A stretch of DNA of 35,648 bases from Chloroflexota bacterium (lineage in GTDB: Bacteria; Chloroflexota; Anaerolineae; Anaerolineales; UBA4823), in NCBI GenBank assembly GCA_030611505.1, contig JAUWPO010000007.1, positions 1 through 35,648 on the forward strand, read 5' to 3'. Below the pieces are notes generated by a model. It was not told the DNA's origin. It ran no database searches and saw only the letters and a list, made by a program, of their open reading frames with translations. This document shows positions 1 through 35,648 of this stretch, piece by piece. The position numbers and the translations under genes were made by a program. Within the stretch, counting starts at the first letter, position 1; each line of letters begins with the position of its first letter.

Positions 1-48
1 AAGGTAAAAAGCGAGGACCTAAAAAGGATTCTTGACAGTTTCTTTTGA
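1..48 (+). CDS. C-terminal end of an unidentified ORF truncated by the window edge (KVKSEDLKRILDSFF*)
   Basis: Frame 1 is open from base 1 to TGA at 46-48 and the peptide looks protein-like; too short to identify. Confidence 0.3.
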   Translation, partial: KVKSEDLKRILDSFF

Positions 49-59
49 TCTGGTATAAT
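32..59 (+). promoter_or_regulatory. sigma70-type promoter driving the recombinase leader RNA
   Basis: TTGACA (32-37), 16-bp spacer, TATAAT (54-59); both hexamers are perfect consensus. Confidence 0.8.
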
Positions 60-65
60 TATCTT

Positions 66-222
66 AAGACAGGATATTTATAACCCTAGAGACGGCCCGT
101 GTTAGTGCGCTAACCATCGCACGAGCCTGACCCAACCCACCGGGAATGCGGAGGATTGGGCTGGTAAACATTATACCAACCAATATTCATGCGCCCTGGT
201 GGGATTCATCGGGGCGTTTTCG
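66..222 (+). ncRNA. structured leader RNA / small RNA upstream of the serine recombinase
   Basis: Begins about 7 nt after the -10 box and ends at an intrinsic terminator. By eye: stem GGC-CGTG...CACG-GCC (94-127, inner GTTAG/CTAAC), CCCAA/TTGGG (131-135/156-160), TGGTA/TACCA (162-166/174-178). Confidence 0.55.
192..220 (+). terminator. Rho-independent terminator between promoter and recombinase start codon
   Basis: CGCCCTGGTG-GGATT-CATCGGGGCG: 10-bp continuous stem (two G-U) followed by TTTTCGTTT. Confidence 0.75.
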
Positions 223-336
223 TTTATCAGATTTTCATACATGAATAAATGCCCCAATAACAAAAGGTGCGCCAAAGATGTGGAAGGTTGGCATCTAACG
301 AAGCCTTCCCCAATTGAAAGAAAAGGAGTGAAAGGT

Positions 337-1971
337 ATGAGTAAAAGAGCAGCAATTTATGGAAGAGTTTCAACCGACTTGCAAAGAGGAAATTATTCTA
401 TTCATACCCAAATATCTGAATGTCTGAAGTATGCTAATACGCGCGATTACCCAATAGTGGGTGATTTATTTGTTGATCCTGAAACAGGGAGAGACGCAGA
501 CTCGGGCAATGGAGCAGTTCGGGCTTTTGTGGACGACTTTTCGTCAAGGGAGCTTTCCCGACCTAGTCTTGATGCCGCGTTTGATTTTTTAGAAAACGTT
601 GGTTTTGACGTTCTAATTGTTCATTCACTGGATAGGCTTGCTCGCGATCCTTATATTCGCGAAACATTAGAACGCGACCTGATTTCCAGAGGTGCGAAGG
701 TAGAGTACGTACTTGGGAATTATGAGGAATCTCCCGAGGGCGAAGTTAGAAAAGATTTGGATGCTACCTTCGCAAAGTGGGAGAACCTTAAACGAGTTGA
801 ACGATCCACCCGGGGAAAGCTACGTAAAGCTGAGAGTGGAAAGTTTGTAAGCGGTCGTCCACCTTATGGTTACCAATATGAAAAGAATTCACCTTCTGGA
901 TTGGTAGCTATCGACAAAGAGGCGGATATAGTAAAAGAGATTTTCCGCCTTTATGTTGAAGAAAAATTTTCAATTAGAGGAATTACTGAAATACTAACAA
1001 AAAGGAAAATCCCCACAAAAATGGGTGGGGGAAAATGGGGTAAGTCAACAGTGCCGAAGATATTACGTAACTCCACCTACGTTGGACGATGCTACTACAA
1101 CAAGCATAAACGTGACGGCAAACATCTTATCGTGCGTAGCAAAGACGAATGGATTGAGATAGAAACACCTAGAATTGTTGATGAATGGATTTTTGAAGAA
1201 GCACAGCAGGTGCTTGCGCTGAATAGGAAATTAAAACGCAAGCAACCCTCCCGCTTCTATCTCTTATCTGGAATGGTGTTTTGTGAAAGCTGTGGACGTC
1301 CTTATATTGCACAAACCGCGAAAGCTGGTAAGCATGGACGAGTTAATGATGCCCAATCATATCGGCATAGGGTAATAGAAGGACATTGTATTAACCGAAT
1401 GATTTCAGCCAGGAGACTAGAACCATTAGTTTGGGATGAAATTGTAAGCATATTGCTTGAACCAGAAAGACTAAGAGAAGGTTATAAAGCGTCAATTGAA
1501 CAGCAGAAGAACACCCATGCCAGGGAAATTGCGCATTTAGAATCATTGCGTAAGGCATTTGTCCACTGTAAGGAAGAGCGTAATAATTTGACAGCTCTTT
1601 ATATTGATCCTGAAATTAAGATAACGAGAATGGAGTACATTGAGCAAAAAACCAGGATTGATGATGAAATCAAACGAATCAATAATGATATTGAAATAGT
1701 AGAGAAAAGAATTCCTAACGTGCCACTTCCGGGTGATTTCGATAACCTTGATACTTTCGCTTCGAAGATTAGGGAACGATTATTTGATGCTCGAAAAATT
1801 AAACCCGAGGATAAAAGAAAAATTCTAGAATTGCTTCATGTAAAAGTAATTCTAGGAACGGATTCGAGTATACGATTAGAAGGGTGGTTTGGCAAAGATA
1901 GTGACTGGCTATCGTCTACAACATCAAAACGTTATGTGAACCCGCCGAGGCGACTTCCAGGGCGCGTTTGA
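337..1971 (+). CDS. large serine recombinase (resolvase domain + recombinase domain + zinc-ribbon + coiled coil), integrase of a mobile element
   Basis: Start set at ATG 337 behind AAAAGGAGTGAAAGGT; the ORF-track start at 199 lies inside the terminator hairpin. Motifs: AAIYGRVSTDLQ, LIVHSLDRLARD, FCESCGRPY zinc-ribbon half-site. Confidence 0.93.
   Translation: MSKRAAIYGRVSTDLQRGNYSIHTQISECLKYANTRDYPIVGDLFVDPETGRDADSGNGAVRAFVDDFSSRELSRPSLDAAFDFLENVGFDVLIVHSLDRLARDPYIRETLERDLISRGAKVEYVLGNYEESPEGEVRKDLDATFAKWENLKRVERSTRGKLRKAESGKFVSGRPPYGYQYEKNSPSGLVAIDKEADIVKEIFRLYVEEKFSIRGITEILTKRKIPTKMGGGKWGKSTVPKILRNSTYVGRCYYNKHKRDGKHLIVRSKDEWIEIETPRIVDEWIFEEAQQVLALNRKLKRKQPSRFYLLSGMVFCESCGRPYIAQTAKAGKHGRVNDAQSYRHRVIEGHCINRMISARRLEPLVWDEIVSILLEPERLREGYKASIEQQKNTHAREIAHLESLRKAFVHCKEERNNLTALYIDPEIKITRMEYIEQKTRIDDEIKRINNDIEIVEKRIPNVPLPGDFDNLDTFASKIRERLFDARKIKPEDKRKILELLHVKVILGTDSSIRLEGWFGKDSDWLSSTTSKRYVNPPRRLPGRV
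1900..1930. mobile_element. attachment-site junction (attL/attR) of the recombinase-bearing element in comM; element lies to the left
   Basis: comM-coding similarity (minus strand) ends at CATAACGTTTTGATGTTG (1919-1936), where the recombinase 3' end begins. Confidence 0.75.
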
Positions 1972-2572
1972 CGTGCTCCTGCCCCTTGATCTCACTGAAG
2001 TCGGTCTGGACACTTACGGGCAGGTCCTCGGGATTAACCGCTGGCTGCGGCGAGATCAGTTCCACTCCCCTGAGATGTTTAACAAGATCTACCAGAGAAG
2101 GCACCGCAATTACTTCCATGCCTGGGATCAAGCCCGCTTCGGGAGCATCGACTTCGGGAACAAGAATGCGTTTAAAACCCTGATCGCGGGCAACGGCTGC
2201 CATAGGCAGTACCCCGCGAGCGTGGCGCACGCTGCCGTCTAATGAAAGTTCACCGATCACTAATGAGTCGGATGCCGCGTCTGGCGGGAGTAAGCCGTGC
2301 ATGATAAGAACTCCCAGGGCGATGGGCAGGTCGTAAGCGGGACCTTCCTTGCGCACTGCTGCAGGAGCTAAGTTGACAATTATTCGTTTACGGGGATATG
2401 GCAGACCGGCGTTCTTGATGGCAGCCTGGACGCGCTCGCGGCTTTCCTGCACAGCGGCGTCCGGGAGACCGACGATGGTCATGCCGGGTAAACCCTGCCC
2501 GGTGTCCACTTCGACCTCGATGATCTCGCCTTCTAACCCGATCACGGCGCAGGAATAAACGCGCGCTAACAT
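1916..2572 (-). pseudogene. comM: ComM/YifB Mg-chelatase-like protein, N-terminal 218 aa only, interrupted by element insertion
   Basis: MLARVYSCAVIGLEGEIIEVEVDTGQGLPGMTIVGLPDAAVQESRERV...KGQEHVKRALEVASAGSHNVLML then immediate TAG; the expected GPPGSGKT P-loop and AAA+ domain are missing. Confidence 0.9.
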
Positions 2573-2587
2573 GGGTTTAGTTTAGGT

Positions 2588-5002
2588 TCAGTTGGGGAAA
2601 ATGTCAATGGGAGGGGATATGGGTTTGAGAAATTGTGCCAGCCGCTCTGCCAACTCGGAAAGCTTGGCGTCCACCCGGGCATTGACCGTATCTGGTTCGA
2701 AGCTGCCGTCCTCCTGTCGTTCGCCGGCCTTGACACCTGTTAGAATCTCGATGCCTTCGTCAACATTTCTGATTGTCCATATATGGAACTTGCCTTCCCG
2801 TACTGCGTCTACCACAGGTTTCTTGATCATCAGGTTAGTCGTATTGCCTTCCGGGATCAGCACACCTTGTTCGCCGGTCAGCCCCTTTGCGCAGCAGACT
2901 TCAAAGAAGCCATCAATCTTTTCGTTCACCCCACCGATCACCTGCAATTCGCCTTTTTGGTTTACCGAGCCCGTCACAGCAATGCCCTGCTTTACCGGCA
3001 AGCCCGAAAGCGACGAGAGCAGTGCGTACAGCTCGGTGCTGGAAGCGCTGTCTCCTTCGACACCGGAATAGCTTTGCTCAAATACCAATCGCGCTGATAA
3101 ACTGAGAGGCTTTTCCTGGATGAATTTCTCAGCAAGGTAACCGGAGAGGATCAACACGCCCTTGGTATGGATCGGTCCGCTCATCTCGGCCTCACGCTCG
3201 ATATCGATCACCCCGTCGCGACCTAGACTAATGCTGGCGGTGATACGGTTGGGTTGTCCGAAGGATATATCTCCAAGATCAAGGACAGACAGCCCATTTA
3301 CCTGACCGACCTTCTCGCCCGTAACGTCGATCTTGATCTGATCGCGAGTGATCATCTCTTGGATGCGATCGCGGATCAAACTGGAACGGTGGAAACGCTC
3401 TTCAATAGCCCGCTCCACGTGTGTTTCTGTAACATACTGCACTTCTTCCTTGCCTGCGTAGTAGTTTGCCTCCCTGATCACATCGGACATTTCACCGAAG
3501 CGGGTGGATAGCTTTTCTTGGTCGTTTGACATGCGTGAGGCGTGCTCGATGATGCGAGCCAGAGCGCTCTTATCCAGGTGCTTGAGGTTTTCGGAGCGGC
3601 ACAGGGTGCAGACGAAGGATATGTATTCCTGGATGTGCTCATCTGTCCTAGACATCTGGATATCAAAATCGGCTTTCACTTTGAAGAGCTCGGTGAATTG
3701 CTCGTCGTAACGCAGCAAGAGCTGGTAGAGGATAGGCTCACCGATCAAGATCACTTTAACATCTAGCGGGATGGGTTTGGGTCGCAAGCTCTTGGTTGAA
3801 AAACCAATCCGCTCACCCATGTCTTCGATGACGATTTCTTTGTTGGCAAGCGCGCGCTTCAGTGTGTCCCAGGCGAAGGGGTTACGCAGCACGTCCTCTG
3901 CAGGCAATACCAGGTAGCCACCGTTAGCGCGGTGCAGACAGCCGGAGTGGATAAGTGTGAAGTTGGTCACCAGCGCGCCGAAGGCAAACTCGCGTTCAAC
4001 CCTGCCTATCAGATTATTGTGGGTTGGGTTCATCTCCAAGACAACTGGCGCGCCGTCCAGTTCAGAATTGTCCACCAGCGTGTTGACAGCATACTTCTGT
4101 GTTGGCAATTGACCCGGTTGTCCGCGGCTGAAGGGCAGCGGTTGTTGTCCGTTATCACTCTTTATGAACTCCTTGACATTAACCAGGATATCCTCCCGCA
4201 CATGTTCGATATGGTCAGGAATCTCCTCCAGATCTTGATACTTTTCCTTTAACTCAGCGAAGTGATGTTGGATGGCGTAGCGCGCTACCTCGACATCCAG
4301 TTTCTCGAGCTGCGCACGAAGTTCTTGATCCAGCTTTTTTGCTGCACGAGTTTCGGTTTCCAGGGCGGTTTTCAGGCGCTGCTGTTTTTGGTTGATCTCG
4401 TTTTTTTCTTCCTCGCTCAGGTGCAGGAATTCCTGCTCTGAAATCGGTCGCCCAGCGCGAGTTGGGACGGTCAACAAGCCCATAGGCGTGGGCTGGAGGA
4501 TGAAATTCTCCGATTGGACGCGTTGACCGAGCTTGGTGAAGATCTCTTGTTTTTGCTGTTGAATTTTGTTGATAAGGTCCGTTTTGTGGGAGGTATACTC
4601 CTCGGACTCGAAAGCAGTCCGCATATCATCGATTGCAGTATTGACGGTCTGCTCCATATCTTGCTGGAATTGCACCGCCTTCCCCGCAGGCAACTGCAAG
4701 GCGTTGGGTTCGACTGGATTATGAAAATTGTTGACGTAGCACCAGTCGCTGGGCAGCGGTTTTTTGGCGGCAAACTCGGTCAAGTAGCGTTCTAGAGCAG
4801 TTGTTCGTCCGGTACCAGGTACACCAGCGAGGTAGATATTAAAGCCTTTCTCTTTGATATCCAATCCAAAACGCAGGGATCGTACAGCGCGTTTCTGACC
4901 GATAATAGTATCCAATTCTTGGACGTCTGCGCTGGTCTCGCACCCAAGTGTAGATGGGTCGCAAGTACGGTAAAGCTGTTCGACTGTAAGCTCTGTTGGC
5001 AT
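2588..5002 (-). CDS. Lon-like ATP-dependent protease (LonB/YcbZ-type, AAA_32 + Lon protease domain)
   Basis: GVPGTGRTTALERYL P-loop; C-terminal Lon domain with EGDSASSTELYALLSSLSGLPVKQGIAVTGSVNQKGELQVIGGVNEKIDGFF (catalytic Ser and Lys context). Confidence 0.92.
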   Translation of the reverse strand: MPTELTVEQLYRTCDPSTLGCETSADVQELDTIIGQKRAVRSLRFGLDIKEKGFNIYLAGVPGTGRTTALERYLTEFAAKKPLPSDWCYVNNFHNPVEPNALQLPAGKAVQFQQDMEQTVNTAIDDMRTAFESEEYTSHKTDLINKIQQQKQEIFTKLGQRVQSENFILQPTPMGLLTVPTRAGRPISEQEFLHLSEEEKNEINQKQQRLKTALETETRAAKKLDQELRAQLEKLDVEVARYAIQHHFAELKEKYQDLEEIPDHIEHVREDILVNVKEFIKSDNGQQPLPFSRGQPGQLPTQKYAVNTLVDNSELDGAPVVLEMNPTHNNLIGRVEREFAFGALVTNFTLIHSGCLHRANGGYLVLPAEDVLRNPFAWDTLKRALANKEIVIEDMGERIGFSTKSLRPKPIPLDVKVILIGEPILYQLLLRYDEQFTELFKVKADFDIQMSRTDEHIQEYISFVCTLCRSENLKHLDKSALARIIEHASRMSNDQEKLSTRFGEMSDVIREANYYAGKEEVQYVTETHVERAIEERFHRSSLIRDRIQEMITRDQIKIDVTGEKVGQVNGLSVLDLGDISFGQPNRITASISLGRDGVIDIEREAEMSGPIHTKGVLILSGYLAEKFIQEKPLSLSARLVFEQSYSGVEGDSASSTELYALLSSLSGLPVKQGIAVTGSVNQKGELQVIGGVNEKIDGFFEVCCAKGLTGEQGVLIPEGNTTNLMIKKPVVDAVREGKFHIWTIRNVDEGIEILTGVKAGERQEDGSFEPDTVNARVDAKLSELAERLAQFLKPISPPIDIFPN

Positions 5003-5105
5003 AGTATTACTCTCCTGTTGATCGATAGTGGACGGTTAACGAGCGATGTAGGGTAGTAGCCTTATATGTTTCGCCAATATCAATTATACGATATGCTTGA
5101 CTATT

Positions 5106-5161
5106 GTGTCCGATTTGAAATCGATGGATCTCACCTTCCAATCCGCTCACGGCGCAGGAAT
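5106..5161 (-). pseudogene. degenerate relic of the comM 5' end
   Basis: 5121-5161 (tcgatggatctcaccttccaatccgctcacggcgcaggaat) matches comM 2517-2556 (tcgatg-atctcgccttctaacccgatcacggcgcaggaat) with 4 mismatches and one 1-nt indel; frame destroyed. Confidence 0.7.
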
Positions 5162-5170
5162 TATTATGGG

Positions 5171-6250
5171 TTAAACGCACAGCACGCCGTTTATGATAGC
5201 CGTCTGCCTAGTTCCGTCTGGATAAAGAAAATCAAACCGAGTACAGACGATTGGGTTCCCCTTGGCGTAGACGAGGTCTATATGGCGCACTTTGTCGGGC
5301 GAGGTAAAGTCTTCGACGCCTATCCTGCCGCCGAAGAGATCACTTCGTCCATATGCCCAGTGGAAACCCGCCTTCTCGTCCTCGAGGGTATTACCGGTGA
5401 CGACTGCCCTGTCGTTGCAGCCGATAGCAACCTCGGCAATATTGCGCAAGGCTGACTCCTGGTGGAATTCCTGACGTTTATCTTCTGCTATCGGACCTTC
5501 CCCCTTAACGTCGATGATCTGGTTGTTCTTAACAATCATTACTATAGTTTCGTCGCCGATAACAGTGGGGATTTCACCTGCCGTTTGGCTGTTTTTGGTT
5601 TCGTTTGGACATGTACAGACCTCCCCGGCGGGGAGGTTCGCGAGCTGTGGGGTACCCTTGCGAGTGCCAGGATGCAGGATTCCATCCTCCCGATAGACCG
5701 GTTTGTGATCCGATATGTCGAAATGGCAGGTATGCCCTGTTGAAAATGTCACTTCGACAGCATTCGATCTCTCGAAAAGCGATGCCAGACGAGTGCAAGT
5801 TTCGGCGATCTCTTTAATATTGGCGGAGAGTCCCGTCTCTTCCATAGAGCGTGCAACTTCCGGCATGCTGGCGATGCGCAAATATCCATATTTCTTTGCG
5901 AGTCCCATAAGCGGCGAGGTGGCTGAATACTGGGGCATCGAGATAATGATCGTAGAATCTCTACTGACGCTTTCGAGTTGAACCTTCGTACCCTCACATA
6001 TCCCGTATTTTGGCATCTCAGCATGGGGAGCACCGGTTGCCGAGTACCTAACTATTGGGTTGACGTGTATACCATAAGTTTGGGAGAATCCAGCTATCTG
6101 GCGGTGCCATTCGTTTGCCATCTCTCGACGATCTTGCCATGCCAGGAGGTCTCGTATCTCTCCGTGCGGTAGATCGTACATGATAGTCACTATGTCCCCG
6201 TTCTGAGGTGCGAACACATCTACAAACAATTTCTCAAGTTTGAATGTCAT
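5171..6250 (-). CDS. M29-type aminopeptidase (aminopeptidase T / leucyl aminopeptidase-like)
   Basis: Family-like features: AGEVCTCPNE..., ...GEGPIAEDKRQEF..., LRNIAEVAIGCNDRA, FHWAYGRSDLFGG, HIDLVYAKGNP. Start set at ATG 6250 behind GGAG; ORF extends to 6301. Confidence 0.7.
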   Translation of the reverse strand: MTFKLEKLFVDVFAPQNGDIVTIMYDLPHGEIRDLLAWQDRREMANEWHRQIAGFSQTYGIHVNPIVRYSATGAPHAEMPKYGICEGTKVQLESVSRDSTIIISMPQYSATSPLMGLAKKYGYLRIASMPEVARSMEETGLSANIKEIAETCTRLASLFERSNAVEVTFSTGHTCHFDISDHKPVYREDGILHPGTRKGTPQLANLPAGEVCTCPNETKNSQTAGEIPTVIGDETIVMIVKNNQIIDVKGEGPIAEDKRQEFHQESALRNIAEVAIGCNDRAVVTGNTLEDEKAGFHWAYGRSDLFGGRIGVEDFTSPDKVRHIDLVYAKGNPIVCTRFDFLYPDGTRQTAIINGVLCV

Positions 6251-6483
6251 GTTACGTTGCTCTCCATATGTCGAAAATGTTTTATTATGAGTATATCCCA
6301 TCCTGGGTTGGCAAATTCAAAAAATTTGATTGTGCCCACACCAACCTAGAATCTTTTACATAACGGTTTAATCCATCCGAAACCTAATTAGGCGACATAT
6401 CAAACGGTTTGAGTGGGTGCAAGTGATGTGTTCCACAACAATAAACGCTGTTTTGCATCAGAATGAATTTTTTTCCGCAGCTA

Positions 6484-6512
6484 TTGACTAAAATTTGGGG
6501 CTAAACTAGAAT
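6484..6512 (+). promoter_or_regulatory. sigma70-type promoter for the small secreted protein
   Basis: TTGACT, 17-bp spacer, TAGAAT; 58 bp upstream of the chosen start codon. Confidence 0.55.
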
Positions 6513-6569
6513 CGGAGTGTGTATCTTGATTCTGTCTGAACCGACTTTATGAAAAAAGGAGGATTCCAC

Positions 6570-6929
6570 GTGAAAAAAGTCACCTTGCTCATTTTAGCTG
6601 TCATGCTGGTATCGACCCTGTTGATGGCTTCCGCACCGCCGGACTACCGTTGGCATATCTGGGACACAAATAAGAAACCCAAACCATGGTGGTTGTATAG
6701 CCAGGAGGTCAATAATGGCGAACCTGGGATGGAAAAGGTTGTTTTTTTCAACCAGGTTAACCTGGTTTATGGAAATCCAGTTTTGTTGGAAGAGGAAGAG
6801 AGCCCCCCGATCCATCCAAATGAATATATCTACTTCAAGAGTTCCGGTGCGTTGTACTACTGGTATATAAAACAAACTGTAAGGGTGCCCGAGCGCGGCT
6901 TATGCCAATGGCGCTACATCTACGATTAA
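6570..6929 (+). CDS. small secreted protein of unknown function (signal peptide)
   Basis: GTG start 6570 behind AAAAGGAGGATTCCAC; KKVTLLILAVMLVSTLLMASA signal peptide, then a Trp/Tyr-rich mature region. Confidence 0.6.
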   Translation: MKKVTLLILAVMLVSTLLMASAPPDYRWHIWDTNKKPKPWWLYSQEVNNGEPGMEKVVFFNQVNLVYGNPVLLEEEESPPIHPNEYIYFKSSGALYYWYIKQTVRVPERGLCQWRYIYD

Positions 6930-6990
6930 GGACATAAGTGGCGTGTTAGGAGTCTCAAGCTCCTGTAATACAATTGAATAACAAGCTTCG

Positions 6991-7019
6991 AGGCTTTGTC
7001 CGGGTGACAAAGCCTTGTT
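6991..7019 (+). terminator. intrinsic-terminator-like hairpin after the small secreted protein gene
   Basis: AGGCTTTGTC-CGGGT-GACAAAGCCT perfect 10-bp stem followed by a T-rich stretch. Confidence 0.6.
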
Positions 7020-7192
7020 GATTCTTGTTGAACTAGTAAATCCAGTATAGGGGATTGAGTCCATATTAAGTGTAACTATCTAAGGCGTAGAATTTAGTTT
7101 TAGTCATAAAATTAATAGTGAAGTAAAATGGGGCAGCCGTAGAATCAATCTGTAGAGATAGCGAATCCGATCAGGAGGAATCTAAAACCGAT

Positions 7193-7504
7193 ATGGCAGA
7201 ACATAAAAGTGACGTAGAAAACAAACTATTGTCAAGCCCGGACACACTGGATATGGGGTGGTTGCTCGTCGGGAGCGGCGTTATAGGGGCGCTCTTGCTG
7301 TTGATTCGAAGGGATCGCAGGATCGTGGCTTGGGGCATTTCTGCTGGTCTTACCTTGGCTGGTGTCACCCTTCTGATGGAGCAGCGCCAGTCGCACATCG
7401 ATCAGGCGGAGCAGCGCATACTCGAGGAACTGGATGGGCTTGATCCGGTAGCAAGAGCGCAGGTGCTGAAAAACATCGCGGTAGAAGAATTTGATATTAA
7501 TTAA
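7193..7504 (+). CDS. small membrane protein, unknown function
   Basis: ORF with AGGAGGA upstream; two hydrophobic segments followed by a charged acidic tail. Confidence 0.55.
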   Translation: MAEHKSDVENKLLSSPDTLDMGWLLVGSGVIGALLLLIRRDRRIVAWGISAGLTLAGVTLLMEQRQSHIDQAEQRILEELDGLDPVARAQVLKNIAVEEFDIN

Positions 7505-7561
7505 CAAATCGCTCCTCTAAGTTTTGGAAATATACGCACTTCTAAGTTCCGACCGAGAGAT

Positions 7562-8734
7562 ATGAAAATCGGTGTTGATGCGACTACCTGGCAGAACACG
7601 CGCGGCTACGGGCGCTTCGCACGCGCGTTGTTAAGTTCGCTTGTATGTCTTGACGAAGGGAACCAATACACCTTCTTTATCGACTCGAATGAGGCAGTGT
7701 CCGCTATCCCACCTCAAGTAAAAATTCAAATGGTGCGCGCTTCAAAGCCAACAGCGGTCTCGGCGTCCTCTGGAGGAGCGCGCTCGGTCAGCGACATTCT
7801 GCGTATGAGCAAGGCTTTATCTGCGCCTGGGTTTGACGTTTTATTATTTCCTACTGTTTACAGCTATGTGCCAGTGATCAGCCGGGCGAAGAAGATTGTA
7901 ATGATTTATGATGTGATCGCCGAGAAATATCCTGACCTGACCACACCCAGCAGAAGAGGGCGCGCCTTCTGGAAAGTGAAGGTTGCTCTTGGTCGCAGGC
8001 AGGCAGATGCGATCGTTACAATCTCAGGATACTCCCGCGATGGGATTGCAGAATTTTTTCTGATACCGCCTGAGCGCATTTACGTCGTCAACGGTGCCAG
8101 CGACCCCATTTTCCAGGTTATAGACCAACCCAAATGGACGCCCCATTTAGTATCATTGGGGATTCCAACATCTGGGCGCCTCATTACTTACGTGGGCGGT
8201 TTCGGACCTCATAAGAATTTGAGCGTCTTAGTAGCAGTGTTTGCGAAGCTGGCTGTTTCCAAAGAATATTCAGACGCACGGCTGGTAATGGTGGGAGAGT
8301 TCCAACAGGAAGTGTTTCACAGTGAGATTGGAGAGATCAGGCGACAAATCAAGGAATTGGGAGTGGGGGATTTGGTGACATTCACAGGTTATCTGCCTGA
8401 TGAAGAACTGGTCATTTTATTGAATCGATCGACCGTCTTGACCCTACCCTCATTGATTGAAGGTTTGGGACTACCTGCCCTTGAGGCGGCAGCTTGCGGC
8501 TGTCCGGTGGTTGCGACGGCAGAAAGCCCGCTTCCGGAGATGTTGGGAGATGGGGGAATCTACATCAACCCGAATAAAGCAAATGAACTAGAAGAAGCCA
8601 TAAAGAGGGTGTTGGATTCTAACGAACAGCGCAGTAAAATGCGAGAAGCTGGGATTGCTGCGACCGGGGCGCTGTCGTGGGATGAAGCGGCTCGTCAAAT
8701 GATGAGCATAATGGGGGAGGTGGTATCCGGGTGA
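7562..8734 (+). CDS. glycosyltransferase family 4
   Basis: GT-B fold features: LITYVGGFGPHKNLSVLVAVF, VTFTGYLPDEELVILLNRSTVLTLPSLIEGLGLPALEAAACGCPVVAT. Confidence 0.9.
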   Translation: MKIGVDATTWQNTRGYGRFARALLSSLVCLDEGNQYTFFIDSNEAVSAIPPQVKIQMVRASKPTAVSASSGGARSVSDILRMSKALSAPGFDVLLFPTVYSYVPVISRAKKIVMIYDVIAEKYPDLTTPSRRGRAFWKVKVALGRRQADAIVTISGYSRDGIAEFFLIPPERIYVVNGASDPIFQVIDQPKWTPHLVSLGIPTSGRLITYVGGFGPHKNLSVLVAVFAKLAVSKEYSDARLVMVGEFQQEVFHSEIGEIRRQIKELGVGDLVTFTGYLPDEELVILLNRSTVLTLPSLIEGLGLPALEAAACGCPVVATAESPLPEMLGDGGIYINPNKANELEEAIKRVLDSNEQRSKMREAGIAATGALSWDEAARQMMSIMGEVVSG

Positions 8735-9981
8735 AGCGACCGCTCAGCTTTTTGCATCTGACGACTTTTTACCCACCGTACAGCTTCGGGGGCGATGCGA
8801 TGTACATCTACCGCCTGTCGCATGCCCTGGGTGATGAGGGTCACCAGGTGGACGTCATCCATGACATAGATTCCTTTCATCTACTGCATCCAACCGACCC
8901 CGAAATCGGCTTCGATGAACATCCCAACGTCAGGAGATATGGTCTGCGCAGCAGGTACGGGCGGCTCTCTCCACTGCTCACCCACCAGACTGGTCAGCCC
9001 TACTTGAAGCAGGACCAGATCCAAGAAATTCTCAGACCTTATGATGTGATCCATTATCACAACATTTCCCTCTTGGGACCAGGGATTCTAGCTCTAGAAC
9101 CCCCCGGGGGTGAAGTGATTAAGCTGTACACGACACACGAGCACTGGCTCATTTGCCCCACTCACGTGCTGTGGAAATTCAACAGCCGTGCTTGTGAGAA
9201 ACCGGAATGCCTGCGCTGTACACTGCTTGCAAAGCGACCACCACAATTGTGGCGATATACGGCTTTATTGGATAGGATGAGCCACCACGTGGACCGCTTC
9301 GTTTCGCCCAGCCGCTTCACGGCCGACAAACATGCTGAGCGCGGCTTCGCCCAACTGGTGGGTCACTTGCCGTATTTTATTGAACGAGAAGACCGCGATT
9401 GGCAGAACCCCGTACCAGCTCCACAGGAAGCGCCTTACTTTCTTTTTGTTGGGCGGCTCGAAACCATCAAAGGATTGCATACTCTGATCGATCTATGGGA
9501 GCGGGTGCCGGATTATGATCTGCTGGTGGCAGGTACGGGCACGCAGGAGGTTGAACTGCGGCAGAGGGTGGCAGATAACAGGCGGGTGAAATTCTTGGGA
9601 CCATTACCACAGCGCGAACTTGGCAGCCTTTATTATCACGCCAGGGCGACCATCGTCCCTTCGCTTACTTATGAGACCTTTGGGATCATTATTCTCGAAT
9701 CTTACGCCCGTAAGGCACCCGTAATCGTGCGTGATTTAGGAGCCCTGCCAGAAGTAGTGCGAGACAGTGGGGGTGGTCTTGTTTACCGGAATGATGGCGA
9801 ATTGCTAACTGCAATTAATCTGATTGGGACTTCACCTGAGCTGCGAGAAGAGTTAGGGGAGAAGGGGTATGTCGCCTTCATCAAGAGCTGGACAAAGGAG
9901 GCGCATATGAAGTACTATTTCGATTTATTGCGAGAGATAGCGGTTGAGAAATTTGGTTCAGTGCCCTGGGATGATGATTAG
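8731..9981 (+). CDS. glycosyltransferase family 4
   Basis: GTG start overlapping the upstream stop by 4 bp; YFLFVGRLETIKGLHTLID, ATIVPSLTYETFGIIILESYARKAPVIV. Confidence 0.9.
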   Translation: MKRPLSFLHLTTFYPPYSFGGDAMYIYRLSHALGDEGHQVDVIHDIDSFHLLHPTDPEIGFDEHPNVRRYGLRSRYGRLSPLLTHQTGQPYLKQDQIQEILRPYDVIHYHNISLLGPGILALEPPGGEVIKLYTTHEHWLICPTHVLWKFNSRACEKPECLRCTLLAKRPPQLWRYTALLDRMSHHVDRFVSPSRFTADKHAERGFAQLVGHLPYFIEREDRDWQNPVPAPQEAPYFLFVGRLETIKGLHTLIDLWERVPDYDLLVAGTGTQEVELRQRVADNRRVKFLGPLPQRELGSLYYHARATIVPSLTYETFGIIILESYARKAPVIVRDLGALPEVVRDSGGGLVYRNDGELLTAINLIGTSPELREELGEKGYVAFIKSWTKEAHMKYYFDLLREIAVEKFGSVPWDDD

Positions 9982-10149
9982 GATGAGGCGCTGTCTGAAT
10001 CGAATTGAAAAAACGAAAATTTTGTTGGTATCATATTTCAATGGCAGTCTAGATAATTTGAGTAATGGTGCGGTTAAAATCTGGTGTAGTACCCATCAAT
10101 AGAACTGTGCAATCTCCAGAACATGGTCATCGAATGAGAGTTGAACTTT

Positions 10150-11988
10150 ATGGAACAGCCTGAATCTCGAAATCCCGATCAAAAAGTGGTTGTTATTGGG
10201 GCTGGACCGGCTGGCTTGACCGCTGCATATGAGCTTACGAAGTACAATATACGCCCGCTTGTTTATGAGAAGCTGGACAAGGTAGGGGGTATCGCTCGTA
10301 CCGAGTACTGTGATGGTTTCTATTTCGATATGGGGGGACACCGATTCTTTACCAAATCTACGGAAGTCAACCGCATGTGGCACGAGATTTTGGACGATGA
10401 CTTCCTCCTGCGTCCACGCTTATCAAGAATTTACTACGACCGCAAATTTTTTGACTATCCGTTAAAGCCCTTCAACGCTTTGAGGGGACTGGGTATCTGG
10501 CAGAGCACTCTGGTCGGTCTTAGTTACCTTCGCTGGCAGATATTCCCGAGCCCGCGGGAGGATACTTTCGAACAGTGGGTGACGAACCGCTTTGGCAAGC
10601 GGCTGTTCAATTTATTCTTCAAGTCTTACACCGAAAAAGTCTGGGGTATTCCGACTTCTGAGCTAAGCTCCGAATGGGCGGCACAGCGCATCAAGGGTCT
10701 CTCACTTAAAACTGCTGTCCTGAATATGTTTATACAACCGCGGGAAACGATCACGACCCTGATTGAGGAATTCCATTATCCACGCCGCGGACCCGGTATG
10801 CTGTGGGATGAAGTAAAATCACGAATTGAATTGCAGGATGGTGAGGTTCATCTCAACAGCGATGTAAAGGGGATAAAGTGGGATGGAAATCGTCTCAAGA
10901 GCGTGATAGTGATGCGGAATGGCGAGGAACAGATTGTTGAAGGTCATGATTTCATTTCTAGTATGCCCATCAAGGAATTTATCGCCAGGCTCGATCCGCC
11001 TCCTCCACAGGCGGTGTTGGAAGCAGCCAGCCAGCTTTTTCACCGCGATTTTCTCACTGTTTGTTTAATGGTGGATGCTGAACATCTTTTTGATGACAAT
11101 TGGATTTATGTCCATGATCCCGATGTGATAGTTGGACGCATCCAGAACTTTAAAAACTGGAGCCCAGATATGGTGCCCGATCCTTCGATGACCAGTCTTG
11201 GTTTGGAATATTTCTGTAACAAGGGGGATGAACTGTGGAGTACTACTGATGGGGAGCTGATCGAGTTGGGAAAGCGGGAGATCGACCATGTCGGGCTGGC
11301 CAGGTCAGAGGATGTGGTTGGCGGCTGCGTCTTCCGGGTCGAACATACCTATCCCGTCTATGATTCAAATTACAGCCAGCATCTTGGGATAATCCGGGGA
11401 TTTCTTGAAAACCTCGAGAATTTCCAAACCATAGGTCGGAATGGATTGCATCGCTATAACAACCAGGATCATGCCATGCTGACTGGGATGTTGGCTGTCA
11501 GGAACCTGGTGTTCGGTGAAAACAATGACCTTTGGAGCGTCAATGCCGAACAAGAATACCTCGAAGAAGCGATAGAGGGCGAGGTTCCTTATGCGTCTGA
11601 GGTGATTGATGAGACCTTTGCGCGGGCATTTATGAAAATCGACTCGGTCGCATTTGGAATATCGGTAGGCACAGTGAGCGGGTTGATGCTGTTTTTTGTC
11701 ACCTTATACGTTTCACTCAATCAAATTGAAGAATTATTTGGCTACCTGTATTTGCTGAATGAGTATTTCCCGGGGTATGATGTCAATCCGGTTGGGAGTC
11801 TGTTAGGCTTGCTGTATGGATTTGTCTTTGGATTCGTGATTGGGTGGGGAATTGTTTCATTACGCAATCTGGTGGTCAGGATCTATATATCAATTATTCG
11901 TCGCAGAGCAGAGCTCAAGCTCCTTGAGAAATACGGATTTTTTCCTGACGAGCAGTCATCCAGATCGGGTGACTCTGATCAACAATAA
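10150..11988 (+). CDS. FAD-dependent UDP-galactopyranose mutase/protoporphyrinogen oxidase-like protein with fused C-terminal membrane module
   Basis: VVVIGAGPAGLTAAYELTKYNIRPLVYEKLDKVGGIARTEYCDGFYFDMGGHRFF; C-terminus ~11629-11880 encodes hydrophobic helices ending GSLLGLLYGFVFGFVIGWGIVSLRN. Confidence 0.85.
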   Translation: MEQPESRNPDQKVVVIGAGPAGLTAAYELTKYNIRPLVYEKLDKVGGIARTEYCDGFYFDMGGHRFFTKSTEVNRMWHEILDDDFLLRPRLSRIYYDRKFFDYPLKPFNALRGLGIWQSTLVGLSYLRWQIFPSPREDTFEQWVTNRFGKRLFNLFFKSYTEKVWGIPTSELSSEWAAQRIKGLSLKTAVLNMFIQPRETITTLIEEFHYPRRGPGMLWDEVKSRIELQDGEVHLNSDVKGIKWDGNRLKSVIVMRNGEEQIVEGHDFISSMPIKEFIARLDPPPPQAVLEAASQLFHRDFLTVCLMVDAEHLFDDNWIYVHDPDVIVGRIQNFKNWSPDMVPDPSMTSLGLEYFCNKGDELWSTTDGELIELGKREIDHVGLARSEDVVGGCVFRVEHTYPVYDSNYSQHLGIIRGFLENLENFQTIGRNGLHRYNNQDHAMLTGMLAVRNLVFGENNDLWSVNAEQEYLEEAIEGEVPYASEVIDETFARAFMKIDSVAFGISVGTVSGLMLFFVTLYVSLNQIEELFGYLYLLNEYFPGYDVNPVGSLLGLLYGFVFGFVIGWGIVSLRNLVVRIYISIIRRRAELKLLEKYGFFPDEQSSRSGDSDQQ

Positions 11989-12119
11989 TTAGATGACACC
12001 TTGTTGGTGCGACCTTTAATAAATTCGAATTTGGGATACGGGCTGGACTAATATGCCTTGTTATTTTTGAATTATGAGCCAAAAAGAATTAGTAGGATTT
12101 TCCGGGATGGAGGTTTAGG

Positions 12120-12461
12120 ATGTCTGAATTAAGTCCAGAAGATGAAAAAGCCCTGGAGGATATAGTGCTCTCTCGCCTGATGCGGCTGAATGCCACCGTT
12201 TTTGGGGTTGTTTTGGGGCTTGTGTTTGGGTTGGTGGTTTTCATAGCCACGATCTGGCTAGTCCTGAAAGGCGGGGAAGTTATCGGCCCTCACTTGGGGC
12301 TGTTGGGTCACTTTTTCATAGGATACCGGGTGACTTTTTTGGGCAGTTTTATTGGATTAATTTATGGATTCGTGATTGGATTCCTGATGGGTTTTTTGAT
12401 TGCCACGCTTTACAACTGGATCGTAGAACTGAAGGACAGCAGCAAGGCGGACGAATCGTGA
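12120..12461 (+). CDS. free-standing membrane protein homologous to the C-terminal membrane module of the preceding flavoprotein
   Basis: Ungapped ~80-aa alignment to the flavoprotein C-terminus, e.g. GSFIGLIYGFVIGFLMGFLIATLYN vs GSLLGLLYGFVFGFVIGWGIVSLRN; about one third identical by eye. Confidence 0.75.
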   Translation: MSELSPEDEKALEDIVLSRLMRLNATVFGVVLGLVFGLVVFIATIWLVLKGGEVIGPHLGLLGHFFIGYRVTFLGSFIGLIYGFVIGFLMGFLIATLYNWIVELKDSSKADES

Positions 12462-12492
12462 TTGCTTGGTCTCCTGCTGGTGTGGATCGCTG

Positions 12493-13251
12493 ATGAGCCG
12501 CTGGCGTGTTCCGGTATTGATGTATCATGCAGTTTGTCCTGAACGCTCCCCTATAACGATTTCGGCAGGGGAGTTCGCATGGCAGATGCGCTGGCTGACA
12601 GATGAAGGTTATCAAGTCATCGCGCTCCAAACGCTTCTGCGAAGTATTCTTGGGGGAACTCCTCCCCCTGAGCGCTCTCTGGTTATCACTTTCGATGATG
12701 GATTGGAATCCTTGTATACGGATGTTCTTCCGCTTCTGGAAGGTTTCGGGTTCCCGGCAACGGTCTTTCTGGTGAGCGGGCACTGCGGGGGGTGCAATGA
12801 TTGGGAGAGACAGCCGGGGTCTATACCTCTGATGCCTATGTTGAGCTGGGAGCAGATCAGAGAGATGGATGTTAAAGGAGTTGATTTTGGAGCACATACA
12901 ATAAACCACCAGCGTCTGATTCAACAATCAGATCAGGAAGTTGAGCGCCAAATTTTAGGATCAAAAGAAATGATCGAGCGTAAATTAGGCCACGAGGTCG
13001 ATCTATTCGCATATCCTTATGGTCAATTGGATGACAGGGTTAAGGGTATTGTCCGAAAGGCTTTTATTGGGGCATGTGGTACAAAATTGGGATTTGCGGA
13101 TGAGAACAGCGACCCGTTCGAGATAAAACGCGTTGACATCCATTATTTCAAACACCGATATCTTTTCAGAGAACTGTCAAACCCTGTGGGATTGCTATAC
13201 CTGTCTTTGCGACGACCACTGCGAGCTATTCGGACTGCGCTACATCCGTAA
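12493..13251 (+). CDS. polysaccharide deacetylase (NodB-like)
   Basis: VPVLMYHAVCPE..., LVITFDDGLESLYTDVLPLLEGFGFPATVFLVSG, FGAHTINHQRL, DLFAYPYGQLDD. Confidence 0.9.
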   Translation: MSRWRVPVLMYHAVCPERSPITISAGEFAWQMRWLTDEGYQVIALQTLLRSILGGTPPPERSLVITFDDGLESLYTDVLPLLEGFGFPATVFLVSGHCGGCNDWERQPGSIPLMPMLSWEQIREMDVKGVDFGAHTINHQRLIQQSDQEVERQILGSKEMIERKLGHEVDLFAYPYGQLDDRVKGIVRKAFIGACGTKLGFADENSDPFEIKRVDIHYFKHRYLFRELSNPVGLLYLSLRRPLRAIRTALHP

Positions 13252-13337
13252 ATTAATGAAGAAGCAATATTTAATGCTTACAGCCTACCTGTGAATCCAC
13301 CCATAAATACGGAGTCTTACCTCAGGTTGGGAAAGAA

Positions 13338-14675
13338 ATGATGAATGTCGAAAGCGAGCACGATTTGACGATCTCGGTGATTATCCCGCTGCATAACGCA
13401 GGGGCTACTATTGAACGCTGTCTGGAAGCGGTGATGTCGTCCAACTACCCTGTGTATGAGATGATCGTGGTGGATGACTGCTCTAGCGACAGTTCCCAAA
13501 GCATCGCCGAACGTTTCCCAGTTAAATTGATCGCCCTGACCGGTAAGCCGTTTGGTCCGGCATACGCTCGCAACCAGGGAGCGAAAGCGGCCCAGGGTGA
13601 GGTGATCTTCTTTGTCGATTCCGATGTGATCGTGCGCCAGGACACGATGGACAAAGTCGCCGAGACCTTCCTGCGGCATTGCGAGTATGCTGCCACATTC
13701 GGGTCGTACGATGATAGTCCTAGCGAAGAAGAATTCCTATCCCAATATAAGAATCTGTCCCACCATTTCGTTCACCAGGGGGCTAAAGAAGAGGCTGGCA
13801 CTTTCTGGGCTGGGTGTGGAGCGATAAGACGATCAGTTTTTACAGAAATCGGTGGATTCGATGCCCGGCAGTATCCCCGCCCAAGCATCGAGGATATTGA
13901 ATTGGGATACCGCTTGAGGGCTGCCGGTTTCCGGATTTACCTCAACAAAGACATTCAAGTCACCCATTTGAAACGCTGGACGCTCCTGGGATGGTTCAAG
14001 ACCGATTTCTTGGATCGCGCAATTCCCTGGACTCTGCTGATCCTGCGCCAGCATAATCTGCCAAATGACCTCAATTTGGAGATCTCCCAGCGCTTAAGTG
14101 CACTGCTTTTGGTTTTGATGCTGCTGTGTTTGGTTTTTACAACCAGTCTTAATTTCTTGACGCAGTTTACCCTGCTGACGCTGCTTTTCCTGCTTGTTTT
14201 GAGCAGCAGCAACCTCTCCGAAGGTTCCAGATTTTTTCGGATCAGTTGGAAAGAAGAGGCTCTCACATATTTGATGTTTGCCTCCCTGGGTGGCTTGGCG
14301 CTTTTCAGTGATACGGTAAAATTGCTCCTGCCTCTTGCCTGGCTGCTGGGTGCGGTGTTACTGGGGCGCTTCCTGCCTATCACCAGCGCAAGAGTTAAGA
14401 GCGGTATTTTTTCTGCCATCCTGCTCGGATTCATCGTTGGGTTTGGTATATTATTGATGGAGAGATATTATTGGGCGGGTGCGATAGTTTTCCTGACTAT
14501 TTTGATGATAGTGCTGCTAAACCGGCGCTTATATTCCTTTTTTATACAAAAGCGAGGAGTAAGTTTCGCCATAGCAGCGATTCCATTTCACATGATTTAT
14601 TATTTGTACAGTCTCACTGCATTTGTGTTGGGAAATGGCATCTTTATATACGAAACGAAGTTGAAATCCAGATGA
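13338..14675 (+). CDS. glycosyltransferase family 2 with C-terminal transmembrane region
   Basis: ISVIIPLHNAGATIERCLEAVMSSNYPVYEMIVVDDCSSD, FFVDSDVIV; hydrophobic C-terminal third. Confidence 0.88.
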   Translation: MMNVESEHDLTISVIIPLHNAGATIERCLEAVMSSNYPVYEMIVVDDCSSDSSQSIAERFPVKLIALTGKPFGPAYARNQGAKAAQGEVIFFVDSDVIVRQDTMDKVAETFLRHCEYAATFGSYDDSPSEEEFLSQYKNLSHHFVHQGAKEEAGTFWAGCGAIRRSVFTEIGGFDARQYPRPSIEDIELGYRLRAAGFRIYLNKDIQVTHLKRWTLLGWFKTDFLDRAIPWTLLILRQHNLPNDLNLEISQRLSALLLVLMLLCLVFTTSLNFLTQFTLLTLLFLLVLSSSNLSEGSRFFRISWKEEALTYLMFASLGGLALFSDTVKLLLPLAWLLGAVLLGRFLPITSARVKSGIFSAILLGFIVGFGILLMERYYWAGAIVFLTILMIVLLNRRLYSFFIQKRGVSFAIAAIPFHMIYYLYSLTAFVLGNGIFIYETKLKSR

Positions 14676-14731
14676 ACCTCCTTCGTTTGGATGACCGCAA
14701 AAGTCGAGATCGATATCAGGTTGGTCGCTAA

Positions 14732-16219
14732 ATGCCAGTTTCTACCCGGATTAACTCTTCGATGGAGGCAGCAAGATCAAACGTGGGGGAAAGAATCTCC
14801 CTGCTGCTACTCACCTTGATTCTTCTGATCGGTCTTGGGCTGCGTCTATATGCGCTGAACGCAGGTCTCTGGTTAGATGAAATTTTGACCTACGTGAATT
14901 ACGCCCAGATGCCATTTGGGGAGATCATCACGTCCTACGATTCAGAGAACCAGCATTTTCTTTACAGCATCCTCGCGCGTGCTTCTTTCCTTATGTTTGG
15001 GGAAAGCAATTGGGCGTTGAGACTGCCGGCGGTACTTTTTGGGGTAGGGAGCATACTGGCGCTTTACCTGCTGGGACAAGAGGTCGCAAACAGGAGAGAA
15101 GCGCTGCTTTCTGCGGCACTTTTGACGTTCTCGTATCACCATGTCTGGTTCAGCCAGAATGCACGCGGGTACAGCGGGTTGCTGTTCTGGACGATTCTTT
15201 CGAGCTGGCTGCTGCTGCGTGCGCTGCGGAATGACAGGTCGGCGATCTGGATCTTATATGCCCTTTCTACCGCCTTGGGCATCTACACACACCTGACGAT
15301 GGTCTTTGTGCTGTTCGGTCAGATTTGTGTATACGGGTACCAGTTGATCCATCGCCGAAAAGTAGAGTGGATTGGATGGTGGAAGGGGTTGATACTGGGA
15401 TTTGGAGGCGCGGGTTTGCTGACCGCCCTCTTGCACGGACCTGTAATCTCCCAGATGTTGGGCACCATCGGGGGAACTGAAGCGAGCGTAGTTTCCGCTT
15501 GGAAGAATCCACTCTGGACTCTCTTGGAGATCATTAAAGGTCTACAAGTTGGCTTCTCGAGTGCCGTTATCGTAACGGGGGCTCTGTTTCTATTTGGGGC
15601 AGGTTTGGTCAGCTACTGGCGTACCTATAAAGAGGTGGATATTTTGCTGCTCGTTCCTCCGTTTGTAGGAGCGACTATGGTAATCAGCGTTGGACATCAT
15701 CTCTGGCCGCGCTTCTTCTTCTTCTCCTTAGGGTTCGCTGTTCTGGTAGTGATACGCGGCGCGATGGTAACCGGAAGGCTGATCGGCAAGATGTTTAAAC
15801 TTACGAAAACTAATTCCGAAAGAATCGGGACCGCGCTGTGTGCCGGTTTGATTATTGTCTCGGTGCTGTCGGTACCTTTTGCGTACGGTCCCAAACAGGA
15901 TTATAACGGGGCTTTAGATTTTGTCCAAGCGAACCTGGAACCCGGGGATTCGGTGGTCGCGGTCGGCTTAGCGGCGTTTGTATATGATGATTTCTACAAA
16001 ACGGGCTGGGAATCAGTATCTACTTTAGAACAACTCAACCTGGTGCGCACCCGATCGAACCGCACCTGGTTGGTTTATACATTTAAACCGGTCTTGGAGT
16101 CCGTCAGCCCGGATATTGGGAAGAGTATCCAACGCGATTACCTATTAATCCACACATTTGAGGGTACTGTTGGGGCGGGTACAGTCTATGTATACCGTGT
16201 TGATGACCATTCCAAATAA
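14732..16219 (+). CDS. GT39/ArnT-like (PMT_2) integral-membrane glycosyltransferase
   Basis: LGLRLYALNAGLWLDEILTY N-terminal acidic loop, multiple TM helices, FSQNARGYSGLLFWTILSSWLLLRAL. Confidence 0.8.
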   Translation: MPVSTRINSSMEAARSNVGERISLLLLTLILLIGLGLRLYALNAGLWLDEILTYVNYAQMPFGEIITSYDSENQHFLYSILARASFLMFGESNWALRLPAVLFGVGSILALYLLGQEVANRREALLSAALLTFSYHHVWFSQNARGYSGLLFWTILSSWLLLRALRNDRSAIWILYALSTALGIYTHLTMVFVLFGQICVYGYQLIHRRKVEWIGWWKGLILGFGGAGLLTALLHGPVISQMLGTIGGTEASVVSAWKNPLWTLLEIIKGLQVGFSSAVIVTGALFLFGAGLVSYWRTYKEVDILLLVPPFVGATMVISVGHHLWPRFFFFSLGFAVLVVIRGAMVTGRLIGKMFKLTKTNSERIGTALCAGLIIVSVLSVPFAYGPKQDYNGALDFVQANLEPGDSVVAVGLAAFVYDDFYKTGWESVSTLEQLNLVRTRSNRTWLVYTFKPVLESVSPDIGKSIQRDYLLIHTFEGTVGAGTVYVYRVDDHSK

Positions 16220-16328
16220 AAGGAAACTTGCCGGTAAATGTTTGGGTCGTTTTGATGTACATTGGTGTAAAATGTTTAAGGTCTTTGAATAAACTCGAGA
16301 AACGCAGAAAACGTAAGACAATTAGAGT

Positions 16329-17330
16329 ATGACACTTACTAATAAACCACCCATTTCGGTTGTAATACCTGCTTATAACGAGCAGAACGCGATCGGCGAG
16401 CAGGTCAAGTCGGTACGGCAAGTTCTATCGTCGCACGATATTGCGTTTGAAATTATCGTTGTCGACGATGGGTCTAGCGATAAGACGGCAGCCGAAGCTC
16501 TCAACGCTGGCGCACAATTGTTGCATCACCAGGACAACCGGGGATATGGGGCATCGCTCAAAACGGGAATTCTGGCTGCCCAATACGATGTCATCGTGAT
16601 TATTGATGCCGACGGCACCTATCCGGCGGAGTACATCCCGGAAGTAGTGGCGAAGCTGGATGACTCCGACATGGTGGTGGGGGCGCGCATGGGTGAAAAG
16701 GTTAATGTCCCCTGGATGCGGCAGCCCGCTAAATATTTCCTACGTAAATTGGCAGCCTACATTGCCGAGCAGCCCATTCCGGACTTAAACTCCGGGCTGC
16801 GGGCTTTCCGGCACGATTGTGTGCGCCAGTATTTTTCGATCTTGCCCAACCGATTTTCATTTACCTCAACGATCACGTTGGCTTATATGGTTGATGATTA
16901 CTTTGTGGTTTATATGCCGATCGACTACCGTCGCAGGGTGGGGAGGTCAAAAATTGTGCCCTGGCATTTTATGGATTTTATTGTGCTGATCCTGCGGTTG
17001 TCGATGATGTTCAACCCCCTGAAGATATTCCTGCCGTTGGCGCTTTTCACTGGAACTCTTGGGGTCCTGAAAGCTCTGTACGACATCGCGGCGCTGTTCG
17101 CCCGATCTCCTACCTGGGATTGGTCGCTTCTACTGCAACCGGCGCTCTCCACATCAGCAGTTCTACTTATATTTATAAGTTTGCAGCTCCTGATGATCGG
17201 GATGGTGGCGGATGGTGTCATACGGCGGATCGCCCAGCACAACCAACCAATGGTCCCTTCCCATCGCAAATGGAATTTTGAATATACTCACGGCGGCGGG
17301 TTGGAAGAGGGGGAAAGTATTGAGGGATAA
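16329..17330 (+). CDS. glycosyltransferase family 2, polyprenyl/dolichyl-phosphate sugar synthase-like
   Basis: ISVVIPAYNEQNAIGEQVKSV...IIVVDDGSSDKTAAEA, GYGASLKTGILAAQYDVIVIIDADGTYPAEYIPEVV; C-terminal TM segments. Confidence 0.88.
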   Translation: MTLTNKPPISVVIPAYNEQNAIGEQVKSVRQVLSSHDIAFEIIVVDDGSSDKTAAEALNAGAQLLHHQDNRGYGASLKTGILAAQYDVIVIIDADGTYPAEYIPEVVAKLDDSDMVVGARMGEKVNVPWMRQPAKYFLRKLAAYIAEQPIPDLNSGLRAFRHDCVRQYFSILPNRFSFTSTITLAYMVDDYFVVYMPIDYRRRVGRSKIVPWHFMDFIVLILRLSMMFNPLKIFLPLALFTGTLGVLKALYDIAALFARSPTWDWSLLLQPALSTSAVLLIFISLQLLMIGMVADGVIRRIAQHNQPMVPSHRKWNFEYTHGGGLEEGESIEG

Positions 17331-17339
17331 AGCGACCTG

Positions 17340-17921
17340 ATGCTTGGGATGGATTTACTAAGGATCATCCTTTTTCTGGGTATGGTTTTCCACAAGCTGG
17401 TGTGGGAGGTAATGAAACGCCGCGAGGGTGTAACATATGCCTCGCGCAAGTCATTTGAGATAGGACCTAAATCAGCATTAAAGCTGCTCAAAAGCCTGTT
17501 CCTGGTTTTTTTGATTGTGCAGACCCTGTTCTTAGACATTCTGCCGATCAGCGACCAACCGAATACGTTGAGAATTGTTGGGCTGATAATCTTTTTCACT
17601 GGACTGGCGATATCGGTTACTGGTCGCATACAGTTGGGTAACAACTGGGTTGACCTGGAAGACTTTCAGGTGCTGCCTGAGCAGAAACTGGTCAAGTCCG
17701 GAATTTACAGCTACATCCGCCACCCGATATATACAGGGGATACGCTGTTAGTGATCGGGCTGGAACTGGCTTTAAATTCGTGGCTGGTGATCGGAGCGTT
17801 ATGTTTAATCCCGATCATCTATAAACAGGCATTAGACGAAGAGACGGTCCTCAGCCAGGCGTTCCCGGATTACGAGGACTACAAGAAGGAAACTAAAATG
17901 TTCGTACCTTATCTGGTATAA
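17340..17921 (+). CDS. isoprenylcysteine carboxyl methyltransferase (ICMT)/PEMT-like membrane methyltransferase
   Basis: LVKSGIYSYIRHPIYTGDTLLVIGLELAL...DEETVLSQAFPDYEDYKKETKMFVPYLV: typical RHPxYxG plus EExxL..F..Y..Y signature. Confidence 0.85.
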   Translation: MLGMDLLRIILFLGMVFHKLVWEVMKRREGVTYASRKSFEIGPKSALKLLKSLFLVFLIVQTLFLDILPISDQPNTLRIVGLIIFFTGLAISVTGRIQLGNNWVDLEDFQVLPEQKLVKSGIYSYIRHPIYTGDTLLVIGLELALNSWLVIGALCLIPIIYKQALDEETVLSQAFPDYEDYKKETKMFVPYLV

Positions 17922-18069
17922 AAAGTATGCGTCATTTTAGAACGGGGCTGAATGATTTACCATAGCGTACGCGGAGAATTTTTTTATCCCAATAGACATG
18001 AAACTCTCTATTGAATGAATAGGTTATAGACCTTCATCATGAACTGGACGAGTTCGAGGGAGAGGTAAT

Positions 18070-19500
18070 TTGGCGAATAATCCACATGTAATTATCCTTG
18101 GTGCGGGTCCGGCGGGTTTGAGCGCGGCGAGTCAATTGGTTCGCCGCACAAAATTTCAGGTCACCGTACTGGAGCGAAATGGTTGGGTGGGAGGCAATGC
18201 GGCCAGTTTCGATTTGGCCGGGATGCGCGTCGATTATGGCAGCCATCGCTTGCACCCCAGTTGTGATCCAAACATCCTGGCTGACATCCGGGCGATGCTT
18301 GGCGATGACTTGCTGGACAGGCCGCGCCACGGTCGGATCCGCCTACGCGGGCGTTGGATTCACTTCCCGTTAAAACCTATCGACCTGGCTTTGCGATTGC
18401 CCCCAGGATTCACTTTAGGTGTGGCAACCGATATGGCGGTCAGGGTGGTCCCCCGCAGTGACGATCTGGGTGGAAGTGAAACCTTCGCATCGGTAATGGA
18501 AAAAGGTCTGGGACACACCATCTGCCGCGACTTTTACTTTCCTTACGCCCGTAAGCTTTGGGGGCTGGACCCGGGAGAGCTTTCGGCAGTGCAGGCACGC
18601 CGTAGGGTGTCTGGTGGTTCGCTTGCCAAAATAGTGCGCAAGGTCCTGTCGGAAATGTCGGGTCGCAAAACGCAGGGTAGCGGTAGGTTTTTCTATCCCC
18701 TCTCCGGCTTTGGGGGAATTTCAGAGGCGTATTACATGGATGCTCTGGACAAGAGAGCTAATTTCTACCTGAACGCGGTAGCTGAATCACTTCATATTGG
18801 AGAAGAGGGCGGTTTCAGCGTGTATTATGAGCGTGAAGGGAGGCATCACACCTTGCAGGCGGACCACGTCTGGTCGACAATACCCATTAATGTGCTTGCC
18901 GGAATGATGCAGCCTTCACCACCGGCAGAAGTGATTGACGCTGCCGGAAATATTGACTTCCGCGCCATGCTGCTTGTTTACCTGGTGTTGGATATGGGGA
19001 AGTTCAGCGAGTACGACGCCCATTACTTTCCGGAAGAGACCATCAAAATTTCACGTCTATCTGAACCCAAAAATTACAGCGGTGTGCGCCAGCCAGAGGA
19101 CCGCACCGTGCTGTGCGCTGAACTACCGTGTTCACCCGATTCTCCCGAATGGAGCAAAAGCGACGAAGAACTGGGAGATCTGGTGCGCGATTCTTTAGCC
19201 ACGGCCGGGATCCCGCTTGATGCGACCGTACTGCAAGTATACGTGCGGCGTTTACGGTATGCCTACCCCATCTATACCCGCGGCTACGAAGAATCCTTCG
19301 ATAAATTGGATGAGTGGATTGGACACATCCCCCATTTACTCACTTTTGGTAGGCAGGGATTGTTCGCCCATGATAACACTCACCATGCCATCTATATGGC
19401 TTACTGCGCGGTGGATTGCTTCAATGAAGATGGGGTTTTTGATAGAGAGGGCTGGGGGAGATACAGGAAAATTTTTGAGACCCATGTTGTCGAAGATTGA
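18070..19500 (+). CDS. FAD-dependent UDP-galactopyranose mutase/protoporphyrinogen oxidase-like protein (second paralog)
   Basis: TTG start; VIILGAGPAGLSAASQLVRRTKFQVTVLERNGWVGGNAASFDLAGMRVDYGSHRLHP. Confidence 0.82.
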   Translation: MANNPHVIILGAGPAGLSAASQLVRRTKFQVTVLERNGWVGGNAASFDLAGMRVDYGSHRLHPSCDPNILADIRAMLGDDLLDRPRHGRIRLRGRWIHFPLKPIDLALRLPPGFTLGVATDMAVRVVPRSDDLGGSETFASVMEKGLGHTICRDFYFPYARKLWGLDPGELSAVQARRRVSGGSLAKIVRKVLSEMSGRKTQGSGRFFYPLSGFGGISEAYYMDALDKRANFYLNAVAESLHIGEEGGFSVYYEREGRHHTLQADHVWSTIPINVLAGMMQPSPPAEVIDAAGNIDFRAMLLVYLVLDMGKFSEYDAHYFPEETIKISRLSEPKNYSGVRQPEDRTVLCAELPCSPDSPEWSKSDEELGDLVRDSLATAGIPLDATVLQVYVRRLRYAYPIYTRGYEESFDKLDEWIGHIPHLLTFGRQGLFAHDNTHHAIYMAYCAVDCFNEDGVFDREGWGRYRKIFETHVVED

Positions 19501-19512
19501 ACAGGTGATCCG

Positions 19513-20940
19513 TTGATGCAGCGCATTACCCGCATTCCCCGCCTGGCGACCAATTATGTCATCCTATCCGGAGCTGAGTTTATCAGCAAAATAATGGCTG
19601 CCGTGGCGCTTGCTTACCTGGCACGCGTGCTGGGTCCGCAAAGCTACGGCTACCTGGAATTTGCGATCGCGATCTATTTCATTTTCACCCTGATTGTCGA
19701 CAGCGGCTTAAGTTTCTACGGGGCGCGCGAACTCGCCAAAAACGAGGTGTTGTTGCCGCGGTTGTTCGTTCACATCACGCTGATACGCTCCATTTTGTCT
19801 CTGCTGGCTTTTATTATCATGGCGCTGGTCGCAAGGTTCATCGACCAACCTCAGTCAGTCAAGGTATTAATCCTGCTCTATGGGTTGGTCATGTTCATCG
19901 TGCCGTGGTTGATCCAATGGGTTTTCCAAGGCCGGGACATGATGCGGTTTGTGGGTCTGTCCCAACTCCTGAGATGGTCGGTCTTTACAGTTGCGGTTTT
20001 ACTGCTAGTGCGGGAACCCAATCAGGTGTGGTACGTGCCCATGATCGAGGGATTGGCGCTGCTCTGCGTGGCATTGTTTCTGCTAAGGGCGCTCCTGCGA
20101 TACTTTGGATTTCCCAGATACAGGATCAACTCGCGGGACGCCTTTGGGATGTTTCGCCAGGCGCTTCCTATTGGGGCAAGTGAAGTTGTGTGGGCGGTCA
20201 AGGTATATTTCGCCACGATCCTGCTGGGGTTTGTGATCGGCGGTCCGGAACTGGGCTGGTTCACATCCGCTCACAGGGTTGTTATCGCACTGCATGCTTT
20301 CGTGTGGCTTTATTTTTACAATATGTTGCCTTCCATAGCCCGCACGAGCCAACAGCCAATTACCGCACTGCAAAAACTAATGAGGGTTTCAATTCAGATC
20401 ACTGCCTGGACGGGGCTGCTGTTAGGAATCTATGGCGCGGCTTATGCGGAGGTGGGGATCACGTTTATCTTTGGAGTGCAATTCCAGGAAGCAGGCCACG
20501 TCTTCCAGGTATTAGTATGGCTGATCCCGCTGGCGTTGATGAGTGGGCACTTTCGATATACGCTGATCGGGTACAACCGGCAAAAGTTGGAGTTCTACAG
20601 TGCGCTCGTTGGAGCGGCGGTAACCGTAGTCCTGAACTTGATTCTGGCGCCGCGCCTTGGGATGATGGGCGCCGCATGGGCGTTGGTAATATCGGAGGCG
20701 GTCATCTGGCTGGTGGCGTATTATTTCGTGCGCCGCACAATCGCAGTAATACCCGTTTTCAGAAACATTTGGCGACCGATGATTGCGGGGATTGCCCTTA
20801 CAGCGGTATTGTATTTTTTAATGCAGGTCAATATCTGGCTGGCGGGAGTCGTTGGGCTGGTCTTCTACAGTCTCCTATTCGTGTTTGCTCAGCCTGATTT
20901 ATCCAACAGCCTGCGGTCGATATATACGAGGGATCAGTAA
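19513..20940 (+). CDS. polysaccharide/lipid-linked glycan flippase (Wzx/RfbX-like)
   Basis: About 12 hydrophobic segments; SKIMAAVALAYLARVLGPQSYGYLEFAIAIYFIFTLIVDSGLSFYGARELAK typical N-terminal half. Confidence 0.85.
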   Translation: MMQRITRIPRLATNYVILSGAEFISKIMAAVALAYLARVLGPQSYGYLEFAIAIYFIFTLIVDSGLSFYGARELAKNEVLLPRLFVHITLIRSILSLLAFIIMALVARFIDQPQSVKVLILLYGLVMFIVPWLIQWVFQGRDMMRFVGLSQLLRWSVFTVAVLLLVREPNQVWYVPMIEGLALLCVALFLLRALLRYFGFPRYRINSRDAFGMFRQALPIGASEVVWAVKVYFATILLGFVIGGPELGWFTSAHRVVIALHAFVWLYFYNMLPSIARTSQQPITALQKLMRVSIQITAWTGLLLGIYGAAYAEVGITFIFGVQFQEAGHVFQVLVWLIPLALMSGHFRYTLIGYNRQKLEFYSALVGAAVTVVLNLILAPRLGMMGAAWALVISEAVIWLVAYYFVRRTIAVIPVFRNIWRPMIAGIALTAVLYFLMQVNIWLAGVVGLVFYSLLFVFAQPDLSNSLRSIYTRDQ

Positions 20941-20996
20941 GCTTGATCTTGTACATGGAAACATGAAACTTATATGGGGTAGAAATAGCAATAAAA

Positions 20997-21950
20997 GTGT
21001 CTAATACAATGAATGGAATCCAGGACAGAGACGTAATCAAACTCTCGATAATCGTAAGAATCGTTGCAGGGGAGAATTTTTTAATCAGGCTGCTTGAGCA
21101 CCTCCTGCCGCAAATCGAAGGGCGGTCAGTGGAGGTGATCGTACCCTACGATGTATCAATCTCCGGAGTAGGGGAACAGGAAGCGCGCTATTCGGGGGTT
21201 CGTTTTGTGGATTTGGGCGAAATAGGAACCGATGCGCAGCCAGGCACTTTCACCGCACAGCATGAACTGATCGATCGTTGTACGTCGAACGGGCTTGATA
21301 TAGCGCAGGGTGAGATTTTGTGCCTTTTGGAGGACAGCGCGGTGCCTGACCCGGATTGGTGCGAGCAGGTTCTGGAAGCACACCGCTTGCCATATGACGT
21401 GATCGGTGGTTCGATCGAGCACGCCGGGAAGGGAGCGCTGAACTGGGCGGTCTATTTTCAGGACTTTGGTCGCTACATGATCCCTTTACAGGAAGGGCAG
21501 GTGAGGTACATTTCGGACGTGAATATTTCGTATAAGCGCGAAGCTCTTATGAACGCCGGGCAGTTATGGCGTGATCGTTACAATGAAATTACTGTCAATC
21601 TTGGTCTTGTAAAGAGGGGGGTTGTGCTCTGGTTAAGACCGCAGATGGTGGTTCGCCAGGACCGTGGGGTTCTGAATTTCAAGGACCTGCTGGGGGAGAG
21701 GTACGCCTGGGGTAGGATATTTGCAGTATCGCGATTAAAGGAAATAAAGCCACTCACCCGGCTGCTCTATATCACCTTCAGCCCCGCGATTCCGTTGGTT
21801 GTGCTGGGGCGGATTGTATGGAAGGTGCTTAGAAGTAGGAGAAACAGGATGAAACTGATATGCTCGCTGCCGTATCTGATTATGCTGACCGTGGTGTGGA
21901 CATTAGGTGAGTTGGTGGGGTATGTGACTGGAGTTCCTTCCGGGAGTTGA
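20997..21950 (+). CDS. glycosyltransferase family 2
   Basis: IVRIVAGENFLIRLLEHLLPQ...EVIVPYD...GEILCLLEDSAVPDPDWCEQVL; GTG 20997 or ATG 21009 start. Confidence 0.75.
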   Translation: MSNTMNGIQDRDVIKLSIIVRIVAGENFLIRLLEHLLPQIEGRSVEVIVPYDVSISGVGEQEARYSGVRFVDLGEIGTDAQPGTFTAQHELIDRCTSNGLDIAQGEILCLLEDSAVPDPDWCEQVLEAHRLPYDVIGGSIEHAGKGALNWAVYFQDFGRYMIPLQEGQVRYISDVNISYKREALMNAGQLWRDRYNEITVNLGLVKRGVVLWLRPQMVVRQDRGVLNFKDLLGERYAWGRIFAVSRLKEIKPLTRLLYITFSPAIPLVVLGRIVWKVLRSRRNRMKLICSLPYLIMLTVVWTLGELVGYVTGVPSGS

Positions 21951-22136
21951 ACGAGGATGAACTGATGGAAATCAGATATTTCGTGTTCCTATCTTTGTCA
22001 TTGTTCGACATTAAATTACAAAGCCCAGGATACCCTCTGTCTTGACAATGGCGGTACAATTGTCTACCGGGCATCCAATCTCGAGTAAGACGCAATTTCG
22101 ATAAACAGTAAAACCCCGTATAAGGTTTTTAATTAA

Positions 22137-23321
22137 TTGAACACTCTTGAACGAATAAGTCGCCACATCAGCATCACGAGCAAGAACTACGGGAAGCTCT
22201 CCAGCCCGCCGTTTCTCACGCTGTTCATCAACTCGATATGCAACATGAAGTGCGCCCATTGCTTCTACTGGCGGAGCCTCAACAGCAAGGACGACCTGAC
22301 TAAAGAGGAGTTATTAGAGCTCTCGCGCTCCTTGGGGAAGATCGAAAACTTGAGCATTTCAGGTGGGGAGCCATTCTTGCGAAATGAGTTCGCCGAAATT
22401 ACGCGTCAGTTTGTGCGCCAAAACGGTGTGCGCCAGGTATATGTGCCAACCAACGGCTATTTCACCGAGCGAATAGTGGCTGCAATTGAGAATGCGCTGG
22501 AAGAGCCGGAATTGGATTTGTTTGTAGTTGAGCTCTCTTTGGATGGCATGCCGCACTTCCATGACCAGTTCCGCGCCACAAAGAACGCTTTCAAGAAGGC
22601 GATGGAGACCTACGACGCCTTAGTAGAGATACAGGAGCACGACCAGCGTCTGCGCATCCATGCTATTTCGACCGCCACCGACCGTAATATGGACGAAATC
22701 CAGCGCCTGACTACCTATCTCTATGACCGCTGTTCCAAGATGGACCATCACAACCTGGCGATTATTCGGGGTGACCGCAAAGACCCCACTCTGCATGGTC
22801 CGCATTTGAAGCAGTATGAGGAGCTGTACCAGAATATTCGCAGGTTGTGGGCACCCCGCGAGGAAGGTCGCTACGGGGGTATAGTTGAGCCACTGCTTCA
22901 GTGGACCAAAATTCAAACGATTCGGAATGAAACCCAGGTAGTGCCTTGCCGTGCGGGTGTATTGGCTGTGGTGGTTTATGCAAACGGGGACGTGAGCGTC
23001 TGTGAGAACCACAAACCCCTGGGTAACCTGCGCTATAAGTCTTTCTGGGAGATTTGGGATTCAGATGAAGCTCGTAAGCTGAGAGAATTGATCGTCCGCA
23101 AAGATTGCTGGTGCACGAGTGAGACGTTCATGTGGCCGAGCATTGTATACCAGCCCGTGCAGTTGGGGCGCGTGATGCTGGGCGCCAAAGTATGGCAGAC
23201 GCCACTGCCCCTGGATGAGAGCGAAAAGTTAAGGGTATCCGAAGAAGAACTTGCGCAATTGGAGCAGGAAAGTGGCGATCCAGGTATCAACGTACAGGTT
23301 CCACTTGATGGAGAAAAATAG
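22137..23321 (+). CDS. radical SAM/SPASM-domain protein
   Basis: [11 protein letters not shown] Cx3Cx2C motif, ISGGEPFLR, and C-terminal cysteine cluster VPCRAG...[13 protein letters not shown]...KDCWC. TTG start. Confidence 0.9.
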
Positions 23322-23434
23322 AAATCATAAACTCGAAAATCGACAAAAGTAAGTATTTATTTGTGCATGTATATTTATATGAATCCAAATTGACTGATGA
23401 TGGGTATTGACTGGACATAGAATAGGGATATCCA

Positions 23435-24994
23435 TTATTCCGGAACGTGCGGTTTGAACAAATAGACGGAAATATGTATGCCGGAAGCCAGCAGTTCCAG
23501 GTCCTCTGAATATTTATGCGCAAATTCGGGGCTGTGAACCGCTTCGTACGAGAACAACGCGATAACGGTGTTGTTAGCGCTCGCTACCTCTGGTGAAAAA
23601 GCGTTAATTCGATACCCAATTTCCCCGGTGTGAAGATACAGAGCCCAAGGGTAATTACTGTAGATCGTTTTACTTTTTGAAAATTCCTTAAGCAGCAATA
23701 TTGACTCTGATCTTTGGATTGATTTCCTTCCCAGACCCAACCCCTGGTTGTGGTAGCCTGGGACGGATTCGATGGAGGTGGAAAGCGAGAATATGATCAG
23801 ATAGATCGAGATCAGTACTGTCACGATGCGGACGACGCGGTTTTTAACCAACCATGTCAGAGAGAGCCCGGTAATAATGATAATCAAACCCGCCAGGAGA
23901 GATGGCAGGATCATTCGTTCCACCATAACAGGTTTGCCGAACATCGTGACCCCGATAATGACCGCGAAATAGATTATGAAGTAGATGCCGTAAATGATGA
24001 AAGTGGGAAAGCTGCGAGCAAGGGACTTAATATTATAGAAAGCATCACCGTGTTTTTTCAGACCGAAATAGAGCAATACAGTGATGGGGACAACTATCAA
24101 ACCTAAAATTAATAAAAGTTGTTCTTTCTCGTATCCGACGACAATTTTTTCGGGCAGAAAATATTTATAGAAAGTGTGGTAAATCGTGAGGAACATGATG
24201 ATGTAATGCTGCTTGCCTGTAAACCAGTATTCGACTTGCTGGATTCCGGCAGGGTTCAGGGAAGAATCCCCAGTTGGAGCAGTAGTGAAACTGCGGGTCA
24301 TCCACAGCAGAAAGGGCGCCAAACTTATAACACCCAGGATGATCAGATCAAGCAAAGTTAGAAGGTAGCCTTTCTTCCTGTACAGCAGCAGCACGAACAG
24401 CGCCGTGAATATATTCGCGATCCCAATATATCTGGTCATTATAGTGAGACTTAAGACGACACTTGTGAGAATTAACTGGTACCGTTTCCCATCCGTAATG
24501 TATGTGGTTAATAAAATGAATCCCAGCAGCGTGAAGAACAAGTAAAGCGCTTCAGCAAGAGCAAAAGAGTAATAGAAGATTAGGGTGCTGGAAGTCAGGA
24601 ATAAGAATGCACCCAGCAGGGCGAAAACCGGGGAGCGAGTTTCACGTTTTAGAGCGATGCCCATCAGGATTGTGCTCAGCCCAAAAAGGATGGCGTTGAG
24701 GTGCCGGGCGGCAGAAACCGCGTCGATGTTTACGAGTTCGAAGGCTGCCAGTACGATGGAAAGCATGGGCGGAAAATTTGTCAGGGGTGCGTAAGTTTTG
24801 GGGTCTACAGGATACACAAAGCCGCGCCCTTCCGCAAGGCTGCGCGCTACAGCGATGTAATTGAAAGAATCCCAGTCGATGAAACCCACACCCCAAAAAG
24901 TTGCGTAGTATATCACTGCCGTACCAATTACCCCCAGGCACAGTAGCACTATCGCGAAAATGATTTCTTCGGGCTTTTCTCTGGCATACGGCAT
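23435..24994 (-). CDS. GT39/ArnT-like integral-membrane glycosyltransferase
   Basis: GFIDWDSFNYIAVARSLAEGRGFVYP N-terminal acidic loop and many TM helices. Confidence 0.78.
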   Translation of the reverse strand: MPYAREKPEEIIFAIVLLCLGVIGTAVIYYATFWGVGFIDWDSFNYIAVARSLAEGRGFVYPVDPKTYAPLTNFPPMLSIVLAAFELVNIDAVSAARHLNAILFGLSTILMGIALKRETRSPVFALLGAFLFLTSSTLIFYYSFALAEALYLFFTLLGFILLTTYITDGKRYQLILTSVVLSLTIMTRYIGIANIFTALFVLLLYRKKGYLLTLLDLIILGVISLAPFLLWMTRSFTTAPTGDSSLNPAGIQQVEYWFTGKQHYIIMFLTIYHTFYKYFLPEKIVVGYEKEQLLLILGLIVVPITVLLYFGLKKHGDAFYNIKSLARSFPTFIIYGIYFIIYFAVIIGVTMFGKPVMVERMILPSLLAGLIIIITGLSLTWLVKNRVVRIVTVLISIYLIIFSLSTSIESVPGYHNQGLGLGRKSIQRSESILLLKEFSKSKTIYSNYPWALYLHTGEIGYRINAFSPEVASANNTVIALFSYEAVHSPEFAHKYSEDLELLASGIHISVYLFKPHVPE

Positions 24995-25243
24995 GATCGA
25001 TGTTTATCCTGCCTCTTTGCTAATTGGGATTATTGGACAGTAATTCAATTCTAACAGTTTTCTGCTCACAATGATGGTAATGGTTCTGGTGACTTTGGAT
25101 GTTTGAGAACGCGGATTATCGATGTGAGAGCCAGTAGCGGATGAGCGGAGAAGGACATTTCGCCATTTTTGTGAGCGATATGGGGTAAAATTTTATTGAG
25201 TTCGATGTGAAATGCCAATATCTCAGCAAAAAAGGGAGTCACT

Positions 25244-25789
25244 ATGACCGATCTGCATCCCGACTTGGTACGAATCCTTATCGACCAGGAAGAAATCCAA
25301 AAAAGAGTCAAAGAGTTGGCCGACCAGATTTCACAAGATTTCAAGGACGTTAAGCGTCTTTACATTATAGGAATCCTGAAGGGCGCTTTTATATTTCTGG
25401 CTGACCTCACCCGCCACATAAGCGTTCCCCATGTGGTCGATTTTATGGCATTGTCAAGTTATGGCAGAACCACCAAGTCGGGCGCGGTTAGGATCCTTAT
25501 GGATTTGCGCGAACCAATTGAAGGTCAGCACATCCTGATCGTTGAGGACATCGTAGATACCGGTCACACACTCGGTTATTTGCTCAATATCCTGGAGGGG
25601 CGCAATCCAGCATCACTACATACCTGTGCGTTGGTTAAGAAGCAGCGCGACATTGAGGCAGCACCAGTTGACTACCTGGGGTTCGAAATTCCAGATGTGT
25701 GGGTAGTCGGTTACGGTTTGGATTATGCAGACCTTTACAGGACCCTGCCGTATGTAGCCGAATTGAAAAGCGAAGTTTATTCGGACTAA
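25244..25789 (+). CDS. hpt: hypoxanthine phosphoribosyltransferase
   Basis: IIGILKGAFIFLADLTR, SSYGRTTKSGAVRI, HILIVEDIVDTGHTLGYLL PRPP-binding motif, CALVKKQRD. Confidence 0.92.
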   Translation: MTDLHPDLVRILIDQEEIQKRVKELADQISQDFKDVKRLYIIGILKGAFIFLADLTRHISVPHVVDFMALSSYGRTTKSGAVRILMDLREPIEGQHILIVEDIVDTGHTLGYLLNILEGRNPASLHTCALVKKQRDIEAAPVDYLGFEIPDVWVVGYGLDYADLYRTLPYVAELKSEVYSD

Positions 25790-25862
25790 TGGTTGCTTTT
25801 GTTTTTGAATGAAACCCAGTTTCTTCGGGGAAGTCAAATAATTTGTGCTAAAATAAACCACC

Positions 25863-26294
25863 ATGGATGCTTATGAACCGAAGGAACTTCCCGAGCGCAA
25901 CCCTGTAACGTATGAACGCCATCGCAAGGAAGTGATGTGGCAAATCCTGGTGCCTGTTTTAATCGGCGCGGTCATTGTCTTAGCTCTCGCCATTTTGGCA
26001 GCCACTAGGACGGATGCTCAAGTGAGCAAGGGGGCAGATGTTTCTGTAATCTGGATGATCACACCTATGCTAATTATCGCCCTGATTTTTCTAGTATTGC
26101 TGGGAGCGATGATATATGCCGTGATGTCGTTGCTGGGAATCCTGCCCAGCTATGCCCGCTTGGTACAGGATTACTTTGATGCACTTCGGGTACAGGTAGG
26201 TATAGTTAGTGATAAAGCAGTGGAACCGGTCCTGCGAATGGAGAGTATTAAAGCGTCCTTACGTGCGTTAGGACGCAGTCTGCGGCAAAAATGA
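25863..26294 (+). CDS. membrane protein, unknown function
   Basis: ORF with two long hydrophobic helices; closely followed by the next small membrane ORF. Confidence 0.55.
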   Translation: MDAYEPKELPERNPVTYERHRKEVMWQILVPVLIGAVIVLALAILAATRTDAQVSKGADVSVIWMITPMLIIALIFLVLLGAMIYAVMSLLGILPSYARLVQDYFDALRVQVGIVSDKAVEPVLRMESIKASLRALGRSLRQK

Positions 26295-26312
26295 GGATGG
26301 AAAGGTAAAAAT

Positions 26313-26534
26313 ATGAGCGAACAAGAATTCGATATCGTGGAAGCTGAAAACTGGAAACCCAAAGTATTGTTGATCGGCACCGTACTTGGCGCAGTGGTGG
26401 GGCTGAGTGCGGCGTATCTGCTTATCAAGTCTTCAGGAGATGAGGCGCCACCAGATATTAGCGCTGGACAGGGAGCCAAATTAGGAGTACTTGTCTTTGG
26501 GCTTTTACGCAATATCGCTACGTTGGGCGAGTGA
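26313..26534 (+). CDS. small single-TM protein, unknown function
   Basis: KVLLIGTVLGAVVGLSAAYLLI hydrophobic helix; GGAAAGG upstream of ATG. Confidence 0.5.
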   Translation: MSEQEFDIVEAENWKPKVLLIGTVLGAVVGLSAAYLLIKSSGDEAPPDISAGQGAKLGVLVFGLLRNIATLGE

Positions 26535-26638
26535 CTGAGTTCTAAGCCTGCAGTGGCGCGGTTTTATCGGGAAAGCCAAGCGTACCGCCTTTCCGCGGAT
26601 AAGTCGCAACCAAAAAATTTATATATTAATGATGTAAG

Positions 26639-26664
26639 CCTGGCGGTTTAATGCCGGGTTTTTT
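26639..26664 (+). terminator. intrinsic terminator
   Basis: CCTGGC-GGTTTAAT-GCCGGG followed by TTTTTT. Confidence 0.7.
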
Positions 26665-26781
26665 CTTTCTACATGGGGCTGGCACTTAATTTTGAGTGTG
26701 TGTAGTGCTTCTTATTAAGAGGCCACATCACATATGTAGTTAGTATCTTCCTGCAAGTTTTAACACTGCAAGTTTTAATTC

Positions 26782-26824
26782 TTGACAATTATTATCTGAG
26801 GGGATAAAATATGAACGTACGTTC
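26782..26824 (+). promoter_or_regulatory. sigma70 promoter with overlapping TetR-family operator
   Basis: TTGACA (26782-26787), 17-bp spacer, TAAAAT (26805-26810); perfect 12-bp palindrome GAACGTACGTTC (26813-26824) over the expected transcription start. Confidence 0.75.
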
Positions 26825-26846
26825 GTTCTGTCATTATGAGAAGATC

Positions 26847-27476
26847 ATGTCTGAAGCTAACTTTCATAGAGGCGAGCACACACGCACGAAAATTATCCGT
26901 GCAGCCCACGATTTATTTGTCAAACAAGGCTATCACGGCACTTCAATGCGCCAGATCGCAAGCCAGGCGGACATCGCCCTGGGCGGACTCTATAACCATT
27001 TCGAGGGCAAAGAGGATGTATTCCGGGCTGTTTTTCTGGAATACCATCCTTACCACGAAGTTGTGCCTGCACTGTTAGCTGCGAAAGGCGAGACGGTTGA
27101 ACAATTCGTGAGGAACGGGGTTAACCGCATATATGAGGCGTTGGACGACCGGCCGGATTTTTTAAATTTGATGTTCATTGAGATTGTGGAGTTTAACAGT
27201 GTGCATACCAACGAATTGGCTCGGGAACTCACACCTGTTCAACTCAAAATCGTTGAGCGCGTTAGAGAAATAAATCTAGATAAGCTGAGACCGATTCCGC
27301 CGTTAATGTTGGTGCGCACATTCCTGGGTTTGTTTTTCGCTTATAAGCTGACCGAGATCATCTTTGCACAGCCAGCCCTACCAGAGTTTAGTGAAAACGA
27401 TCTAGATTATTTTATCAACATTTACCTGCACGGAATTTTAAAAGGCAATGATAAGCTCCAGATGGATGTTGGCTGA
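26847..27476 (+). CDS. TetR/AcrR-family transcriptional regulator
   Basis: TRTKIIRAAHDLFVKQGYHGTSMRQIASQADIALGGLYNHFEGKEDVFRAVF HTH. Start set at 26847, since ATG 26811 lies between the -10 box and the predicted TSS. Confidence 0.9.
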   Translation: MSEANFHRGEHTRTKIIRAAHDLFVKQGYHGTSMRQIASQADIALGGLYNHFEGKEDVFRAVFLEYHPYHEVVPALLAAKGETVEQFVRNGVNRIYEALDDRPDFLNLMFIEIVEFNSVHTNELARELTPVQLKIVERVREINLDKLRPIPPLMLVRTFLGLFFAYKLTEIIFAQPALPEFSENDLDYFINIYLHGILKGNDKLQMDVG

Positions 27477-27543
27477 AACAGCGTTTGAATTCTCCAACTA
27501 AACCAATCTGATTTTATTAAAAGGTATTTTTTGCAGGATAGAA

Positions 27544-28677
27544 ATGAAGAATTCCCGATTAACGTCTCTCGTTCGCAAAGAATTCATCCAAATTATCAGA
27601 GACCCCCGCACCTTAGTCCTGGTCCTGGTCATTCCGATCATGCAGTTGTTTTTACTTGGGTATGCTGCTACGAACGATGTTCGCAATGTGTCGATGGCGG
27701 TTTTCGACCAGGACCGGGGTCCTGCTGCGCGAGAATTGCTGGATTCCTATCGGGCTGCTGATTATTTCCATCTGGCGTTTGATGTAGATTCTGAGAAAGA
27801 GCTGGGCAACCTGATAGACAGTGGTGAGGCGCGGGTTGGGCTTGTGATCCCCCCTGATTACACCAATCAATTGAAGGGCGGCGGTTCTGCGGAGGTGTTG
27901 TTCATCCTGGATGGCAGCGACCCGACCGTGGCCTCAACGGCTCTCTCGGCGGCACAGTTGATTGGGCAGGAACACGCCACCAAGGTCCTTGAAGAGCGCC
28001 TGGTTCGAAGCGCCAAATCCGGGGCATTATCACCACCGGTGGAGGTTAGATCCCAGGTCTGGTACAACCCGGATATGATCAGCTCATATTACATGATACC
28101 GGGTGTGATTGCGATGATTTTGTTCACATTGACTTCCATCCTGACTGCCACGTCGATTGTGCGAGAACGAGAGCGCGGCACAATTGAACAGCTGATTGTC
28201 ACTCCTATCCGATCCTGGGAGCTGATTCTTGGCAAGATAATACCGTATGTATTGTTAGCATTTTTGAATATGTTGGAGGTCCTGGCGATAGGGCACTTCT
28301 GGTTTGGTGTACCGGTGCGCGGCAATATATTTTTGATCCTGGTTTTGTCGGGATTGTTTTTACTCACCAGCCTGGGGATTGGATTGTTAGCATCTACCAT
28401 GGCCAGTACACAGCAGGAAGCCATGCTGGTTGTTTGGATGTTGTTGCTGCCGTCCCTTTTCTTGTCTGGTTTCTTCTTCCCTCTGGAGGCAATGCCCGAG
28501 GTGCTGCAGTGGATATCCTACCTGATCCCTTTGCGTTACTACCTGATTATCATTCGATCGTTGATGCTCAAGGACGTCGGTGCATATGCGCTGCGAACGG
28601 AAATCATCGCCCTGACGATATTCGGGGTAGCATTAATGACGGCAGCTTCTTTACGCTTCCGCAAGCGCCTGGATTAG
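27544..28677 (+). CDS. ABC-2 type transporter permease (YhhJ/YbhS/R-like)
   Basis: RKEFIQIIRDPRTLVLVLVIPIMQLFLLGYA, large extracytoplasmic region, RERERGTIEQLIVTPIRSWELILGKIIPY. Confidence 0.92.
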   Translation: MKNSRLTSLVRKEFIQIIRDPRTLVLVLVIPIMQLFLLGYAATNDVRNVSMAVFDQDRGPAARELLDSYRAADYFHLAFDVDSEKELGNLIDSGEARVGLVIPPDYTNQLKGGGSAEVLFILDGSDPTVASTALSAAQLIGQEHATKVLEERLVRSAKSGALSPPVEVRSQVWYNPDMISSYYMIPGVIAMILFTLTSILTATSIVRERERGTIEQLIVTPIRSWELILGKIIPYVLLAFLNMLEVLAIGHFWFGVPVRGNIFLILVLSGLFLLTSLGIGLLASTMASTQQEAMLVVWMLLLPSLFLSGFFFPLEAMPEVLQWISYLIPLRYYLIIIRSLMLKDVGAYALRTEIIALTIFGVALMTAASLRFRKRLD

Positions 28678-28741
28678 CATGATGCACATAAAGAGATGTC
28701 GGATTTCATACACTACTATCCTCTAAATATTGGAGGTTCTT

Positions 28742-30103
28742 ATGCACGACCGTAAACGTATTATCATCCCCCTGGTATTGGTCCTGGCTTTAATCATCTT
28801 TGGTGCCTGGTATTTCCTGATCAGACGGAATAATTCCACAAATGGACTTCTGGAGGCTTCTGGCACAGTAGAGGTGGTCGAGGTTCTGGTCGCCCCAGAA
28901 CAGGCTGGTCGTGTATCAGTGGTGATGGTGGATAAAGGTGAGTCTGTAGAATCTGGGGACTTGCTTTTGCGGCTGGATGATGTCCTGCTGCAGTCACAGC
29001 ACCAGCGGGCAATGACCGCCCTGGAGACGGTGCGCGCCAACCTTTCCACTGCCCAAGCCGGGCTTGAAATGGCAAAAGCTATGCTTCGATCGGCGGAGAC
29101 CAACGTCGAGGCAGCAAACGCCGGCGCCAAGGTCGAACTGCTGTCTGCGCAGGAAGCGCTCGATGACCTCTACGATAGTGCGGCGGTTGCGAAAAGCGAG
29201 GCCCTGCGTGAAGTTGCAGCCACCAACAGGGCTGTGCGTGAAGCTCAATACCAGTCGGATAATTTTAACGTACCAACCAACCAGCAGGAATTCACTGCTA
29301 TGGGTGCGATAGTGGTGATGAAGGAGCGCCTCGACCAGGCTCGAGATGAATTCGAACCATATAAATACAGATCCAGCAGCGACCCAACCCGCGAAAAGCT
29401 GAGAGACACTCTAGATGAAGCCCAGAGCGATTACGATTCTGCAGTTCGCAGATTAGAATATGAGACCGAATTGGAAAAGGCGCAAGCTATGCAGGACAAA
29501 GCATTGCACGACCTGGCAGCTCTGCAGGATGGACCAGACCCGGATGATGTGGCTGTCCTGGAAGCTCAGATTGAAGCCATTAAGGTCATTCCCAAGCAAG
29601 CACAAGACGCCGAAGGCCAAGCCAGGGTTGGAGTAACCCAGGCGCAGTCCAGGCTGGAGCAGTCCGAATCTGCAGTTGCGCAGGCAGTGGCAGAGCTGGA
29701 TCTGACCGAAGTGCAATTGGACAAACTGAATGTATCTGCCCCAATTTCAGGAGTGGTTATCAGCCGCAAGGTCGAGCCGGGCGAGGTGGTTCAACCCGGA
29801 GCGCCCGTCATGACCATCGGTCAGCTCGAGAAAGTGACCATCACCGTGTATGTACCTGAGGACCGCTACGGGCAGATAATAATTGGTGAAAAAGCACAAG
29901 TTACTGTCGATTCCTTCCCGGGAGAGATCTTCACCGCGACCGTGGTGTACATCGCAGACCGGGCAGAGTTTACACCGCGCAATGTTCAGACTTCCGAAGG
30001 TCGCCGCTCAACGGTCTTCGCCGTGGAATTATCATTACGTAATGATGCTGGCAAGTTGAAACCTGGCATGCCGGCTGATGTACAGTTTGGAGTGTGGGAA
30101 TGA
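28742..30103 (+). CDS. HlyD-family membrane fusion/periplasmic adaptor protein
   Basis: N-terminal TM, ASGTVEVVEVLVAPEQAGRVSVVMVDKGESVESGDLLLRLDD, coiled coils, VSAPISGVVISRKVEPGEVVQPGAPVMTIG. Confidence 0.92.
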   Translation: MHDRKRIIIPLVLVLALIIFGAWYFLIRRNNSTNGLLEASGTVEVVEVLVAPEQAGRVSVVMVDKGESVESGDLLLRLDDVLLQSQHQRAMTALETVRANLSTAQAGLEMAKAMLRSAETNVEAANAGAKVELLSAQEALDDLYDSAAVAKSEALREVAATNRAVREAQYQSDNFNVPTNQQEFTAMGAIVVMKERLDQARDEFEPYKYRSSSDPTREKLRDTLDEAQSDYDSAVRRLEYETELEKAQAMQDKALHDLAALQDGPDPDDVAVLEAQIEAIKVIPKQAQDAEGQARVGVTQAQSRLEQSESAVAQAVAELDLTEVQLDKLNVSAPISGVVISRKVEPGEVVQPGAPVMTIGQLEKVTITVYVPEDRYGQIIIGEKAQVTVDSFPGEIFTATVVYIADRAEFTPRNVQTSEGRRSTVFAVELSLRNDAGKLKPGMPADVQFGVWE

Positions 30104-31056
30104 GTGTCCTGATCGAGGCGAATGACTTATTCAGGTCATTTGGTGAGCTGCACGCTGTGGACGGAATCGACCTGCAAGTCTCTTCTGGAGAGATCTATGG
30201 GCTCGTCGGTCCGGACGGAGCCGGGAAGACCACGACCATGCGTCTGCTGTGTGGGGCATACAGGCCAGATTTGGATGGAGATGGAACTCCAGCGCGTATT
30301 CAAATCGGGGGTTATGATGTTTTACAGCAAACTGAGCAGGCGCGTGCCCAGATCGGTTACCTGCCGCAGCGTTTTTCGTTATACGAGGAGCTGACCGTAT
30401 TAGAGAACATACGGTTTTTTGCTGAAGTGCGTGGATTATCGCCGGCCGAGTGGCTACCACGATGCATGGAAATCCTTGAGTTTGTCGATTTAGAAAAATT
30501 CGTCGACCGGAGGGTGGGACATCTTTCGGGCGGCATGAGGCAGAAATTGGGCCTTGCGGTGGCGCTGGTGCACAGACCGGGCGTGCTGCTGCTGGATGAA
30601 CCAACCGCCGGAGTCGATCCTGTCACGCGCCAGGATTTCTGGCAGCTGATCATCCGTTTGGTGGCTAAAAATGGGGATCAGGACCAGGAAACAGCAGTCC
30701 TGGTCAGCACCCCATACATGGACGAAGCTGCGCGCTGTACACGGGTTGGGTTCATGGTCGGGGGTCGCTTGGTGGAAGAGGGCACGCCTGCGGAACTGCG
30801 GGCAACCCTGAAAGGGCGCATACTGGAGTTAAGCGGTGCATCTCTTCCATCTCTGAGAAGAATTGTTAAAGAAGACCGGGACGTGGAAGACGTGCAAATG
30901 TTCGGTGATCGCCTGCATATCCGGGTGAGAGAGGGAAAATCGCAGCAAGTGATATCCCGTCTGGAGGATCGGATACCTTGCGAGGGAGGCAAGATTGATC
31001 GTTTATGGCAAACACCGCCGCTGCTAGAAGATGTTTTTATGGGTTTATTGAATTAA
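30100..31056 (+). CDS. ABC transporter ATP-binding protein
   Basis: GPDGAGKTTTMR Walker A, LSGGMRQKLGLA signature, VLLLDEPTAGVDP Walker B; ATGA overlap with the HlyD stop. Confidence 0.93.
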   Translation: MSVLIEANDLFRSFGELHAVDGIDLQVSSGEIYGLVGPDGAGKTTTMRLLCGAYRPDLDGDGTPARIQIGGYDVLQQTEQARAQIGYLPQRFSLYEELTVLENIRFFAEVRGLSPAEWLPRCMEILEFVDLEKFVDRRVGHLSGGMRQKLGLAVALVHRPGVLLLDEPTAGVDPVTRQDFWQLIIRLVAKNGDQDQETAVLVSTPYMDEAARCTRVGFMVGGRLVEEGTPAELRATLKGRILELSGASLPSLRRIVKEDRDVEDVQMFGDRLHIRVREGKSQQVISRLEDRIPCEGGKIDRLWQTPPLLEDVFMGLLN

Positions 31057-31073
31057 ATTGAGCGTTCAACGTT

Positions 31074-32021
31074 ATGTATGACTGTGTTATTCGGGCAAAG
31101 GGTCTTACTCGCTACTTCGGCGATTTCCTGGCGGTGGATCATGTATCTTTCACTGTTAAGCAGGGTGAAGTGGTCGGTTACCTGGGACCAAACGGTTCGG
31201 GCAAAACGACCACGATCCGTATGCTGTTGGGGCTCCTGATTCCCACAGAAGGGTCTGCCGAGGTACTTGGGTATGATGTGGTGCGGCAGTCTGAGCAAGT
31301 GCGCGCCAACAGCGGATATATGTCCCAAAAATTCTCTCTTTACAACGACCTGACCGTTGGAGAAAACCTGGCTTTTTACGCAGGTGTGTACGGGATTCGT
31401 GAACATAACCGCATCGAGGAAGTATTGGACCTGGTCGGATTGAGAGGTCATGAGGGGCATATGGTGAGTCAGCTTTCGACAGGATGGCGCCAGCGCTTGG
31501 CACTAGCGACGGCGATCGTCCATCGCCCGAAATTGCTGTTCCTTGATGAGCCGACCAGCGGGGTGGACCCGGCTGCCCGGCGCGCTTTTTGGGACTTGAT
31601 TTACGAGCTGGTCGACCAGGGTGTAACCGCTTTGGTGACCACGCACTATATGGATGAGGCTGAATATTGTGGTCGGGTGGGGATAATGCGTGATGGGCGC
31701 CTGCTGGCGATAGAAACGCCCTCGACGTTGAAGCAAAACACTTTACCCGGCTTAGCGTGGGATGTATTTGTGGGAGGTGATAACGGACGAGACAAACAGG
31801 ACGGCGCGCTGCTGTTGGAGGCTTTAAACGCGCTCAATGGATGTCCTTGCGTCCTGCGAGCTGGATTGGTGAGCGACCACCTGCGGGCAATAGCACCTGC
31901 TGATGTAACGAAGGAGGACTTGCAAGAGCGTTTGTGTGAGGCTGGTTTCTGTGACGTACATCTGGAGCAAGTTGAGCCGACATTGGAGGACGTCTTTCTG
32001 GCCTTGGCAGCCCGGGATTAA
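31074..32021 (+). CDS. ABC transporter ATP-binding protein
   Basis: GPNGSGKTTTIRMLLGLL, LSTGWRQRLALATAIVHRPKLLFLDEPTSGVDP. Confidence 0.93.
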   Translation: MYDCVIRAKGLTRYFGDFLAVDHVSFTVKQGEVVGYLGPNGSGKTTTIRMLLGLLIPTEGSAEVLGYDVVRQSEQVRANSGYMSQKFSLYNDLTVGENLAFYAGVYGIREHNRIEEVLDLVGLRGHEGHMVSQLSTGWRQRLALATAIVHRPKLLFLDEPTSGVDPAARRAFWDLIYELVDQGVTALVTTHYMDEAEYCGRVGIMRDGRLLAIETPSTLKQNTLPGLAWDVFVGGDNGRDKQDGALLLEALNALNGCPCVLRAGLVSDHLRAIAPADVTKEDLQERLCEAGFCDVHLEQVEPTLEDVFLALAARD

Positions 32022-32041
32022 TATGACGTATAATTTCATTC

Positions 32042-33061
32042 GTGGATAATACTTCTCCCCGTTTCCTTTTCGCTGGTAAGCTGACGCGTGATTATTTGAT
32101 CTTTCCGTCCGGCGAGGCGCTTATCGATGTGCCGGGCGGTAGTGTGCTGTACGCGGCGGTGGGTTTGACCGTATGGGAACCAGAACCGCCGCCGGGGATC
32201 ATTGCGCGCGTAGGTGAAGATTATCCTCAAAAGTGGCTGGATGAGTACATGCGCCGTGGACTGGATATGCGCGGGGTGCAGATCTCACCGCATGCGGTCG
32301 ACGTGCGCTCGTTTAAAGCCTTTACAGACCGCACGTCAATTTCGCAAGATGAACCAGTGACCCATTTCGCTCGTTTGGGTTTACCCTTTCCGAAGGCACT
32401 CCTGGGGTACCGAGAAGCGCCCGATGTTGTGGACAGCCGCACGAGTCTGCAGACGACTTCCTTGCGGCGGGAGGATATCCCCCCAGAATACGAAGACGCC
32501 AGTGCGATTCACGTTTGTCCATTGGATTACCTCACTCACAGCCTGTTCCCAGCCATGCTCCGGCAGGCTGAATTCACCACGGTGACTTTGGATCCCTCCC
32601 CGGGGTATATGAATCCCACGTTCTGGAATGATGTACCGGCTCTGTTGACCGGTCTTACCGCTTTTCTACCCGCCGAGGAGGAGATCAACTCGCTCTTCAA
32701 GGGGCGCAGCGATGACTTGTGGGAAATGGCTGAAGGTTTGGCGGCTTACGGTTGTGAAATTGTGGTCATCAAATGCGGTGAGCGTGGACAGCTGCTATAT
32801 GATTCTGCCGGGCATACACGCTGGGAGGTGCCTTCCTATCCGGCGCGTCTGGCAAATCCACTCGGCGCTGGGGATGCCTTTTGTGGCGGTTTCATGGCCG
32901 GCTACCGACGGACGTACGACCCGCTGGAGGCGACCTTGTACGGCAATATTTCCTCTTCCCTGGTAGTTGAGGGTAATCTTCCGGAATATGCCCTGGATGT
33001 GCTGTCGGGTCTGCCGCGGGCACGCCTGGATTCCCTGAGAGAATCGGTTCGGAAAGTGTAA
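32042..33061 (+). CDS. PfkB/ribokinase-family carbohydrate or nucleoside kinase
   Basis: GGSVLYAAVGLTVWE near the N-terminus; NPLGAGDAFCGGFMAGY catalytic PfkB signature. GTG start. Confidence 0.82.
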   Translation: MDNTSPRFLFAGKLTRDYLIFPSGEALIDVPGGSVLYAAVGLTVWEPEPPPGIIARVGEDYPQKWLDEYMRRGLDMRGVQISPHAVDVRSFKAFTDRTSISQDEPVTHFARLGLPFPKALLGYREAPDVVDSRTSLQTTSLRREDIPPEYEDASAIHVCPLDYLTHSLFPAMLRQAEFTTVTLDPSPGYMNPTFWNDVPALLTGLTAFLPAEEEINSLFKGRSDDLWEMAEGLAAYGCEIVVIKCGERGQLLYDSAGHTRWEVPSYPARLANPLGAGDAFCGGFMAGYRRTYDPLEATLYGNISSSLVVEGNLPEYALDVLSGLPRARLDSLRESVRKV

Positions 33062-33063
33062 TT

Positions 33064-34200
33064 ATGGATGATCGCCTGATTGATCGTGTACTCAATTTGG
33101 CTGTGGACATTCAGCAGATATCTGCCCCTCCACTGGATGAGGGCTTGCGGGGAGAATTTGTTCGGGATAGATTTATAGCTGAGGGGCTGAGTGGTGTAAC
33201 GACTGACAAAATTGGGAACGTCTATGCAAGGGTTCCCGGCGCGGGAGCATCTCTTCCTCTGGTGGTTACGGCACACCTGGACACAGTTTTCCCGGTTGGA
33301 ACGGATTTGAAGGTCCGGCGCAAGGGGGATAAGATATTCGGTCCGGGTATTGGGGATAACTCGCTCGGTGTGGCTGGATTATTCGGTCTGCTGTGGGTGT
33401 TAACCGCCGGGCAAGAGTTTGAGGGTGGAGTTGACATCCGGCTGCACACCGGGCTGCCTGGGGATTTGTGGCTGGTGGCGAATGTGGGGGAGGAAGGGCT
33501 GGGCGACTTGCGCGGGATGCGGGCTGTAGTGGATCGTTTTGGTGACAATGTTCTTGCGTACGTTGTACTGGAGGGCATGGCTCTGGGGCAGATCTACCAC
33601 CGCGCCCTGGGTGTACAGCGCTACCGTATCAGCGTACAGACAATGGGGGGACATTCCTGGGTAGATTTCGGGCAACCGTCGGCGATAAATGAACTGGCGA
33701 CGCTGGTCACCCGTCTGACAGCGCTGCCGCTCCCTGAGCAACCGCGCACTTCGTTAAACGTAGGAGTTATTTTGGGTGGGACAAGCGTTAACACCATCGC
33801 TGCCCAAGCGCAGCTTGAATTGGATCTGCGCTCGGTGGATGGTAAGGCGTTGGATTTGCTGGTTAAACGGGTAGAAGCGTTGGTTGAATCAACCTGCAAG
33901 CCTGGTGTGGAGGTAGCACGGGAGTTGATTGGGCAGCGCCCAGCCGGCAGCATCCCCCAGAATCATCCTCTAGTTCTATTAGCTAAGCGCTGCTTGTTGG
34001 AACAGGGTATCCGGTCGAATTTGGCCATTGGCTCGACGGACGCCAATGTCCCGCTCAGCCGGGGCATTCCGGCTGTCTGCCTGGGTTTGTCCACTGGTTC
34101 CGGAGCGCATACGCTGAATGAATATATCTATACCCAGCCGTTGGTGAAGGGGCTGAGCCAATTAGTGTACCTGGTTAGGGGAATGTATGGGGAGTTGTGA
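33064..34200 (+). CDS. M20-family metallopeptidase
   Basis: LVVTAHLDTVFPVG, GDNSLGVAGLFGLLWVL, WLVANVGEEGLGDLRGM, MGGHSWVDFG; starts 3 bp after the PfkB ORF ends. Confidence 0.87.
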   Translation: MDDRLIDRVLNLAVDIQQISAPPLDEGLRGEFVRDRFIAEGLSGVTTDKIGNVYARVPGAGASLPLVVTAHLDTVFPVGTDLKVRRKGDKIFGPGIGDNSLGVAGLFGLLWVLTAGQEFEGGVDIRLHTGLPGDLWLVANVGEEGLGDLRGMRAVVDRFGDNVLAYVVLEGMALGQIYHRALGVQRYRISVQTMGGHSWVDFGQPSAINELATLVTRLTALPLPEQPRTSLNVGVILGGTSVNTIAAQAQLELDLRSVDGKALDLLVKRVEALVESTCKPGVEVARELIGQRPAGSIPQNHPLVLLAKRCLLEQGIRSNLAIGSTDANVPLSRGIPAVCLGLSTGSGAHTLNEYIYTQPLVKGLSQLVYLVRGMYGEL

Positions 34201-34258
34201 TAATAATCCCCTCAGACCCCCTGCGAGCGCCTCCTTTGACAGTCCACACCTGCTTGAG

Positions 34259-34293
34259 CAGGGTCCGTGACCCTGCCATATAGTGAACTATAT
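34259..34293. terminator. pair of perfect short hairpins between convergent genes (possible bidirectional terminator)
   Basis: CAGGGTC-CGT-GACCCTG (34259-34275) and ATATAGT-GA-ACTATAT (34278-34293). Confidence 0.35.
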
Positions 34294-34294
34294 A

Positions 34295-35167
34295 TTATCC
34301 TCCCAAGTTTTGGATAAGGGACAGGGGGACGAAAAATTTTCCAAACCCAAATAGAGAAAGACTGAGCGAAACGACCAATAAAACGATGGAAAAGGCTATC
34401 AGGGCATAGTCGCGCCATCGGTAGTGCAGTTGGATCAGCCAGGTGCGTGGACCGATTCCGAAAGCGCGCAGATCCATGGCGTCGATGATGTCTTCGCTGC
34501 CGATGATAGCGTGGATAGTGACCGGTACGATCAAAGGCGCCATTTTGCGCACCTGGGCGATCAGCCCACCGCGGATATTTTCAAGCTCGTAGCCGCGGGC
34601 GCGTTGGGCGTCGTAGGTGAGCTGGAAGTCGCGTGCAAAGGTGGGGACGAAGCGCATCGTCAGATCCATGGCGTATGCGAACTTGTCGGGCATTCCCAGA
34701 CCGCGGAAGGTGACCCCGTAAAGGGAGGGGTTCAGCGAATAGGGGATGATAATGGTCATGATAGCGATGCTGAGCACGCGGAAGAGCTGGCTGATGGCGA
34801 AAAAGATGCGTTCCACGGTGATTGTCAATGTCGGCTGCCAACCGATAATTGTGAAGGGAGCCGAGATGGTACGGATCGTGTGTTCTTCGGTATAGACCTC
34901 CATTCCCCCGCGACCGGTCAGAAATGTCAGGAAGGCGAAGAAAGTTACGAACCCGAGGATGAAGATCAAGGCGCGGTACATCTCCCGAAATTGGATGCGG
35001 GACCCATAAAGGCTCAGCAGCGCCAGCGCCAGGAAAAAAGCCAGATAACGTAGATCCCAGAACATGAGCGTGGAGACCAGGAAGCAAACGTAAAATATCA
35101 GCCAGGCTCGGGGATCAAACTTTTGAACTATAGAATTTCTGTCTCGATAACGCCAGGTTACGAGCAT
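34295..35167 (-). CDS. energy-coupling factor (ECF) transporter transmembrane T component (EcfT/CbiQ-like)
   Basis: KFAYAMDLTMRFVPTFARDFQLTYDAQRARGYE with the family Ala-Arg-Gly coupling motif; membrane protein. Confidence 0.87.
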   Translation of the reverse strand: MLVTWRYRDRNSIVQKFDPRAWLIFYVCFLVSTLMFWDLRYLAFFLALALLSLYGSRIQFREMYRALIFILGFVTFFAFLTFLTGRGGMEVYTEEHTIRTISAPFTIIGWQPTLTITVERIFFAISQLFRVLSIAIMTIIIPYSLNPSLYGVTFRGLGMPDKFAYAMDLTMRFVPTFARDFQLTYDAQRARGYELENIRGGLIAQVRKMAPLIVPVTIHAIIGSEDIIDAMDLRAFGIGPRTWLIQLHYRWRDYALIAFSIVLLVVSLSLSLFGFGKFFVPLSLIQNLGG

Positions 35168-35190
35168 GGTATTTTCCGAATTACGAAAAA

Positions 35191-35265
35191 GGGGATAGGG
35201 GATAAGGGGGAAGGGGACTCGTTTTTTCCCCTTCCCTATAACCCTTGTTCTCTAACCCTTATCCC
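35191..35265. repeat. G-quadruplex-prone purine/pyrimidine spacer with inverted repeat
   Basis: Plus strand GGGGATAGGGGATAAGGGGGAAGGGG; minus strand GGGATAAGGGTTAGAGAACAAGGGTTATAGGGAAGGGG; GGGAAGGGG/CCCCTTCCC inverted repeat. Confidence 0.6.
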
Positions 35266-35272
35266 TTGTTAT

Positions 35273-35648
35273 TTATCTTCCCGATTGGCGCTGGACGGCT
35301 GCATAGGCGCCGACCAGGAGTGGCACCAGGATGGCAGCGAAGATCAGGTTTGGTCCTGCCGCAGGGATATACTCACCCACGATGGCGACCGGGAACGAGA
35401 ACCCGTTGATCCAAATATCGGATATGGCCGCAAAACCGATGCCCAGCAGGTTGCCGAGCATAGCCCAGGTTACCGCCGCAGCAATGTTGATATTGCCTCT
35501 GAACAACAGGTACACGATCAGCACGACCAGGAAGCCAATCACCAGTGTAACACCGGCAATCAGGCTGATCTGCTGGTCACCGAAGATACCCGCTGGGACG
35601 TCAAAGAAAAGCATATTGGGGATCCCGCGGTTCAAGAAGAAGACCAGT
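35273..35648 (-). CDS. ECF transporter substrate-binding (S) component-like membrane protein, N-terminus beyond window edge
   Basis: Hydrophobic ORF in the same orientation as and upstream of EcfT; the frame stays open to the right edge (LVFFLNRGIPNMLFFDVPAGIFGDQQ...). Confidence 0.6.
   Translation of the reverse strand, partial: LVFFLNRGIPNMLFFDVPAGIFGDQQISLIAGVTLVIGFLVVLIVYLLFRGNINIAAAVTWAMLGNLLGIGFAAISDIWINGFSFPVAIVGEYIPAAGPNLIFAAILVPLLVGAYAAVQRQSGR

What the first reader, a model, noticed from the sequence alone, without database searches (positions are those of the whole stretch)
32..337. Candidate RNA attenuator (riboregulator) controlling a large serine integrase
A perfect-consensus promoter (32-59) is followed by a multi-hairpin leader and a strong intrinsic terminator (192-220), all upstream of the recombinase start (337). 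CCCACCGGG (136-144), in the loop of the CCCAA/TTGGG hairpin, is complementary to CCTGGTGGG (195-203), which covers most of the terminator's 5' arm: 9 bp with one G-U. This pairing and the terminator cannot coexist, the usual layout of terminator/antiterminator switches. Integrase control by a structured leader RNA would be unusual. I do not recognise the RNA as a known family. Alternatively it is a stand-alone ~150-nt sRNA carried by the element.
Basis: partly seen in the sequence, partly recalled or inferred. Interest (0 to 1): 0.82.

Follow-up and report, generated by a model that had tools for sequence, protein, structure and literature searches.

The report
Antisense-RNA attenuator of serine recombinases
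The leader in front of this mobile element's recombinase gene is one copy of a previously undescribed RNA control region, found in over 100 related mobile elements, in which a small RNA made from the opposite strand (predicted, not yet measured) would switch recombinase transcription off early, as certain plasmids do to limit their copy number.

Summary
The 12/12 promoter, the terminator and the 9-bp CCCACCGGG/CCUGGUGGG alternative pairing are real. They are conserved in about 130 homologous leaders from genomes of the same order, class and phylum (Chloroflexota by named relatives). A large serine recombinase was found in 111 of 135 loci, almost always downstream on the same strand. Rfam has no match.

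Bases 162 to about 88 (minus strand) look like a small antisense RNA: an extended -10 box (TGnTAnAAT), a +1 A 6-7 nt further on, a hairpin with a hypervariable loop of about 7 nt, and a hairpin that usually ends in a U-tract. Wobble signatures assign the strands: the two 5' hairpins carry C-A rather than G-U (67 to 3 in distant copies for P1), so they fold on the minus strand; the terminator carries G-U (82 to 3), so it folds on the plus strand.

Best explanation: antisense-RNA-induced transcription attenuation, the logic of plasmids pT181 and pIP501, here on recombinase operons of integrative elements. No transcript has been measured, and the window's own antisense terminator has a poor U-tract. 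New RNA family; new variant of a known mechanism.

The parts
32..59 (+). Sense promoter of the recombinase leader, TTGACA-N16-TATAAT with TG before the -10
   Evidence: 12 of 12 consensus match; equivalent promoters seen upstream of many relatives
54..82 (.). Imperfect inverted repeat (12-bp arms, 2 mismatches, 5-nt spacer) over the -10 and start: probable repressor operator
   Evidence: inverted repeats score at least 9 in 69% of 62 distinct upstream regions of relatives and 0% of shuffles; the window copy is a weaker version (score 6)
170..178 (-). Extended -10 (TGGTATAAT) of the antisense promoter
   Evidence: ATTnTA in 127 of 132 homologs; TG extension in 47 of 80 distinct copies; third hexamer position free, as in -10 boxes; fixed 6-7 nt distance to the +1 in 76 of 80
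88..162 (-). Predicted antisense (counter-transcribed) RNA, about 75 nt, +1 at the A opposite T162, 3' end near 88 (approximate)
   Evidence: folds as two clean hairpins, -35 kcal/mol, z -2.7, on the minus strand; z -1.1 on the plus strand
94..127 (-). P1: terminator hairpin of the antisense RNA (plus-strand arms GGCCCGTG / CACGAGCC)
   Evidence: 9 of 13 pairs with changes on both sides; C-A 67 to G-U 3 in distant copies; A-run outside P1 in relatives; U-tract poor in the window itself (GTCTCTAGG)
131..160 (.). Specificity hairpin (A:B), CCCAACCCACCG / CGGAGGATTGGG, present in both transcripts
   Evidence: stem pairs take 4-6 standard types in distant copies
143..148 (.). Hypervariable loop of that hairpin (GGAATG here), presumed kissing site
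   Evidence: 43% of loop positions against 4.9% of other positions differ in 103 close pairs
136..144 (+). Segment A, 5' half of the antiterminator
195..203 (+). Segment C, 3' half of the antiterminator and most of the terminator's 5' arm
   Evidence: compensatory change in L056 (CCCATC / GATGGG)
192..220 (+). Intrinsic terminator of the sense leader
   Evidence: a terminator sits at this place in 94% of close and 78% of distant distinct copies against 10-11% of background windows; G-U 82 to C-A 3, so selected on the plus strand
337..1971 (+). Large serine recombinase, the controlled gene
   Evidence: Pfam PF00239, PF07508, PF13408
1922..1927 (-). TTGATG shared by both ends of the interrupted comM gene: likely crossover region
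   Evidence: comM N-terminal half here, C-terminal half on contig C180, both at HN-x-LM before the Walker A motif

Best explanation
Positions 32-336 form an antisense-RNA-controlled transcription attenuator. RNA polymerase starts at the consensus promoter (32-59), which in most relatives, and more weakly here, carries an operator-like palindrome. As the leader emerges, segment A (136-144) pairs with segment C (195-203) before the terminator's 3' arm exists, so transcription reads on into the serine recombinase. A second promoter on the minus strand (extended -10 at 178-170, start near 162) makes a short antisense RNA of two hairpins. The first hairpin's loop (143-148) meets the same loop in the nascent leader, the duplex occupies A, C is released, the terminator (192-220) folds, and recombinase transcription stops early. 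More element copies would make more antisense RNA and hence less recombinase. Shown by sequence: conservation, which strand each hairpin is selected on, the antisense promoter signature, the sense terminator, the alternative pairing, and the hypervariable loop. Inferred: that both RNAs are made, that they pair, the order of folding in the cell, and the effect on excision or copy number.
For: Strand assignment: in distant copies P1 has 67 C-A to 3 G-U cells and the A:B hairpin 23 to 7; in close copies 64 to 14 and 41 to 4; the terminator has 82 G-U to 3 C-A and A:C 48 to 10. The region from P1 to the antisense +1 is more stable on the minus strand in 80 of 80 distinct copies (mean 10.6 kcal/mol), and the terminator region on the plus strand in 65 of 80. 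Antisense promoter: ATTnTA on the plus strand in 127 of 132, with a TG extension in 47 of 80 and GCT 6-7 nt away in 76 of 80. Antisense terminator: A-run outside P1, at least 4 A in 8 nt in 57-65% against 16-20% background. Sense terminator in 94% and 78% against 10-11%. Antiterminator: RNAalifold picks A:C; 94.6% of cells paired, one compensatory change; in transcripts ending just after C, A:C has probability above 0.5 in 58 of 61; in the window A:C 0.98 and terminator 0.01, reversing to terminator 0.98 when the antisense-covered segment is blocked. Hypervariable loop. Target: serine recombinase found in 111 of 135 loci.
Against: No transcript data. The window's own antisense terminator lacks a clear U-tract (GTCTCTAGG), so its antisense RNA may be longer or weaker. 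At equilibrium most relatives fold into the terminator state even without antisense RNA (median 0.97), so reading through by default rests on folding order. Excess pairing of the terminator arm with the leader over shuffles is modest in distant copies (0.53 against 0.35). The homologs were collected with models that contain the ATTATA columns and base pairs, which inflates their apparent conservation; for the strand test the bias runs the other way, because the models scored plus-strand pairs. Close copies are not independent.
Confidence: 0.74

Rival explanations
1. The antisense RNA is real but acts mainly otherwise: by blocking translation or stability of the downstream operon, or by transcriptional interference, with the terminator merely insulating the antisense promoter.
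For: In several distant copies no terminator was found (12 of 80 distinct), and the first gene downstream varies: ParM-like, HTH, DUF2637, FtsK, recombinase. The A:C equivalent is not conserved in sequence there.
Against: The sense terminator is strongly kept and selected on the plus strand, and A:C complementarity is nearly invariant in close copies.
Confidence: 0.14
2. A leader-only attenuator (riboswitch, or a protein such as the small HTH protein or recombinase binding the leader) with no antisense RNA.
For: Terminator, antiterminator and a dedicated promoter are all present.
Against: The 5' hairpins are selected on the minus strand, and the near-invariant ATTnTA has the spacing and degeneracy of a minus-strand -10. 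A ligand site would not have a hypervariable apical loop.
Confidence: 0.07
3. The RNA is a guide for recombination, like the bridge RNA of IS110 elements, with the variable loop choosing the target.
For: A hypervariable loop in an RNA upstream of a recombinase.
Against: Loop and recombinase are uncoupled: near-identical recombinases carry different loops (L062/L067, 3% amino-acid difference, loop 2 of 7 changed) and the same loop goes with recombinases 62% different (L036/L046). The window loop is not seen at its comM junctions. Serine recombinases are not known to use guides (general knowledge).
Confidence: 0.02
4. The hairpins are DNA features (att site, oriT, or protein-binding repeats), not RNA.
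For: Palindromic, inside mobile elements.
Against: The likely crossover in the window lies at the other end of the recombinase gene. DNA sites would not show a strand-specific C-A versus G-U bias or a U-tract and promoter spacing.
Confidence: 0.03

Closest known systems
Antisense RNAIII / repR attenuator with CopR of pIP501 (Inc18 plasmids; also pT181 RNAI/repC)
   Same: A counter-transcribed RNA made inside the leader; terminator versus antiterminator in the sense leader; a separate small DNA-binding repressor and an inverted repeat at the sense promoter (pIP501 as reviewed in PMC4981023). Here: a ~71-aa HTH gene (Pfam HTH_17) upstream in relatives and a palindrome over the -10.
   Different: The controlled gene is a large serine recombinase or another integrative-element gene, not a replication initiator; the RNA is shorter (about 75 nt against 136); the palindrome overlaps the -10 rather than lying upstream of the -35; no sequence or Rfam similarity.
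Antisense RNAs of transposases: ISPpu9 Asr9 (PMC8450116) and, from general knowledge, RNA-OUT of IS10
   Same: A small RNA limits synthesis of an element's own recombination enzyme.
   Different: From general knowledge these act on the mRNA or its translation rather than by induced termination, and the enzymes are transposases, not large serine recombinases.
IS110 bridge RNA
   Same: Structured non-coding RNA next to a recombinase, with a variable loop.
   Different: IS110 recombinases are DEDD/serine-catalytic tyrosine-free enzymes of another family (general knowledge); here the loop does not track recombinase or target.

Membership tests
Antisense-RNA-controlled transcription attenuators (pT181 / pIP501 kind) | An antisense RNA promoter inside the leader of the controlled gene, transcribing towards the sense promoter | tested here: met
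   Sequence signature only: extended -10 with fixed spacing to a +1 purine, conserved in 127 of 132 and 76 of 80
Antisense-RNA-controlled transcription attenuators (pT181 / pIP501 kind) | Antisense RNA folds into hairpins with recognition loops and ends at its own intrinsic terminator | tested here: met
   Strand-specific wobble bias and stability, U-tract signature in relatives. Weak in the window copy itself.
Antisense-RNA-controlled transcription attenuators (pT181 / pIP501 kind) | Sense leader has an intrinsic terminator and a mutually exclusive antiterminator that uses the antisense-covered segment | tested here: met
   In distant copies the antiterminator is only modestly supported.
Antisense-RNA-controlled transcription attenuators (pT181 / pIP501 kind) | Antisense RNA binding increases premature termination | not testable with these tools
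   Needs in vitro transcription or term-seq
Inc18 / pT181 plasmid replication control proper | Controlled gene encodes the replication initiator | tested here: not met
   Controlled gene here is a serine recombinase; so it works like, but is not a member of, this plasmid family
Known RNA families (Rfam 15) | Score above a family's gathering threshold | tested here: not met
   for the window; for 18 distant loci (only tRNAs found)
IS110 bridge RNA | Variable loops complementary to target and donor DNA, travelling with the recombinase | tested here: not met
   Loop and recombinase uncoupled; no loop match seen at the comM junctions by inspection

The most novel reading that the evidence does not exclude
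The hypervariable loop is a self-recognition tag: a resident integrative element's antisense RNA silences the recombinase of an incoming element with the same loop but not of one with a different loop, giving integrative elements the equivalent of plasmid incompatibility groups or superinfection immunity, with loops diversifying under that pressure. Compatible evidence: loops change while the rest of the RNA stays identical; in pairs with under about 17% difference at third codon positions the loop differs at 13 of 56 positions (about 23%) against about 10% at third positions (from, few and related pairs); the same loops recur on different backbones. Not supporting: co-resident copies share a loop in 1 of 48 pairs, which is no rarer than chance (0.56 expected).
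Probability: 0.35. Interest if true: 0.85.

Novelty: new variant of a known kind. Interest (0 to 1): 0.74.

Why it matters
How integrative elements keep their serine recombinases off is known mostly through protein repressors and directionality factors. A widespread antisense-RNA attenuator would add RNA copy-sensing, so far a plasmid device, to recombinase control, in a phylum with little experimental RNA biology. It also makes a clear prediction that can be tested in a standard host: swapping a 6-7 nt loop should change which element silences which. Practically, it gives a covariance model of a new RNA family that marks such elements.

Tried and rejected
Known RNA: Rfam at gathering score and at E up to 10 on the window leader, and at gathering score on 18 distant loci, gave nothing relevant. 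My first guess from the fold, a 6S-like RNA, was dropped for that reason. Viral contigs: an exact pattern of the whole core found nothing; a shorter pattern gave seven hits, none recognised by the model, all chance. Plasmid and phage collections: no match. Simple equilibrium switching: rejected as a general account, because most relatives fold to the terminator at equilibrium; replaced by folding order. Guide-RNA reading: rejected because loop and recombinase are uncoupled. Avoidance of shared loops by co-resident copies: no signal. Five low-scoring first-round hits (L094-L096, L098, L115) were discarded as chance or degenerate by eye. Literature searches found no account of antisense attenuation of a serine recombinase in the held library, which lacks most subscription journals.

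Full report
What was checked. The window begins at the end of a contig (G000:C15), so anything upstream of base 1 is missing. Rfam has no match. No other plus-strand promoter-like site lies between the terminator and the gene.

Homologs. A DNA search of relatives found two copies in one complete genome of the same order, each in front of a different serine recombinase. A covariance model of three sequences then found 64 places in 47 of 400 genomes of the order and further copies in the family of that genome. A model from 61 distinct sequences found hits in 59 of 396 genomes of the class and 20 of 400 drawn from the phylum, including two genomes outside the class, and a second, divergent copy in the window's own genome (L157). 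The named nearest recombinases are from Chloroflexi MAGs, which is the basis for the phylum. Of 135 loci examined, 111 have a serine recombinase by profile search; in nearly all it lies downstream on the leader's strand (in L131 the best-scoring one lies upstream). In close relatives the order is HTH gene (~71 aa, Pfam HTH_17) - leader - small gene of ~80 aa without Pfam match - recombinase. In distant ones the leader may be followed by ParM-like actin, DUF2637, FtsK or HTH genes before the recombinase, and preceded by a primase, so these are integrative, plasmid-like elements. The RNA can be identical outside the loop while the recombinases differ by 35-70%, so it moves between elements as a module.

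Structure. On 61 distinct sequences P1 and the terminator pair in 88.4% of cells, with 12 pairs changed on both sides and 0 of 500 shuffles as good. The A:B hairpin pairs in 84.8%, and its stem takes four to six standard pair types per position in distant copies with mostly 5-7 nt loops. A:C pairs in 94.6%, almost invariant, with one compensatory change in L056; RNAalifold chooses A:C as consensus.

Which strand. A C-A mismatch on one strand is a G-U wobble on the other, so the ratio of the two shows which strand's RNA is under selection. P1: C-A 64, G-U 14 in close copies; 67 to 3 in 49 distant copies with the stem chosen without preferring either. A:B: 41 to 4 and 23 to 7 (17 of the 41 come from one column pair where a bulge disturbs the alignment). 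Terminator: C-A 3, G-U 82. A:C: 10 to 48; an unbiased terminator count gives G-U 36 to C-A 0 (close) and 29 to 8 (distant). The search models scored plus-strand pairs, so selection of hits works against this result for P1 and A:B. The P1-to-+1 region is more stable on the minus strand in 80 of 80 distinct copies, and the terminator region on the plus strand in 65 of 80. In the window the minus strand folds into two clean hairpins at -35 kcal/mol (z -2.7), the plus strand at -26 (z -1.1).

The antisense promoter. Read on the minus strand, the near-invariant ATTnTA is TAnAAT, present in 127 of 132 homologs; the free position is the one that varies in -10 boxes, and TG stands one base upstream in 47 of 80 distinct copies. 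GCT ends exactly 6 or 7 nt before it in 76 of 80, which puts a +1 A at the normal distance, with an unconserved stretch between. Outside P1 the plus strand is A-rich, the U-tract expected of an antisense terminator. In the window the tract is poor (GTCTCTAGG), a real weakness for this copy. These columns were part of the search models, so their conservation is somewhat inflated.

The switch. A sense terminator stands at this place in 94% of close and 78% of distant distinct copies, against 10-11% of random windows from the same loci. Equilibrium folding gives a mixed picture: the window prefers A:C (0.98) and flips to the terminator (0.98) when the antisense-covered segment is blocked, but most relatives already fold to the terminator. 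In transcripts that end just after segment C, A:C exceeds 0.5 in 58 of 61, so the antiterminator would form first during transcription. In distant copies the terminator arm pairs with the leader more than with shuffled leaders on average (0.53 against 0.35), with 9 of 39 at q of 0.05 or less: suggestive, not strong.

The loop. Among 103 pairs of RNAs less than 10% different elsewhere, 43% of loop positions differ against 4.9% of the rest. L043 and L049 are identical at 121 positions outside the loop and differ at 3 of 7 within it. In the most closely related recombinase pairs the loop differs about twice as often as third codon positions, though such pairs are few and related. The loop does not follow recombinase identity, which speaks against a target guide and fits a recognition tag as in plasmid antisense RNAs.

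Second layer of control. Most close relatives carry a long inverted repeat over the sense -10 (69% against 0% of shuffles); the window has an imperfect one at 54-82. With the small HTH gene this parallels the CopR repressor plus antisense RNAIII of pIP501 (PMC4981023). The HTH gene of the window's element, if present, lies beyond the contig end.

Conclusion. Shown by sequence: a conserved RNA control region with a minus-strand structured RNA behind its own promoter and a plus-strand terminator/antiterminator. Inferred: expression, pairing, and attenuation of the recombinase. It works like the pT181/pIP501 attenuators but is not a member of those plasmid families, since its target is a recombinase operon and no sequence similarity was found.

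Noticed in passing
window 1916-2572 (-) and L176 (G000:C180) 5168-6121: comM is split by the element just before its Walker A motif; both halves share TTGATG, the likely crossover. L005, an Anaerolineales MAG with a related recombinase, also shows comM N-terminal sequence ending at the same place (GGHNV).
   Followed up: partly
L036-L040, L099 (and L043, L044, L047, L048, L050, L102): The same RNA, identical to the base, occurs in genomes of different genera; the L036 group lies in the same position of one homologous host gene in several species, a sign of recent site-specific spread.
   Followed up: partly
L036-L087 and others, about +50 to +290 after the RNA: A conserved ~80-aa protein without Pfam match is encoded between the RNA and the recombinase in most close relatives; the window lacks it. 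A candidate directionality or control factor.
   Followed up: no
L036, L042, L063 and others, roughly -2000 to -550, opposite strand: A conserved ~210-aa protein with predicted membrane segments and a shared C-terminal region (RRGRxPTY...RW...W) is encoded divergently upstream in many close relatives.
   Followed up: no
L157:4501-4627 (-): Second, divergent copy of the RNA in the window's own genome, near tRNA genes, with no recombinase found within 4.5 kb downstream.
   Followed up: partly
L118, L121, L132: In this sub-lineage the B segment (CAAGCGG) equals the terminator's 3' arm, so the antiterminator seems to be B:C instead of A:C: the same logic with different wiring. Seen by eye; one search gives significant leader-terminator pairing for L118 and L121.
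   Followed up: partly
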